The notes beneath the pieces are model-generated. The model was not told where the DNA came from, ran no database searches, and saw only the letters and a list, made by a program, of their open reading frames with translations. The position numbers were made by a program, and so were the translations under genes. Below, in pieces: positions 1 through 60,391 of a stretch of 60,391 bases of DNA. Positions within the stretch are counted from its first letter, which is position 1. Each line of letters opens with the position of its first letter. The stretch is from Laspinema palackyanum D2c (lineage in GTDB: Bacteria > Cyanobacteriota > Cyanobacteriia > Cyanobacteriales > Laspinemataceae): positions 1 to 60,391 of the forward strand of contig NZ_JAMXFD010000032.1 in assembly GCF_025370875.1 (NCBI RefSeq). The letters run 5' to 3'.

Positions 1-624
1 TTGCCGCTAATCCCCCAATCTATTGCTAGTATTGGTTTCTAGCGAACGAGTCGCACCCGCGTCTTAAGACCGGGGAGTAGTCAATAATGGTTTGCTTCGT
101 TGTTGAGTACCGAGAAGTTATTGGCAATTCCTTTCAGAATGTGTCCCGATGCAAAGACAAATAATCGTTAAGCGATCGCCCCAAAAATCAAGACTCACAA
201 TAATAGCGATCGCATACCGCAAACCCTTTAGCAGATAGATAATTGAGGATATTGTGCTTCATCAGAACAAGTAATCGTGGTGACTTGACAATTAGCCAAA
301 AACAGAGTTATAATTTTCCTACCAGATCGGTGATAAAACTTGAGTCGGTACGCAGTAACCCACAGTGAGGTTATCATTTTCTCTCGTTGGGTTGCGTTCC
401 TTAACCCAAGCTAAAAGATCGGCGATCGCACTTTATGGAGATGAATGTTGATGCGATCGCCTAGATATTACGAATTATGGTAATGGTGATCGCCTTTAAT
501 AGATGATTTTTGAGGTGATCAGTGCATAACACATCATTGGTGTGGGCAAAAGCGTAGTCTTCTGGTGAAGAGTAAAATTTCTCTGGAACTCAATTAGTCC
601 GTTAGCCGAAAACAGAGGACATAA
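1..624. other. Gene-free left edge
   Basis: I see no convincing reading frame here. The stretch holds several HIP1-like GCGATCGC sites, one copy of a 35-bp imperfect repeat (91-125) that recurs at 2510-2544, and a GTTAGCC heptamer at 601-607 just before the DUF262 gene that resembles the end of an integron attC site. Confidence 0.6.
91..125 (+). repeat. Left copy of imperfect 35-bp direct repeat
   Basis: The stretch starts TTTGCTTCGTTG and contains CCGAGAAG. It matches 31 of 35 positions with 2510-2544, in the same orientation. Both copies are followed within about 60 bases by a similar AATAATC...AAGCGATCGCC stretch. The pair brackets the DUF262 gene. Confidence 0.7.
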
Positions 625-2370
625 ATGTCGAAACTCAATGTTGATCAAAAGTCCATATTTGACTTATTGTCGCACAAAAAATCTGACTTCCTCATCCCTG
701 ATTACCAAAGACCATATGCTTGGGATGATCAACAATGTCAAACTCTTTGGGATGACTTATTTTTATTTTCTTTTCCCAATAATAATTGTGATGAATTCAA
801 CCGTGACGAAGAAGAATATTTTCTTGGATCAATAGTTACATTTAAAAATGAAAATGGGAAGTCAGAGGTGATTGACGGGCAACAGCGACTTACTACACTA
901 TTATTAATCCTTCGTGCCTTTTATGACAAATTTTCAAATATGCAGGACATAAATTCTAGGCGTACTAGGGAACGAATTGAGAAGTGTATATGGAAAACTG
1001 ACACCTTTGGTAGCGCAGACAAATCACTATTAAAAATAGACTCCGAAGTAGCTACCGACAACGACAAAGATGAATTTCTTGACCTGCTAAGGACTGGCGA
1101 TATAAAGGCTGGCGCCAAGAGTCAATACGTTCAAAATTACAAATTCTTTCAAAATAAAATAGAAGATTTTTTACAAGGTTTTGCTAGTTATTTCCCATAT
1201 TTTCCTACTCGAATTTTAGACAACTGTATTCTTTTACCTATTGAGGCAGAGTCCCAAGATACGGCATTACGAATTTTTTCGACACTAAACGATCGGGGTC
1301 TTCCACTTTCAGATGCTGATATTTTTAAAGCCCAGTTTTATAAATACTTTAGCGACTCCAATAAGAAAGATGAATTTATCAAGGACTGGAAAGAACTTGA
1401 GGAATTATCAAATACAGTGTTTCATCCAATAAGTGGTACACCAATGGATGATCTATTTTCTCGATATATGTATTTTCTGCGAGCAAAAGAAGGAAATAAA
1501 AGTTCAACTACGGAATCACTGCGAAAGTTTTATGAACGGAATAAATATCAATACTTAAAGAAAGAAAATACTATAGGTGATCTAAAAACACTGGCTATTT
1601 TTTGGAAAAGTATCATCCTTCAAGACAAAGGACGATTCTCGGATAGCATTCTTAAAAAACTGTTTGTACTACATTTTGCTCCAAATGGAATGTGGCAAAA
1701 TATTACATCTGTCTATTTTTTGCAAAACAAGAACAGCGAAGGTCTTCTGGAGGAAAGCGCTTTTGGCACTTTCCTTGATCGAATTACGGCTTTTATATTT
1801 GCATACGCAATAACTAATCCTGGAGTAAATGCCCTTCGTACTCCTGTGTACGATGAAATGATTACCATTGTTAATGGGTCAATCGCTACTTTTTCAAAGT
1901 ATAAGTTTAATGAGACTCAATCTCGCGCTCAATTTGAAAATTATACATTTACGAACAAAAGGTCAATTACACGCTCCATGATAACTTGGTATGCCCATTC
2001 TTTCCCAGAACAAAAACTCCTTGATTTGAAGCAAGGATTCGATATCGAACATATCTATTCGAGAAAGCGACAAGATATCGAAGGTGGTTTAAAAAACGAG
2101 AGCAATCTTGAATCCTTGGGGAATAAAATACTTCTGGAAGAAAGTATAAATATAAGAGCATCTGATTACCGATTTGAAGATAAGAAGAAAATATATAGTG
2201 GTATACAGCGTCGTGGGAAATGTAAAGACCCAAGCCAAATTCATGAAATTAACAATATTATTGAGTTGAAGGAGTTTGACGAAAACCAGGTGATTACAAG
2301 AAGTAAAAATATTCATGATCGTTTTTTTCAATTTTTAAATGAACAAGACCTGATTGAGGTTCAGCAGTGA
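625..2370 (+). CDS. DUF262/DUF1524 (GmrSD-like) protein
   Basis: This 581-residue protein has the DUF262 signature near its N-terminus: an IPDYQRPYAW block at about residues 24-33 and the DGQQRLTTL ParB/Srx-like motif at 84-92. The C-terminus carries a DUF1524-type HNH-like block with DIEHI at 473-477. Both halves of the GmrS/GmrD arrangement are thus in one chain, as in single-chain type IV restriction enzymes that use a nucleotide to cut modified (for example glucosylated) phage DNA. An anti-phage role is inferred; DUF262 proteins are diverse and many are uncharacterised. The start follows an AGAGGA ribosome site at 614-619. The gene is clearly more AT-rich than its neighbours and stands alone, which suggests horizontal transfer. 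Flanking repeats and attC-like heptamers support this. Confidence 0.85.
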   Translation: MSKLNVDQKSIFDLLSHKKSDFLIPDYQRPYAWDDQQCQTLWDDLFLFSFPNNNCDEFNRDEEEYFLGSIVTFKNENGKSEVIDGQQRLTTLLLILRAFYDKFSNMQDINSRRTRERIEKCIWKTDTFGSADKSLLKIDSEVATDNDKDEFLDLLRTGDIKAGAKSQYVQNYKFFQNKIEDFLQGFASYFPYFPTRILDNCILLPIEAESQDTALRIFSTLNDRGLPLSDADIFKAQFYKYFSDSNKKDEFIKDWKELEELSNTVFHPISGTPMDDLFSRYMYFLRAKEGNKSSTTESLRKFYERNKYQYLKKENTIGDLKTLAIFWKSIILQDKGRFSDSILKKLFVLHFAPNGMWQNITSVYFLQNKNSEGLLEESAFGTFLDRITAFIFAYAITNPGVNALRTPVYDEMITIVNGSIATFSKYKFNETQSRAQFENYTFTNKRSITRSMITWYAHSFPEQKLLDLKQGFDIEHIYSRKRQDIEGGLKNESNLESLGNKILLEESINIRASDYRFEDKKKIYSGIQRRGKCKDPSQIHEINNIIELKEFDENQVITRSKNIHDRFFQFLNEQDLIEVQQ

Positions 2371-2387
2371 ATCGGCAATAAATATTC

Positions 2388-2493
2388 GCCTAACAAAGCG
2401 TTCACCTCACGGGGAAGTCGCGCACATGAATGCCGACATTATACCGAAGCAGATACGCTTATTAAAATTGTCTGTTTTTAGCCCAGATTAGGC
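2388..2493 (+). other. Possible degenerate attC-like site
   Basis: Seventeen bases after the DUF262 stop codon is GCCTAACAAAGCG, which fits the integron attC R'' box (RYYYAAC) and its usual continuation. A weak R' box, ATTAGGC (consensus GTTRRRY), lies at 2487-2493, and CGCTT at 2456-2460 could pair with AAGCG at 2396-2400. The pairing is incomplete, so this is only a candidate. Confidence 0.3.
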
Positions 2494-2509
2494 AATCAAA
2501 AATGATTTA

Positions 2510-2544
2510 TTTGCTTCGTTGATGAGTTCCGAGAAGCTATAGGC
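2510..2544 (+). repeat. Right copy of imperfect 35-bp direct repeat
   Basis: Partner of 91-125, with four mismatches, followed by AATAATCAATAAGCGATCGCC at 2556-2576. The copies lie about 2.4 kb apart on either side of the DUF262 gene. Confidence 0.7.
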
Positions 2545-2626
2545 GACCGCTAAAGATTAATAATCAATAAGCGATCGCCTCCTTCAATCTCATCCCCACA
2601 ACAAGCGATCGCCTTCTTCTTCTTGA

Positions 2627-3961
2627 TTAAACTTGACCGATCGCTTTCACCGCAGCCAGATACCGCTCCTTCACATTTTCGTAGTCTAACTCCTCCGCAA
2701 TTCCTTCCTGGCTACCGCGTTCAATCATATCGGCATGACGCTGTAGTGTGGTTCGGTCTGGTATTCGGTGAGTAAAAGGCGCGATCGCCGAGATCGCCTC
2801 TAACAAACGCATCGTCACCGCAACACTCGACTTTCCATACTGCCGAATCTGGTTGAAAGCCGCATCCGTCGCATCCGCAAACGAGATCGGTTCAGCGATG
2901 ATCCGAAGCTGATTGTGGTCATCGTAGCGATAGGGAGAAGGAATTTCTCTTTGGGCTAAATGACAAAGAGCCGCGCTCAGTTGATCGATGCAGCGGATGG
3001 CAGTAAACGGATCATTAATACCTGGAGAAAGGGCGCGTACTGCAATCTCAACCAGTTGGTCGATGGGAAACTCCACATCTTGCTGCTCTGTGCGCTGTGA
3101 ACCGAGAACAAAAGCCTCGTTGATCTGGACTGCAAGCTTTTTGTTTACCTTTTCTTCAGGAAAGACCCGTACAATTTCACTTCCTTTTACCACAAAGCGA
3201 CCAGGACGCTGCTGAACCCGCAATAACAGATTATTCTCTGTCGCAATCTGCATCAGTTGCTTGTCATTAATCGTTTGAATGTAGCCACTGGCGATAGTCT
3301 TAATAGGACAGGCAACTCGATCGAAGTCAGCAGGAATAGCGGCTAGGCTCTCCTCCTCTAGATGCTTTGATGTATTCCGTCCAATTCTGTCAGGAAAGAG
3401 CCGATCGATCGCAACATCAAGATCAGACCCCACTTGTTTTATGATCTGATCGACCTGAATTGATGAGGCTGAATGATGAATAAAGTAAATCAATACGCCA
3501 ACACTGGCGATCGCCAAGCCAAGGCCGATGGTCACTGCCAGGTGAGGGACAAACTCATCTTTTTCCACCCCATTGATCGTTCGCAGCACCATCAAGCTAT
3601 ACACAAACGTGGAAATGAAAGTTCCCAGTACAATTTGGTTGCCCGTGTCTTGCATAAAGGTCCGCAGCAAGCGCGGCCCAAACTGGGAAGAGGCAAGCTG
3701 AAGTGCCACGATTGTAATAGAAAAGGCAGTGGTAGCAACAGTCACCATTGAACCCGCGATCGCAGAAAGAATGGCCCGTGAACCATTAGGCCCTAGAGAA
3801 TAAGCCCAGTCTATGTTTTCGATGATAGTGGCTTCTTGCCTGTGGTCAATCCAGATGGTAATAAAGGAAAGGGCGATCGCCAGCAACACCATCAGGGTTG
3901 GCACAAACCAGAAACTGGAATTTAATGAGTCCCACAGTTTAGCTAACTTAGCGTATTTCAT
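2627..3961 (-). CDS. DUF2254 family membrane protein
   Basis: The 444-residue protein fits the DUF2254 family in length and layout. There are about four hydrophobic segments in the first 170 residues (near 17-37, 62-92, 105-130 and 140-163), then a long soluble half. The conserved-looking ALQLASSQFGPR stretch between the second and third segments and the ALSPGINDPFTA block near residue 310 are the features I used. The family is thought to lie in the cytoplasmic membrane and its function is unknown. The gene stands alone on the minus strand, about 160 bases downstream of the PPK2 gene with a PPK2 remnant between them. The start ATG is at 3959-3961. Confidence 0.85.
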   Translation of the reverse strand: MKYAKLAKLWDSLNSSFWFVPTLMVLLAIALSFITIWIDHRQEATIIENIDWAYSLGPNGSRAILSAIAGSMVTVATTAFSITIVALQLASSQFGPRLLRTFMQDTGNQIVLGTFISTFVYSLMVLRTINGVEKDEFVPHLAVTIGLGLAIASVGVLIYFIHHSASSIQVDQIIKQVGSDLDVAIDRLFPDRIGRNTSKHLEEESLAAIPADFDRVACPIKTIASGYIQTINDKQLMQIATENNLLLRVQQRPGRFVVKGSEIVRVFPEEKVNKKLAVQINEAFVLGSQRTEQQDVEFPIDQLVEIAVRALSPGINDPFTAIRCIDQLSAALCHLAQREIPSPYRYDDHNQLRIIAEPISFADATDAAFNQIRQYGKSSVAVTMRLLEAISAIAPFTHRIPDRTTLQRHADMIERGSQEGIAEELDYENVKERYLAAVKAIGQV

Positions 3962-4002
3962 CGATAGTATAGCAACCGCTTTCAGCGGTTAGGGGCTAGG
4001 GG

Positions 4003-4107
4003 CTAGGGCGTCGGGAAAGAAGGGGAAGAAGGGAATAGAATAAACTGGGTGTCAATGATGCCAGCTACTACAAGGCGAGTAAACCATTGGCGATCGCTAA
4101 AATCAAC
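4003..4107 (-). pseudogene. Remnant of a second PPK2 gene
   Basis: Plus-strand bases 4043-4089 match 4211-4257 inside the intact PPK2 gene at roughly 80 percent. On the minus strand they still encode [16 protein letters not shown], against [16 protein letters not shown] in the intact protein. The frame then runs into unrelated sequence and a TAG at 4003-4005. It lies directly downstream of the intact gene in the same orientation, as expected for a decayed tandem duplicate. Confidence 0.7.
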
Positions 4108-4119
4108 CAATTCTCATCC

Positions 4120-5037
4120 TTATTTCTGGCTCTCCAGAATTTTCTTCGCATTCAAAAGCTCTTGATGTTGCTCTTTACTAAGCGTAGGATATTTGAGATT
4201 CAGTTCCTTCAACTGGGTGTAAATGATCCCCGCCACAACCAGACGAGTAAACCATTTATGATCGGCGGGGATAATGTACCAAGGGGCATATTTTGTACTG
4301 GTGTGATTGAACATATCCTCATAGACAGCCATATAGTCATCCCAAAAGCTACGCTCATTTGCATCATTTTCAGAGAATTTCCAATTCTTTTCAGGGCGAT
4401 TAATCCGTTCTAAAAAACGGTCTTTCTGCTCCTCTTTAGATACATTTAGAAAAAACTTGAGGATGATCGTTCCATTATTGACCAGATGCTTCTCAAAGTT
4501 GTTGATTTCCTGAAAGCGGCGCTTCCAAATATCATTATCAGTTATGCTAACCGGGAGAGATCGCTGCTCTAGGATTTCTGGATGTACTCTTGTTACTAAA
4601 ATTTCTTCGTAATAAGAACGATTAAAAATGCCAATTCGTCCTCTTTCGGGTAAAGCCTTAGAACATCGCCACAAATAGTCATGGTTTAACTCTTGCGTAG
4701 ATGGAGCTTTAAAGCTATGCACTTGACATCCTTGAGGATTAATCCCAGACATAACGTGCTTGATGGTACTATCTTTTCCCGCCGCATCCATAGCCTGAAA
4801 GATGATTAGCACAGCATGGGTGTTTTCGGCATAGAGAACATCCTGATATTCAGCTAACGCATCAATACCTTCCTTTAATTGACCTTTAGCTTTCGACTTT
4901 TTGAGGTGATCGGCTTTATAGCCTGGATCGTAGTCTTTGGCAAGAGAAATTTTTCGTTCTGGTGGCACAATAAAAGGACGAATCAAATCGTCAAGTTTTT
5001 CGATTGGGAATAAATTATCAGATTGATGATCTGTCAT
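4120..5037 (-). CDS. ppk2: Polyphosphate kinase 2 family protein
   Basis: PPK2 enzymes transfer phosphate between polyphosphate and nucleoside mono- or diphosphates. The Walker A-like [10 protein letters not shown] is at about residues 82-91, followed by the [17 protein letters not shown] block and the lid/base region with [18 protein letters not shown]. At about 305 residues it has the length of single-domain PPK2 proteins. I prefer the ATG at 5037 over the upstream TTG at 5052, because a GAGAG ribosome site (5043-5047) lies just before the ATG. Whether it prefers AMP, ADP or both cannot be read from the sequence. It sits 48 bases downstream of the desaturase gene on the same strand and shares an 18-base leader sequence with it. 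Confidence 0.9.
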
Positions 5038-5040
5038 GTT

Positions 5041-5058
5041 TTTAACTCTCAAATATTA
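5041..5058 (-). repeat. 18-bp leader repeat, copy at ppk2
   Basis: The minus strand reads TAATATTTGAGAGTTAAA, immediately upstream of the ppk2 ATG and including its GAGAG ribosome site. An identical 18-mer is at 6297-6314, in front of the desaturase gene. Confidence 0.75.
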
Positions 5059-5085
5059 GTAAAAAACAAAAAGTTGCAGACGAAA

Positions 5086-6282
5086 TTATTCACTGCAATC
5101 ATTTAAGATTGTGCCTGGGGCATCGGAACCATTATCGATCGCTCTTGCCGAAAAAGGCTCAAAAAATCTAAAAGTAGTTCCCATTTTTCGTAGCCAACGA
5201 TAATGGGATGATAATCCTGACCAAAAAGAAATATGTTGGTTATATCTCACTCCATATTCTCGACAAGTATGCTCCACGATTTTAGATATTTCAGGATAGT
5301 TAATATGGCAGATATTGGGAAATAAATGATGCTCAATTTGAAAATTCAATCCACCCATAAACCATGTCATAAAATGGTTATTCCGAGAGAAGTTTATCGT
5401 TGTTTCGAGCTGATGCACCGCCCAATCTTTCTCAATGAGACTCAACTCGGCAATTGGTAATGGGAAATCGGCTTCTTCGACCACATGAGCTAATTGAAAT
5501 ACTACGCTCAACACTACTCCCAAGGTGAAAGCTACTAATCCATAGCTCGCTAAAACTTGCCATAGCCCATGAAATTGTAAGGGAATCACAAAGGCAAGCG
5601 CGAAAAATACCAGTTTGCCACCAAAAAATATCACTAGATTACTAGACTTAGGACGTGGATAGCGGCGATCGCCAATTTTGCCAGCGATCAGACAATAAAA
5701 ATCATCATAAAAATGCCACTTAATCGCTAAAAATCCATACAACAACCACAAATAATAATGTTGCCAACGATGGAAGGCTAAGTGCGGATGAGAAGGAGAA
5801 AGTCGCCCAAAAATTCCCACATCCAAATCCTTGTCATAACCAGCAATATTGGTATAAGTATGATGGAGAACATCGTGCTTCCAATGCCAAAGATAAGAAC
5901 TGCCGCCAATCAAATCTAAACTCATCGCCATGAGCTTATTAACCCATAGCGAATCGGAATATGCGTGATGTGCGCCATCATGTTGAATACCAAAACCAAT
6001 GCCTGCGGTAACGACACCGAGCATAATGCACAAGGGAATTACCTGCCACCATGTCTGAGCTACCAAAACTAATAGAGAATATAATCCGAAAAAGCTAAAC
6101 AACAAGATAATAGTTTTCGCATACATTTGTGGACAATCACGAGCCTTGCGATCAGGATTTTGAAAAAGTTCGTCAACCCTTCGTTTTAGTTCTGTCTTAA
6201 ACCCACTATTCTTGCCAAATTTCAATTTTTTTGCGGCCTCTTTTTCAAGAACCACAGACTGATGAGATTTGTTGACTTGCAT
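5086..6282 (-). CDS. Membrane fatty acid (acyl-lipid) desaturase
   Basis: This 398-residue membrane enzyme has the three histidine boxes that bind the di-iron centre: HDGAHH at 101-106, HDVLHH at 136-141 and QIEHH at 315-319. The glutamine in the third box is typical of front-end (delta-6/delta-5 type) desaturases and their sphingolipid relatives, such as cyanobacterial DesD. Hydrophobic segments lie near 55-100 and 215-265. There is no fused cytochrome b5 domain, so it likely uses ferredoxin, as other cyanobacterial desaturases do. It would introduce a double bond into glycerolipid acyl chains in the membrane. The exact position is not readable, so I give no symbol. It is followed by ppk2 on the same strand. 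Confidence 0.88.
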   Translation of the reverse strand: MQVNKSHQSVVLEKEAAKKLKFGKNSGFKTELKRRVDELFQNPDRKARDCPQMYAKTIILLFSFFGLYSLLVLVAQTWWQVIPLCIMLGVVTAGIGFGIQHDGAHHAYSDSLWVNKLMAMSLDLIGGSSYLWHWKHDVLHHTYTNIAGYDKDLDVGIFGRLSPSHPHLAFHRWQHYYLWLLYGFLAIKWHFYDDFYCLIAGKIGDRRYPRPKSSNLVIFFGGKLVFFALAFVIPLQFHGLWQVLASYGLVAFTLGVVLSVVFQLAHVVEEADFPLPIAELSLIEKDWAVHQLETTINFSRNNHFMTWFMGGLNFQIEHHLFPNICHINYPEISKIVEHTCREYGVRYNQHISFWSGLSSHYRWLRKMGTTFRFFEPFSARAIDNGSDAPGTILNDCSE

Positions 6283-6296
6283 TTTGTTGTACCGTA

Positions 6297-6314
6297 TTTA
6301 ACTCTCAAATATTA
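6297..6314 (-). repeat. 18-bp leader repeat, copy at desaturase gene
   Basis: Identical to 5041-5058. Here it lies 15-32 bases upstream of the desaturase ATG, so the copy is in the 5' leader but not at ribosome-site distance. Confidence 0.75.
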
Positions 6315-6350
6315 ATATCTTGGGTAAGCGATTCACAATCTCTTCTATAC

Positions 6351-6536
6351 CTAATCATGCAAACGCACGCGCCGTAACAACATGGCATTAATTGAAACAA
6401 TAACCGTCGAAATGCTCATCAGGACTGCACCCACAGCAGGCGATAAGATAATGCCGAACGGTGCTGCAATTCCTGCCGCCAAGGGAATGCCAATGACGTT
6501 TTCTGGATTAAAATGGACCTGGCTTTTTTTAAACAA
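6351..6536 (-). pseudogene. C-terminal fragment of a CopB-type P1B ATPase
   Basis: The frame encodes VIGIPLAAG, then [20 protein letters not shown] and LLRR. This is the last transmembrane pair and tail of heavy-metal P-type ATPases, closest in style to the CopB branch. Only about 50 residues are recognisable. The upstream part turns into unrelated sequence, with in-frame stops further up, and none of the catalytic motifs (DKTGT, HP, GDGxND) is present. It is a relic, not a functional transporter. Confidence 0.7.
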
Positions 6537-6934
6537 GTTGAAATCATGGCAATGGCCCGGTCCAAAATTTAGGCAAATAATCTCTTTAGTTTCTTGATTC
6601 GATGACCACTTGCATTTTTATGCTGTGGTATTTTTTCTTTCCTGCCTGAGTAGTATTTTTTCTGCATTTTCGGCAATGACTAAACGCTCTATCCCTTGTA
6701 CAGCAATCGGTCTAGCTGTCTTGTCCCCCTCTCAGATTAACAAGTTGCGAGGCGCGATTGCATCTTCCTAACGGTATAAATAATATTTCTGTCTAATTCT
6801 GTCTAATTCGGTTGGTCGATTTCATCCTGATTTCATTTTTTCGGGAAAAGCTTAGAAGTGAGTGCTGCCGGGAAGTTGCGAGAAACTTGCCGGGTAAGTC
6901 CAAAAGCCCGCATCCGCACGCCGCAAATTAGGGC

Positions 6935-6966
6935 TTGACTCTCCAGTTAACTAGAGAATTTAGACT
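6935..6966 (+). promoter_or_regulatory. MerR-family metal-responsive promoter
   Basis: A TTGACT -35 (6935-6940) and a TAGACT -10 (6961-6966) are separated by 20 bases, the over-long spacing used by MerR-family activators. The spacer contains the dyad CTCCAGTTAACTAGAG (6941-6956), palindromic except for one base pair. This layout closely resembles ZntR/CueR/CoaR-type operators. No merR-like gene is in the window. Confidence 0.7.
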
Positions 6967-6982
6967 ATAAAAAAGAAACTAA

Positions 6983-7105
6983 ATGGAGATAAAGCCTACG
7001 CAACTGATTTCTTTAAAAACTGGCTTTTTGGCGTTTAGCCTTGTGGCGATCGCCTCCATAATATGTAGCAGATTTTTAAGTCAAAATATGCTTATGTCTC
7101 CGTAA
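6983..7105 (+). CDS. Possible 40-residue membrane peptide
   Basis: This is the first ATG frame behind the MerR-type promoter, 17 bases after its -10. It encodes 40 residues with one hydrophobic stretch, FLAFSLVAIASIICS, near residues 15-29, ending in TAA at 7103-7105. There is no clear ribosome site and I do not recognise it. It may be a small metal-induced membrane peptide, or the leftover start of a lost efflux gene. Confidence 0.3.
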   Translation: MEIKPTQLISLKTGFLAFSLVAIASIICSRFLSQNMLMSP

Positions 7106-7158
7106 AAATAGCCTTCTTATCCGATAGGTATAGCACTCTAATCTATAACCCGCAAAGC

Positions 7159-7338
7159 TTACATCTGCCGCTGGATTTGGCTGGCGGCATCGGTCCCACT
7201 GGATTTTTCGATTTCGGCACGGAGAATATCAAACGCGCGCTCGCTCAAACGAACCATAAACAGCACCTGGGTAATGGGTTCTGGTCTGCTGGGATGGCCT
7301 GGGCGCAGCCTCTGCTCAGGAGTCCGGAAAGCCCTTAA
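7159..7338 (-). pseudogene. Unidentified C-terminal-like frame
   Basis: A 59-codon open frame ends at TAA 7159-7161. Its last part (ITQVLFMVRLSERAFDILRA and on to SQIQRQM) has a protein-like composition. The only starts are an internal GTG (7264-7266) or ATG (7255-7257), giving 35 or 32 residues. I do not recognise the family. It may be a small gene or the tail of a deleted one. Confidence 0.25.
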
Positions 7339-7614
7339 TTAAAGACAGTACGGACCTTTTTTTCCATTCTGTAATTATCTCATAACCAGATTGAGGCCAA
7401 TCTAAATCCATCCTAAAATCCATTGACACCGAATCCGAGCAGGAGTCCCCCGCGAAAAATGTTTAGAACCGGGAAAGCGATCGCCTATAATAGCCGGAAT
7501 GTGTCGGAAATCCCCCACTCGTTCTCGTCCAGCCTTCTGTATTCTCCTGGCCGATCGCCAGCGACTTCAACCGACTCCCATCAACACCGCGCTTCACCCC
7601 TTTGAATACCAAAT

Positions 7615-9057
7615 ATGGGCCTAAAACAGTATTTTGGGTTTATCTCCAAGCGCATCAGCGCCTTATTGCAACGCTCGCAACTCTTTCAACATCGCTGGAT
7701 CGGCTACTTAATCGCCGTGGCGATTTATGTCACCCTCTTACTCATCCCCCTTCCCGGGTTTGAACCCAGTGCCCAACGCGCCTTTGCCGTCTTTGGTTTA
7801 GCCGCCTTTTCCTGGGGGACCACCCTGCTGCCTCTGCCGGTTACGGCGATCGTCATCCTGTTCTTGCTGCCCTTTAGTGGAGCAATTTCCGCCCAGGAAA
7901 CCTACGCCTATTTTGGCAACCGGGCGGTGTTTTTCATTCTCGGGGCTTTCATTCTCGCCAGTCCCATCATGCGATCGGGACTCAGTACCCGGATTGCCTT
8001 AGCGGTAGTCACCCGATATGGAAACAGCCAGCGCCAGATTCTCGCGGCCATTTTAGGACTCTCGGCCCTGATGTCTTGTTTTATTAGTGCTCATGCCGTG
8101 GCAGCCATGTTATTTCCCATTATTTTAGAGGTGGTGCGGGCGGCTGGAGCCAAACCGGGCAAAGGCTTTGGGGTCGCGGCCTTTTTATCCCTCGCCTGGG
8201 GCGTCGTGATTGGCTCAAATACTACCCTCCTTGGGGGGGCTAGGGGACCACTAGCCTTGGGAATTCTCCAAAATACCACAGGTCAAACCATTTCCTTTGC
8301 CCAATGGACCCTGTTTGTGGCTCCAGTGGTGCTGGTACTGTTACCGATCGCCTTTTTCGTCCTCCAGGGAGTGGGACAAACCGAACAAGTCTCCCTCTCC
8401 ACAGCGCGCCGGTTCCTAGAAAAGCGCAATCAGCAACTTGGGGAGATTTCTCGCCGGGAAATTATGACCGCAGGAATCTTAATCGTGACCATTTTGTTAT
8501 GGATCACCCTAGGCGATCGCTGGGGTTTAGATGTGATTGCCTTGTTGGGAGTCATCTTAACGTTTATTCTGGGAGTGGCACATTGGGGTGAGGTCGAAGA
8601 AGATGTCAACTGGGGGATTTTTATCATGTATGGCAGTGCGATCGCCCTGTCGGCGGCCCTCAATGATACCGGGGCCGCTTCCGCACTCACCCAACTCCTC
8701 TTGGGTTTTGGAATTGAGTCCCCGTTGCTAATCTTCGCTGCCGTCACCATGATCGCCTTGGCAATGACTGAATTTATGAGCAATTCTGCTGCTGTAGCGG
8801 TGATTCTACCCGTGGCCCTGGCCCTGGCCCAAAAATATGGGATTGAACCCCGTGCCATGACCCTGGGGGTCGTGATTCCCGCTGGGTTGGGGTTTATGCT
8901 GCCCGTGAGTACCCCGGCCTTGGCGATCGCCGTGAGTAGTGGCTATGTTCGTCCTCTGGCGGTCCTGCGCTGGGGAGTCTGGCTGGATATTATTTCGATT
9001 GTGGTATTTCTGGGCATTAGCCAATTCTATTGGCCCTTAGTCGGATTGAGGGGTTGA
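7615..9057 (+). CDS. SLC13/DASS-family anion:sodium symporter
   Basis: The 480-residue protein is hydrophobic throughout, with about eleven membrane segments. It shows the two SNT-like signatures of the DASS/SLC13 fold: SNTTLLGG near residue 202 and SNSAAVAVILP near 390. The C-terminal half ends in the PVSTPALAIAVSSGYV block typical of this family. DASS members move sulfate, dicarboxylates or citrate with sodium. Sulfate is my preferred substrate because APS kinase lies two genes downstream, but that is inference. The Usp-like gene starts one base after the stop, so the two are surely co-transcribed. The start ATG directly precedes MGLKQYFGF; I see no strong ribosome site. Confidence 0.85.
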   Translation: MGLKQYFGFISKRISALLQRSQLFQHRWIGYLIAVAIYVTLLLIPLPGFEPSAQRAFAVFGLAAFSWGTTLLPLPVTAIVILFLLPFSGAISAQETYAYFGNRAVFFILGAFILASPIMRSGLSTRIALAVVTRYGNSQRQILAAILGLSALMSCFISAHAVAAMLFPIILEVVRAAGAKPGKGFGVAAFLSLAWGVVIGSNTTLLGGARGPLALGILQNTTGQTISFAQWTLFVAPVVLVLLPIAFFVLQGVGQTEQVSLSTARRFLEKRNQQLGEISRREIMTAGILIVTILLWITLGDRWGLDVIALLGVILTFILGVAHWGEVEEDVNWGIFIMYGSAIALSAALNDTGAASALTQLLLGFGIESPLLIFAAVTMIALAMTEFMSNSAAVAVILPVALALAQKYGIEPRAMTLGVVIPAGLGFMLPVSTPALAIAVSSGYVRPLAVLRWGVWLDIISIVVFLGISQFYWPLVGLRG

Positions 9058-9058
9058 C

Positions 9059-9490
9059 ATGAAGGAAATTTTACTCGTATTGACCAACCCGTATGGTTAT
9101 GAAAAAGCGCTCCATCTTGCCTTTGAGGAAGCCAAACAAGCCGATTGCTTCTTAAGCATTACCTTTGTCATTGATCCCGAGGCGATCGATGACCTGATGC
9201 GGGACTTGGGAGAAAATGGTTGGTTGGGAATTGGGTCCCGTCGGACCTTGCAGATCTCGATGATGGAAGGATATCGCGCCTTAGCCACAGACATTTTAGA
9301 GGAAGTCTCTCGTCGTGCCGTTTCTATGGGAATCGCGGCGAAAACTGCCCTCAACGAGCAGGGAATCCGCAGTTATCTGAGTGGGTTGGGGACCCCAGGA
9401 CCGGAGAAAATTTTCGTCAGTGGTTCCCATGCTCTGGGTCCTCTGATTCAAACCCTGGACTGCCCCTTAGAATGGGTCCCCGAAGATTGA
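9059..9490 (+). CDS. Universal stress protein-like protein
   Basis: The 143-residue protein begins MKEILLVLTNP, the usual first strand of a Usp alpha/beta fold, followed by helices with an ATDILEEV stretch. The canonical C-terminal ATP loop (GxxGxxxxxxxxGS) is only loosely present around GTPGPEKIFVSGSHALG, so nucleotide binding is doubtful. It follows the permease after a single base, in the style of transporters whose soluble Usp partner tunes activity. That partnership is an inference from spacing only. Confidence 0.6.
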   Translation: MKEILLVLTNPYGYEKALHLAFEEAKQADCFLSITFVIDPEAIDDLMRDLGENGWLGIGSRRTLQISMMEGYRALATDILEEVSRRAVSMGIAAKTALNEQGIRSYLSGLGTPGPEKIFVSGSHALGPLIQTLDCPLEWVPED

Positions 9491-9633
9491 ATCCTTAAAA
9501 GCGGTGGCAATCAAATCACTGACCCCCGGAATTAGCGATTTAACAGGGGGGACAAATTTCTGTACAATCGAAAAGCCTTGAAGGGTGGTTGAGAAACAAT
9601 CGTTTATTGCACAATATCTGGAGTTAAGTCAAA

Positions 9634-10170
9634 ATGCAACAGCGTGGTGTCACGGTGTGGTTTACAGGTTTGAGCGGTGCAGGCAAGACTACCATTAGCC
9701 AGGGAGTGGAGAAAGAACTGCGATCGCAAGGATATCAACTCGAAATTCTCGATGGAGATATCGTTCGCCAAAACCTGACGAAGGGACTGGGTTTTAGTAA
9801 AGAAGACCGCGACGAAAATATTCGCCGCATCGGTTTTGTCTCTCATTTATTAACCCGCAATGGGGTGATTGTTTTGGTGTCAGCGATCGCCCCTTACCGT
9901 GAAATCCGCGAAGAAGTCCGCCATCGGATTGGTGACTTCGTTCAGGTTTATGTAAATGCGCCTCTGGAAGTCTGCGAAGAACGCGATGTCAAGGGGCTTT
10001 ACAAAAAAGCTCGCGCTGGGGAAATTAAAAACTTTACCGGCATTGATGACCCTTATGAGGCTCCCCTCAATCCGGATATTGTATGTTCTACTAAAGACGA
10101 AACCGAGGCAGAAAGTATCGCCAAGGTGCTGCAATATCTCAAAGATAAGGGGTATATCACCACCGCTTAA
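9634..10170 (+). CDS. cysC: Adenylylsulfate (APS) kinase
   Basis: CysC phosphorylates APS to PAPS with ATP in the sulfate assimilation pathway. The 178-residue protein has the Walker A GLSGAGKT at 12-19 and the EILDGDIVRQNLTKGLGFS substrate block. It also has the FVSHLLTRNGVIVLVSAI stretch and the KKARAGEIKNFTGIDDPYE lid. Length and order are standard for a stand-alone APS kinase with no sulfurylase fusion. It lies 143 bases after the Usp-like gene on the same strand, so it may share transcription with the SLC13 permease or have its own promoter in that gap. Confidence 0.95.
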   Translation: MQQRGVTVWFTGLSGAGKTTISQGVEKELRSQGYQLEILDGDIVRQNLTKGLGFSKEDRDENIRRIGFVSHLLTRNGVIVLVSAIAPYREIREEVRHRIGDFVQVYVNAPLEVCEERDVKGLYKKARAGEIKNFTGIDDPYEAPLNPDIVCSTKDETEAESIAKVLQYLKDKGYITTA

Positions 10171-10817
10171 ATTCCCGAGGGATTAGAAACCGGGTTTCTT
10201 CAGAAACACTGTAGCAACTAGCAGATTTCTGTAGGCAAGAAACCCGTTTTCTGCTGCCTGCTAGGGGGAAGAGAACGGGGTTTTTTCCAGAACTTACGCG
10301 GCCTTTGGAGACCCAACCCTAGAATGTAGGGGCATCCTTCCCGAATCGCCCCTACATTGAGCAAAAACCCGCACCCGATCGGGTGGGTTCGAGAAAAAAC
10401 CGACTATTGACCCTCAGATTGGGGATGATACTCCATTTCGCAATACTGATAAGTCTATAAAAACGAGCCGCGTCAATCTGTATCTGTAGGGGCGCAATGC
10501 GCCCCTACAATCCGTTTTTATAAACCTTTAAATACCGTATGGAGGATGAGTATTAAATCCCAGTGTGCGGATTAGACCGCTTTAAGGGCGCTAACACCGC
10601 AGAGGTCGTTACACAATTGAGCGCGTAACCAAACTAAACGGTTTATCGGGAAAATAGGAATTTTTGAATTGCCCTTCAGGCACCGAAGTCGGGTTACTCT
10701 CTTGTTACTTGAGGAGGGATTCGAGGATTCAGTCTGAAAGGGGGAACGCTACAATTGATGAGATCCGGATCTTCTATCCCCTATTCCTCTGTTGCCGGTT
10801 GAGGCTCAAATTCAACA
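10171..10817. other. Gap with palindromic repeats
   Basis: No gene is supported. Contents are inverted GAAACCGGGTTTC/GAAACCCG-type motifs (10187-10245), a palindrome with ATGTAGGGGC and GCCCCTACAT arms near 10325-10358, and the MITE-like element at 10428-10553. A 61-codon frame at 10664-10849 overlaps the cheW start and looks spurious. Confidence 0.6.
10428..10553 (+). mobile_element. MITE-like palindromic element, copy 1
   Basis: The 126-bp element has long terminal inverted repeats: ATACTCC... at the left and ...GAGTAT at the right, each followed inward by TCTATAAAAACG-type sequence. It contains an inner palindrome (GTAGGGGCGC/GCGCCCCTAC) and no coding capacity. A second copy, in inverted orientation, is at 14704-14824. 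Confidence 0.7.
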
Positions 10818-11282
10818 ATGTTAATGTTACTGTTTTATGTCGGGCCTGATCGGTATGCCCTAGGCTGTTCCCAGGTCGTAGAAGTCATTCCCCTGGTGGA
10901 GTTGAGAAAACTATACCACGCCCCAGAATATATGGCGGGATTGTTTAATTACCGAGGGAGCATTGTTCCAGTTCTCGATTTATGTCATTTGATTCAAGGG
11001 AGTTCTTCTCGCTCTTGCTTAAGCACTCGGATTATTCTGGTTAAGTATCAGCAAAACCACCAGAATGAGCAACTGATTGGATTAATGGCCGAGCGAGTGA
11101 CTGATACGGTGAATGTCCCGGAATCTCAATTTAAGGGAGAGGGGATTCACTTAGAAAATGCAGCCTATTTGGGCAAAATCATCATGGACGAAGAAAAAGG
11201 GACAATCCAGCAGTTGCGCCTAGATTATTTACTTTCACAGCAAGCACAAGCATTCCTATCGCCAATTGGGGAGACTGAATAG
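10818..11282 (+). CDS. cheW: CheW-like coupling protein (WspB-like)
   Basis: The 154-residue single CheW domain begins MLMLLFYVGPDRYALG and contains the IPLVELRKLYHAPEYMAGLFNYRG core that docks receptors to the CheA kinase. It is the first gene of a Wsp-ordered cluster and matches WspB in position and N-terminal style. CheR begins two bases after its stop. The start is uncertain between ATGs at 10818 and 10824; neither has a strong ribosome site. It would act in the cytoplasm at the receptor array. Confidence 0.88.
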   Translation: MLMLLFYVGPDRYALGCSQVVEVIPLVELRKLYHAPEYMAGLFNYRGSIVPVLDLCHLIQGSSSRSCLSTRIILVKYQQNHQNEQLIGLMAERVTDTVNVPESQFKGEGIHLENAAYLGKIIMDEEKGTIQQLRLDYLLSQQAQAFLSPIGETE

Positions 11283-11284
11283 CA

Positions 11285-12610
11285 ATGGTTTGGGACGAAA
11301 TTGAGCGAAAACTCAGCAATACGAGCGGATTAGACCCGAAAACCCTAGGCTCTCAGGCGATCGTCAAAGCCGTTCGAGACCGGATGCAGGTTTGTGGGGT
11401 TGAGAATGTAACCACCTATCTCGATGTATGGCTCTGTTCTCCCCAGGAATTACAGGCCCTAATTGAGGAGACCGTTGTGCCTGAAACCTGGTTTTTTCGG
11501 GAGCCTGAATCTTTTGAGTTTCTCCGGCGTTACGTCCTGTTCGAGTGGTTACCCCACCACCGAGAAGGTATTCTCCGCCTGTTAAGCGTTCCCTGCTCAA
11601 CGGGAGAAGAACCTTATTCCCTCGCGATGATGCTCCTAGATGCAGGGTTACCTCCGAATAGGTTTGCGATTGACGCCGTTGATATCAGTCAAAAAGCCCA
11701 AGCTAAAGCTAAACAAGGTCTCTATCGAGAGCATTCCTTTCGGAGTAAAAATTTAGGCTTTCGCCACCGCTATTTTGAGGAAACCGCGCCGGGATATCAA
11801 CTTTCAGCGGCAGTTAAGGAGACCGTAAATTTTATCCAGGGCAATCTTTTAGAACCCCTTTTTTTGTATGGAAAACCGCTTTATGATATTATATTTTTTC
11901 GGAATTTATTAATTTATCTGGAACCTGCGGCTCGCGATCGCGCCTTGCAAGTGTTAAATCGGTTATTATCTCCCTCTGGACTGCTGTTTGTTGGCTCTGC
12001 TGAAGCCGGACCGATGATTGAGCAGCGATTCATCTCCCTGCGCCATTCCATGACTTTTGCCTACCGCAAGCGACAAAAAAGCGATGGAACCGCTCGCTTC
12101 TATGTCCCAGGGGATGAGCCTGAATACTCTTCCTTCCAGGTTCCCCCGCCAACTCCCCCGCGCTCTGACTCTCCTGGATTTCCACCCCAATCCTCACTCC
12201 CTTCTTCTGCGGAACTCCCCCCAGAAGCCAGAAGAGAACATCCTCCAAGCTCCGAGGCGATCGCCGCGAACACCCCTTCCTCACCCCAGCCAATCCCTGA
12301 GTCCCTTCTGATGCAGGCTAGACATCTAGCGGATGTCGGACAATTGTATGAAGCCGCCCAGCTATGCGAAACTTACCTCAGTCAACATCGCACCGATGCC
12401 AATGCCTATGTCTTATTAGGTGAAATCCGCCAAGGCGCAGGACAGTCTGAGCGTGCCGAACAATGTTGGGAAAAAGCCGTTTACCTCCAACCCTATCACT
12501 ATGAAGCCTTGACACATCTGCTCTTGCTCAAAGAATCTCAAGGAGATCTCACCCATGCCAGTACCCTTAGACAGCGGATTCAAAGACTGCTCAACTCTCA
12601 GGAGAAATAG
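11285..12610 (+). CDS. cheR: CheR-type methyltransferase with TPR tail (WspC-like)
   Basis: This 441-residue protein uses S-adenosylmethionine to methylate receptor glutamates. The N-terminal CheR helical domain is followed by the SAM motif PCSTGEEPYS (near residue 103) and IIFFRNLLIYL, the usual FCRNVLIYF motif with cysteine replaced by phenylalanine. A Pro/Ser-rich linker (about 275-340) leads to a C-terminal TPR region (about 345-440). The CheR-TPR layout is the one seen in WspC and FrzF. It is translationally close to the CheW gene upstream and the MCP gene 69 bases downstream. Confidence 0.92.
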   Translation: MVWDEIERKLSNTSGLDPKTLGSQAIVKAVRDRMQVCGVENVTTYLDVWLCSPQELQALIEETVVPETWFFREPESFEFLRRYVLFEWLPHHREGILRLLSVPCSTGEEPYSLAMMLLDAGLPPNRFAIDAVDISQKAQAKAKQGLYREHSFRSKNLGFRHRYFEETAPGYQLSAAVKETVNFIQGNLLEPLFLYGKPLYDIIFFRNLLIYLEPAARDRALQVLNRLLSPSGLLFVGSAEAGPMIEQRFISLRHSMTFAYRKRQKSDGTARFYVPGDEPEYSSFQVPPPTPPRSDSPGFPPQSSLPSSAELPPEARREHPPSSEAIAANTPSSPQPIPESLLMQARHLADVGQLYEAAQLCETYLSQHRTDANAYVLLGEIRQGAGQSERAEQCWEKAVYLQPYHYEALTHLLLLKESQGDLTHASTLRQRIQRLLNSQEK

Positions 12611-12679
12611 CACACTCTCATTCCGGGGTAAAGATTAATAGACCCATCCAAACCCTTTCAACACCAAAGGAAAAACAGA

Positions 12680-14431
12680 ATGTTTCGGAATCTCTCTTTG
12701 CAAGCTCGAATGCTGGCGGCTTTTATATTTATGGGCTTAATTGTATTAATTGTAGCCCTAGTCGGTTGGGGGGGAAATCATCGGTTAAGTAATCGCCTCG
12801 ACACCATTACAGGTAACGCCATGCCGAGCGCGATCGCCTTATGGAAAATCAAAGAAGGTCAGACCCAAATTCAGGCCGCAGAACGATTACTCCTCAATCC
12901 CCGCAGTACCAGCGATCGCCGAACTATTGCCAAACAAAGAATCAATCGAGCATGGCAACAAATTAATCAAGGATTTGCTGAATATAGCAATATCCTCAAT
13001 AAAGACCCAGAAGAAGACCGCCTTTATAACCAGTTTATGCAGGCATGGAATCAGTGGAAAGGACTCCATGAAAACTTCCTTCAACTCAATCAAGAGTTTG
13101 AAGCATACGGGATTTTCCAGCCCTGGGAAACTCAAATCCAGTTATGGGAAGCCCGACAAAGTAATAGCCCCCAAATGGCAACGGCTAGAGCCGCCGCTGA
13201 GGTTCTTGAAAGCATGAATGCCCAACGCGCTCGCATCAATATTCCGGCCTATCAAGCGGCAGAAGAAACCCTGCAAGAGGTCGTAGCATACAATCAAGAG
13301 GTGGCTGCCCAAGTGGTCACACAGGCCGAACAAGATGTGGCTCAAAGTAGTTTTTGGGTCATGCTGGGAATGCTCCTCGGTCCCTTGACTGCCATCATTT
13401 TTGGCCTGTATTTTAGCAACACGATCGCCAAACCCCTCGGGGCCAAAATTGTCGGGGTGGTTCGAGTCGCGGAAAAGATTTCCTCCGGAGACTTGACCAC
13501 CCAGGTGAAGGTGACGGAAACTCAGGATGAAATTGGCCGGTTAACGGTTGCTTTTGCTCAGATGACCCAAAAGTTAAATTCCTTAATTCGTCAGGTCCAA
13601 CATTCGGGAATTCAAATCACCAGTTCCACTACAGAAATTGCAGCATCGGGCAAACAATTAGAAGCGACGGTGACAGAACAAGTGGCTTCGACGAACCAAG
13701 TCGTCGCCACGGCTAAAGAAATTGCGGCCACCTCTGGCGAATTAGTTAAAACAATGGATCAAGTCGGGGAACTCGCCGGACAAACGGCAATTGCTGCCGG
13801 AACCGGGCAACAAGAAATTGTTCGCATGGAAACGACGATGCGCCAATTAGCTAATGCTACCGCTTCGATTTCTGCCAAATTGGGGGTGATTAGCGAAAAA
13901 GCAAATAACATTAATAGTGTGGTGACTACCATTACCAAAGTGGCGGATCAGACTAATTTGCTCTCTCTCAATGCGGCGATTGAAGCTGAAAAAGCGGGGG
14001 AATATGGCACAGGTTTTGCGGTGGTTGCCCGGGAAATTCGGCGACTGGCGGACCAAACGGCGATCGCCACGTTGGATATTGAAAGTATGGTCAAAGATAT
14101 GCAATCGGCTGTTTCCACTGGGGTGATGGAAATGGATAAATTCACCACAGAAGTCAGCCGAGGGGTTGAGGATGTTCGCACCATCAGCGGCCAAATTGGT
14201 AAGATTATTGAGCGGGTTCAAAGTCTGACTCCCCGATTTGATGCGGTGACTAAAGGTATGGAGGATCAATCGGAAGGGGCTCAACAAATTAGTGATGCAA
14301 TGGTTCAACTGAGTGAAGCCTCCCGACAAACGGCCCAATCTCTGCGGGATACCAATCGGGCGATCGAGCAATTAAATGAAGCCGCTCAAGGATTGCAACG
14401 AGAAATCTCGTTTTTCAAGGTGCAAATCTAA
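12680..14431 (+). CDS. Methyl-accepting chemoreceptor (WspA-like)
   Basis: The 583-residue receptor has a first membrane segment at about 8-29 and a four-helix-type periplasmic region to about 215. The second membrane segment is at about 222-245, followed by HAMP and the cytoplasmic signalling domain. The hairpin tip contains NLLSLNAAIEAEKAGEYGTG and the downstream ALRRLADQT-like IRRLADQT block. These read very much like WspA, the surface-sensing receptor. It lies between cheR and the Cys-rich CheW. What it senses cannot be told from the sequence. The 437 bases that follow contain the second MITE-like element, so the operon may be interrupted there. Confidence 0.92.
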   Translation: MFRNLSLQARMLAAFIFMGLIVLIVALVGWGGNHRLSNRLDTITGNAMPSAIALWKIKEGQTQIQAAERLLLNPRSTSDRRTIAKQRINRAWQQINQGFAEYSNILNKDPEEDRLYNQFMQAWNQWKGLHENFLQLNQEFEAYGIFQPWETQIQLWEARQSNSPQMATARAAAEVLESMNAQRARINIPAYQAAEETLQEVVAYNQEVAAQVVTQAEQDVAQSSFWVMLGMLLGPLTAIIFGLYFSNTIAKPLGAKIVGVVRVAEKISSGDLTTQVKVTETQDEIGRLTVAFAQMTQKLNSLIRQVQHSGIQITSSTTEIAASGKQLEATVTEQVASTNQVVATAKEIAATSGELVKTMDQVGELAGQTAIAAGTGQQEIVRMETTMRQLANATASISAKLGVISEKANNINSVVTTITKVADQTNLLSLNAAIEAEKAGEYGTGFAVVAREIRRLADQTAIATLDIESMVKDMQSAVSTGVMEMDKFTTEVSRGVEDVRTISGQIGKIIERVQSLTPRFDAVTKGMEDQSEGAQQISDAMVQLSEASRQTAQSLRDTNRAIEQLNEAAQGLQREISFFKVQI

Positions 14432-14883
14432 GGGGCGATCGGCGCTATTTCTGCTCCCCTCCCTGACCCCAGGAGGTTGTTGAGGCCGAACCCCAACTCT
14501 CACTCACACAGAGGGGAGAGCGATGGAAACCCAACACCTGTCAAGTTGACGGAGTAAGGTTGACCGCATTTTTGTAAAAACCCGAAAGTCTGGGTATTGC
14601 TGATGATAAAACCCGGGTTTTTGGAGAAAATTATTGCCAATTCTTAACCCAGAAAGGGCAATGAAACCCGGTTTCTCGTCCCGGGGTCATCCGACTCCTT
14701 ATGATACTCCATACGGTATTTAAAGGTCTATAAAAACGGATTGTAGAGGCGCAATGCGCAGGCCCCTAAAAATACCGCTTGACGCGGCTCGTTTTTATAG
14801 ACTTATCAGTACCGTATGGAGTATGACCGAGCATCTGACTATTACTCCTGTGCAAAATTATCCCCCTCATGGAGAGTTGCTCT
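14432..14883. other. Gap inside the chemosensory cluster
   Basis: Non-coding. It holds AAACCCG/CGGGTTT inverted motifs (14578-14680), of which 14618-14630 with its following T-run could act as a weak terminator. It also holds the second MITE-like element. Confidence 0.6.
14704..14824 (-). mobile_element. MITE-like palindromic element, copy 2
   Basis: The 121-bp element has perfect 18-bp-scale ends: ATACTCCATACGGTA at the left and TACCGTATGGAGTAT at the right. Its reverse complement aligns with copy 1 through most of its length, including the TCTATAAAAACGAGCCGCGT and CTACAATCCGTTTTTATA blocks. Confidence 0.75.
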
Positions 14884-15606
14884 ATGACTGAAAAGTGCTG
14901 GAACCAAATCGGAATAGAGGGCGATCGCTCTTGTCCCGAACTCAATACAGTCATCCATTGCCGAAACTGCCCTGTTTATACCAGTGCCGGTCGCAGTTTA
15001 TTGGAACGGGACGCCCCAGAAAACTACCGGGCTGAATGGACGGATTTACTCGCTCAAACCCCCTCAACCCTAACGAGCGATCGCCAGACCCTTCCCCAAC
15101 TACAACGAGCGACAGCGGAATTCTTTGACCCACTTTCTCTGCTGATCTTTCGCCTCGGGGTAGAATGGTTAGCCCTGGCCGCCTCTACCTTCCAAGAAAT
15201 CACTCAGCCTTGCACCATTCATACCTTACCCCACCGAACTAACGAAATTCTCCTGGGCTTAGTGAATATTCGAGGGGAACTTTTGCCCTGCATTTCTCTG
15301 AGAAATCTCCTAGGGTTGGAACCCCCAGGCACTTATCCGAAACCGTTAAACGGTCCAGGGAATTTGACGCGGACGGTTTATTCCCGTATGGTCGTTGTGA
15401 ATATTCAAGGAGATATCTGGGTCTTTTCCGTAGATGAAATTGAGGGAATTCACCGATGCGATCGCCATTTGATTGAAGAAGTCCCAGCGGTGGTTTCCAA
15501 AGCCCCGATTACTTATACTCAATACATTGTAAACTGGCAAGACAAAAAAGTAAATTACCTGGATGAAGAATTTGTATTTTCTACTCTGAAACGGAGGATT
15601 TTGTGA
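14884..15606 (+). CDS. cheW: CheW-like protein with Cys-rich N-terminus (WspD-like)
   Basis: The protein has a short Cys-rich head, CWNQIGIEGDRSCPE followed by HCRNCPVY, and then one CheW domain (about residues 85-235). The same head is a hallmark of WspD, so this is the second coupling protein of the cluster. The four cysteines could bind a metal or form disulfides; the role is not known to me. I choose the ATG at 14884 because a GGAG lies about 10 bases upstream. The ATG at 14869 would add five residues. Its stop overlaps the cheA start by four bases, so the two are translationally coupled. Confidence 0.88.
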   Translation: MTEKCWNQIGIEGDRSCPELNTVIHCRNCPVYTSAGRSLLERDAPENYRAEWTDLLAQTPSTLTSDRQTLPQLQRATAEFFDPLSLLIFRLGVEWLALAASTFQEITQPCTIHTLPHRTNEILLGLVNIRGELLPCISLRNLLGLEPPGTYPKPLNGPGNLTRTVYSRMVVVNIQGDIWVFSVDEIEGIHRCDRHLIEEVPAVVSKAPITYTQYIVNWQDKKVNYLDEEFVFSTLKRRIL

Positions 15607-17957
15607 AACACCATGAACAAGATTTAAGTCAATTATCCATGCTCGATTTATTCGGGATGGAGGTTGAAACCCAATCGGCTCTATTAAATGAAAATTTATT
15701 AAGCCTAGAAAATCACAGTCAGTCCGGCCAAGAACTCGAAGCGTTAATGCGGGGTGCTCATTCGATTAAAGGGGCGGCCCGGATTGTTCAAATTGAGGAA
15801 GCGGTCCAGATTGCTCATCGGATGGAGGACTATTTTGTAGCCGCCAAGGAAGGTCGAATCGTGGTTTCAGAAAACCATATTGATGTGCTACTTTCCGCCG
15901 TGGACCTGCTCTTGAGTATGAGCAAGGTGAGGGAACCGGAGTTAAAAGGCTGGATGCAGCACCATCAGCCGGAAATTGACCTGATCGCCAGCCAAATCCA
16001 GGAGATTGCCTCCCCAGCTCCCCTAGCTCCCCCAGCTCCCCCAGCTCCCCCAGAATTGGGCGCTCACGAGCCGGAACCCCCATCCCCACCTGAACCGCAG
16101 GATAACCCCGTTGACCCCCCCCCTTCCCCGCTCCTGGTTCCTTTTCCAGACACTGCACCGCCTCCAACGGTGAGGGCGCAATCCCCTTCCTCCTCTGGTT
16201 CCAGTGGCGATCGCGTCGTCCGCTTAAGTGCAGACAACTTAAATCGATTAATGGGTCTAGCCGGGGAGTCCCTGATTGAAGCCAATTGGTTACAACCCTT
16301 TGCCGATTCCCTACTCAAACTCAAAAAACACCAGACCGAATTATCAAAAACCCTAGAAAAATTAGAAAGTTCATTGAGCGACCCTCAAAGGAGTCAATTG
16401 GCAAAAACTCACATAGAAAGCGCTCAAATTCATCAAAAAGAATGCTTAGAAATTCTCACGAATCGCATCAACGAACTCGAACTTTTTTCCCGTCGTTTTG
16501 CTAACCTTTCCGACCGTCTCTATCGGGAAGTAATTGACAGTCACATGAGACCTTTTGCTGAAGGGATTGCGGGGTTTCCGCGCATGATGCGAGACTTAGC
16601 TAAACAACTAGGGAAGTCCGTAAATTTTGAAATCATGGGCAAATCTACCAAGGTTGACCGCGATATTTTAGAGAAGCTAGAAGCTCCCCTGACTCAAATT
16701 TTGCGAAATGCGATCGCCCACGGGATCGAATCACCCCGGGAACGGATTGAGAAAGGAAAACCCCCGGAAGGAACTGTGCGCCTCGAAGCGGTTCATCGCG
16801 GTGGAATGCTGTTGATTACAATTTCTGATGATGGTCGAGGCATCAATTTAGCCGAGGTCCGGCAACAGGTGATTGCTAATCAATTGGTCAATCCTGAGTT
16901 TGCCCATCAGCTCACCGATACGGAACTGATGGAATTTTTATTTTTACCCAGCTTTTCCACGGTTACGGAGGTGACTGAAATTTCTGGACGCGGTGTCGGG
17001 TTAGATATTGCCAAGGGCATGATGCAAGAAGTCGGGGGGTTATTGCGTGCTCAGTCTGAACTGGGAAAAGGGACCCGTTTTCATCTGCAATTGCCCTTAA
17101 CGCTCTCGGTGATTCGCACCCTGTTAGTGGAAATTTCGGCAGAACCCTACGGGGTTCCTCTCGCCCGAATTGATCGGATTGTTCAGATTAAGCGGGGGGA
17201 ACTCTTTGTTGTGGAAAACCGGCAATATTTTAGCCTTAATGGTCAAAATGTTAGTCTGGTGAGTGCTCATCAAGTTCTGGAATTAGAAAAGAGTGAACTG
17301 AATGAGGAGTTGTTATCGGTGATTGTGATGAGCGATCGCAGCAACTATTATGGCTTAGTGGTCGATCGCTTCCTCGGTGAGCGAGATTTGGTGGTCCGCC
17401 CCCTAGACTCCCGTCTGGGCAAGGTCCGAGATATTAGTGCGGCAGCATTAATGGAAGATGGGTCTCCCGTTTTAATTATTGATGTGGAAGATTTAGTGCG
17501 ATCGCTGGATCTGCTTCTCAGTAGTGGCCGGTTAAGTCAAATTACCCAGGATACCCAAGTCAAAGAGTCCAAACATCATAAAAAAATTCTGGTGGTTGAT
17601 GATTCGATTACGGTCCGAGAAATGGAGCGTAAATTGTTGCAAAATAAAGGCTATAAAGTCGATATCGCGGTCAATGGTATTGATGCTTGGAATGCCGCCA
17701 GAACCGGGGAATATGACCTAATTATTACCGATGTTGATATGCCCAGAATGAATGGCATTGAGCTGGTTAACCACCTGAAAAGCCATGCAAAATTGAAGTC
17801 TACTCCGGTGATTATTGTGTCCTACAAGGACCGGGAAGAAGACCGGCTTTTAGGGTTAGAAGCGGGGGCAAATTATTACTTGACAAAAAGTAGTTTTCAT
17901 GATGATACCTTTTTAAATGCGGTCATGGATATGATCGGGACGGCGGATGAGAGTTGA
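15603..17957 (+). CDS. cheA: Hybrid CheA kinase with C-terminal receiver (WspE-like)
   Basis: Domains in order: HPt with the phosphoacceptor His53 in GAHSIKGAAR; a Pro-rich linker (about 138-195); dimerisation helices; an HATPase domain with an N box (ILRNAIAHGIE), G1 (DDGRGI) and G2 (GRGVGLDIAKG); a CheW-like domain; and a receiver with Asp710 in TDVDMP. The receiver ends with the SYKDREEDRLLGLEAGANYYLTK stretch seen in WspE. The 784 residues fit that family. It should take receptor input and pass phosphate to its own receiver, to CheB and to the downstream REC protein. The start is GTG at 15603. The stop is TGA, after which the frame stays open for 66 more codons. Confidence 0.93.
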   Translation: MKHHEQDLSQLSMLDLFGMEVETQSALLNENLLSLENHSQSGQELEALMRGAHSIKGAARIVQIEEAVQIAHRMEDYFVAAKEGRIVVSENHIDVLLSAVDLLLSMSKVREPELKGWMQHHQPEIDLIASQIQEIASPAPLAPPAPPAPPELGAHEPEPPSPPEPQDNPVDPPPSPLLVPFPDTAPPPTVRAQSPSSSGSSGDRVVRLSADNLNRLMGLAGESLIEANWLQPFADSLLKLKKHQTELSKTLEKLESSLSDPQRSQLAKTHIESAQIHQKECLEILTNRINELELFSRRFANLSDRLYREVIDSHMRPFAEGIAGFPRMMRDLAKQLGKSVNFEIMGKSTKVDRDILEKLEAPLTQILRNAIAHGIESPRERIEKGKPPEGTVRLEAVHRGGMLLITISDDGRGINLAEVRQQVIANQLVNPEFAHQLTDTELMEFLFLPSFSTVTEVTEISGRGVGLDIAKGMMQEVGGLLRAQSELGKGTRFHLQLPLTLSVIRTLLVEISAEPYGVPLARIDRIVQIKRGELFVVENRQYFSLNGQNVSLVSAHQVLELEKSELNEELLSVIVMSDRSNYYGLVVDRFLGERDLVVRPLDSRLGKVRDISAAALMEDGSPVLIIDVEDLVRSLDLLLSSGRLSQITQDTQVKESKHHKKILVVDDSITVREMERKLLQNKGYKVDIAVNGIDAWNAARTGEYDLIITDVDMPRMNGIELVNHLKSHAKLKSTPVIIVSYKDREEDRLLGLEAGANYYLTKSSFHDDTFLNAVMDMIGTADES

Positions 17958-18287
17958 TCGCTCCGGGATCGAGGCGATCGCTGGGATCAGCGCACTGGAG
18001 GACTGAATCTCGGAGCAGCATTGCCGGAAAACCTCTTTCCTGTCGCCCAGACAGGGGGCTTTGTGGATGACTGTAGTACCACCATGCCAACATCTACCGG
18101 AGAAACTATCGGCAATTTAGTCACGCTTGTTGAGTCCGAGGTGAGCGGATTATTTTAAATTGACCCTAAAAATCATGCTTAGCCTGAGTTATTTATTAAA
18201 AAAATAATTTAAGGAAAAAGAGGGGAATTTAGATATAATAGGAGAAATTTCAAAATTTGTTCATTACAATACCTTAAACTCTCTTAT
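17958..18287. other. Gap between cheA and cheB
   Basis: The first 201 bases are an open continuation of the cheA frame, ending in TAA at 18156-18158. The last part is AT-rich, with TATAAT at about 18233-18238 that could serve cheB as a -10 box. There is no other gene. Confidence 0.5.
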
Positions 18288-19298
18288 ATGAAAATTGCTA
18301 TTGTTAATGATATGCTGTTGGCAATAGAAGCCTTACGGCGCGTCTTAACATCAGTGCCGGATTATGAACTGCTTTGGGTGGCCCGGAATGGGGCGGAAGC
18401 CCTGGATAAATGTACCTCGGTGCGACCGGATCTCATTTTAATGGATGTCTTCATGCCGGTGATGGATGGGGTAGAGGCAACTCGCCAAATTATGGGTCGT
18501 TGTCCCTGTGCCATATTGCTGGTCACCTCTAGTATTAACACTCACTTACCTAAAGTATTTGAAGCCCTCGGATATGGCGCGCTAGATGTAGTGATTACTC
18601 CAATTCTGGGACACTACGGCAATGCCGAAGGGGGAGAAACCCTCCTGGAAAAAATTAGGACGGTTCATAAATTGCTGGGTAAACCCCTCAGCAAAAAGCC
18701 CAGAACTCCGATTCCTGCCAAGTGGTCTTATCCGACTCAACCCTATCCCTCCCTGGTGGCGATCGGCGCTTCTACGGGAGGTCCCACGGCGATCTCCAAG
18801 ATTTTGTCTCAGTTACCCCAGGATTTTAGAATAGCCGTGGCGATCGTCCAGCATATCGATGTCCAGTTTTCCGCCAGTTTTGTCCAGTGGTTATCCCAGC
18901 AAACCCGCTTGAAAATCGATTTGGCTCAAGAGGGAATGACCCCGCAACCCGGTAAAATCATCGTCGCCGCAACCAACGATCATCTCCTCATGCGCCCCGA
19001 TCGCACCCTGGGCTATACTAAACATCCCCGGAGTAATCCCTATCGTCCCTCGGTGGATGTTTTTTTTACAAGTTTGGCTGAAAACTGGCCAGGGCAAGGA
19101 TTAGGGGTGTTGCTCACCGGCATGGGACGAGATGGAGCAATAGGATTAAGTCTCTTGCGATCGGCCGGTTGGCAAACGATCGCCCAAGATGCCAGCAGTT
19201 GTATCGTCTATGGAATGCCCAAAGCTGCGGTCGAATTGGGAGCAGTGCAAGAAAGTTTGACTCCCGAGGCGATCGGGCTAAAACTCCTGAGTCTCTAA
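18288..19298 (+). CDS. cheB: CheB-type methylesterase response regulator (WspF-like)
   Basis: An N-terminal receiver (Asp53 in LMDVFMP) is joined to a CheB esterase/deamidase domain with the catalytic triad Ser162 (GASTGG), His189 (VQHID) and Asp282 (GMGRDG). It would remove methyl groups added by the CheR protein. The receiver begins MKIAIVNDML, so one of the usual paired N-terminal acidic residues is Asn7. The same VND opening is found in WspF-type proteins, so it is probably a subfamily feature. The 336 residues are standard. A terminator-like hairpin follows at 19390-19441, separating this gene from the kinase downstream. Confidence 0.92.
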   Translation: MKIAIVNDMLLAIEALRRVLTSVPDYELLWVARNGAEALDKCTSVRPDLILMDVFMPVMDGVEATRQIMGRCPCAILLVTSSINTHLPKVFEALGYGALDVVITPILGHYGNAEGGETLLEKIRTVHKLLGKPLSKKPRTPIPAKWSYPTQPYPSLVAIGASTGGPTAISKILSQLPQDFRIAVAIVQHIDVQFSASFVQWLSQQTRLKIDLAQEGMTPQPGKIIVAATNDHLLMRPDRTLGYTKHPRSNPYRPSVDVFFTSLAENWPGQGLGVLLTGMGRDGAIGLSLLRSAGWQTIAQDASSCIVYGMPKAAVELGAVQESLTPEAIGLKLLSL

Positions 19299-19992
19299 TC
19301 AGTCATCCAGTTTCTGAGTTAGGTTTGGGAGTGATTTACCCTCGGGCCTGGATACGGTTTTGCAATCTCCCGGACAAGAATCCGGGTTGCACTGGAAACA
19401 GCCACTTATACCAAATTCGGCTATTTCCAGTGGTTTTTTTGTCTTAAACTCCAAGAAGAAAGGCGTCCGGTTGGGAGTCTGAACCCTTGAGGGGTGCTGA
19501 GGTTGGGCCAACCGACAAGTACCCCCTGGGCTCGGAGAAAGGGGTAACATTTTGTACAGAACCCCGGTTGGTTTTCCCTGTACTTTACCCCTGGATCAGA
19601 TTGCTCAACAGGGGAATAGAGGGAATGGACTGGAAACTTTTTCAGCTGTGCCCTGTCCACCGAATAAAAGTTACCTCTGGACTCCATTCTATGATAAGTT
19701 TACAAAATTCAGTAGTCATTGTTACTACTGTTCTCTCATCAGCGCAACATCTACAAAAGCTGAACCCCTCTGTTCTTCAGTTCTCCAGATTGAGAGTTCA
19801 AAGGGAAACTGGCGTTGATATTTTTAAGCCTAAAGATAGATGACATAGGATAGTGGAGTATAAAAAATGAAAAGAAGGGGAATGACAATAAATGACAATA
19901 GAGTGCCTCTACGACTCCCGGGTGATCGTCCATTCCATGAAAATTTAACCTAACCCCATCAATGGGTGAGCCATTTTATTTTAGGAGCCTAA
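19299..19992. other. Gap between cheB and REC-kinase gene
   Basis: It holds a terminator behind cheB (19390-19441). A 118-codon frame at 19487-19843 and its shadows lack a recognisable domain, a ribosome site or biased codon use, so I do not call a gene. The last 130 bases are AT-rich and probably carry the promoter of the next gene. Confidence 0.5.
19390..19441 (+). terminator. Rho-independent terminator after cheB
   Basis: The stem CACTGGAAACAGCC (19390-19403) pairs with GGCTATTTCCAGTG (19419-19432) with one mismatch, followed by a run of T residues. Confidence 0.7.
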
Positions 19993-21549
19993 ATGCAATC
20001 AAGGGTCACGAGTGAAGAATTAATCAAAGTGAATCACGCGATCGCTTTACTTTCCAACCCTAAATTTCCAGTCCGATTCCGGGAAACAGCAATGAGTAGA
20101 GAACTTTCAGACCAACCTGTATCTATTTTATTAATAGACGATCAGCCGATTGTCGGTGAAGCCATTAGGCGGATGCTGGCAACGGAAAAAGATATTAAAT
20201 TTTGTTATTGTACCGACCCGGATCAAGCCATTCAACTCGCCACTCAAATTCAGCCCACGGTAATTTTACAGGATTTAGTGATGGGGGAGATTGATGGGTT
20301 GATGCTCCTGCGCTTCTTTAAAGCTAATCCAGGGACTCGCAATATTCCCATCGTGGTCCTCTCCACAAAGGAAGAACCCCAAAAAAAAGCCCAAGCCTTT
20401 GCTTCAGGGGCCAATGATTACTTAATTAAAATCCCGGACAAAATTGAGCTAGTTGCTCGACTGCGTTACCACTCTAATGCTTATCATAATTTATGCAAAG
20501 GTTATGAATTCGAGCGAACCCAACAGTACAATAAAGAGTTAGAATTGCGGGTCCAAGAGCGCACCCAAGAACTAACCGAAGCTCTAGATAATCTCAAACA
20601 AACCCAAGCGCAATTAGTTCAAAGTGAAAAAATGTCCGGTCTAGGGCAACTGGTGGCGGGAATTGCCCATGAAATCAACAACCCTATCAGTTTTATTTCG
20701 GGGAATTTGATTCATTTTATTGAATATGCCGAAGGATTATTAACCTTAGTGGAAATGTACGAACAAACCTTTCCCGAGCTACCGATTACGATTCAAGATT
20801 TTAGGGAATCCCTAGACTTAGAATTTATTCGAGAAGACTTGCCTCGCTTAATCTCTTCCATCCGAGGAGGATCCGATCGCATTCGGGAAATTGTAGTAAA
20901 TTTGCGTAATTTTTCACGAATGGATGAATCGGACCGAAAACCGGCAGATATCCATGAAGGGCTTGAAAGCACCCTGGTGATGCTACAACATCGCCTGGAG
21001 GAGAATCAGATTGAGCTAAGCAAGGAGTATGGAGAGTTACCCGCGATCGATTGTTATCCGGGACAACTCAATCAGGTGTTTATCAATATGTTGTCCAATG
21101 CGATCGATGCCGTGAGCGATCGCCAGCAACGCTCTCCCAGAAAAGCCATTTCCGATAACGGTGAGACGGTTCCCGGGAAAATCAGCATTAAAACTCAACT
21201 TCAAGGCGGGGTAGTGACGATTCGGATTACAGATAATGGGATAGGAATTCCCCCCGCACTTCAAACCCAAATTTTTAACCCCTTTTTCACCACCAAGGAA
21301 GTGGGACAAGGAACGGGATTGGGATTGGCAATCAGCTATGAAATTATTGTCAAAAAACATCACGGACGCATTCGATGTGAGTCGCACCCCAATCGCGGCA
21401 CCGAGTTTACCATTGAAATTCCCTTCGAGTCTAACCAACCGAGTAATATTCGCCAACTGCCCCGCAGTCATAAAGAAAGTGCTGTCTCCTCAGTCTCTCA
21501 ACCGCCTCCAACAGAAATCCCTTCGCTACAGTGGCTTGAAGTCGGTTAA
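19993..21549 (+). CDS. WspR-like receiver fused to a histidine kinase
   Basis: The 518-residue protein starts with a receiver (about 50-170; IDDQPIVGEAIRRML, phosphosite Asp94 in LQDLVMGEIDG, then VVLSTKEEPQ and GANDYLIKIPDKIELVARLRY in separate blocks). This receiver reads like the one in WspR. In WspR a GGDEF domain follows. Here there is a coiled coil (about 175-212), a dimerisation domain with His226 in GIAHEINNP, and an HATPase domain with N box NMLSNAID, G1 DNGIGIPP and G2 GTGLGLAIS. The ATG at 19993 follows AGGAG at ideal distance. I infer that the CheA-type kinase upstream phosphorylates this receiver and so controls the kinase half. Its own partner response regulator is not in the window. 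Confidence 0.88.
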   Translation: MQSRVTSEELIKVNHAIALLSNPKFPVRFRETAMSRELSDQPVSILLIDDQPIVGEAIRRMLATEKDIKFCYCTDPDQAIQLATQIQPTVILQDLVMGEIDGLMLLRFFKANPGTRNIPIVVLSTKEEPQKKAQAFASGANDYLIKIPDKIELVARLRYHSNAYHNLCKGYEFERTQQYNKELELRVQERTQELTEALDNLKQTQAQLVQSEKMSGLGQLVAGIAHEINNPISFISGNLIHFIEYAEGLLTLVEMYEQTFPELPITIQDFRESLDLEFIREDLPRLISSIRGGSDRIREIVVNLRNFSRMDESDRKPADIHEGLESTLVMLQHRLEENQIELSKEYGELPAIDCYPGQLNQVFINMLSNAIDAVSDRQQRSPRKAISDNGETVPGKISIKTQLQGGVVTIRITDNGIGIPPALQTQIFNPFFTTKEVGQGTGLGLAISYEIIVKKHHGRIRCESHPNRGTEFTIEIPFESNQPSNIRQLPRSHKESAVSSVSQPPPTEIPSLQWLEVG

Positions 21550-21963
21550 TTTGACAAGGTAACGGTTCAGTTCAAACCCTAGGCCCCTAGCTCTATGCCC
21601 TCATCCAGTGACCTGCACCTCGGGTCCCCTGCCCTCTGTCTTGGGTGGGGTTCGCCTGGGATGGCGGGAGGGGGCCAGAACGGGCTCCGATATGATGGAC
21701 TCAGGGGTTGGGTAAAAAATAGAGGGCTTAGATAAGGGCCACAGTGGGTTGAAGTCAACTAAATGAGAAGCTAGAGCTAAAATCTCAATAAAAAAACATC
21801 ATATTTCATTAACTCTTAAGGCATGATGAAAATAGAAACTTTTATAGTAGCGTCCGTAACCCGTTCTTCAAGAGGCCGGGAAATAGCTACTCCCTTGAGT
21901 TATTTTTCTTCCCCGGTCTAAAGAGCGGGGGATTTACAACTATTCCCATAGAGTACATGAGGT
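21550..21963. other. Leader region upstream of ilvB
   Basis: No gene seen. An AT-rich stretch (21775-21850) followed by GC-rich blocks GGCCGGGA (21873-21880) and CCCCGGTC (21912-21919) could fold into a leader hairpin. I see no Leu/Val/Ile-rich leader peptide, so attenuation is not supported. Confidence 0.4.
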
Positions 21964-23832
21964 TTGCCCATGCTTTCAGAAAGCAGATCAGACAGAAAAA
22001 CAAAACCCGTCGTGGTTCCCACTCGTAGAACCGGCGCTTATGCGTTGATGGATAGTCTCAAGCGTCACGGAGTCAAACATATTTTTGGCTATCCAGGAGG
22101 GGCGATTTTACCGATTTATGATGAACTGTATCGGTTTGAAGCCGCAGGGGATGTCCAGCATATTTTAGTTCGCCATGAACAAGGAGCCTCTCATGCGGCA
22201 GATGGCTATGCCCGCGCCACAGGCAAGGTGGGGGTTTGCTTTGGGACATCCGGCCCGGGGGCAACGAATTTAGTCACGGGGATTGCCACGGCCCACATGG
22301 ATTCGATTCCAATGGTGATTATTACCGGACAGGTACCCCGGGCGGCCATCGGCACGGATGCCTTCCAGGAAACGGATATTTATGGAATTACCTTACCGAT
22401 TGTCAAGCATTCTTATGTGGTGCGCGACCCTCGGGATATGGCGCGGATTATCGCCGAAGGGTTTCATATTGCCAGTACCGGCAGACCCGGTCCGGTGTTG
22501 ATTGATATCCCTAAAGATGTGGGTTTAGAAGAGTTTGACTATGTGCCCGTGGAACCGGGGAGTATTAAATTACCGGGATATCGACCGACGGTGAAAGGGA
22601 ATCCCCGGCAAATTAATCAGGCGATCGAGTTAATTCGCCAAGCCAAAAAACCCTTACTGTATGTCGGTGGAGGCGCGATCGCCGCCAGTGCTCATCACGA
22701 AATTAAAGAACTCGCCGAACATTTTCAGATTCCAGTCACCACCACCCTAATGGGCATAGGAGCCTTTGAGGAACATCATCCTTTGTCCTTGGGAATGTTA
22801 GGAATGCATGGCACCGCCTACGCAAATTTTGCCGTAAGCGAATGCGATTTGCTGATTGCCGTCGGTGCTCGTTTTGACGATCGCGTTACCGGCAAGCTGG
22901 ATGAGTTTGCCGCCCGCGCCAAAGTCATTCATATCGATATCGACCCCGCAGAGGTGGGTAAAAACCGGGGACCCGAAGTTCCCATCGTCGGAGACGTGCA
23001 GCAAGTGCTCATGGATCTGTTGCGTCGCCTGCGGGAAACCGGGGATATTACCGATGCCAATCAAACGAAAGAATGGTTAGGACGAATTGAGCGCTGGCGG
23101 GAGGATTATCCCTTGTTAGTGCCTCATCCAGAAACCGCCCTCTCTCCCCAAGAGGTGATCGTAGAAGTGGGACGGCAAGCACCAGATGCCTACTACACCA
23201 CCGATGTGGGACAGCATCAAATGTGGGCCGCCCAGTTCCTGAAAAATGGCCCCCGTCGATGGATTTCCAGCGCCGGATTAGGCACAATGGGGTTTGGAGT
23301 CCCAGCGGCGATGGGTTCCCAAGTAGCACTACCGGATCACCAAACCATCTGTATCAGTGGCGATGCCAGCTTCCAGATGAACCTGCAAGAACTGGGGACG
23401 ATCGCCCAGTATGGCATTAAAGTCAAAATTGTCATTATCAATAATGGCTGGCAAGGGATGGTCCGTCAGTGGCAAGAAACCTTCTATGGGGAACGCTACT
23501 CCTCGTCCAACATGGAGATTGGGATGCCGGATATTCCGTTACTCTGTCAGGCTTATGGCATGAAAGGGAAGGTGGTATCAACCCGGGACGAACTCCAGGA
23601 TGCGATCGCTGAAATGCTGGCTCATGATGGACCCTTTGTCCTCGATGTCCATGTTACCCGCAACGAAAACTGCTATCCAATGGTAGCCCCGGGTAAGAGT
23701 AATGCTCAAATGATAGGTTTACCCGAACTCAAGAAAAAAGACTTACAGGTTGAGTTAGTTTATTGCAGCAATTGTGGGGCAAAAAATGCCTCCACCAATC
23801 ACTTCTGCCCTGAATGCGGGACGAAGCTCTAG
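21964..23832 (+). CDS. ilvB: Acetolactate synthase large subunit with zinc-ribbon tail
   Basis: IlvB joins two pyruvates, or pyruvate and 2-ketobutyrate, in the first common step of branched-chain amino acid synthesis, using thiamine diphosphate and FAD. Visible features are [14 protein letters not shown], the catalytic glutamate in [24 protein letters not shown], and the thiamine-binding [12 protein letters not shown]...NN block. At 622 residues it is longer than usual. The last 25 residues form a CxxC-x10-CxxC zinc ribbon (Cys601, 604, 615, 618; CPECG at the end), after a complete synthase domain. The regulatory subunit gene (ilvN) is not adjacent. The ATG at 21964 could be replaced by later starts; residues 1-20 are not conserved in style. 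Confidence 0.95.
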
Positions 23833-23840
23833 GGTAAGAG

Positions 23841-24120
23841 AGATGGGGAGGATGGGGAGAAAGTTTGTAGTAACGACTTCAATCGTTCTCCCCGTTCGTA
23901 GTAACGACTTCAGTCGTTCTCCCCGTTCGTAGTAACGACTTCAGTCGTTGCTCTTGTGTCAAGGCGCAAGCCGTGACACCCACCATTGCCGACTGAAGTA
24001 CCTGCTTGGGGACTGGAGGACATCCAAAGGGGCGTGATGAAAGCTCACGCTTTCTTCACGAGGTAACGACTGAAGTCTTTACTACAAACTTTCTCCCAAT
24101 CTCCCCAATCTCCCCCATCT
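23841..24120. repeat. Long palindromic repeat with tandem core
   Basis: The arms at 23841-23890 and about 24063-24120 are inverted repeats (GATGGGGAG...AAAGTTTGTAGTAA and its complement). The left part holds three tandem copies of a roughly 31-bp unit with GTAGTAACGACTTCAGTCGTT and CTCCCCGTTC (about 23868-23950). It fills the space between the convergent ilvB and TPR genes. Confidence 0.7.
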
Positions 24121-24127
24121 TCCCCCT

Positions 24128-25405
24128 CTAGTGGGACAACAACCCGATCGCCTGATTATTCGCCTCGATCGCCTCGGAATAGCGGCCTAGTTTTTGCAAC
24201 ACCACCCCTTTATTAATCCAAGCATCGCGAAAGTCGGGTTTCATTTCTAGGACTTTATCCCAACTGGTTAATGCCTCTTCTAACTGATTTAAACTAGATA
24301 GAGCAATCCCGCGATAAAACCAAAATTGCACATCATTGGAGTTGAGGGCGATCGCCTGCTCTAAACTGGCTAATGCCTCATCCCATTGGCCTAAATTAAT
24401 CCCCAAGGCCAACCCTTTATTATACCAAACTTCGGGATTATCAGGCTTTAATTCTAAAGATTTATTCCAACTGATTAATGCCTCATCAATGCGTTCTAAA
24501 TCGTAAAGCGCATCCCCCCGCGCACCCCAGGAAAACCCATCATCTGGGCGAAGTTCAATGGCGCGATCATAAGCGGATAGAGCCTCTTCAGCTTGCTGTA
24601 AATTAAACAAGGCATTGCCGCGATTCATCCAAGCGCCTGCATGATTGGGTTCGAGTTCAATGACCCGATTAAAGGCATTTAGGGCAGCGCGATCGTCCCC
24701 TGCTTCCAAGCGTTCCACCCCTCGGGTCAACCATCCTTGCACATCCAAAGGTTCATCCAGGGGTTGAATCACCACAGGCATTTCTTGCCCTTGAATCGTC
24801 CCCAACTCATCCAGACTCACCGCTAATCCGGGGGCAGTTTCTAATGGAGAGGATTCGGTTACTAACTCCGGTGTCGCATTCTCGGAACTCTCCACCGGAT
24901 GGGCTATTTCCCCGAGATTTAACTCCGGTGAAGGGGTTTGAGTTCCTGTCAAGGCTGAATTCTGCGCCGGTTCCTCGTTGTGAGGTGGTTTTTCCCGGTG
25001 AATGTCAAAGGGAGCTTCCCTTGCCAATAACTGAGTGGCAATTTGACGAGCAGCGGTACTAACGGAGCCATATCCCAGTTCCCCGAGACGCTGCAAGCGG
25101 CGTGCCAGCTCCGGATTGGGGGCGGGGGAAGCTAATAAATTGCTGCCAAATTGCTGTAACCAATTACTCCATCGCTCATCGGTGACGCGATCGCCAAAAG
25201 CTTCAAAAAATCGCCGCACCTTAACTTGCTGCCAACCTTTATGAATGCCATCGAGCAACTGGAGAAAATAATGCTCTAATTCGGAATTACTTAGGGGGTG
25301 AAGGTCTCGTCTCGGTTCCAATTCAGCCCGATGGGATGAGCCTTTCAACCCTCCCAAAACGGCCCGAAAAAACCTCACCAATTGTTGCCAAATCCGCCCA
25401 ATCAT
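24128..25405 (-). CDS. TPR-repeat protein
   Basis: The 425-residue protein has an N-terminal domain of about 130 residues that I do not recognise, then a Pro/Ser/Glu-rich linker to about residue 220. From about 225 to the end it has at least five tetratricopeptide repeats with the AWxNRGNALFNLQQAEEALSAYDRAIEL pattern. TPRs are protein-binding scaffolds, so no enzyme activity is implied. No signal peptide is evident, although the first 18 residues are mildly hydrophobic. It may be co-transcribed with the ferredoxin gene upstream on the same strand, 56 bases away, but no functional link is visible. Confidence 0.85.
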   Translation of the reverse strand: MIGRIWQQLVRFFRAVLGGLKGSSHRAELEPRRDLHPLSNSELEHYFLQLLDGIHKGWQQVKVRRFFEAFGDRVTDERWSNWLQQFGSNLLASPAPNPELARRLQRLGELGYGSVSTAARQIATQLLAREAPFDIHREKPPHNEEPAQNSALTGTQTPSPELNLGEIAHPVESSENATPELVTESSPLETAPGLAVSLDELGTIQGQEMPVVIQPLDEPLDVQGWLTRGVERLEAGDDRAALNAFNRVIELEPNHAGAWMNRGNALFNLQQAEEALSAYDRAIELRPDDGFSWGARGDALYDLERIDEALISWNKSLELKPDNPEVWYNKGLALGINLGQWDEALASLEQAIALNSNDVQFWFYRGIALSSLNQLEEALTSWDKVLEMKPDFRDAWINKGVVLQKLGRYSEAIEANNQAIGLLSH

Positions 25406-25461
25406 CTGCCACCTCTGTGATCGATTGCGATCGCCATTTCACTCCTTATTTATTGCGGACT

Positions 25462-25689
25462 TTATTGCGGAGTCTGCTGGAGTTCCGGTCGTTCTTCCGC
25501 GATGATCGCCCCTTCTACCGGACAAACTTGTACACAAATCCCGCAGTCAATACAAGTGGCAAAATCAATCCAATACCAATCGGTCCCCTTAACATTTTTC
25601 CCCGGACCCTCATGAATGCAGGCAACGGGACAGGCATCGACACAATCGGCGACGCCTTCGCAGGTGTTGGTTACTATGGTATGTGGCAC
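25462..25689 (-). CDS. Bacterial-type ferredoxin with two Fe-S cluster motifs
   Basis: The 75-residue protein has CEGVADCVDACPVAC near the N-terminus and the canonical CIDCGICVQVCP in the second half, so it should carry two cubane-type clusters. The first motif has non-standard spacing (C-x5-C-x3-C-x3-C), as in ferredoxins that may hold a [3Fe-4S] or [4Fe-4S] cluster there. It is a small cytoplasmic electron carrier. Similar proteins are widespread in cyanobacteria; the partner enzyme is not indicated by the neighbours. Confidence 0.9.
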   Translation of the reverse strand: MPHTIVTNTCEGVADCVDACPVACIHEGPGKNVKGTDWYWIDFATCIDCGICVQVCPVEGAIIAEERPELQQTPQ

Positions 25690-25794
25690 GGCGTTCCCTC
25701 TCTTACAGATTAATTTCCAGTCCAGATATAGACTGGTCTATCAATCTTGGATCTTAATCGAAAACGGGACGGCATGAGCAAACAGTCCCTAGGA

Positions 25795-28700
25795 CTAGGG
25801 CTCAACCACTTCACAGGGAAGAATCACGGTAAAACGGGACCCCCACAGGGGTTGACTTTCTACGGAGATTTCCCCCCCCATCATTTGACAGAAGTGTTGA
25901 CTAATGGCGAGTCCCAATCCGGTGCCCCCATACTCCCGCGTGGTTGAGGCATCCCCTTGCATGAAGGGTTTGAACAGATGCTGTCGTTGTTCGGGGGTAA
26001 TGCCGATGCCGGTATCGGCGATCGCAAACTGAATCCAAGAGGAGGGGGTTCCGTTAGAGGCAGAGCGCATTGCCCCGTTTGTGGGACAAAATAAGACAAC
26101 CGAAAGGGTAATCTCACCATTTTTAGTAAATTTGGCGGCATTGCTGAGAAGATTCAGCAGAATTTGACGGACTTTCGTCAAGTCAGCATACATCATCCCC
26201 AAATTGCGATCGCACTCCACCCCCAGGGTATTCTCATTTCGTTCCACCAAAGGTTGAGCGGTACTCACCACATTTTCAATCAACTCATTGATATTAAAAT
26301 CCTCCAAATACAAATCCATTTTTCCGGCTTCGATTTTGGAGATATCCAGAATATCGTTAATTAACACGAGCAAATGATTTCCTGACTTGCGAATTTTCTC
26401 CAAATCGGGAACCAAATCCGTATAGCCCACATCATCGGCTTCTTCTTGGAGCATTTCGCTATAACCGATAATCGCATTCAGGGGCGTTCGCAATTCATGG
26501 CTCATATTAGCCAGGAACATACTTTTAGAGCGATTGGCCGTTTCCGCAGCGTAGGCAGCCTCTTGGAGAGCGAGTTGTGCTTGCTTGCGATCGCTGATAT
26601 CCATCACAGTGCCAATGCTTCTAACCGCTTGTCCCGTGGCATTGCGAAGCACTTCCCCTTGAGCACTCAACCAGCGCAATTCCCCCGTTTCCAGGCGAAT
26701 GCGTTGTTCGATTTCAAACCGTTCTGAGGTGGAGGAAAGAATTTCAGCGATCGCCTCCTCAACCCGGTTTCTATCCTCCGGGTCAATGGCTTCCAAATAG
26801 GTCTCATACTTCCCATCAAAGGAACCCGGAACGAAACCATAAAGCGCTTCCATCTCAGCAGAACCTGTTAGTTTATGATTGAGAATATCCCAATCCCAGG
26901 TTCCCATTCGCGCCGCAATTAAGCATTGCCGAAGTTGGTCTTTGCTGGCTTTTAAGGCAATTTGAACCTGTTCCCGATGGGCCACCTCAACTTGCAGGCG
27001 ATCGTTTGCTTCTTTTAAAAACGCCGTCCGTTCCTCCACCCGTTGTTCTAATTCATCTTTGGACTGTTGCAGTGCAGTCTCGGCATTCTTGCGTTCCGTA
27101 ATATCCCGACTAATCCCAATCATCCCCACAATTTCCCCATTCGGGTCAAAAAAGGGAGTTTGAATGGTTTCGAGCCAGGTTTTGCTCCCATCAAACTGCT
27201 CCACTTGCTCCTCCATTCGCAAGAGTTGACCTTCGGCTAAAATACGCCGGTCAATTTCAGCACAAATTTTCGCGGCTTCTGGGGGAAACAGTTGCTCATC
27301 AGTTTTGCCAATAATCTCGCTTTCCTCTCGGGCGGCAAAACGCTGAAACGCTTTATTTACCCGTTGATATACCCTTTGTTTATCTTTATAAAAAATTAAA
27401 TCGGGAATTGAATCGATTAGAGACCGCAGTAAAGCCCGTTCTTGTCGGAGTGCTTGTTCGGTTTGCTTGAGTTCGGTGATATCAATTCCCACACAAACCG
27501 CTGATTTTCCGTGATTGTATTTTTCGACCCCCACCAAATATTGCCGGAGATTTCCTTCAATGTCTAAGCCAATTTCTGCGGTAGTTTTATGGAGAGAACT
27601 TTGAAAGAATTGCTGTAAGAAGTGGGGGAATTCTTTGCGAGTTTGGAGAAATCCTACCGGATGATTGACAAACTCGGCCGGCGATCGCCCGAACAAATTC
27701 GCCAGATAGCGGTTGACCCCGAGGTAGCGTAAATCTGACGCAATCCAAGAGACACATCCGGGGACGGTATCTAACACCGCTTGTAGGCGATCGAGCGCTT
27801 TTTCTAAGTTGAGTCTAGCTTGAGCGCGATCGCTGGCTTCTAACCCCAAGGCGACACAATCAGCTAGGGATGCGGCAAAGTTTTCCTCTTCTACCCGCCA
27901 TTGGCGAGGGGAGCCAATATGTTCCAGACAGATCACCCCCACCATTTGTCCCCCCACCCGAATCGGTGCATCTAACATGGAGGTAATCCCCAAGGGAATC
28001 AGATAACCCTCGGTAAATTCCCGGGTTGTGGGGTCTTCTTGAGCCTGATCTGCGGCCAAGATCCGTTCCTGTTCGATGGTTTGAAAATACACCGGATAGT
28101 CAATGGCGGTGAGTTCAAGTCCGGCAGAATGTTTCTGGGGGGAGCGTTCGTAAAGTTCCATACAGTGAATCGCCCTGCGGTCTTCCGTATATAACCAGAT
28201 ACTAGCCCGTTCCACTGGCAGGGTCTGGCTCACCGCTTCAGTGATTTGTTCCAGGGAGGCTTGTAAATCTCCCTGGTTGAGGCTGGGACTTTTCGCCAAC
28301 TCTCCGAGGACCCGACTATATTGACGCAGGCGATTCTCCCGTCGCCGCAAGGAGGCTTCAGCGCGTTTTTGTTCGGTGATATTGCTAAAGGTACAGAGGA
28401 CCTGTTCGACTCCGCCATTCGAGGCGATTTGCGGATTGGCATTAACCAGCAACCATTTATCGCAATCGAGTTCGCCATTACAGGAGAGGAAGGAGTCCGG
28501 AATGCCAGGGGGATTGGGGGTGAGAGGAGACTGAACCCCGATGCCGATGATCACTTGAGTGGGGGATTGGGTGGCGATCGCCTCCATGATGGGACATTTT
28601 CCTGGCGCAAAGGGGGTGCAGTCTTCTTGCAACAGATGAGGATTGTCACAGAACAAGGGCCTGCCCATGACTGCCGCTTCATCCAGACTCAGCAGGGTCA

Positions 28701-28932
28701 AGGCAACAGGATTGGTGACGAGGACCTCGCCTTCAGGTCCCGTCAACACGACCCCAACATCCATCTGGGCGATCAGATTCAGGAACTGGGGTTCAAAGGA
28801 CCCCGGACTGTCCTGGCTTGGGTTGGGGGGCTGGAATTGGCGAGCGATCGCCAGGGAGAGTCCGGGAATCACTCGGCTAATTCCGATGCCAATGCCGATG
28901 CCTATGGTGAGCGAAATCGCAACCCAAATCAT
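25795..28932 (-). CDS. PAS/GAF sensor histidine kinase
   Basis: This is a 1045-residue kinase. It has an N-terminal hydrophobic anchor (about 2-28), a PAS-like region (about 45-185), a GAF domain (about 215-370), three further PAS units (roughly 385-490, 500-620 and 670-790) with coiled linkers, then HisKA with [14 protein letters not shown] and an HATPase domain ([29 protein letters not shown]). It has no receiver of its own and no response regulator next to it. The several PAS/GAF domains suggest soluble ligand, redox or light input, but no bilin-binding Cys-His signature is evident. The upstream glycine/isoleucine-alternating stretch in the anchor comes from a short DNA repeat. Confidence 0.92.
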
Positions 28933-29014
28933 GAATTAACTCCTACAGATTGATTCCATTTTTGGGAGGTCCTCCCCCTAGGAACACCCCCTGGATTCGT
29001 TAGATGCTTACGGG

Positions 29015-30250
29015 TTATCCGAGGATTTCGATTTCGGCGTTCCCATCCCCTTCAATCCAAGCAATTTGGGCAATCCGGCGATCTCGTGCATATTGGCGAA
29101 CCGCTGACTGACTGGAGTAGGGAGACAGATCCAGTTCTACAGGGATGTCCTCCCCATTCTGACGCAGGGTTTGCGCGTGAGCAAAGGCAGGCGCATAGGC
29201 GCGAGGGCTGGTTGGCACCACTAAGGTATGAGGGGCTGGGGTTGTCGTCGGCAATTGACCCGTTTGCAGCAGGATTTGATGCAAGTTTTCTAGCTTGAGA
29301 GCAAAGCCAATCCCTGGAATCATTTCTCCTTGGGGATGATAGAGACTTAAGAGGCGATCGTAACGCCCTCCCTGTCCGAGGGATTGCGGTCCGAACTCGG
29401 TTTCGCTGACCACTTCAAAGACAATGCCGGTGTAGTAATCCATCGGTTGAATCAGACTCAAATCCAGGATGGGACCCTCTTGGGTGGCCCCGTTGCTGAG
29501 AGAAGATTCCGCTAACAAGTCAATTAAGGATTTGAGATTTTCCAGAGTTTCCCGTTCCCCGGGTTCCAATTCCAATTGACCCACCCGCTGCAAGACATCC
29601 TCGGGACGACCCCGGAGATCTAACAAAAATAAGGCCCGTTCCTGTTGTTCGGGGGTTAAGGGGAGGGCTTCGAGGGTGAGGCGATCGAGTTGGGCGATCG
29701 CCTGGCGGACTTTAGGTTTCAGTGGGTCCGGGAAGATCCGGAGTAAGGAGCGAGTTAACCCAGCTTCCCCTAAAACCAGCCGCCATTGGTTCAGTCCCAG
29801 ACTCTGCAAACAGTCTTGCAAGAGCAATAAGATTTCTGCATCCGCCAGCAATCCACCCACTCCCAGCAGTTCTACCCCCGCTTGATAAAATTCCTGCTGG
29901 CTACCGTGGGAGTTGTTTTTGCTACGGCGAAATACATTGGCATTGTAATAAAGCCGTTGAGGAAAGGTGGTGTCCGCCATTCGGGTGACAGCAGTGCGGG
30001 CGATCGAAGCCGTCAGTTCGGGACGGAGGGCCAAGGGGCTATCCTCCTCCCGTTCCTGAAGTTGGATCACCGTTGACTGGGCGATCGCGCCTCCAGCCAT
30101 TAGGGTATCCAACCGTTCTACCGTTGAGGTGATAATCCTGTGATACCCCCACCCTTCAAATACCGGGCGCAGTCGCTTTTCTATCCAGCGTTTTTGGGTC
30201 ACGTCAAGGGGTAGTAAATCCCTAGCCCCGGCTGGAGGTTGATGAATCAT
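29015..30250 (-). CDS. hisZ: ATP phosphoribosyltransferase regulatory subunit
   Basis: HisZ is a catalytically dead relative of histidyl-tRNA synthetase that regulates short-form HisG in histidine synthesis. The 411-residue protein keeps the class II synthetase core: GARDLLPL, the motif 2 region with LRPELTASIARTAVTRM and RLYYNANVFRR, and SLGQGGRYDRLL. It lacks a normal anticodon-binding end. HisG is not in the window. The start ATG overlaps the stop of the J-domain gene by four bases, so the pair is translationally coupled. It could be mistaken for HisS, but the C-terminus and length favour HisZ. Confidence 0.9.
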   Translation of the reverse strand: MIHQPPAGARDLLPLDVTQKRWIEKRLRPVFEGWGYHRIITSTVERLDTLMAGGAIAQSTVIQLQEREEDSPLALRPELTASIARTAVTRMADTTFPQRLYYNANVFRRSKNNSHGSQQEFYQAGVELLGVGGLLADAEILLLLQDCLQSLGLNQWRLVLGEAGLTRSLLRIFPDPLKPKVRQAIAQLDRLTLEALPLTPEQQERALFLLDLRGRPEDVLQRVGQLELEPGERETLENLKSLIDLLAESSLSNGATQEGPILDLSLIQPMDYYTGIVFEVVSETEFGPQSLGQGGRYDRLLSLYHPQGEMIPGIGFALKLENLHQILLQTGQLPTTTPAPHTLVVPTSPRAYAPAFAHAQTLRQNGEDIPVELDLSPYSSQSAVRQYARDRRIAQIAWIEGDGNAEIEILG

Positions 30251-31200
30251 TTTTTCTTTTTCCCACCCAACAAACTACCGAAGAATGCCGCTAAGGGAGA
30301 TTTTTTATCTTTCTCTTTCGCGGCTTTTTGAATCTGCTTTTGCAGTCCTTTTTGCGCCTCTAAAGCTGATTCTTCTTGCGGATTCAACTTCAGAGCTTGA
30401 TTGATATGAACTTTAGCCAAGGTACTTTGATTCTTCTTCAGATATGCTTGGCCAAGCAATCCATGAGCCCGACTATTTTTAGGTTGAATTTTCAACCCTT
30501 CTTTTAGCTCATTCACGGCCCCATCGAAATCTCCCCCGGCGATGAAATTTTCCGCCCGACGGCAATAATTATCGATTTTTGAGGGAGCGGATTTTTCAGG
30601 ATCTGCCTTCGTTTCCGCCGCCACAGGTTGTTGAGTTGGACTCTCTTCGGCTTTCTTTTTGCCAGAGGCGGCAGATTTGGCCGTTTTTTTATCAGAAGTA
30701 GGCTTGCCCACCGTTTCCCCTTGGCTTTCTTTGCGTTGCAGGTAGACCAAATTTAGCTCGCTAAGTTGTCCAATTGTCTCCAGGGTTTGACTCAGGGTTT
30801 CATAAGCCTGTTTCCCCAGTTTGGCGACCGATTCTTTATAGTCTGTTTCCAGATTTGGGGACTTTAATAACTGTTGAGCCGCTTCACTTTTGAGCTTAAC
30901 TTTATCTTTTTCCTGCACCAATCGTTTGCCCATCATCCCCAGCAAAACACCATATTCGGCACGAGTGCTTTCGTTGGTGAGTTTGCTGTAAGCCGGATTG
31001 GCCAATTTTGACAAAATCTGGGTCGCGAGTTTTTTATCCGCTGGACTTTCTGCCTTAGAACTGTCTGGATGCAGTCTTCTGGCAATGAGCATATAGCGTT
31101 TGCGGATTGTATTAAAATCCGCATCTAGTGGCACCCCCAAGATGGCATGGTGGTCCTCGAAATCAAATTGAAATAAGCCTTGCTTGATGTTTAAAGACAT
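30247..31200 (-). CDS. J-domain protein with TPR tail
   Basis: The first 85 residues form a J domain, FDFEDHHAILGVPLDADFNTIRKRY, with the key HPD tripeptide in RRLHPDSS, so it should stimulate a DnaK ATPase. A charged Lys/Ala/Glu-rich linker follows (about 155-215), then two or three TPRs (about 215-290) and a Lys-rich end. It has no Gly/Phe or zinc-finger region, so it is a class C J-protein, probably with its own clients. It overlaps hisZ by four bases. This coupling looks like genome compaction rather than shared function. Confidence 0.85.
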   Translation of the reverse strand: MSLNIKQGLFQFDFEDHHAILGVPLDADFNTIRKRYMLIARRLHPDSSKAESPADKKLATQILSKLANPAYSKLTNESTRAEYGVLLGMMGKRLVQEKDKVKLKSEAAQQLLKSPNLETDYKESVAKLGKQAYETLSQTLETIGQLSELNLVYLQRKESQGETVGKPTSDKKTAKSAASGKKKAEESPTQQPVAAETKADPEKSAPSKIDNYCRRAENFIAGGDFDGAVNELKEGLKIQPKNSRAHGLLGQAYLKKNQSTLAKVHINQALKLNPQEESALEAQKGLQKQIQKAAKEKDKKSPLAAFFGSLLGGKKKK

Positions 31201-31422
31201 AGTAATATGCCCATCCCCTGGCTGTAACCTTATCTTTAGTGTACTTCGCCCTTGTCATTGCAGGGCGATCGCTATCACCTTTGCCCCCATAATCGGGACA
31301 AAGGCAGTCTTCTATGGCGATCGCCTCCCAAACCTGAACCATTAACCGAGTCAGCAACAGAGCACTTTTATCAAAAACCCGAGACGGGTCAGACCCCGAA
31401 AATGCCGGAATTTCACCTAAAA

Positions 31423-32250
31423 TCAGGAATTGGCCCACCGTTCTAAGGGTTTAACCTGGAGGAGTTCCTGACTCAGACTCTCATGCAGTTTCCCGTTGGT
31501 GGCTAAAATTCGTCCCGATTCAATTTTCCAGGGACTGCCATCATAGGCGGTGATTTTTCCTCCCGCTTCCGATAAAATCACCACCCCAGCAGCCAAATCC
31601 CAGGGAGAGAGTCCCCGTTCCCAGTATCCATCCAAACGCCCGCAACTGACGTAACAGAGGTCGATGGAAGCCGATCCGCTGCGCCGGACTCCTTGGGTGA
31701 GATGAGTCAGATGACAAAATTCGGCATAGTTATTATCTGGGGTTTCCCGGCGATCGTAGGCAAACCCTGTCACTAATAAGCTGTTTCGCAATTCTACGGT
31801 TTCGGAGACGCGAATCGGTTGCCGATTCCGGGTGGCTCCCAGTCCCTTAGCGGCCCTAAATAATTCGTTATGGAAAGGGTCAAATACGACCCCCACTTGA
31901 GGAATGCCATCAATCAACAAGCCGATAGAGACGCCAAAGGGGGGATATTGATGGGCAAAATTCGTGGTCCCATCCAAGGGGTCGATCGCCCACAGATACT
32001 GGCTGGTGCTGTCTCCCAGTTTGCCACTTTCTTCGGCGAGGATGCCATGTTCAGGAACGTGCCGTCTGAGGACCTCTAAAATCGCTTTCTCCGAGGCTTT
32101 ATCGGCGGCGGTGACTAAATCCCCGGGTCGTCCTTTTTCTTCGATCGCATTTAAGTTCCCCCAGTAGGATTGAACGATCGCCCCGGCATCGAGGGCCGCT
32201 TCGGTGGCAATATCGAGAAAGATTTGGAGTTGTTCGGGGGTATGACTCAT
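31423..32250 (-). CDS. Inositol monophosphatase family phosphatase
   Basis: The 275-residue Mg-dependent phosphatase has the metal-binding motifs EESG (about residue 73), WAIDPLDGTTNFAH (about 87-100) and the C-terminal SPWDLAAGVVILSEAGG. The family includes SuhB-like inositol-1-phosphatases and HisN-type histidinol-phosphate phosphatases. The sequence alone does not decide between these. HisZ lies nearby on the same strand, which makes a histidine role possible but not shown. Its ATG is at 32248-32250. Confidence 0.9.
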   Translation of the reverse strand: MSHTPEQLQIFLDIATEAALDAGAIVQSYWGNLNAIEEKGRPGDLVTAADKASEKAILEVLRRHVPEHGILAEESGKLGDSTSQYLWAIDPLDGTTNFAHQYPPFGVSIGLLIDGIPQVGVVFDPFHNELFRAAKGLGATRNRQPIRVSETVELRNSLLVTGFAYDRRETPDNNYAEFCHLTHLTQGVRRSGSASIDLCYVSCGRLDGYWERGLSPWDLAAGVVILSEAGGKITAYDGSPWKIESGRILATNGKLHESLSQELLQVKPLERWANS

Positions 32251-32311
32251 GAAACTTTTAAGATTGACAGTTGAGCGTTGAGCGTTGAGCAGGGGAATTT
32301 GAACTCAGGAT

Positions 32312-32830
32312 TTAGGGCCGGTTCTGACGAAAGTCGCTAGGATGCACGCGCAATGGGGTTTGGGAATCCCAAATTCCCTGTCCCATAATTCTGGCCTTTT
32401 CTTGGGCGTGAGTAAACCGGCGATCGTATTTGATGTTGGGCGATCGCACGGTAGCCAAAGCATATCCCCCGGCAATGAGTTCTTCATTGACCAGTTTCCC
32501 ATCCCGCCAGAGATACGCCAAATGGCGATCGTATCCGTCTTCCCTCTCTATATCCCATTCTAATAACAGGGTCTGCCCCTCAATCAGCCGTTCGAGTTCC
32601 TGTTTGGCCGCATTTCCCCAGGGATTTTGCTGCAAATCCGGTGCCTCAATGCCAATTAACCGGACTCGTTTGGCTCCACCTGATTCGCCCAAGTCCCGCA
32701 CTTCTAAGCTGTTGCCACTGAGCACCCGCTCGACCCTGACTTCTACCTGTTCGGAACCCACCGGGCCCGAACAGCTCACCAGGAACAGAAGTCCGATCCA
32801 GGATACCGGACAACGGAAAATTTTTATCAT
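32312..32830 (-). CDS. Thermonuclease-like (SNase) lipoprotein
   Basis: The N-terminus is a lipoprotein signal peptide ending in the lipobox LVSC (Cys20). A staphylococcal-nuclease OB fold follows: VERVLSGNSLEVRDLG, RVRLIGIEAPD with the first catalytic arginine, WGNAAKQELERLIEG, and YDRHLAYLW with the second arginine. The glutamate usually found between the arginines is replaced or shifted (LLLEWDIEREDGYDR). The 172-residue protein is probably tethered at the outer face of a membrane and may cleave DNA or RNA outside the cytoplasm. It lies 21 bases downstream of the 2Fe-2S ferredoxin gene. Confidence 0.85.
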   Translation of the reverse strand: MIKIFRCPVSWIGLLFLVSCSGPVGSEQVEVRVERVLSGNSLEVRDLGESGGAKRVRLIGIEAPDLQQNPWGNAAKQELERLIEGQTLLLEWDIEREDGYDRHLAYLWRDGKLVNEELIAGGYALATVRSPNIKYDRRFTHAQEKARIMGQGIWDSQTPLRVHPSDFRQNRP

Positions 32831-32851
32831 AGCTCCTGCTCCCCATCGAGT

Positions 32852-33220
32852 TTAATCCTCGTCTAAGGGCAGTCCAAACCGGACCTTACCTTTGCCAAAA
32901 TAACGCCCAAATTGGAGGTAGTACACTTCATCTTCATCTTGGGTTTCTACTTCTAAGTCGGAACGGGGATAGCTGACACACAAAAGCGCATATCCGCGAT
33001 CGCGGAGGGCGGGGGAGAGTCCCATCGCCTCCGGTTGATGGAGTTCTCCCGAGAGAACCCGCACGGCACAGGTGGTACAAGCCCCATTCCGACAGGAAAA
33101 GGGCAAATCAACCCCTTTGTTTTCACAATGTTGCAGGATATAGCGGTCTTCGGGGACTTCAACGGTTTGGCGGCTGCCATTCTGACGATTGTGGATGGTG
33201 ATGCGATAAGAACGGGTCAT
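32852..33220 (-). CDS. Plant-type 2Fe-2S ferredoxin
   Basis: The 122-residue protein has the CRNGACTTC loop and a fourth cysteine in ALLCVSYP, giving the four ligands of a [2Fe-2S] cluster. The C-terminal extension beyond the usual 97 residues (YYLQFGRYFGKGKVRFGLPLDED) and a serine-to-asparagine change in the loop separate it from photosynthetic PetF. It resembles the FdxC2/Fd2-type ferredoxins of cyanobacteria and chloroplasts. It is a soluble electron carrier whose partner is unknown. Confidence 0.9.
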   Translation of the reverse strand: MTRSYRITIHNRQNGSRQTVEVPEDRYILQHCENKGVDLPFSCRNGACTTCAVRVLSGELHQPEAMGLSPALRDRGYALLCVSYPRSDLEVETQDEDEVYYLQFGRYFGKGKVRFGLPLDED

Positions 33221-33415
33221 GGTGTGGCTCAGTAATCAATGAAGGATTCGACCAAAGGATCTAATGCTTAGGTTACGCTATCTTTGATATCCGGATCTAC
33301 CCACTCCCGGGGATGCCACGGGATTCATAAGTCCCCAAACCCTTACCCACGGGTCATTGTCCCCCCTCGAACTCGGACTCAATTGCTGGATAAAAAATTT
33401 TTTTTGGAAAAGGGT

Positions 33416-33444
33416 TTGCAAAACCGAATGGGTTCTGCTAGGAT
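33416..33444 (+). promoter_or_regulatory. Probable promoter of tRNA-Ser
   Basis: TTGCAA (33416-33421) and TAGGAT (33439-33444) are separated by 17 bases and lie about 40 bases upstream of the tRNA. Confidence 0.5.
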
Positions 33445-33486
33445 ATGATTCTTGTGGGTATAAATTTGCATAAACCCCATTTCTCT

Positions 33487-33573
33487 GGAGAGGTGGCCGA
33501 GCGGTTGAAGGCGCAGCACTGGAAATGCTGTTTAGGGGTAACTTTAACGAGGGTTCGAATCCCTCCCTCTCCG
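33487..33573 (+). tRNA. trnS-GGA: tRNA-Ser (anticodon GGA)
   Basis: The 87-base class II tRNA has the acceptor arm GGAGAGG/CCTCTCC, the D-arm GTGGCCGAGCGGTTGAAGGC, the anticodon loop CTGGAAA in the CAGCA/TGCTG stem (reading UCC/UCU), a long variable arm, and the T-arm GAGGGTTCGAATCCCTC. The 3' CCA is not encoded. G73 is the serine-type discriminator. Confidence 0.97.
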
Positions 33574-33604
33574 TTCTCACGGAACGGACATTCAAAAGAC
33601 AAAG

Positions 33605-33641
33605 AAAACCAGCGATCAGGCGATCGCTGGTTTTCTTTTTT
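33605..33641. terminator. Terminator between tRNA-Ser and transporter gene
   Basis: The perfect 13-bp stem AAAACCAGCGATC / GATCGCTGGTTTT with loop AGGC is followed by a T-run on the plus strand and preceded by A residues, so it can work in both directions. Its centre uses a HIP1-like GCGATC. Confidence 0.85.
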
Positions 33642-33677
33642 CCCCGTTTGAGAGTCTGTGAACTCCGTTGAACCGCT

Positions 33678-35513
33678 TTAGGCTCCTTGTTTTGCTGGAG
33701 CTGCGGGGACAGGGGCCGGTTTCTTTTGCTTGTTCATGTTATCAACACTAATTCCGAGCACCCACAGGGTCACAATTAGCACCCCGAGCCACTCATTCAG
33801 CCCGAGTCCTTCCCCAATAAATAGCAACGCCATTAAACTGGTCAATCCAGGACCCGTTGCCGCTACCACCGAGGCTAAAGGTGCACCAATCATGGGAATG
33901 GCAAAGTTATTCAAGGCGTAACCAATCAGGGTGGTTGTCGCTAGAGCAATACTGCCAATCCATAACTGGGTCCAATTTTCGGGTAAGACATTCCAAGTAA
34001 AGAAGTTTCCTGGTGTCGAACCCAAGATCACGAAGGGAATCGCCAAGATTAAAATCACGGAAAAGTTAATGACACTAAACGGTGCCGGATGCAATTTCAG
34101 CTTTCTGGCACTGAGTTGGGTCAAAATTACATAACCGGCAAAGGTCAACCCCGAGGCGATCGCCGTCCCAATTCCCAGGCCCAAATTTCCATCCGGTGCG
34201 CCTCCAGTCAGCCGCCCAGATACAGTCAAAAAGCATCCTAGATAAATCGTTACGGTGGCTAAAACAAAGATAAAGGTGGGTCTTGCCCCAAACAGGATCC
34301 ATGCCAAGACTGCTGTAACGGGGGGGAAAATAAAGAATAAGGTAATGGCAACCCCTGTCGGAATATTTCCCAGAGCGATATAGATAAAGAACTGGGACAT
34401 AAACAGGAATAAGCCACTGCCAATGACGATCCACAGGGACCCCCGCTTTTCAGGATTGCCCAGTTGTTTGATATCCCGCCAGGTATTGGGATACAGCAGT
34501 GGGGCCAGAATAAAGCCCATGAGCGGAACCACAAATAGCATCCGCATCCCTAGAATTAGTAGGGAATTTCCCGCTCCTGGAGCGAGGACTTGTCCCTGCC
34601 ACAATCCAAAGAGAGACTGAGGACTGAGAATCGCCCGGGTGATGATGTTTTGGAAGGAAATGGTAATCGAGGATAGCAAGGCTAGGATTAACCCGGTTAA
34701 AAAGACATTACTTTCAACGGGGGGACTGGGGACTGGGGTAGCTGGGGGAGCGGTCCGGACTTCTGCCATCGCCGCTTTTTCTGCCGCCATCCGATCGCTT
34801 TGAGTTCCGGTCCCTTCCGGGCGATCGCCTCGGTTGGTAGGAGTCCCCACAGGCAGTCCTTGTCTGCGGTTCGTGACAATCTCTGCGGTGGTTTGAACGT
34901 TAGTTGCTTCTTCCTGCAATTGGTCAATCAGGCGATCGACCAAGGTTTCTAAAATCACTTCCCCTTGCTGCTGCAACGAGTGCATTCGCCCGAGTTGCTG
35001 GGACAATGAGCTTTGATAGGTGCTCAGTTCCTGTTGCAGATTTTTAAAGGTGGTGTTCAGGGTCGTATCTAACGATGCCAACAACCGATAGGCATTTTCA
35101 TTTAAGTTTCCCGTCTGCGGCGACGACATTCCACTATTGGGGTCTAGGGTCGTTAAGGATTGCGATGGGGCCGGTGGAGCCACCATGATTTCCTTCAACC
35201 GCTCGCTCAATTCTTGTTGGAGTTGGGACGCCATCACTTGCGCGAGTTGCTTTGTCCACTGCTGCTGGGTATGCCGTCCCGGTCCCCCCTGCATTTGCCG
35301 CGATTGGATTTGCTGCTGTTGATTTTGCAGTTTTTGAATATCAGCAGTGAGGCGCGATTGTTCCGCTTGCAGTCGGGCCATGTCCCGAGCCAACTGAACG
35401 ACTATATTTTGCTGAATATCTCGAAGCTCCTGGGTCATGGAACTCAGAAGGGTTTCGATTTCTTTAGTGTTACTGTTTGTCGAGTTTTCCGGTTGATTGT
35501 CCAGTTGCCCCAT
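33678..35513 (-). CDS. EamA/DMT-family transporter with N-terminal coiled coil
   Basis: The 611-residue protein is a fusion. Residues about 12-215 are soluble, Gln/Leu-rich heptad-like coiled coil. A low-complexity linker with Pro and Thr follows to about 268. From about 270 to 595 there are ten hydrophobic segments with the inverted repeat of drug/metabolite (EamA) transporters, including GNIPTGVAITLFFIFPPVTAVL and PMIGAPLASVVAATGP. The substrate is unknown. The coiled coil should lie in the cytoplasm and could drive oligomerisation or localisation. I chose the ATG at 35513; the heptad pattern runs from the start, so the fusion is not a misread start codon. Confidence 0.85.
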   Translation of the reverse strand: MGQLDNQPENSTNSNTKEIETLLSSMTQELRDIQQNIVVQLARDMARLQAEQSRLTADIQKLQNQQQQIQSRQMQGGPGRHTQQQWTKQLAQVMASQLQQELSERLKEIMVAPPAPSQSLTTLDPNSGMSSPQTGNLNENAYRLLASLDTTLNTTFKNLQQELSTYQSSLSQQLGRMHSLQQQGEVILETLVDRLIDQLQEEATNVQTTAEIVTNRRQGLPVGTPTNRGDRPEGTGTQSDRMAAEKAAMAEVRTAPPATPVPSPPVESNVFLTGLILALLSSITISFQNIITRAILSPQSLFGLWQGQVLAPGAGNSLLILGMRMLFVVPLMGFILAPLLYPNTWRDIKQLGNPEKRGSLWIVIGSGLFLFMSQFFIYIALGNIPTGVAITLFFIFPPVTAVLAWILFGARPTFIFVLATVTIYLGCFLTVSGRLTGGAPDGNLGLGIGTAIASGLTFAGYVILTQLSARKLKLHPAPFSVINFSVILILAIPFVILGSTPGNFFTWNVLPENWTQLWIGSIALATTTLIGYALNNFAIPMIGAPLASVVAATGPGLTSLMALLFIGEGLGLNEWLGVLIVTLWVLGISVDNMNKQKKPAPVPAAPAKQGA

Positions 35514-35983
35514 TATTCTATTACCTCTAGCTTATCGATCGTAAACCAAACTAATCGCCGCTCGCTTGGCACTCCTGTGTTTTTGCTGATGGGTTGGGTT
35601 GAAATTTAATTGATTCGCTTAAGCGAATCCTGCATCCTAGCCGTTGTTTGAATCCGATGTCAAACTGAAAAATTCCCTTCAGCTTGACATTCTAATCTAA
35701 ATGAGTAAGCAGACGCACAGGTTTTGGTTGATTCTATCGAAGGTGGGTTAAATTTTCCATCAAACGCTCCAATTGTGTTAAAAAACGCAACAATTAATTT
35801 GTTATAAAAAGAAAATTATTTGACCCAGCTCGGGCTATTGCTTCTTGGGGGCGATCGCCCTAGAGTCTATCCAGAGCTTGAAACTCCCACCTTCAAGGGG
35901 CGAGTCTCAGGGAGGGGGGCTGGATTTTCCCCCTACTGCTGAACTCAGGGATTCTTGACGTTTGTCCCCCGAGGGCGATCGCC
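35514..35983. other. Gap with no recognised gene
   Basis: It holds an inverted GCTTAAGC/GATTCGCTTAAGCGAATC palindrome at about 35612-35629 and several HIP1-like sites. There is no coding frame. It lies between two minus-strand genes and should carry the promoter of the EamA transporter gene. Confidence 0.5.
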
Positions 35984-37327
35984 TTATTCCCCAATCAACC
36001 GCACGATACTAAATAGACCAGCTCCTAAAAGAGCTGCGATCGGAACCGTAATAATCCAGGCCAAAAATACTCCTCGCAGGGTTTCCATGCGAATGGATTT
36101 AGGGTTTTGCACCAATCCAATGCCGATGACACCCCCGACTAAGGAATGGGAGGTGGAAACGGGTAAACCAAAGCGGGACGCTATTAATACCGTAGTCGCC
36201 GTGGCAAGTTCTGCACAGAATCCACCACTCGGTTTTAGGGCAATAATCTTTTCGCCTACGGTGGCTATTACTTTTTTACCCCATATTGCTAAGCCTGTCA
36301 CGATGCCTGCACCCCCCAATATCAAAATCCACAGGGGAACGTTGAAATCATCTAGGGGAACGGATCCGGTGCGGCGAATATAGGCGATCGCCGCTAAGGG
36401 GGCCACGGCATTCCCCACATCGTTGGATCCGTGGGCAAAGGCCACAAAACAAGCACTCAGCACTTGAAACCGCGCCAGTTGCTTTTCAACAGGGGAGGAG
36501 TACACGGTCGAGTTGATTTCTGAGTCCGTCTTCTCTAAATCGGTCTCTTCTTCCAACTCTTGCTCCAACTCTTCTTCCAACTCTTGCTCCAACTCTTGCC
36601 AATTTTGCCCGTCCCCCTGTTCGAGGTTACGCCACTGAACCAGAGTCAGTCCAATTGCCGCCATACCCCCCACCAGCAGAGGTAAATCTTGTGGGGGAAG
36701 GACAATCCCAAACTCAGTCCCAATCCAAACATTGAGCGGATGCAGGACCTTGGGAAGCACGATAATCCCAAAGACGCCCAACAGCAGACTACTCAACCAA
36801 GGAATCCATTGGTCTAACTGTTGTAAGGGTTCTGGATGTTCTAAAATCCACCGCTTGATGAAACTATAAACTGTAGCGGCAATCAGGGCGCTAATAGCTG
36901 GGGTGAGTAGCCAACTGATGGAAATCAGCCCGATGGTGGACCAATCCACGGCATCGAATCCCACAGCAACCACACTAAATCCGGCGATCGCCCCAATAAT
37001 CGCATGGGAAGAAGCAACGGGCCACCCCTGAGAGGTGGCAACCTGCAACCAAATTCCACAGGTGACCATGACACAAATCATGCCCGTCAGCAGCAGGTGT
37101 GGGGCATGAGCAAACACACTCGGTTCCAGAACGCTGGTAGCTAGGGTTTGGGACACTTCTTGACCAAACAGGACGGCCCCGGTAAATTCCAATATCCCGG
37201 CGATAATCAGTGCCTGTCGCAGGGTCACTGCTTTGGACCCGACGGAGGTCCCCATCGAGTTCGCCACGTCGTTTGCCCCTAGGTTCGCCGCTACATAAAA
37301 GGCTAAAAGGGCTAGTAATATAGTCAT
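35984..37327 (-). CDS. Inorganic phosphate transporter, PiT family
   Basis: The protein shows both PHO4/PiT signatures: GANDVANSMGTSVGSKAVT near the N-terminus and AHGSNDVGNAVAPLAAIAY in the second half, each within hydrophobic halves. PiT carriers take up metal-phosphate with protons or sodium at low affinity. A very acidic central loop (about residues 225-275, with three ELEQELEE-like repeats) separates the halves. I take the ATG at 37327 (MTILLALLAFYV) because the 21 residues before it are not protein-like for this family. I see no clear Pho box upstream. Confidence 0.9.
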   Translation of the reverse strand: MTILLALLAFYVAANLGANDVANSMGTSVGSKAVTLRQALIIAGILEFTGAVLFGQEVSQTLATSVLEPSVFAHAPHLLLTGMICVMVTCGIWLQVATSQGWPVASSHAIIGAIAGFSVVAVGFDAVDWSTIGLISISWLLTPAISALIAATVYSFIKRWILEHPEPLQQLDQWIPWLSSLLLGVFGIIVLPKVLHPLNVWIGTEFGIVLPPQDLPLLVGGMAAIGLTLVQWRNLEQGDGQNWQELEQELEEELEQELEEETDLEKTDSEINSTVYSSPVEKQLARFQVLSACFVAFAHGSNDVGNAVAPLAAIAYIRRTGSVPLDDFNVPLWILILGGAGIVTGLAIWGKKVIATVGEKIIALKPSGGFCAELATATTVLIASRFGLPVSTSHSLVGGVIGIGLVQNPKSIRMETLRGVFLAWIITVPIAALLGAGLFSIVRLIGE

Positions 37328-37739
37328 ATCATCAGTTTGAAGTTTACCATTACGATTGTTAAAAGGGTTATAATGCCCAAATTTTAACAATTAAGTTTCA
37401 TTCTAGTTCAAGATAGAATTAATCGACAATTTATTGCTTTTTTGAAATTATAAAATTGTTTTTTGTTTATAGTTTGATGTTGATAAAATTGGATATTATG
37501 AAGTTAATTTCGGTCTCATCGTACCTCGATGGGTAAAAACTTAAAAACCCGGTTTCTTCGCTCAAGGTGGCAGAAACCGGGTTTCTCAGATAACTTTTGC
37601 CTCGTCCCATAAATTGATAAAAGAAACCCGGTTTCTCTCCCTCAAGGTGGCAGAAACCGGGTTTTTCAGATAACTTTTTCCTCATCCCCTAAGTTGATAA
37701 AAGAAACCCGGTTTCTCTCCCTAGGGAAACTAGAAACCG
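37328..37739. other. Upstream region of the phosphate transporter and repeat block
   Basis: No gene. The half nearest the transporter gene is AT-rich. The other half (37545-37737) is a tandem repeat. Confidence 0.6.
37545..37737. repeat. 80-bp tandem repeat with AAACCCGGTTTC palindromes
   Basis: About 2.4 units of 79-80 bp start at 37545, 37624 and 37704. Each contains AAACCCGGTTTCT and the inverse GAAACCGGGTTT, with CTCAAGGTGGCA between and GATAACTTTT plus TTGATAAAAG after. The third unit is truncated just before the hydrolase stop codon. Confidence 0.8.
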
Positions 37740-38600
37740 CTAAACTTTGGCTAAGGCAGGGCCGGTTTCCAAAAACTCTCTGACCAGTTCCAAATAGGTT
37801 GGCGCATCTTCTAACATGGGAAAATGGGCCGTATTTGCCATTTGGATAAACTGGACGAACTGCTGATTTAATGAGGCAGCGTACTGTCCCATGTGAGCGG
37901 GAATAATTTTATCGTATTCTCCAGCAATCAACAGCACCGGGACCTGCAATTTGGCAAATTCAACCGGCATTACTTCGGTTGCTTTCTTGCTGACGGAGGT
38001 AAAAATCGTATTGAGGGCGGCCCCATAGTCGGCCATTAGATAATCTTCTAAAAATGCCCGTCTAGCAGCAGGGGGAATGGAACGATATAAAAATCTCGCC
38101 ATGAATACTTGATCCATCAAGGGAATTTTTGCCAGCCAAGCGGGCCGATATTTGACCACTTGACCTCCCCAGGTATGGAAAGCGGTGAAGGCTTTTTCGT
38201 CATATTCAAAGACGCCGCTACAGGTGAGGATTGCTTTGATGACGCGATCGCCATAGCGGTTGAGAAACAGCGTCGCCACGGAAGCGCCCATCGAATGAGC
38301 ATTCAGATAGACCCGTTGCAAGCCTAAAGCATCTAAAAATAACGCCAAATCATCGGCGTAGGTTTCTAACTCGTAGTCTAAGGCTGGGGGTTCTTGGGGT
38401 AAACGAGATCGCCCGAAGCCGCGCATATCGTACAGCAGACAATCGAAGCGATCGGCCAGGGCCAATGCGGTACTTTCCCAGTAGCGAGCCGAACCCGCCC
38501 AGCCATGAAGAAACACCAAAACCGGCTTTTCTCCACTGGGAACTGGGGTGCCGACCCACTCATAGTAGTGTTCGACCCCGCGAACTTGAATGTAGGGCAT
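37740..38600 (-). CDS. Alpha/beta hydrolase
   Basis: The 286-residue protein has the oxyanion-loop motif LHGWAGSARYW, the nucleophile elbow AHSMGAS (Ser at about residue 105; the usual first Gly is Ala), an acidic residue after LLIAGEYD, and the catalytic His in NTAHFPMLED. No signal peptide is present. The substrate is unknown; such proteins include esterases, haloalkane dehalogenases and C-C hydrolases. It stands alone. Confidence 0.88.
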   Translation of the reverse strand: MPYIQVRGVEHYYEWVGTPVPSGEKPVLVFLHGWAGSARYWESTALALADRFDCLLYDMRGFGRSRLPQEPPALDYELETYADDLALFLDALGLQRVYLNAHSMGASVATLFLNRYGDRVIKAILTCSGVFEYDEKAFTAFHTWGGQVVKYRPAWLAKIPLMDQVFMARFLYRSIPPAARRAFLEDYLMADYGAALNTIFTSVSKKATEVMPVEFAKLQVPVLLIAGEYDKIIPAHMGQYAASLNQQFVQFIQMANTAHFPMLEDAPTYLELVREFLETGPALAKV

Positions 38601-38723
38601 CCTGCTAAAGGTGTTGATGATTAAATGAGCAGATCTGAAGGGTCAAGGGTAAAGTCTGAATGGCCCAATCAGAAAATTCACCATTGTTCATTCTTCACCC
38701 CCGCTCTTCAATTTAGCCTAGGG

Positions 38724-40064
38724 TTAGGCGGATTCTGGCTTCGGTAAGGAAGAAGGATGGACAATCAGTTCCGCTGTTGAGCGCTTCTCGACCATCTCGC
38801 GGGTAATGGTGCAGCGAGTCACATCCTTACGGGAAGGCAACTCGTACATCACATCGAGCATTAATTCCTCGACAATCCCCCGCAATGCTCTGGCTCCAGT
38901 TTTACGGCGGTACGCTTCCTGGGCGATCGCCCGAATGGCATCGGGTTTGAACTCCAGATTCACGTTATCCATCCGCAGTAATTTCTGATACTGCTTCACC
39001 AGGGCGTTCTTGGGTTCAGTCAAGATTTCCGTGAGGGCATCTTCATCGAGGGGGTCCACCACAGCCAGCACCGGAATCCGACCGATGAATTCAGGAATCA
39101 TCCCAAATTTCACCAAATCATCCGGCTGTAAATTCTTGAGAATATCTGCTGTGCGTTTTTCCTTCGACTGAGCATCTCCGGGTTGAATAAAGCCCATTGA
39201 CTTTTTACCCGTGCGCTGTTCCACCACCTTTTCCAGACCGACAAAGGCTCCACCACAGATAAACAGAATATTACTCGTGTCAATCTGGATGCAATCTTGA
39301 TAGGGGTGTTTGCGTCCTCCTTGCGGGGGGACATTGGCGACGGTTCCTTCTAGCATCTTCAGCAGAGCTTGTTGGACCCCTTCACCGGAGACATCTCGGG
39401 TAATCGATGGGTTTTCACTCTTGCGGGCGATTTTGTCGATTTCATCGATATAGATGATGCCGCGTTGGGCTTCTTCTACGTCGAGATCTGCGACTTGGAG
39501 CAATCGCAACAAGATATTTTCCACATCTTCGCCGACATACCCCGCTTCGGTTAAGGTGGTCGCATCTGCAACGGCAAAGGGAACCTCTAGAACATCCGCT
39601 AAAGTCTGAGCCAAGAGGGTTTTTCCACAACCCGTCGGCCCAATCAACAAAATGTTAGATTTTTGGAGTTCAACTGGATCCTCAGCCCCAATTTTCCCGC
39701 TGGCCTTGGCTTGGGTGTAGCTCAGGCGCTTGTAATGGTTATAAACCGCGACGGAAAGCACTTTTTTGGCTTCATCTTGACCAATGACGTGCTCATCGAG
39801 ATGTTTTTTGATCTCGCGCGGTTTAGGCATTTGATTCAGCGAGATATTCGCGGCTTTAGTGCGCCGCTTTTGGGGTTGTTCCGTCCGGGGTACGGGTTGA
39901 GGTGCTGCGGCATTGGAGTCAAATAGCTCCTCATCTAAAATTTCATTGCACAGGTCTACGCATTCATCGCAAATATAGACTCCCGGACCTGCGATTAATT
40001 TGCGTACTTGCTCCTGAGATTTGCCACAAAAGGAACATTTTAGATGGGAGTCGTACTTAGACAT
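38724..40064 (-). CDS. clpX: ATP-dependent Clp protease ATPase subunit ClpX
   Basis: ClpX unfolds tagged proteins and feeds them to ClpP. The N-terminal zinc-binding domain has CSFCGK...CDEC (about residues 10-35). The AAA+ core has Walker A GPTGCGKT, Walker [10 protein letters not shown], and the GYVGEDVE pore loop. [10 protein letters not shown] is sensor 2. The IGF loop that docks to ClpP is represented by [10 protein letters not shown] with neighbouring residues. I take the ATG at 40064 ([10 protein letters not shown]); the 25 upstream residues are an Arg-rich read-through that overlaps the clpP end. The clpP stop lies 10 bases upstream. Confidence 0.97.
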
Positions 40065-40074
40065 AGACGGCCTC

Positions 40075-40779
40075 TTACTTTTGTGCGGTAACAGCCTCTC
40101 CCGATTTCGGAAGACCCTGCTTGGTAATAACCTGGTCAATTAGACCATAAGCTCTGGACTCTTCTGCCGACATAAAGAAATCGCGATCGGTGTCGGCTTC
40201 AATTCGCTCTAGGGGTTGGCCGGTATGAAAAGCCAGCATTTCATTTAACTGACGTTTATGATAAAGAATTTCCTTGGCTTGGATCTCAATATCAACCGCT
40301 TGTCCCTGAGCACCTCCGAGAGGTTGGTGAATCATAATCCGGGAAGAAGGCAGTGACATCCGTTTGCCTTTTGCGCCTGCGGTGAGCAAAAATGCTCCCA
40401 TGCTGGCAGCCAAACCATAACAGATGGTCGCCACATCGGGGCGAATCTGTTGCATGGTATCGTAAATCGCCATACCGGCGGTGACTGAGCCACCGGGGGA
40501 GTTGATATAGAGCTGAATATCCTTTTCAGGGTCTTCTGCATCTAAAAAGAGCATCTGGGCCACGATTAGGTCGGCAACGTTGTCATCAACGGGTGTCCCC
40601 AGAAACACAATTCTTTCCCGGAGTAGGCGCGAATAAAGGTCAAACCCGCGTTCCCCCATCCCGGATTGTTCTACCACCATTGGGATAACGTTCTGGCTGG
40701 TGGAGGCAATCTCTAGGCTTTTGGAGCCGGAGATTGGATAATAATGAGTTTGAGATATAAGCATCCGATCTGAGTTCAT
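40075..40779 (-). CDS. clpP: ATP-dependent Clp protease proteolytic subunit
   Basis: The 234-residue serine protease subunit has the catalytic Ser in [13 protein letters not shown], the His in [11 protein letters not shown] and an Asp in the [11 protein letters not shown] region. It lies between tig and clpX, as in most cyanobacteria, so it is the ClpX-partner ClpP. The N-terminal 33 residues before [15 protein letters not shown] form a propeptide-like extension. The ATG choice between 40779 and 40764 is uncertain because neither has a strong ribosome site. Confidence 0.96.
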
Positions 40780-41030
40780 GCCAGGGTCAGCTTTTCGAGG
40801 GAGTAGATATCAAGCAAAATTTTTTTTGGTTTTTACGCCATTATAGTCTTTGCTCTGTCTATATTATGCCGCAGCTCACCGAGGACGGGCAGAAATTTCC
40901 AGAAAAATGCACAAATTGGATTTTTCTTTAGAATCACATTGGAATTGATCTGGAGATTTCTGGGTTCCCGGTACTGGAAAGAGGGCGATCGCCCTTGGGG
41001 TCTCGTCCCCGACCCTTTCTTCAGATGCGT

Positions 41031-42464
41031 TTATTCCTGCGAGTCGGTTGCCTCGACTTCGACTACTTCACTGGCACTTTCTTCCCCCTCTGGGAGTTCG
41101 GCTTCTGCGGCTGCTGCGGCTGCTGCGGCTGCTGCGGCTTCTGCCTCTAGGGTTCCGGCTGGTAATAGCTCAATTTGCGCGCGTTCTGCCAGCCAATCTA
41201 GGGCTTTTTCCTTGAGCATTTCCGATTCAAGGGCCGAGTTCAATCGGTCGAGATCGACATCGGGTGGCAAACGGTCCTTGAGTTCCTCAATCCGAGCCTG
41301 GATTTCCTCTGGTGTTACAGACAAAGACTCGCGAGCCGCCACTTCTTTCAAAGCAAAGGATTTCCGCAAGTTTTCGATTGCCTCGGGTTGGGACTGTTTC
41401 CGCAGTGCGGCTACAGTTTCCTTGGTGTAAAGCTTTTTCACATCAATCCCATAATTGGCAAGCTGCATCATCGATTGCTGCAAGATATTATCCAGCTCGC
41501 GATCAATTAAGGTTTCCGGGATTTCTACTTCCACAATTTTTTCGATCGCATTCCCTAAAGCCTCGTGCTTATTCGCTTTGGTTTCGCGATCGGCTTTCTC
41601 CTGATACTGCTTCTCCAACGACTCGCGCAGTTCCGCCAGGGTTTGATACTCGCTCACCGCTTGGGCGAAATCATCATCTAATTCCGGTAACTCTTTTTCT
41701 TTGAGTTCTTTTACGGTAATCGTAAAAATTGCTTCCTTACCCGCTAAATCTTCGTTGGGATAATCTTCAGGAAATGGAACATTTAGCTCTTTGGTTTCCC
41801 CAACTTTCAAACCAATAATTCCCTCAACGAAGCCCTTGATAAATCGGCCTTCACTGAGTTCAATTTGAAAGTTTTCCGCCTCTCCTCCGGGCAGCGGCTG
41901 CGGTTCTCCACCTTCTTCGTTGATGATTTTTCCCACATAATCAACAATGGCAATATCCTCAGCCTGGGCGGCTCTTTCCTCTACGGGAATCAAGGTCGCT
42001 TGTTCTTTTCGACGTTCCTCTAAAAACTGATCCACTTCTGCGGGATCATATTTGATTTCTTCGGCTCTAATGGCCAGTCCGGTGTAATCATTCAGGGTGA
42101 CTTCCGGGGGGACATCCACGGAAACCGAAAACACTAGCGTTTCTCCCGGTTGGTACTGGGACACTAATTCCTCAAAGGAGGAGATTAGCTGAAAATTCCC
42201 CAAGGCTGGAATCTCTTCATCCTTGACGACTTTTTCTAGGCAATTTTGAATTAAATCCTCGACTGCTGCGGCTTTTATCCTGGAAGTTCCCATGCGCTGT
42301 ACCAAAACTGAGCGCGGTACTTTTCCTTTCCGAAACCCAGGAATGCTAGCCTGTCGGCTAAATTGCTGAATCACCTGTTCATAGGCTTTCTGAGACATAT
42401 CGGGGGTCACTTCAATTTCCAGACCAAGTTTGCTGGCGGGAAGCTTTTCCTGGGTAACTTTCAT
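41031..42464 (-). CDS. tig: Trigger factor
   Basis: Trigger factor is the ribosome-bound chaperone and peptidyl-prolyl isomerase. The ribosome-binding signature GFRKGKVP is near residue 45, followed by the FKBP domain (about 150-245) and the helical C-terminal arms. The tail is unusual: EAEAAAAAAAAAAAEAE followed by an acidic stretch, encoded by a 9-bp DNA repeat. I take the ATG at 42464 (MKVTQEKLPASKLG), the usual family start, rather than the one six codons upstream. It is first in the tig-clpP-clpX group and divergent from asd. Confidence 0.96.
   Translation of the reverse strand: MKVTQEKLPASKLGLEIEVTPDMSQKAYEQVIQQFSRQASIPGFRKGKVPRSVLVQRMGTSRIKAAAVEDLIQNCLEKVVKDEEIPALGNFQLISSFEELVSQYQPGETLVFSVSVDVPPEVTLNDYTGLAIRAEEIKYDPAEVDQFLEERRKEQATLIPVEERAAQAEDIAIVDYVGKIINEEGGEPQPLPGGEAENFQIELSEGRFIKGFVEGIIGLKVGETKELNVPFPEDYPNEDLAGKEAIFTITVKELKEKELPELDDDFAQAVSEYQTLAELRESLEKQYQEKADRETKANKHEALGNAIEKIVEVEIPETLIDRELDNILQQSMMQLANYGIDVKKLYTKETVAALRKQSQPEAIENLRKSFALKEVAARESLSVTPEEIQARIEELKDRLPPDVDLDRLNSALESEMLKEKALDWLAERAQIELLPAGTLEAEAAAAAAAAAAAEAELPEGEESASEVVEVEATDSQE
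41101..41150 (-). repeat. 9-bp microsatellite in tig
   Basis: The plus strand repeats GCGGCTGCT about four times, encoding the poly-alanine run near the trigger factor C-terminus. Confidence 0.8.
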
Positions 42465-43350
42465 CGGCGTTCTCTTCGACAAATTCTGTTAATTCTCGGT
42501 TGGTCTTTTGGGCGGTTTACCGTCCTGATTCCGTTGAGCAGAAGGGAATTCCTCCTGGTCTGATGACTGGACCTCGGCCCCAGGCAGGCCCACTGACTGG
42601 GGCTAGGTCTTAGGACCATCTGGCTCAGGATCGGGCAACTCGGTCAAGCCCAAGGCTATCTTTGCTGCAACTATAGATCCTAGCTGATCCAGGGCGTCAA
42701 GGGCGATCGCCTTTCCATAAAAAACCACGGCTCTGCGGGTGATTATCCCTTGAACAATGGGCTATGCAGCTATTTTTTAGGGAGAATCTAAAATTTTACC
42801 AAAAAAAGTGCTGGAGTAATTTTTTTGGGGCGATCGCGCCCTGAAAATGTTACTCTGGCCTCAGACTGAGGAACCGGAAGTTAGAAGTCCCTGACACCCC
42901 CTGAATCTGGCCTGGGGCCGATCGCCTTTTCCGGGGATCGTCCCGTCCAGGTTATAAACCGGGTTTGGGGTCCTCATCTATCCAATACTGTACCGGCCTT
43001 CTAGGAATCTCAAAAATTTTCAGCCAATCAGGGGTATAATAAAATAACCGTTATTTCACTCAAGGCTATTTTTTATTGACTTTTTGTTTCCAATCTGTAA
43101 TAAATACATTGTTATCCGTAAATAAACTATCCAATCTGTTCCGGATCAAGTAAGGGTTTACTCCTAGTCATCAATCCCAAACCAGACTCTTTAAGATCTA
43201 GAGGTGGAAGTTAATTCCCCGGCACGGCTCACTGCCTCGGCCCTTTTAAAACTGATGTAAGGAAAACACCCGATATCCATTTAAGACCTATTTGAATCGC
43301 ATCTATTATTACTCAAGACTCATATCTGAACATAGTTGGAGGACTGTCAT
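42465..43350. other. Divergent promoter region of tig and asd
   Basis: About 890 bases with no gene. A TATAAT-like -10 for the rightward genes is at 43036-43041 (GGTATAATAAAAT). The middle holds HIP1 sites and a GC-rich stretch near 42880-42970. Nothing else stands out. Confidence 0.5.
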
Positions 43351-44391
43351 TTGTCGAAATCTTATAAAGTAGCCATTCTCGGCGCAACGGGTGCCGTGGG
43401 CACTGAATTGTTAGAGTTGCTGGACTCTCGCGCCTTTCCGATGTCGGATTTAAAGCTGTTGGCTTCCCCGCGATCGGCAGGCAAAACCTTGACTTTCCGA
43501 GGGGAAGAAATTCCCGTGGAAGTGGTCGAAGAAAGTTCGTTTAAGAACGTGGATGTGGTCCTGGCTTCAGCCGGTGGGTCCACGTCTAAGGCTTGGGCCT
43601 CCAAAGCAGTGGCTGCTGGTGCTGTGGTGGTGGATAACTCCAGTGCCTTTCGCATGGATCCGAATGTCCCCCTGGTGGTTCCAGAAGTGAACCCAGAAGC
43701 AGCAGCGCACCATCAAGGCATTATTGCTAATCCCAATTGCACAACCATTTTGATGGCGGTGGCGGTATGGCCCCTGCATCAAGTCCAGCCGGTACAGCGG
43801 ATTGTGGCAGCAACTTACCAATCTGCCAGTGGTGCCGGTGCCCGGGCGATGGAAGAAATGAAGGAGCAGGCGACGGCTATTCTGCAAGGTCAGACGCCAA
43901 AAACGGATATTTTCCCTTACCCGTTAGCGTTTAATTTGTTCCCGCATAATTCCCCCCTGAATGACCAAGGGTATTGCGAGGAAGAAATGAAAATGGTCAA
44001 TGAGACTCGCAAAATATTTGGGGATCCTGACATTAGAATTAGTCCAACTTGTGTGCGAGTTCCTGTGCTGCGAGCGCATTCGGAGGCGTTGAACTTAGAA
44101 TTTGCCCAGCCTTTTAGTGTGGCAAAGGCTCGGGAAATTTTAGCTGCTGCTCCTGGAGTTAAGTTGGTGGAAGACTGGCAGGCGAATTATTTCCCGATGC
44201 CGATGGAGGCGACGGGTCGTGATGAAGTGTTGGTGGGTCGGATCCGCCAGGATATTTCTGGGCCGAATGGGTTAGAACTTTGGCTAAGTGGCGATCAAAT
44301 TCGCAAGGGGGCCGCGTTAAATGCGGTGCAAATTGCTGAATTGTTGGTGGCTCGAAATTGGATTCGACCGGCAGCGGCTGTCTCTGCTTAG
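43351..44391 (+). CDS. asd: Aspartate-semialdehyde dehydrogenase
   Basis: Asd reduces aspartyl phosphate to aspartate semialdehyde, the branch point to lysine/diaminopimelate, threonine and methionine. The NADP-binding GATGAVGTELLELL is at the N-terminus, the active-site Cys is in IANPNCTTI, and the substrate-binding RVPVLRAHSE lies further on. The start is probably TTG at 43351, because GGAGG at 43338-43342 is at proper distance. The in-frame TTG at 43336 would overlap that ribosome site. It is followed by dapA and rnj. Confidence 0.95.
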   Translation: MSKSYKVAILGATGAVGTELLELLDSRAFPMSDLKLLASPRSAGKTLTFRGEEIPVEVVEESSFKNVDVVLASAGGSTSKAWASKAVAAGAVVVDNSSAFRMDPNVPLVVPEVNPEAAAHHQGIIANPNCTTILMAVAVWPLHQVQPVQRIVAATYQSASGAGARAMEEMKEQATAILQGQTPKTDIFPYPLAFNLFPHNSPLNDQGYCEEEMKMVNETRKIFGDPDIRISPTCVRVPVLRAHSEALNLEFAQPFSVAKAREILAAAPGVKLVEDWQANYFPMPMEATGRDEVLVGRIRQDISGPNGLELWLSGDQIRKGAALNAVQIAELLVARNWIRPAAAVSA

Positions 44392-44801
44392 AATGCCGGA
44401 GGCAGTGTCATCGGCAATCTGACTGGGAGTCAAGGTTCGAGGTTAGCACGGATGTTGTAGTCCGGGATTGGGGCGATCGCCCTTTGGAGTTCCTTTCTGT
44501 AGGGTCGGAAATGATGCTCAGTCTATACCCCTTGGTGAGTCTGGGTGTTGAACGGTTCCTCTGAAACGGCGATCGCCTCGCCGGACTTGCTCGATCCAGT
44601 CTGCACCGATGGCTAGATGCTATGCAGGGGGAACAGCATCAACCATGACAGATGTGGGATTGCGTTCCATCGGTTAGAGTTTACAGTTTGACCTAGGGTC
44701 GAAGTTTCATGCCTTGGGGAAAGACTCCTCCAAACAGCGCGATCGCGACCCGATTGATCAATAACCTGAATACACAATTGATAAACAATAAGGAGAGCGT
44801 G
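44392..44801. other. Gap between asd and dapA
   Basis: No gene. It contains HIP1-like sites and an AGGAG ribosome site at its end (44791-44795). A 68-codon frame at its start is a shadow. Confidence 0.5.
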
Positions 44802-45683
44802 GTGAATTTCGGACGAGTTGTCACCGCAATGATTACACCGTTTAATGCAGACGGTAGCGTGAACTATGGGGTTACAGAAAAGCTGGCCGCTCATTTAGTC
44901 GAACATGGGACTGATGCAGTGCTCGTTTGTGGCACAACAGGAGAATCACCGACCCTAACCTGGGATGAAGAGTATGAATTATTCCAGGTGGTGAAAAAGG
45001 CTGTAGGTAGCCGAGGGAAAGTGATTGCTGGAACCGGATCGAATTCTACCCGGGAGGCGATCGCAGCAACTCAAAAAGCTGCTAATATAGGATTAGATGG
45101 CTCGCTGCAAGTTGTTCCCTATTACAACAAACCCCCCCAAGAAGGGTTATATCGGCACTTTAAGGCGATCGCGCAAAGCTGCCCGGATTTCCCCATCATG
45201 CTCTATAACATTCCCGGACGCACCGGCCAAAACCTGCTTCCGGAAACCGTTGCCCGTCTTGCCGAAATTCCTAACATTGTGGCAATTAAAGAAGCCAGTG
45301 GCAGCTTAGACCAAGCCAGCTTGGTGAGAAGCCTGACCCCACCCGAATTTCAAATTTATTCTGGGGATGATTCTTTAACTTTACCCTTGTTATCCATCGG
45401 GGCTGCCGGAGTGGTCAGCGTTGCCTCGCATCTCGTCGGAGAGACCCTCCAATCCATGATTCAAGCTTATGAAACCGGGAAAACCCAAGAAGCAACCCAG
45501 CTTCACCTCAAGCTTTTACCCTTATTCAAAGCCCTATTTACCACCACCAATCCCATTCCCCTTAAGTGTGCCTTAACCCTTCAAGGGTGGGACGTGGGTT
45601 CGACTCGTCCCCCGCTGTGCGAAGCATCGGATGAAGTCAAAAAATCATTAGAGATCGTGATGCAGCAGATGAATTTGCTGTAA
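44802..45683 (+). CDS. dapA: 4-hydroxy-tetrahydrodipicolinate synthase
   Basis: DapA condenses pyruvate with aspartate semialdehyde, the first step toward lysine and peptidoglycan diaminopimelate. Motifs are [31 protein letters not shown], and the Schiff-base lysine in AIKEASG. Two adjacent GTG codons (44799 and 44802) can start the protein. The second gives six bases between AGGAG and the start and fits the family N-terminus ([13 protein letters not shown]). The ATG at 44709 adds 30 unlike residues. Its substrate is the product of the upstream asd gene. Confidence 0.95.
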
Positions 45684-45803
45684 CTCTAACCCAAAGAAAC
45701 ACCGATGCACTTTTTGGTCATCGGTTATAAATTCTCCTCTTTGTTTCATCACAAACCAACCAACCCTCGATAACCAATCAACCATAAAAGAGAACACAGA
45801 AAA

Positions 45804-47639
45804 ATGACTAACAGCCCTATTACACTAGCCAAAGAAAAGAAAACCGTGAGTAAAAATGGCTCCGCGAAGGGGTCCGCACCCACCCTGAAAATTATTCCCT
45901 TGGGTGGATTGCATGAAATCGGCAAGAATACTTGCGTCTTTGAGTTTGAGGACGAAATCATCCTCGTTGATGCCGGTTTAGCCTTCCCCACCGATGGGAT
46001 GCATGGGGTGAATATCGTCCTCCCGGATATGACCTACCTCCGGGACAATCGCGATAAAATCAAAGGCATGGTCGTTACTCATGGTCATGAGGACCACATT
46101 GGCGGGATTGCCTTTCATTTAAAACAGTTTGATATTCCGGTGATTTATGGTCCCCGCTTGGCAATGAGCTTGCTGGAAGGCAAGTTAGAAGAAGCCGGAG
46201 TCAGCGATCGCACCGAACTCAGAACCGTTTCCCCTCGGGATGTGGTCCGCTTTGGTAAACATTTTGTTGTCGAATATATTCGCAATACCCACTCGATGGC
46301 GGATAGCTTTACCGTGGCGATTCATACTCCCGTCGGCATCGTGATCCACACTGGCGACTTCAAAATCGACCATACCCCCGTTGATGGCGAACAGTTCGAC
46401 TTGCAACGACTGGCGGAATATGGGGAGAAAGGGGTCCTCTGCCTGATTAGTGATTCCACCAACGCTGAAGTCCCTGGTTATACTCCATCGGAGCGATCGG
46501 TATATCCCAATCTCGATCGCGTCTTTTCTCAAGCCGAAGGTCGCATCCTAGTCACCACCTTTGCCTCCTCGGTGCATCGCCTGAATATTATTCTGGACTT
46601 GGCGAAAAAACAAGGACGCACCGTCTGCGTGGTCGGCAGGTCCATGCTCAATGTCATCGCACACGCCCGCAACCTAGGATATATTAAGTGCGAAGATAGT
46701 TTGTTTCTCCCCTTGCACGCTATTCGCTCCTTACCGGACGATAAAGTGCTAATCTTGACCACTGGCTCTCAAGGTGAACCCATGTCTGCCCTGACCCGAA
46801 TTGCCAATGGGGAACATCGCAAAATCAAAATTCGCAAGGGAGATACAGTGGTATTTTCAGCGAATCCGATTCCCGGTAATACGATTGCCGTGGTGAATAC
46901 TATCGATAAGCTGATGATCCAAGGAGCAAATGTGATATACGGACGGAATCAAGGGATTCACGTTTCCGGTCACGGTTGCCAAGAAGAGCATAAGTTGATG
47001 ATTGCCTTAACACGTCCAAAATTCTTCCTCCCGGTTCATGGCGAGCATCGGATGCTAGTGCAACACTCAAAAATCGCACAAAGCATGGGAATTCCGGCAG
47101 AAAATATGGTGATTATCAATAATGGTGATGTCGTTGGTTTAACGACAGAAAGTATCGGCATTATTGATAAAGTTCCCTCGGGAATTGAACTGGTGGATGC
47201 CTCCCGTTCTGGGGTGGTCAAGGATGAAGTGCTCAAAGAACGTCAACAGTTGGCAGCGGATGGAGTGGTTACCATTGCAGCGGCGATCGGTTGGGATGGT
47301 AAACTAGCGGCGGACACAGCAACTCACTTGCGCGGGGTGGTGTCATCCATTGAGCCGAATCTGCTGAAAAAATGGATTAGTCAAACGATTGAAGGGGTTT
47401 TGAGCGATCGCTGGTCTGAGTTCTCTCGCACCCTGGAAGATGGTACTCCCGAAGTGGACTGGATGGGGCTACAAAATCACATTGAGCGAGATATTCAACG
47501 GATGTTACGCCGGGAACTGCAAAGTAATCCGTTGTTAGTGTTCTTGATGCAAAATCCCCAAGAACCGCCGACGGTACAGGAACAACCTGCTACCACTGGA
47601 CGCCGACGCACGCGATCGACTGCGAAGGTGGCGTCTTAG
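45804..47639 (+). CDS. rnj: Ribonuclease J
   Basis: RNase J is a metallo-beta-lactamase/beta-CASP RNase with 5' exonuclease and endonuclease activity. The zinc site is THGHEDHIGG (about residue 92-101), with further ligands in IHTGDFKID, and the beta-CASP region includes GSQGEPMSALTRIA and VHGEHRM. The N-terminal 27 residues are a Lys/Ser-rich extension, and the C-terminus after QNPQEPP is basic. The 611-residue length is standard. It ends the asd-dapA-rnj group and is followed by two hairpins. Confidence 0.95.
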   Translation: MTNSPITLAKEKKTVSKNGSAKGSAPTLKIIPLGGLHEIGKNTCVFEFEDEIILVDAGLAFPTDGMHGVNIVLPDMTYLRDNRDKIKGMVVTHGHEDHIGGIAFHLKQFDIPVIYGPRLAMSLLEGKLEEAGVSDRTELRTVSPRDVVRFGKHFVVEYIRNTHSMADSFTVAIHTPVGIVIHTGDFKIDHTPVDGEQFDLQRLAEYGEKGVLCLISDSTNAEVPGYTPSERSVYPNLDRVFSQAEGRILVTTFASSVHRLNIILDLAKKQGRTVCVVGRSMLNVIAHARNLGYIKCEDSLFLPLHAIRSLPDDKVLILTTGSQGEPMSALTRIANGEHRKIKIRKGDTVVFSANPIPGNTIAVVNTIDKLMIQGANVIYGRNQGIHVSGHGCQEEHKLMIALTRPKFFLPVHGEHRMLVQHSKIAQSMGIPAENMVIINNGDVVGLTTESIGIIDKVPSGIELVDASRSGVVKDEVLKERQQLAADGVVTIAAAIGWDGKLAADTATHLRGVVSSIEPNLLKKWISQTIEGVLSDRWSEFSRTLEDGTPEVDWMGLQNHIERDIQRMLRRELQSNPLLVFLMQNPQEPPTVQEQPATTGRRRTRSTAKVAS

Positions 47640-47649
47640 TCTTAGAAAA

Positions 47650-47710
47650 AGCCCCCAGGCTCAAGCCTGGGGCTATACAAACAAAGCCCGCCTGCGCGGG
47701 CTAATTTTTT
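47650..47710 (+). terminator. Double hairpin terminator after rnj
   Basis: A first stem, AGCCCC...AGGC/GCCTGGGGCT, spans 47650-47673. A second stem, AGCCCGC/GCGGGCT (47685-47702), is followed by TAATTTTTT, as in a factor-independent terminator. Confidence 0.85.
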
Positions 47711-47752
47711 GGAGTTATATCAAATCCGATTGTAACAAGCTAGTGCTGTGGA

Positions 47753-47968
47753 TTGGAAAAAGCTCAAGTTCGTTCCTCTCGCTCCCAGCGTAACCATATT
47801 GGTCTAGCAATTCGTGCTTTCCTGCGTTTATTCATGTATTGGTTCAATACTGGCATTAGTTGGTATGAGTCTAAGCTGCAAGTTATTCGATCGGCTGTGC
47901 GCTCTTATTTGGAGGCCCCCTGGGTTACTTTTTCTCCAACTGCGTCACTCCTGGATCTGAAAGAGTGA
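47753..47968 (+). pseudogene. C-terminal remnant of a DDE transposase
   Basis: The frame encodes AQVRSSRSQRNHIGLAIRAF, then TGISWYESKLQVIRSAVRSYL. This C-terminal block is common in cyanobacterial IS4/IS701-like DDE transposases. Only about 70 residues remain, with no catalytic DDE part and no inverted repeats that I can define. Confidence 0.7.
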
Positions 47969-48029
47969 ATTAAGGTAAAGTAATGGAAAGCGCTGTTTTT
48001 AAACTCTACTGGATCCGGAGTAGCTTGCT

Positions 48030-50162
48030 ATGACCGAGGGAAATCTGCTCGAAAAAGCCAAACAGGGAGATGCCCAGGCGATCGCTGTTCTGATGAACCG
48101 CCAACTCCAACCCAAGGGCATCACGGTGAAAACTGCTCTCAAGGATGGCTGCCTACAGGTAATGTTGGAATCGCCCAAAGTGCCGAGCCAAAACGCTTTA
48201 GTTGGATGGGTGCGTAAATCGATGACAAGCTTGGGGGCTGCACCTATCAAGAAAATAAAGGTTTACGGGCGGCAGATAGGGAATGAGTTTCCGGCGTGGA
48301 GCGAAGAGTTTAACATCCCTCCACAACCCTTGTCTGTATCCGATCCAACAGACTCTCAATCCGTGAGTTCCAAAGTATCCACAACCCGAAAGCAGCTAAC
48401 TCTTGAAGAACGGGCCCGTGAAGGAGATAGTGAGGCAATCACCTTACTTTTAAACCGTGCCTTAGCAGACAACAGCATGAGGGCAAAAGCCAGCTTAACA
48501 AATAAAAAATTACAAGTGATGGTTGAGTCGGCTGAAATACCCGAGGAAACTATTGCTGTAGAATTGATAGGCAAAGAGCTTGAAAACCTAAATTTAAAAG
48601 ATATAGAAATAGTTAATATTTATGGGCGAGAATTAGGAGATGATTTTCCCGCTTGGAGTCAAAATCTCAAAATCAACCAGGAAGAAGTTTCCACTTCAAC
48701 TTCAAATAGCGAGAGCAAAATTTCATCGAATCAAGAGCGAGATAGTTCCGAAGCCAGTTTAGGGATCGATGATAAAAAAAGTGTTGCGGATAAAGAAGTT
48801 AACGATAGGAACCGTTCTCATTATGAAATAGCAGGAGTGGGAGAGAGTTTACGATTAACCCGAACTAGAGTAATTATAACTCCTAAAGGTTTAATGGGTT
48901 TTGCCAGTAAAGGGCTAAAGGGTAGTAAAGAAATCCCAATCAGTAGAATAACGGCAATTCAATTTAAGCCTGCTGGCGGTTTATTCAATGGATACATACA
49001 ATTTTCTTTGATGGGAAGCAATGAAGCAAAAGGAGGGCTGTTGGAGGCTAGTAAAGATGAAAATACAGTTATGTTTACCTCTGATCAACAGCCTAACTTT
49101 TATGAGGCAAAGCAATATATAGACAGTGTTATAGATGGTGAATCCATAGATTTTTACAGATTAAACATATTAGAAGAGCCAAATATAAATACAACAAGAA
49201 GCAACAATTTAAGTAATTCAAATCAAGAAAAAAACGCTTCTTTAAGTAATTCTATTACACCGTCTTGGAACTGTGTATATACATTTAAAAATCCTAATTC
49301 ATTGGCATGGGTGACTTCCTTAGATATTAATTATGATGGAGAGATTGTTGTAATTGGCTATCAAGACTGCACCATAAAGCTGTGGCACTTGAAAAGAAGG
49401 GAAGAAATTTGTACTTTGACAGGACACAGTAAATCTATTCGTGCAGTCACTTTCAGTCCTGACGGGAGAATGGTGGTCAGTGGTAGTGATGATAAGCAAA
49501 TCAAGATTTGGGATGTTGAAACAGGTAAAATAATTTATACTCTGACTGGGCATTCTAAAGCCGTTACAGCAGTGGCATTTAGCCCGAATGGAGAAACGTT
49601 AGTTACTGGAAGTGATGATTGCACTATCAAACTATGGAGTTTAAAAACAAAGAAAGAACAGCAGACGCTTTCCGGGCATTCTGGCTATGTACAATCAGTA
49701 GATGTTAGCCCAGATGGTGAAACGGTAGTTAGTGGCGGTTGTGACTTTAATGTAAAAATATGGAAAATAAAAGAAGGAAGAGTTTTAAATTTATCATCTC
49801 ATAAAGGTTTTATTCAATCTGTAAAAGTAAGTCCTGATGGTCAAACTATTGCGAGTGGAGGTTTTGACGATGCTATCAAACTTTGGAACTTGACCAATGG
49901 AGAACCAATACGCACACTTTCTGGGCAACCGGGGCGGAGCGAGGGTGTTCAGTGTGTTGCTTTTAGTCCTGATGGTGCGCTTCTAGCTACTGCCAGTGGA
50001 AGCCATAAAACTATTAAATTATGGGATTGGCTGAATGGAGAACTGTTCTGCACACTTTCTGATCATATAAAAGGTGTTTATGCAGTGAGTTTTACTCCTG
50101 ATAGTAAAACGTTGATTAGTGGAAGTAGGGACCAAACTATTAAGGTTTGGCAGGCTGAGTAG
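48030..50162 (+). CDS. WD40-repeat protein with duplicated N-terminal module
   Basis: The 710-residue protein has four parts. Residues about 3-97 and 123-215 are two copies of a module with LxERAxxGDxxAIxxLLNRxL, LQVMxES and YGRxxGxxFPAWS; such modules recur in cyanobacterial proteins. Residues about 270-375 resemble a PH-like DUF4429-type domain (LTRTRVIITPKGLMGF, GGLFNGYIQF). A Ser/Asn-rich linker follows, and from about 415 seven WD40 blades (SPDG...IKLW/IKIW) close a propeller. It is cytoplasmic and probably a scaffold; no enzyme signature is seen. The second half is more AT-rich than its neighbours. No partner kinase or protease gene is adjacent. Confidence 0.85.
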   Translation: MTEGNLLEKAKQGDAQAIAVLMNRQLQPKGITVKTALKDGCLQVMLESPKVPSQNALVGWVRKSMTSLGAAPIKKIKVYGRQIGNEFPAWSEEFNIPPQPLSVSDPTDSQSVSSKVSTTRKQLTLEERAREGDSEAITLLLNRALADNSMRAKASLTNKKLQVMVESAEIPEETIAVELIGKELENLNLKDIEIVNIYGRELGDDFPAWSQNLKINQEEVSTSTSNSESKISSNQERDSSEASLGIDDKKSVADKEVNDRNRSHYEIAGVGESLRLTRTRVIITPKGLMGFASKGLKGSKEIPISRITAIQFKPAGGLFNGYIQFSLMGSNEAKGGLLEASKDENTVMFTSDQQPNFYEAKQYIDSVIDGESIDFYRLNILEEPNINTTRSNNLSNSNQEKNASLSNSITPSWNCVYTFKNPNSLAWVTSLDINYDGEIVVIGYQDCTIKLWHLKRREEICTLTGHSKSIRAVTFSPDGRMVVSGSDDKQIKIWDVETGKIIYTLTGHSKAVTAVAFSPNGETLVTGSDDCTIKLWSLKTKKEQQTLSGHSGYVQSVDVSPDGETVVSGGCDFNVKIWKIKEGRVLNLSSHKGFIQSVKVSPDGQTIASGGFDDAIKLWNLTNGEPIRTLSGQPGRSEGVQCVAFSPDGALLATASGSHKTIKLWDWLNGELFCTLSDHIKGVYAVSFTPDSKTLISGSRDQTIKVWQAE

Positions 50163-50340
50163 CTCTACCCCTTTTAAATTAACTGAACACAATCACTGAG
50201 GGGGCTAAAGTCCAAGCAATCGGGAAAGAGTTCGTCCCATGATGGAACTTCCTCCAGAAAATGTCCTCGGAAATTACCGTCTCGATCGCCTCGACTGGTT
50301 GAATTGGCAGGGACGATAAATCAATCGGGGATTAATGACT

Positions 50341-50401
50341 CTAACTCTATTCTATCCCTTCAATCCGCTCCTCCACTTCTTGATACAACTAGCGCAGGCG
50401 G
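50341..50401 (-). repeat. Duplicate of the chlH 3' end
   Basis: These 61 bases match 51713-51773, which is the end of chlH plus its stop codon, with only two mismatches (50368 and 50391). Read in the chlH frame the second mismatch makes a TAG. The copies are direct repeats 1372 bases apart and bracket the HicB/PIN genes. Confidence 0.9.
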
Positions 50402-50440
50402 AAAGAATGGGGACTCAGATTCAACAAAGGTTGCTGAATT

Positions 50441-50653
50441 TTAAGCAAACAGCAACCTTCCTTTCGGTTGCGGAATCGGACGCCCTAATGCTTGCGCCGT
50501 CTCCATCCACTCCTGCATAATGACTTCTACATGGGTCAACGCTTCCTGATAGGTTGCACCATCAGCAGCACAACCGGCTAATTCCGGCACTTCCGCAATA
50601 AATGCCTCGTCCTCTTGACTCCAATACATGATAATTTCATACCGTAACATCAT
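50441..50653 (-). CDS. HicB-like antitoxin-family protein
   Basis: The 70-residue protein has the HicB/UPF0150 fold signature: YEIIMYWSQEDEAFIAEVPELAGC, then GATYQEALTHVEVIMQEWMETA. It ends in Pro/Lys-rich residues. In two-gene HicAB systems such a protein blocks the HicA RNase, but I see no hicA on either side, so it is solitary here. GGAGG lies six bases before the ATG at 50653. It lacks an added DNA-binding domain. Confidence 0.85.
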   Translation of the reverse strand: MMLRYEIIMYWSQEDEAFIAEVPELAGCAADGATYQEALTHVEVIMQEWMETAQALGRPIPQPKGRLLFA

Positions 50654-50842
50654 GATTGACCTCCGCTTTGGTCCTGAATCACAACCCCATAGACAAAAAG
50701 AGTTCTACAATTCAGTCGAGATAATAGTTTTCCTTCCGGGACAGAAAAGGGATAACTCCTCATAGTGAATCAATTGCCCTTTATGAAGTGAATAAAAAAT
50801 TTCCTTCGTTAAAACCATAGCAAAATCGCTTTTTGTTTCCTC

Positions 50843-51334
50843 CTATAAGGATCGAAGATGATTAAAGTTAATTGTATCAATTCCCATGTTGTGCAGAGAA
50901 TTCGATAATTTAAAATCGTCCGTGAGTACCAGATATTTATTTCGGGCAACTTCGATAATTCCGCAATCAGTCAACCCAAACTCCTTAAAATTATCTGCCC
51001 TTCCTACCGTTGCACTTTCAATATAAAATTCATCTAGCTTGGTGAGTCCTTGCCCCAGGATTTGCAAACATTGAGAGCGTTCTGGTTCGCGAATTTGATT
51101 GACAAGGCTATTGACTTCTGTTAGAATGTTAGGAGTAGTGACTGTCTTATTGAAATACTCTAAGACTTCTAAAATTACATCATAATCTTCGGGTAAAAAA
51201 TTTTCGGTTCTGTTAAATTTTGAAATGCGACTTCTGTTGACAGTGCCTACGCACCATAGCAAAAGGATATTAGTATCTATCAATATACCTTTGCGTTTAT
51301 AGTGTTTAAACAGTTGGCTAACATAATCGTTCAT
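50843..51334 (-). CDS. PIN-domain protein
   Basis: The 163-residue protein has the acidic residues of a PIN nuclease: DTN in ILIDTNILLLW (about residue 20), Glu in TPNILTEV, Asp in GLTDCGIIEVA and Asp in YLVLTDDFKLS. PIN domains cleave RNA and are the toxins of VapBC systems. The partner here is not a usual VapB. It overlaps by four bases the end of a 99-residue upstream gene, so they are coupled. The strand is AT-rich compared with chlH. Confidence 0.8.
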   Translation of the reverse strand: MNDYVSQLFKHYKRKGILIDTNILLLWCVGTVNRSRISKFNRTENFLPEDYDVILEVLEYFNKTVTTPNILTEVNSLVNQIREPERSQCLQILGQGLTKLDEFYIESATVGRADNFKEFGLTDCGIIEVARNKYLVLTDDFKLSNSLHNMGIDTINFNHLRSL

Positions 51335-51630
51335 ACTTCTCTAATTTTCATGGATTCTACGTTTCCCGTGTCAGCATTAATTTTAAAAATTTTATAATTC
51401 CTTTCCCATTCTTTCGTCTTTACTAAAACTTCTGGAATTAACGGATTTCTCATCGCCGATTTTGGCAAATCATATCCAATTGTAACAAACCAGTATTTTT
51501 TATCTTCTGAAAGTTCAACTTCTTCCAACCTTAAATCCTGGATGTCCAATGGGCCATTTTGACTCATCAAATCTTGCACGGAATTAAAATAATCTTGGGC
51601 AGCAATGACTGCTTTTCGCACGTCAATCAT
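51331..51630 (-). CDS. Hypothetical protein coupled to the PIN gene
   Basis: The 99-residue protein begins MIDVRKAVIAAQDYFNSVQD and has a middle stretch KKYWFVTIGYDLP and a charged, beta-rich second half (YKIFKINADTGNVESMKIREV). That pattern is loosely like a PepSY-type domain. I do not recognise a characterised family. It precedes the PIN gene with a four-base overlap, the position an antitoxin often takes. That role is only an inference from the arrangement. Confidence 0.6.
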   Translation of the reverse strand: MIDVRKAVIAAQDYFNSVQDLMSQNGPLDIQDLRLEEVELSEDKKYWFVTIGYDLPKSAMRNPLIPEVLVKTKEWERNYKIFKINADTGNVESMKIREV

Positions 51631-51718
51631 GGTAAACTCTCCAGGTTAGTGTTTTTCACTCTTACAGTTCTAGAAGGGGCAGATGCTTCCATCTGCCCCA
51701 CCCTAAATCAAACTAACT

Positions 51719-54700
51719 CTATTCTATCCCTTCAATCCGGTCCTCCACTTCTTGATACAACTCGCGCAGGCGGTCTAAATTCTCCTCACTGGTTTCCCAG
51801 TACCCGCGTCCATTGGCTTCTAGCAAGGTGGTCACCATCTTGCGGAACGAGTTCGGATTCAGGTTCAGCAGGCGTTTCTGCATCTCCTCATCCTTCATAA
51901 AGGTCTCGTTCGCTTCCTCATACACCCAGTTATCCACGGCACCGGCTGTGGCACTCCATCCCATCGTATTCACGAGGCGTTTTGAGAGTTCCCGCACTCC
52001 TTCGTATCCGTGGGAGAGCATTCCCTCATACCACTTGGGATTGAGCATCTTGGTGCGCGTATCTAAGCGGACCGTTTCCGATAGGGTTCGCACTTGGGCG
52101 TTGGCGGTGGTGGTGTCGGCGATGTATGCCGCAGGTTTCTTGCCGTCGCCGCGTAAGGTGCCGATGACTTTGGTGGGGTCGGAATCGAAGTAGTGAGAAA
52201 CGTCGGTGAGACTGATTTCCGAAGAATCCAAGTTTTGGAATGTGACATCGGCAGTTTTCAAGGAGGACTCGAAAATCTGACGGTCCTGTTCCATTGTTCC
52301 CGGATTATCCGAGGAGAAGGCAAAGGATTTACGAGTGAGATACATTTCCTGTAACTCGTTCTCGCTTTCCCAGGTGCTATTCTCAACGGCTAAGTTGACG
52401 TTAGAGGCGTAGGAACCGGAAGCGTTAGAAAAGACGCGGGTGGCGGCTTGACGCAGGTTGATTCCCATCTCTTCCGCTTGTTTCATCGCGTGTTTACGGA
52501 TGAAGTTCATTTCTAACGGTTCGTCAGCTTCGGCGGCCATTTTCACCGCTTTGTCTAACAGGTTCATTTGGTTGATGAACAAGTCGCGGAAGACGCCGGA
52601 ACAGTTAATTACTACGTCGATGCGGGGACGTCCTAATTCTTCTAAGGATAGAAGTTCCAGTTTGTTGACTCGTCCCAAGGCATCGGGAACGGGTTTGACT
52701 CCCACCATCCACATGATTTGGGCGAGGGATTCCCCATAGGTTTTGATGTTATCGGTTCCCCAGAGGACGCAGGCGATGGTTTCGGGCCATTGTCCGTTGT
52801 TTTCCCGTCGTTGTCGGTCTAACAGGCGGTCTACGACGATTTTGGCCGAGGTGACGGCTGCGGCGGTGGGGATGGATTGGGGGTCGAGGGCGTGGATGTT
52901 TTTGCCGGTGGGGAGGACATCGGGGTTCCGGATGGGGTCGCCACCGGGTCCGGGGAGGACATATTCTCCTTCTAAGGCGCGTAATAAGGCCCCGAGTTCG
53001 TTGTCGGCGCAGATTTGCTGGAGGCAGAATTCCAGGTACTCAAACAGGGGTTTGAGGTCTTCTGTGCTGACGTTGGGATAGCCCGATTGATGGAGGGATT
53101 CCACCCAGGGGGCTTTTTTGCCCATGTTGAAAAAGTTGAGTTTGGAGACTTTGGAAACTCGTCCTTCAGCATCGGTTTGTTCTTGGACGAGGGCGGCGAC
53201 GGCGGCGCGAGTGGCTTGGATAATGGCTTGTAAGAGTTCGACGTCTTCTAGGATGCCTTTATCGTTGTTGGCATAGAGTTCGTCGATGTCTCGTCCGATG
53301 CTGTTGGCGATAATCCGCAGCAGACTCTTGACGCCTTCTTCGTCGCGATCGAGGGAGGCGATGTTGACTAGGGTGGCGATCGCCTCTTCCGCAGAAGGCG
53401 GTTTCCCAATCACGTGCAACCCACAGGGTAACAACCGCGATTCGATTTCCATCAGCTTGCGGTAGACTTGACCCACCACATTATCCCGTTCCTCGGGAGT
53501 CAGTTCGATCGCATCTTTCTCCGGTAAGTTGATATCCTGATCCAAATTCACCAACCGGCATTTATCCATGATGGTGTTAACGATCGCCACTCCCCGTCCA
53601 CTCTCTTTCAGAGTTTGATAGGACCCAATCAACTCATTCAGTTCTTGCAGTCCCTTGTATAACCCCGCATTCTCTGCCGGTGGCGTCAAATAGCTAATCG
53701 TTTCGGCATAAGACCGACGTTTGGCAATGGTCGCCTCAGAAGGATTATTAGCGGCGTAATAGTAGATATTCGGAATCTTGCCAATCAAGCTATCGGGATA
53801 ACATTCCCCCGACATCCCCATCTGTTTCCCAGGCATAAATTCCAAGGACCCGTGAGTGCCAAAGTGAAGTACCGCATCGGCCCCCCAAATTTGCTCTAAA
53901 TAGGTGTAATATGCAGCAAATCCATGATGCGGACTGGCCGATCGCGAGAATAGCAACCGCATCGGGTCACCTTCATACCCAAAGGTTGGCTGAATCCCGA
54001 TAAAGACGTTTCCAAAGGACTTCCCATACACCAGCAAATTTTGTCCATCGGTGTTGAGATGTCCCGGAGGCGGTCCCCAGTTTTCTTGCAGTCGTTCGGA
54101 ATAGGGGGTGAGTTTTTCATACTCTTCCACCGACATCCGATAAGCGACATTCAATTCCGGGCTATTGTACTGCGCTTGGGCATCGTGGATGACTTCCAGC
54201 ATCAGCGCCTCAGCAGACTCAGGCAACTCCGGAAGGTCATACCCATTGCATTTGAGGGCTTTCATCACTTCATAGATGCTGCCGAACACATCCAAATAGG
54301 CAGCAGTTCCCACGTTGCCTTTATCCGGGGGGAAGCTAAAGATGGTGATCGCCAGTTTTTTATCCAGTTTCGGCTTCCGGCGCAGGGTTGCCCATTTAAT
54401 TGCCCGTTGGGTAACGGTTTCGATGCGGTCCTGGAGGGCGATCGCCTTCCCGGTAGCCCCATCCCGTCCGGATAAAATAATCGGTTCGATCGCCCCATCC
54501 AATTCTGGAATCGCAATCTGTAGGGCCACTTGAATCGGGTGTAACCCCAAATCACTATCTTGCCATTCTTCCGTCGTTTGGAACACCAACGGCAATGCCA
54601 CCATATAGGGCCGATTTAACCGTTTCAGAGACTCGATCGCCTTGGGATGGTCTTGACGGGCAGGACCTCCCACCAAAGCAAATCCGGTCAACGAAATCAC

Positions 54701-55702
54701 GGTATCCACCAACGGCAGGGGTTCGACGCCTTTCGCGCCAACATCCCAGAAATAGGCATCCACAGGTTTAGAAAAGTCTAACCCGCCAGCAAATACTGGA
54801 ATCGGGCGTGCCCCCAAGGCTTCAATTTCTTGAACCATTGCTACATAATGGGCATCATCCCCGGTCACCAGGTGGGTGCGTTGCAGCACTAACCCAATAC
54901 AGGGGGCCAGAGGGTCTTTGAGGTCATCGGAGATGTCGTCGCGGCTGTTATACCAGTTCAGATAATCTTTAACGTCATCAAACATTTTCGGGGCTAAGGG
55001 ATGCCAAACCCCCATATCCAGATAAACCACTGGATCCTGGAATTTCACCGTTTGCTGACCTTTGAAGACATATTTATCCGCCAACATCAGCAGGAAATTT
55101 TCCAGGTTTTCCGAGGACCCCCCCAACCAATATTGGAAACTCAGCATGAAGTTGCGGGCATCCTGGGCCTTGTCCATCGGTAGATATTTCAGGACTTTGG
55201 GCAAGGTTTGCAGCAACTTGAGCATTCCATCTTGGAAGGAACTCCCAGATTTTTCCTTGCGCTTTTTCATAAATTGCCCGATCGCACTCTTGGATTGACC
55301 CAATTGCGCCATCGAGAAACTGCCCATTTTATTCAGACGCATCACCTCCGGCATGGAGGGAAACACCACCGCGACATCCAGGCGATCGCGGTGGGGCTCG
55401 ACTGCGGCAGTCACTTTTTGGGCTAAATCTTCAATGAAAATTAGGGAAGCAATAAAAACATTTGCCGTGGCTAGATCCTGCTTAAAAGCCTCGTAGTTAT
55501 TCGAGTCACGCAGTTCTTCTATCAAGTAACCACTGATTTCAATGGCTAAATTTTGGTTATTTTCGTTGATTGATCGAACCGCAGACGATAAAGCACTCTG
55601 ATACTGGGCTTCTAGCACGACATAGACCACCTTCAGTAAAGAACGCCCTCTGAGTTCATCCGGGGCAATGTGTCGAATGGTGGGCTTGACGTGAGTGAAC
55701 AT
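51719..55702 (-). CDS. chlH: Magnesium chelatase subunit H
   Basis: ChlH is the porphyrin-binding subunit that, with ChlI and ChlD and ATP, inserts magnesium into protoporphyrin IX, the first committed step of chlorophyll synthesis. The 1327-residue protein has the CobN/Mg-chelatase architecture: an N-terminal DUF3479-like domain ([18 protein letters not shown]) and then the large CobN domain ([49 protein letters not shown]). It is full length. ChlI and ChlD are not in the window. A 61-bp copy of its 3' end lies 1.4 kb downstream. Confidence 0.97.
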
Positions 55703-56308
55703 GAAGTTTGGCTCCTTTTAGATGCGCGTCCAGCAATTTAGCAGATAGGTTTCGAGCGTCGAAGTTAGGGTCTAGCCCGTCCAACGCAACAGTGGCAACT
55801 GTAAGAGTTTTTACCAAAAAATGCGTCTCTCTGGGGGCTTTTAGCCCGGATCCGACACAATTCGATAAGAAACGATTGCCAATTGTGTAGTTTTGTTAAG
55901 TTTATTAGCAGGTATTTACTTTACCATGTCGGTTACAGAAATTCACAATCTTCCCAAATTTAGTAGGGTGTCGTCATGGGTTTAACAGATTGGTGATTAC
56001 TTATTACAGTAATGTAACAGGCTGAAGAAAAGTGGAGGGTGGAGTTGCCGGAAGAGACAAGAGTCTGCTGCCATGAGCATCGGGTGAAAGTGAGGTAAAA
56101 AAGCCAACGCTACAATGGGCTACAATTATCCGCTCACCCGGATCAAATCAAGGGATGGGTTATCTAGGGGCCCCCGTAATCACGACCCGGTTAATCTTTT
56201 TAAAAGAATAAACCGTCCCTAGAGCGGAAACGAAATTATTAAGATAGAATACGGACGATATCCGTCAACAACTGACGGGTAAAATTTTTCTGGTGTGGGG
56301 AAATTACC
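55703..56308. other. Divergent promoter region of chlH and repeat-protein gene
   Basis: About 600 bases with no credible gene. It must hold the leader and promoter of chlH and probably of the gene to the right. I could not identify a firm -35/-10 pair or a known operator. Confidence 0.5.
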
Positions 56309-57910
56309 ATGAGTTTTGCGGTTTACAACGAAACTTTTTACTTGGCGAATAATCTGGATGTTAAACAAGCGGTTAATGCCGGAATCTTTACATCCGGGCT
56401 GAGCCACTTCCAAATATTTGGTTTGGGGGAAGGAAGAGTCCAAGTTTCTCAATTTTATGACGAAGCGACTTATTTGCGGAACAATCCGGATGTCGCAGCG
56501 GCGGTGAGTAATCGAACGCTAACTTCTGGCTTGCAACATTTCATTCTATTAGGGGAAGCAGAAGGACGGGTGAATATTTCCCCGCTGTGGAACGAAAGCA
56601 CTTATTTATCCGTAAACTCTGATGTAGCCGGGGCGGTGAATAGTGGACTTTTGGCCTCGGGATTGCAACACTTTCTGGCCCTGGGACAAGCCGAAGGACG
56701 TCCAGGCGGACCCAGCAGCATTTCCTTGACCCCTGCCGGGTTTAATGAATCCGCTTATTTAGCCATAAATGCCGATGTCCGAACCGCCGTGGAGTCGGGG
56801 GTACTCAGTTCAGGATTAGCGCACTATCAAAGTTTTGGACAATTTGAACCGAATCGGGCTGGGGTTTTCCTAGGTACCCCTGGCAGTGATACGATTAATT
56901 CTTTTGGACAAGCTACTGGCATTATCGGCGTGGGACTTTCTAATATTACCCCCTTGGGGATTGGTGGACTGGATGGAAATCCCACCAGTTTAGGAGGGGG
57001 AGAAATCGACAGTTTAATTGGAGGAACGGGAGTCGATATTTTTAATCTGGGATTCGGGATTACTCCGTTAAAACCCACCCCACAGAAATTGTATGTGGGA
57101 CAGGGAAATTTGGACTACGCCCTGATTAAAAACTTTCAGATAGAGAAAGATTTAATTCTGCTGGCGGGGGAACCGAGGGAGTATCGGTTTGATGCCGCTA
57201 ATGGAAATTTCCTAATCTCTACCGCAGGGGGTGATGTAGTCGGAATTGTAGAAGGAGTCACCAATCTGCAAATTAGAAATATCTTTAATGATGGCACTTT
57301 TATACTATCCGGTGGAGGAGGGTCCTTAATCACCGAAGTTCCGGGTTTCAACGATAGGGTTTATTTAGCCGTAAACCGGGATGTAGCCTCGGCAGTTGCA
57401 GCCGGAGTTTTCTCCTCTGGATTAGCCCATTATCAACAATTTGGCCAGAATGAAGGCCGATTTGGGGTGTTTACCGGGTCCAATGCCAACGATGAAATTA
57501 CCGGATTTGGTCAGAATACAAGTCTGGTGGGAGTCGGATTAACGGTGGTGGCGGATTCGCCCAACCAAGATGTCCTGATTACCAGTCAGGGAACGGGTCA
57601 GATTGATGTATTGATCGGCAGTTCTGGGGCTGATACATTTGTTTTGGGGACGGGGATTAGCTTTGCGAATTCGGTGATTCAACCATTCTATATCGGGAAT
57701 GGAAATGAAGATTATGCCTTGATTCGCAACTTTGAACCTGGAAAGGATCAGATTCAGTTAGGGGGGAATCCAGAGGAATATACTTTCCAAGCAGCCAATG
57801 GCAATTTAAACATTTTCCGCAATCCGGGGGATTTAGTCGGAATTGTCGAAGGGGTGACTAATATCGGGGTAACGCAAACGTTTACGACGGGACGATTCTT
57901 GATGAGTTAA
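56309..57910 (+). CDS. Repeat protein with YLxxNxDV and RTX-like blocks
   Basis: The 533-residue protein has five copies of a roughly 38-residue repeat, YLxxNxDVxxAVxxGxxxSGLxHFxxxGxxEGR (about residues 5-38, 50-84, 95-130, 146-182 and 346-383). The fourth and fifth copies are each followed by a related block of about 150 residues with RTX-like acidic/Gly motifs (GGTGVDIFNLG and SSGADTFVLG) and VVGIVEGVTN or DLVGIVEGVTN. So the C-terminal two-thirds is a large internal duplication. It has no N-terminal signal peptide, and secretion by a type I system is possible. The function is unknown. The repeat is seen in large cyanobacterial surface proteins. Confidence 0.8.
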   Translation: MSFAVYNETFYLANNLDVKQAVNAGIFTSGLSHFQIFGLGEGRVQVSQFYDEATYLRNNPDVAAAVSNRTLTSGLQHFILLGEAEGRVNISPLWNESTYLSVNSDVAGAVNSGLLASGLQHFLALGQAEGRPGGPSSISLTPAGFNESAYLAINADVRTAVESGVLSSGLAHYQSFGQFEPNRAGVFLGTPGSDTINSFGQATGIIGVGLSNITPLGIGGLDGNPTSLGGGEIDSLIGGTGVDIFNLGFGITPLKPTPQKLYVGQGNLDYALIKNFQIEKDLILLAGEPREYRFDAANGNFLISTAGGDVVGIVEGVTNLQIRNIFNDGTFILSGGGGSLITEVPGFNDRVYLAVNRDVASAVAAGVFSSGLAHYQQFGQNEGRFGVFTGSNANDEITGFGQNTSLVGVGLTVVADSPNQDVLITSQGTGQIDVLIGSSGADTFVLGTGISFANSVIQPFYIGNGNEDYALIRNFEPGKDQIQLGGNPEEYTFQAANGNLNIFRNPGDLVGIVEGVTNIGVTQTFTTGRFLMS

Positions 57911-57947
57911 ACTGACACCAGGGGTCGGTATCGGTTGTGCTGACGAA

Positions 57948-57975
57948 AAACCGGATGGAGATTGCCATCCGGTTT
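57948..57975. terminator. Hairpin between convergent genes
   Basis: The stem AAACCGGATGG (57948-57958) pairs with CCATCCGGTTT (57965-57975). It lies between the end of the repeat-protein gene and the end of the ankyrin gene and could serve both; the T-tract is weak. Confidence 0.6.
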
Positions 57976-57995
57976 GGGTTTAGGGAGGATTCCAG

Positions 57996-58472
57996 TTAGG
58001 TGCGATCGCGCGCTTGTTTAATCAGTTCCACAATCTTGGGATGACCTTCCTCTGCCGCCCAAACCAACGCCGTCCATTTATTGCGGTCCTGCGCCCGAAT
58101 ATCTGCACCGCGATCGATTAAACATTGTACCACATCTCCCTGTCCATTTCCGGCAGCCGTAATTAAAGCCGTCACCCCAAACTCACTTTGAGCATTGATA
58201 TCTGCACCTGCGGCAATTAATGCCTTGACCACCTCCAGTTTACCCGAACCGGATGCACTCATCAACGCCGTCCATCCGTCATTATCGGCATTGTTAGCAT
58301 CGGCACCGGCATCGAGTAATAATTGTACCAGTTCCAGATTACCAGCCTCCGCAGCAGCGGTTAATGCCGTTAATCCATCAGCATCTTTTTCATTGACATC
58401 CGCATTTCCCTGGAGTAACGCCTCCACCGAGGATTTTTCTCCAGTTTTAATCGCCTCGATTAACTCAGTCAT
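57996..58472 (-). CDS. Ankyrin-repeat protein
   Basis: The 158-residue protein consists almost entirely of four ankyrin repeats (DADGLTALTAAAEAGNLELV, DGWTALMSASGSGKLEVV, FGVTALITAAGNGQGDVV, NKWTALVWAAEEGHPKIV). It is a protein-interaction module without other domains or a signal peptide. It stands alone and is divergent from the LpxB-related gene. Confidence 0.92.
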   Translation of the reverse strand: MTELIEAIKTGEKSSVEALLQGNADVNEKDADGLTALTAAAEAGNLELVQLLLDAGADANNADNDGWTALMSASGSGKLEVVKALIAAGADINAQSEFGVTALITAAGNGQGDVVQCLIDRGADIRAQDRNKWTALVWAAEEGHPKIVELIKQARDRT

Positions 58473-58571
58473 CCCTGATCTCCTCTGTGATTATAAGGTG
58501 ATTAACTACCCACAACGTCTGATATTCTATCGAGAATCTAAACCCTAAACTTTAAACTGTAAATCTTGCTC

Positions 58572-59846
58572 ATGACAGCGATCGATATTGTAATTTTGTC
58601 GAATGGTCCTGGAGAATTAGCCACCTGGGTGCGTCCCGTGGTTCGCGCCTTGGCACAACAACTGGGCGATCGCACAGAAGAGGTGCGGATTTCCTTGGTT
58701 CTGTCCCCTTGCCCCCATGCTACAGGAAAAGAAGCCGCGATCGCCCGGTCCTATCCAGAAATTGACCGAGTACAAGAGGCAGAACACTTTTGGCCCTTTT
58801 TAATTAGGGGAAAAACTGCCGAAAATTGGGACTGGCGAGAAAAAGGGGTAGTTCTGTTCCTCGGAGGTGACCAATTTTTTACCCTCATCCTCGGCAAGCG
58901 CTTGGGTTATCGGACTGTTATCTATGCCGAACGGGAAGCGCGATGGCAACCCTGGATTAATCGTTTTGCCGTGATGAATGGTCAGGTGCAACCCCAGGAT
59001 TCTCAGAAATATGGCCATAAATTTACCATTGTCGGGGATTTAATTGCCGATGTTGCTCAAGATTGGGGAAACCAAGACGAGGAAAGAGGAGAATGGGGGG
59101 AGGCAGAGGAACTGATTGGACTGCTGCCTGGGTCGAAACCTGCCAAACTGATGCAGGGAGTTCCCTTGTGTCTGGCGATCGCTGAATGTATCCATCAAGT
59201 GCGACCCCAGACTCAATTTGTGATACCCGTTGCGCCAACCTTAGAGATAGAAACCCTAGCACAATTTGCCAATCCGCAGGAGAATCCTATCCTCAAATTA
59301 GTCAAGGGTACTCCTGGGGAGTTAAAACTAGAAGATAACAACAGGATGGCGTATTTGGAAACCGCCAGTGGATTGAGAGTGGAACTTTGGAGGCGATCGC
59401 CCGCTTATGACCTCCTCTCCCAATGTACCCTCTGCCTCACCACCGTTGGTGCCAACACTGCCGAACTCGGTTCCCTCGGCATCCCCATGATCATCCTCTT
59501 ACCCACCCAACAACTAGACGCCATGCGCGCCTGGGATGGATTACCCGGAATCTTAGCCAACTTACCTTTATTCGGCACAATCTTTGCCAAACTAATTAAC
59601 AGCCTCGTCTTACGTCAAGGCAAACTCTTTGCATGGCCCAACATTTGGGCAAACGCAGAAATTGTCCCCGAACTCGTCGGAAAATTGCAACCCCAACAAG
59701 TCGCTGCGATCGTCTTAGATTGGTTAGAAAACCCCGAGAAATTACAACTCATCCGAGATAAATTACACGCAGTCCGAGGACAACCCGGTGCCGCCCATCA
59801 CATCGCTCACATTACCCTAGAAGAAATACAAGCCCAATTAAATTAA
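58572..59846 (+). CDS. Lipid-A-disaccharide synthase-related protein
   Basis: The protein of about 424 residues has the glycosyltransferase-B style layout of LpxB relatives: an N-terminal NGPGELATWVRPVVRAL, a central FTIVGDLIADVAQDW, and the nucleotide-sugar region GLLPGSKPAKLMQGVPL with TTVGANTAELGSLGIPMIILLPTQ. It fits the cyanobacterial lipid-A-disaccharide synthase-related family rather than canonical LpxB, so the reaction is uncertain. I take the ATG at 58572; the TTG two codons upstream is less likely. Confidence 0.85.
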   Translation: MTAIDIVILSNGPGELATWVRPVVRALAQQLGDRTEEVRISLVLSPCPHATGKEAAIARSYPEIDRVQEAEHFWPFLIRGKTAENWDWREKGVVLFLGGDQFFTLILGKRLGYRTVIYAEREARWQPWINRFAVMNGQVQPQDSQKYGHKFTIVGDLIADVAQDWGNQDEERGEWGEAEELIGLLPGSKPAKLMQGVPLCLAIAECIHQVRPQTQFVIPVAPTLEIETLAQFANPQENPILKLVKGTPGELKLEDNNRMAYLETASGLRVELWRRSPAYDLLSQCTLCLTTVGANTAELGSLGIPMIILLPTQQLDAMRAWDGLPGILANLPLFGTIFAKLINSLVLRQGKLFAWPNIWANAEIVPELVGKLQPQQVAAIVLDWLENPEKLQLIRDKLHAVRGQPGAAHHIAHITLEEIQAQLN

Positions 59847-60017
59847 CCCACACCCTATCGGGGCAATTCCCAACTTGCCCCCTATTTTTCAACCCCAAAA
59901 TAGGCTTAAAACCATCTCCAAATTTTTATGAAAATATAACAAAAACCCTAGCCACTCCTTTAATTTTTTTTGTATAATAAAATAACATTCGCTTCAAAAT
60001 CATCAGGAGGAATCAGG

Positions 60018-60344
60018 GTGAATACCCCTAACGCCAACTATGACCAAACTTGGAAAGAAGCCTTAGAAGACTATCTCGAACCCTTCATGGCCTTCTTTTT
60101 CCCAGAAGTTCATAATCTCATTGATTGGAGCCGAGGATACGAATCCTTGGACAAAGAACTGCAACAAATTACCCCCACCGCAACCAGTGGAGAAAGAGAA
60201 GCAGATAAACTCTTCAAAGTCTGGCAAAAAAATGGAGAATCAGCCTATATTTTGATTCATATCGAAGTCCAGAGTCAAGAAGAGTCAGTTTTTCCCGAAC
60301 GGATGTACATCTACCTTACGGTTCGCTCATTTTTAAAAAAGTAA
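60018..60344 (+). pseudogene. Truncated Rpn-family (PDDEXK) nuclease
   Basis: The start is GTG at 60018 with AGGAGG at 60005-60010. The N-terminus YDQTWKEALEDYLEPFMAFFFPE, then WSRGYESLDKELQQI and ILIHIEVQSQEESVFPERMYIY, is the usual opening of the Rpn/DUF4351 group (recombination-promoting nucleases, PD-(D/E)XK fold). The family normally continues for another 150-200 residues, but here it breaks into LTVRSFLKK and a stop. It is a truncated or frame-shifted copy. Confidence 0.75.
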
Positions 60345-60349
60345 AAAAG

Positions 60350-60391
60350 ATGGCAATTAAATTGGATTTTGATGACAAAAAAACAAAAGAG
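60350..60391 (+). CDS. Start of a frame running off the window
   Basis: An ATG five bases after the Rpn stop opens a frame (MAIKLDFDDKKTKE) that is cut by the window end. It could be a new gene or a restart of the Rpn coding sequence. Too short to identify. Confidence 0.3.
   Translation, partial: MAIKLDFDDKKTKE

Follow-up and report, generated by a model that had tools for sequence, protein, structure and literature searches.

Wsp is a model switch from surfaces to cyclic-di-GMP, and a Wsp-like cluster that ends in a histidine kinase raises the question of what its output is and how this output was acquired. Such a cluster is found in the window, i.e., the whole stretch of 60,391 nucleotides of Laspinema palackyanum D2c DNA that was analyzed. 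The gene content given by a first-pass annotation was confirmed, with all seven plus-strand open reading frames at positions 10818 to 21549 and their Pfam domains (CheW, CheR-TPR, MCP, Cys-headed CheW, CheA-REC, CheB, and REC-HisKA-HATPase; Table 1). The Wsp chassis set (MCP, two CheWs, CheR-TPR, CheA-REC, and CheB) is complete in this one cluster, and its domain content is that of the Pseudomonas Wsp chassis, as also seen in Proteobacterial relatives. The annotation had claimed both the order and the domain content of Wsp; the latter stands, but the order differs, being B-C-A-D-E-F-H with the receptor gene third in the window and A-B-C-D-E-F-R with the receptor gene first in Proteobacteria (Azoarcus pAZKH, Mesorhizobium pMLb). 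The output gene is last in both orders.

TABLE 1 Features of the Wsp-like cluster and of its output protein
Feature	Position	Strand	Evidence
CheW-like coupling protein, WspB-like	10818..11282	+	Pfam CheW, 81 bits
CheR methyltransferase with C-terminal TPR-like part, WspC-like	11285..12610	+	Pfam CheR, 136 bits
MCP receptor (4-helix-bundle sensor, HAMP, signaling domain), WspA-like	12680..14431	+	Pfam 4HB_MCP_1, HAMP, MCPsignal
CheW with Cys-rich head, WspD-like	14869..15606	+	Pfam CheW; Cys head as in Proteobacterial WspD
CheA-REC hybrid, WspE-like, GTG start	15603..17957	+	Pfam Hpt, HATPase, CheW, REC
CheB methylesterase, WspF-like	18288..19298	+	Pfam REC and CheB; NCBIfam NF009206 above cut-off
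Output gene, WspR-type receiver fused to histidine kinase	19993..21549	+	Pfam REC, HisKA, HATPase_c
WspR-type receiver domain, residues 45-157	20125..20463	+	Pfam, bit scores, receiver tree
Phosphoacceptor Asp94 codon	20272..20274	+	QDLVM motif starts at residue 93
Predicted continuous helix 150-259, receiver helix 5 to dimerization helix	20440..20769	+	AlphaFold2 model
Phosphoryl-accepting His226 codon, H-box AHEINNP	20668..20670	+	Motif reading
HATPase_c catalytic domain, residues 358-479, N/G1/F/G2 motifs	21064..21429	+	Pfam, motif reading

The chassis proteins were compared with those of other Wsp clusters. (i) The WspB-like CheW shares 29-42% identity with the first CheW of the Proteobacterial clusters compared. 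(ii) The WspC-like CheR has TPR matches at 360-430 that score just below the Pfam cut-offs. (iii) The WspA-like MCP is 37-40% identical to its counterparts at loci L140 and L137 across almost its full length. (iv) The kinase core of the WspE-like CheA, which was also placed in the CheA tree, is 43-51% identical to Proteobacterial WspE. (v) The Cys head of the WspD-like CheW (CWNxIGxxGDxSCP...HCRNCPVY), a feature noted in the present analysis rather than part of any published Wsp definition, is recognizable in seven of eight Proteobacterial WspD frames (the eighth, L144, was read in the wrong frame), and a looser Cys pattern occurs in 58 of 90 WspD-like frames from the collected loci. The output gene begins 694 bp past CheB, so that one shared transcript is not required; a pattern scan of this gap found three promoter-like sites (one on the plus strand), compared to 1.0 ± 1.0 in shuffled sequences, and one terminator-like site. 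At positions 1 to 40000 of the window, a receiver model (E 1e-6) matched CheA, CheB, and the output gene and no other receiver.

The receiver of the output protein had been described as reading like that of WspR, and this was borne out by both bit scores and the receiver tree, in which it falls into the WspR clade. It scores 171 bits and is 63% identical to WspR (3bre), whereas the best solved receiver outside WspR reaches 61 bits. It is also 54-70% identical (155-191 bits) to 37 other collected Wsp-output receivers, the seven other receivers in the set remaining at or below 65 bits. A single clade unites the 22 cyanobacterial receivers (support 100/99, or 99/99 minus two long rows); for the outgroup, 10 other REC-kinase loci were named, of which the four with a reading frame were entered. 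The receiver alone separates Wsp outputs cleanly; the whole REC-kinase as query is swamped by generic cyanobacterial kinases. Asp94 is invariant among the 21 receivers of the alignment.

In comparison to Pseudomonas WspR, the output protein lacks GGDEF and carries HisKA and HATPase_c instead. The proposed replacement by a complete histidine kinase holds, since all motifs are present: His226 lies within IAHEINNP and is invariant in the 13 rows of the kinase alignment, followed by the N (365-372), G1 (414), F (429), and G2 (438) motifs. The AlphaFold2 model is of middling quality (mean pLDDT 72.8, pTM 0.39), with pLDDT values of 61-89 in blocks of ten along the predicted helix. A Foldseek search with the whole model returned chains of Leptospira LvrB as the six best matches (TM-scores below 0.4), followed by WspR. 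The nearest solved relatives are thus WspR for the receiver sequence and LvrB for the fold of the whole model. Like LvrB, the window protein has an N-terminal REC, which would serve as its input, a signal helix, DHp, and CA, and no further sensor domain was found in it; however, LvrB is fed by the hybrid kinase LvrA and not by a CheA (PMC13269768), and the window receiver matches WspR best, not LvrB.

Judged from its sequence, the cluster holds a complete adaptation chassis, a WspR-clade receiver that retains its phosphorylation residues, and a kinase in which no motif is missing. We consider it likely that it is a Laspinema-type Wsp-like system of the "alternative cellular functions" class, the output of which would be a receiver-controlled histidine kinase; in agreement with the definition of this class (PMC3447774), a multidomain response regulator is present in the CheR-TPR cluster. 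The most likely signal flow is from CheA to the receiver, the kinase, and a partner. The receptor would alter CheA activity, phosphorylated CheA would hand its phosphate to Asp94, and the change in the receiver may run along the modeled continuous helix into the kinase, switching autophosphorylation at His226, which could then phosphorylate an unlinked response regulator. By analogy, we slightly prefer that the receiver switches the kinase on, as in LvrB, over switching it off, as in Rhodospirillum centenum CheS3. The kinase part was probably drawn from the cyanobacterial kinase pool.

Of the two CheA candidates scored in the genome of the strain, one reaches E 1e-120 or better. The WspR-type receivers of this genome number three; each bears a kinase and exceeds 200 bits under the Wsp receiver model (next receiver, 79 bits). 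The genome also contains 31 GGDEF matches, and receivers in or near some of these loci (L090, L094, L102, L106) score 39-66 bits under this model. The kinase could be a relay in a pathway that still ends in cyclic-di-GMP, phosphorylated His226 passing its phosphate to the receiver of a GGDEF protein. This reading departs from our best explanation in the final step alone, but we regard it as unlikely: none of the three receivers above 200 bits carries a GGDEF, and mutants in the H-system of Burkholderia cenocepacia showed no significant change in cyclic-di-GMP (PMC8552884). Nor did the 20 GGDEF loci examined among the 31 matches in the 81-contig assembly (all at or below 66 bits) include a REC-GGDEF protein with a WspR-type receiver, which the annotation had named as a finding that would speak against its reading.

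The two other WspR-type receivers (58-60% identical) belong to the C3 locus, which encodes a second REC-kinase and a REC-PAS-PAS-kinase-REC-Hpt hybrid. These proteins are kept in eight of eight and seven of eight genomes of the genus, respectively, and the hybrid form directly adjoins CheB in another cyanobacterium (L127). Both could be the main outputs, with the window kinase acting mainly as a phosphate sink or phosphatase. We find this improbable as well, since it is the window kinase, not the C3 kinases, that lies beside the chassis in all six testable congeners, and its catalytic motifs are complete. In our best explanation, the same CheA in the genus probably also addresses both C3 proteins.

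Retention of the kinase gene beside the cluster in relatives, on which the annotation had made its reading depend, was observed. The REC-kinase is present in all eight genomes of the genus (as judged by receiver score and frame length), and the order APS kinase-B-C-A-D-E-F-H is kept in the six congeners with enough contig, the contig of the seventh ending. The REC-kinase gene also lies 3' of CheB in five close homologues outside the genus (L049-L053) and at L121, L147, L152, L189, and L200. Among 386 cyanobacterial genomes, 28 have a Wsp-type CheA and 23 a WspR-type receiver, and all 23 are among the 28 (hypergeometric P 1.6e-32, shared ancestry not corrected for). The corresponding counts of 31 CheA loci and 27 receivers are minimum values, since the best 2 CheA and the best 10 receiver candidates were scored per genome; scoring of all candidates in 15 genomes agreed with this survey. 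This cooccurrence and the receiver bit scores indicate that the association of cluster and receiver is not due to chance. That the REC-kinase is a chance neighbor and not the cluster output, as the gap 3' of CheB and the many genome kinases with similar catalytic domains might suggest, is highly improbable, being already disfavored by the WspR-clade receiver, the neighborhood shared with six cyanobacteria of other genera (L049-L053, L121), and the cooccurrence with CheA. The remaining five CheA genomes (G118, G193, G255, G262, G278), in which no WspR-type receiver was found, indicate that the chassis can do without this receiver. A NarL-type regulator was considered as partner, as three of 13 loci (L051, L053, L277; by Pfam for L051 and L053) have its gene in convergent orientation with that of the kinase. 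The argument fails, since a 77-100% identical relative occurs in all 20 genomes searched, including 12 in which no H gene was found, and the neighborhood therefore says little on partnership.

The annotation knew of no described system of this kind, but several precedents exist. (i) Burkholderia WspH (WspHRR), a REC-kinase that replaces WspR, is present in 206 H-systems among 794 (PMC8552884; PMC4324302); like the window gene, it fuses a WspR-type receiver to a histidine kinase on a Wsp chassis and lacks GGDEF, as we also saw in L144-L146. (ii) In R. centenum Che3 (CheA3-CheS3-CheY3), CheA3 phosphorylates the receiver of a second kinase, CheS3, which then controls a response regulator, as we propose here; the CheS3 kinase is switched off by its receiver REC1, and our comparison with it covers the signal flow (PMC3868531). 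(iii) In a 2012 survey, about 40% of the response regulators of CheR-TPR clusters contained a kinase module, and its modulation by the receiver was judged likely (PMC3447774). (iv) The Phormidesmis priestleyi BC1401 cluster has the same order, wspB-C-A-D-E-F, followed by a class III adenylate cyclase gene (PMC4971617) in place of the kinase. A kinase-output Wsp system has thus been described already, and the new part, relative to the literature searched and the papers named, appears to be the independent addition of a kinase in cyanobacteria. A 2021 survey confined Wsp to beta- and gammaproteobacteria and its kinase form to Burkholderia (PMC8552884); the cyanobacterial loci speak against both statements.

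The window kinase differs from WspH in several respects. The WspH gene lies at the 5' end of the cluster (L144-L146) and the window gene 3' of CheB; WspH has about 363 amino acids and the window protein 518; and the H-box is SHDMRSPQ, 18 residues past RYHS, in WspH and AHEINNP, 65 residues past RYHS, in the window protein. Their kinase parts align over 104 ATPase residues at 26% identity, with E 0.005 in a separate comparison. Forcing cyanobacterial and Burkholderia H types into one clade was rejected on CheA (p-AU 6e-88, quick tree) and mildly on receivers (p-AU 0.029) and kinases (p-AU 0.037); the CheA tree sets the window cluster far from Burkholderia H-systems, the receiver tree only mildly so. 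The weak kinase alignment and these trees suggest that the window protein gained its kinase independently of WspH. For a single clade of kinases within cyanobacteria, p-AU values were 0.084 on kinases, 0.54 on receivers, and 0.50 on CheA. The CheA tree contains 87 of 88 hand-chosen loci (L186 gave no match); L125, L132, L135, L193, L226, and 11 GGDEF loci were left out despite having a CheA. Nine rows labeled "none found" stand outside the 11 changes counted, and for five of these (L111, L117, L128, L129, L130) a receiver gene was later detected at another site of the genome. Signal-helix lengths have been reported to favor multiples of seven (PMC13269768); RYHS-to-His distances of 55 (seven proteins), 65 (two), and 66 (two), with L189 left out, lend no support to this rule for the linker.

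The cyanobacterial WspR-type receivers, at least 27 in number, are joined to nine kinases, 12 cyclases, four phosphatases, and two hybrid kinases, and none to a GGDEF. Cyclases (class III adenylate type) were assigned to 12 of the 31 cyanobacterial loci. Some assignments rest on BLAST or home-made models rather than on Pfam (kinases L050-L053 and L277; cyclases L109, L113, and L281; phosphatases of genomes G105, G131, and G143). A broader reading, for and against which we see an even balance, is that Wsp is a widespread general-purpose front end in which the WspR-type receiver would serve as a conserved plug and outputs would have been swapped repeatedly (diguanylate cyclase, class III nucleotide cyclase, SpoIIE/PP2C phosphatase, histidine kinase, and hybrid phosphorelay kinase), kinases arising at least twice (Burkholderia and cyanobacteria) and one Laspinema WspE driving three kinase outputs in a branched phosphorelay. 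With five output kinds on one receiver type, it is more apt to treat the chassis as an input module and to infer the response from the last gene. A conserved receiver with changing outputs also makes these loci a set of natural swaps for testing the target choice of CheA. The wider locus survey covered outputs among the matches listed only, by home-made models, and is not a census; its cyclases L150, L168, L170, L172, L186, and L196 scored 64-93 bits without Pfam. In the literature searched, outside which most subscription papers lay, we found no paper on a WspR-type receiver with SpoIIE in a chemosensory setting. A model built from two seeds found 35 phosphatases, 28 of which matched in the first round and all 35 after members had joined; the nine submitted to Pfam were all SpoIIE.

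Seven genes on the plus strand (window 10818-21549) encode CheW, CheR-TPR, MCP, a Cys-headed CheW, CheA-REC, CheB and REC-HisKA-HATPase, and all seven products were identified as stated in the first-pass annotation. The REC-kinase retains D94, K146, His226 and the N, G1, F and G2 motifs. Against solved structures, its receiver matched WspR with 171 and 165 bits, and PleD was next with 61 bits. Of 45 receivers compared, 38 belong to Wsp outputs, that of the window among them, and scored 155 to 291 bits; the other 7 scored 65 bits or less. These scores bear out the earlier assignment, and by sequence the receiver is WspR type. In a tree of all 45, a single clade (support 100/99) united the 22 Wsp receivers from cyanobacteria, with the Burkholderia WspH receivers and the WspR receivers outside it.

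The annotation had taken the kinase to be the output of the cluster, and its gene is indeed retained there in relatives (L-handles denote loci of other contigs or genomes). A window-type REC-kinase occurs in 8/8 genomes of the Laspinema-type genus. The contig spans the cluster in 6/7 congeners, and the order APS kinase-B-C-A-D-E-F-H, in which H is the kinase gene, is kept in 6/6 (L270-L273, L275, and L276); in the seventh, L274, the contig stops just beyond the kinase. A locus of Laspinema sp. D2d (L147) has the same genes with 78 to 96% identity, which places the window within or very close to this genus. Close homologues in other cyanobacteria (L049-L053) carry the REC-kinase gene 3' of CheB in clusters of this kind, with other genes intervening between CheA and CheB in L051, and the gene is also 3' of CheB in L121, L147, L152, L189, and L200. 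The acetolactate-synthase-like gene adjoins the kinase in all congener stretches long enough (L147, L270, L273, L274, and L276), and its product in the window has a C-terminal zinc ribbon (Pfam Zn_Ribbon_1).

Features, loci, and outputs (G-handles denote genomes of the 386-genome cyanobacterial set)
Feature	Position or loci	Remarks
GmrSD-type restriction endonuclease	window 625-2370	Pfam GmrSD_N and GmrSD_C
APS kinase	window 9634-10170	upstream neighbor of cluster
Acetolactate-synthase-like gene	window 21964-23832	downstream neighbor of cluster
Second REC-kinase and convergent REC-PAS-PAS-HisKA-HATPase-REC-Hpt hybrid	L044 (contig C3) 7524-14637	both with WspR-type receivers
REC-kinase output	window, L049-L053, L121, G328	8 of 31 CheA loci; in G328, pairing inferred because CheA (L117) and CheB-kinase (L277) are on different contigs
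REC-class III cyclase output	L108-L110, L112-L115, L119, L120, L122, L123, G213	12 of 31; G213 has L111 and L281 on separate contigs
REC-SpoIIE phosphatase output	L116, G105, G131, G143	4 of 31; in the three G genomes, gene beside CheB and apart from CheA; the single receiver of G131 is assigned to one of its two CheA loci
Hybrid output	L127	1 of 31
CheB then REC-GGDEF with WspR-type receiver	L134 9872-12017, L142 9881-12017, L143 9873-11969	Burkholderia replicons also bearing H-systems L144-L146; CheB of L134 matched in two pieces

A GGDEF-output WspR elsewhere in the genome (7.03 Mb, 81 contigs) had been named as the possible true target, and none was found when every receiver candidate was scored. 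Three receivers of WspR type exceeded 200 bits, and the next candidate reached 79; the three belong to the window kinase and two proteins of contig C3 encoded about 4 kb apart. None of the three proteins contains GGDEF, and the 20 loci examined out of 31 GGDEF matches scored no higher than 66 bits against the Wsp receiver model. One of two CheA candidates scored passes E 1e-120. Genus-wide, the second REC-kinase is present in 8/8 genomes and the hybrid in 7/8. Beside both C3 kinases lies an acetolactate-synthase-like gene 73% identical to that following the window kinase, which suggests an old segmental duplication.

Searching 386 cyanobacterial genomes retrieved CheA at E 1e-120 or better in 28 genomes (31 loci) and 27 WspR-type receivers in 23 genomes, all 23 within those 28; in G118, G193, G255, G262, and G278, no such receiver accompanies the chassis. 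The 27 receivers comprised 12 cyclases, 9 REC-kinases, 4 phosphatases, and 2 hybrids, with no WspR-type GGDEF protein among them; a separate search found one in Pseudanabaena 'Roaring Creek' (L151). No output was found in 6/31 CheA loci (L118, L124, L125, L126, L131, and L132). In G229, of the same family as the window strain, a cyclase (L123) takes the place of the kinase.

The annotation knew of no described system of this kind, a view that precedents overturn. A Wsp-type chassis with kinase output is a known kind: PMC8552884 and PMC4324302 describe the receiver-kinase output WspH, PMC3868531 describes CheS3, and kinases, phosphatases, and mononucleotidyl cyclases all appear in a 2012 list of CheR-TPR cluster outputs (PMC3447774). 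Also published is a cyanobacterial cluster in which a cyclase comes after wspBCADEF (PMC4971617). The literature searched held no description of the cyanobacterial 3' kinase form or its separate origin, of one receiver clade tied to the chassis across different outputs, or of the three-receiver set of the Laspinema-type genus.

The replicons on which Burkholderia H-systems were found came from B. cenocepacia, B. arboris, and B. multivorans. The kinase part of WspH and the window kinase aligned across 104 residues with 26% identity, whereas many other cyanobacterial kinases are about 50% identical to it. Constraining cyanobacterial and Burkholderia H together was rejected on CheA (p-AU 6e-88) and mildly rejected on receivers (0.029) and kinases (0.037). 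In a quick CheA tree of hand-picked rows, the WspH chassis nested among GGDEF systems of Burkholderiaceae, and 11 changes of output label were required. These sequence comparisons make separate kinase gains in cyanobacteria and Burkholderia the most likely history. According to PMC8552884, H- and R-systems never occur together in one genome. The CheB and REC-GGDEF pair on WspH-bearing replicons may supply the missing cyclase; within the fetched 22 kb, no further Wsp chassis gene was matched beside it. A synteny search would miss such a pair.

In the AlphaFold2 model of the window kinase (mean pLDDT 72.8, pTM 0.39), one helix (150-259) extends from alpha5 of the receiver across the linker and into the dimerization helix. 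The best solved Foldseek matches were six chains of LvrB, a receiver-controlled kinase of Leptospira, and then WspR, all with low whole-chain TM-scores. LvrB is a worked example of such control, in which phosphorylation of the receiver leads to a coiled coil and releases the catalytic domain (PMC13269768); CheS3 shows a flow from CheA to receiver to kinase with a sign opposite to that of LvrB (PMC3868531). Because of the helix model, the LvrB fold matches, and both precedents, we favor a flow in which CheA would act on D94, the state of D94 would control His226 with uncertain sign, and His226 would signal to a further regulator.

A wider scan of genome contigs covered the best 80 of 557 relatives, with 61/80 having a CheA match within the fetched stretch. 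Their outputs, assigned mostly with home-made models, were SpoIIE (36), GGDEF (25), cyclase (11), REC-kinase (4), and hybrid kinase (4). Record titles among these 80 include Planctomycetota, Verrucomicrobia, Elusimicrobia, Deltaproteobacteria, Lentisphaerae, and Acidobacteria; many records are MAGs, whose contigs may be misbinned. These loci and alphaproteobacterial plasmid clusters speak against the exclusivity of Wsp to beta- and gammaproteobacteria reported in PMC8552884, a discrepancy that may stem from its criteria, namely, synteny plus an identity of 30% or more to two query clusters. The 36 fusions of WspR-type receivers to SpoIIE/PP2C phosphatases (within L147-L226) carry many phylum names. 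For the receiver-phosphatase genes of L175, L201, L226, and L193, the nearest chemosensory genes are on the opposite strand, and the CheA match of L193 is weak.
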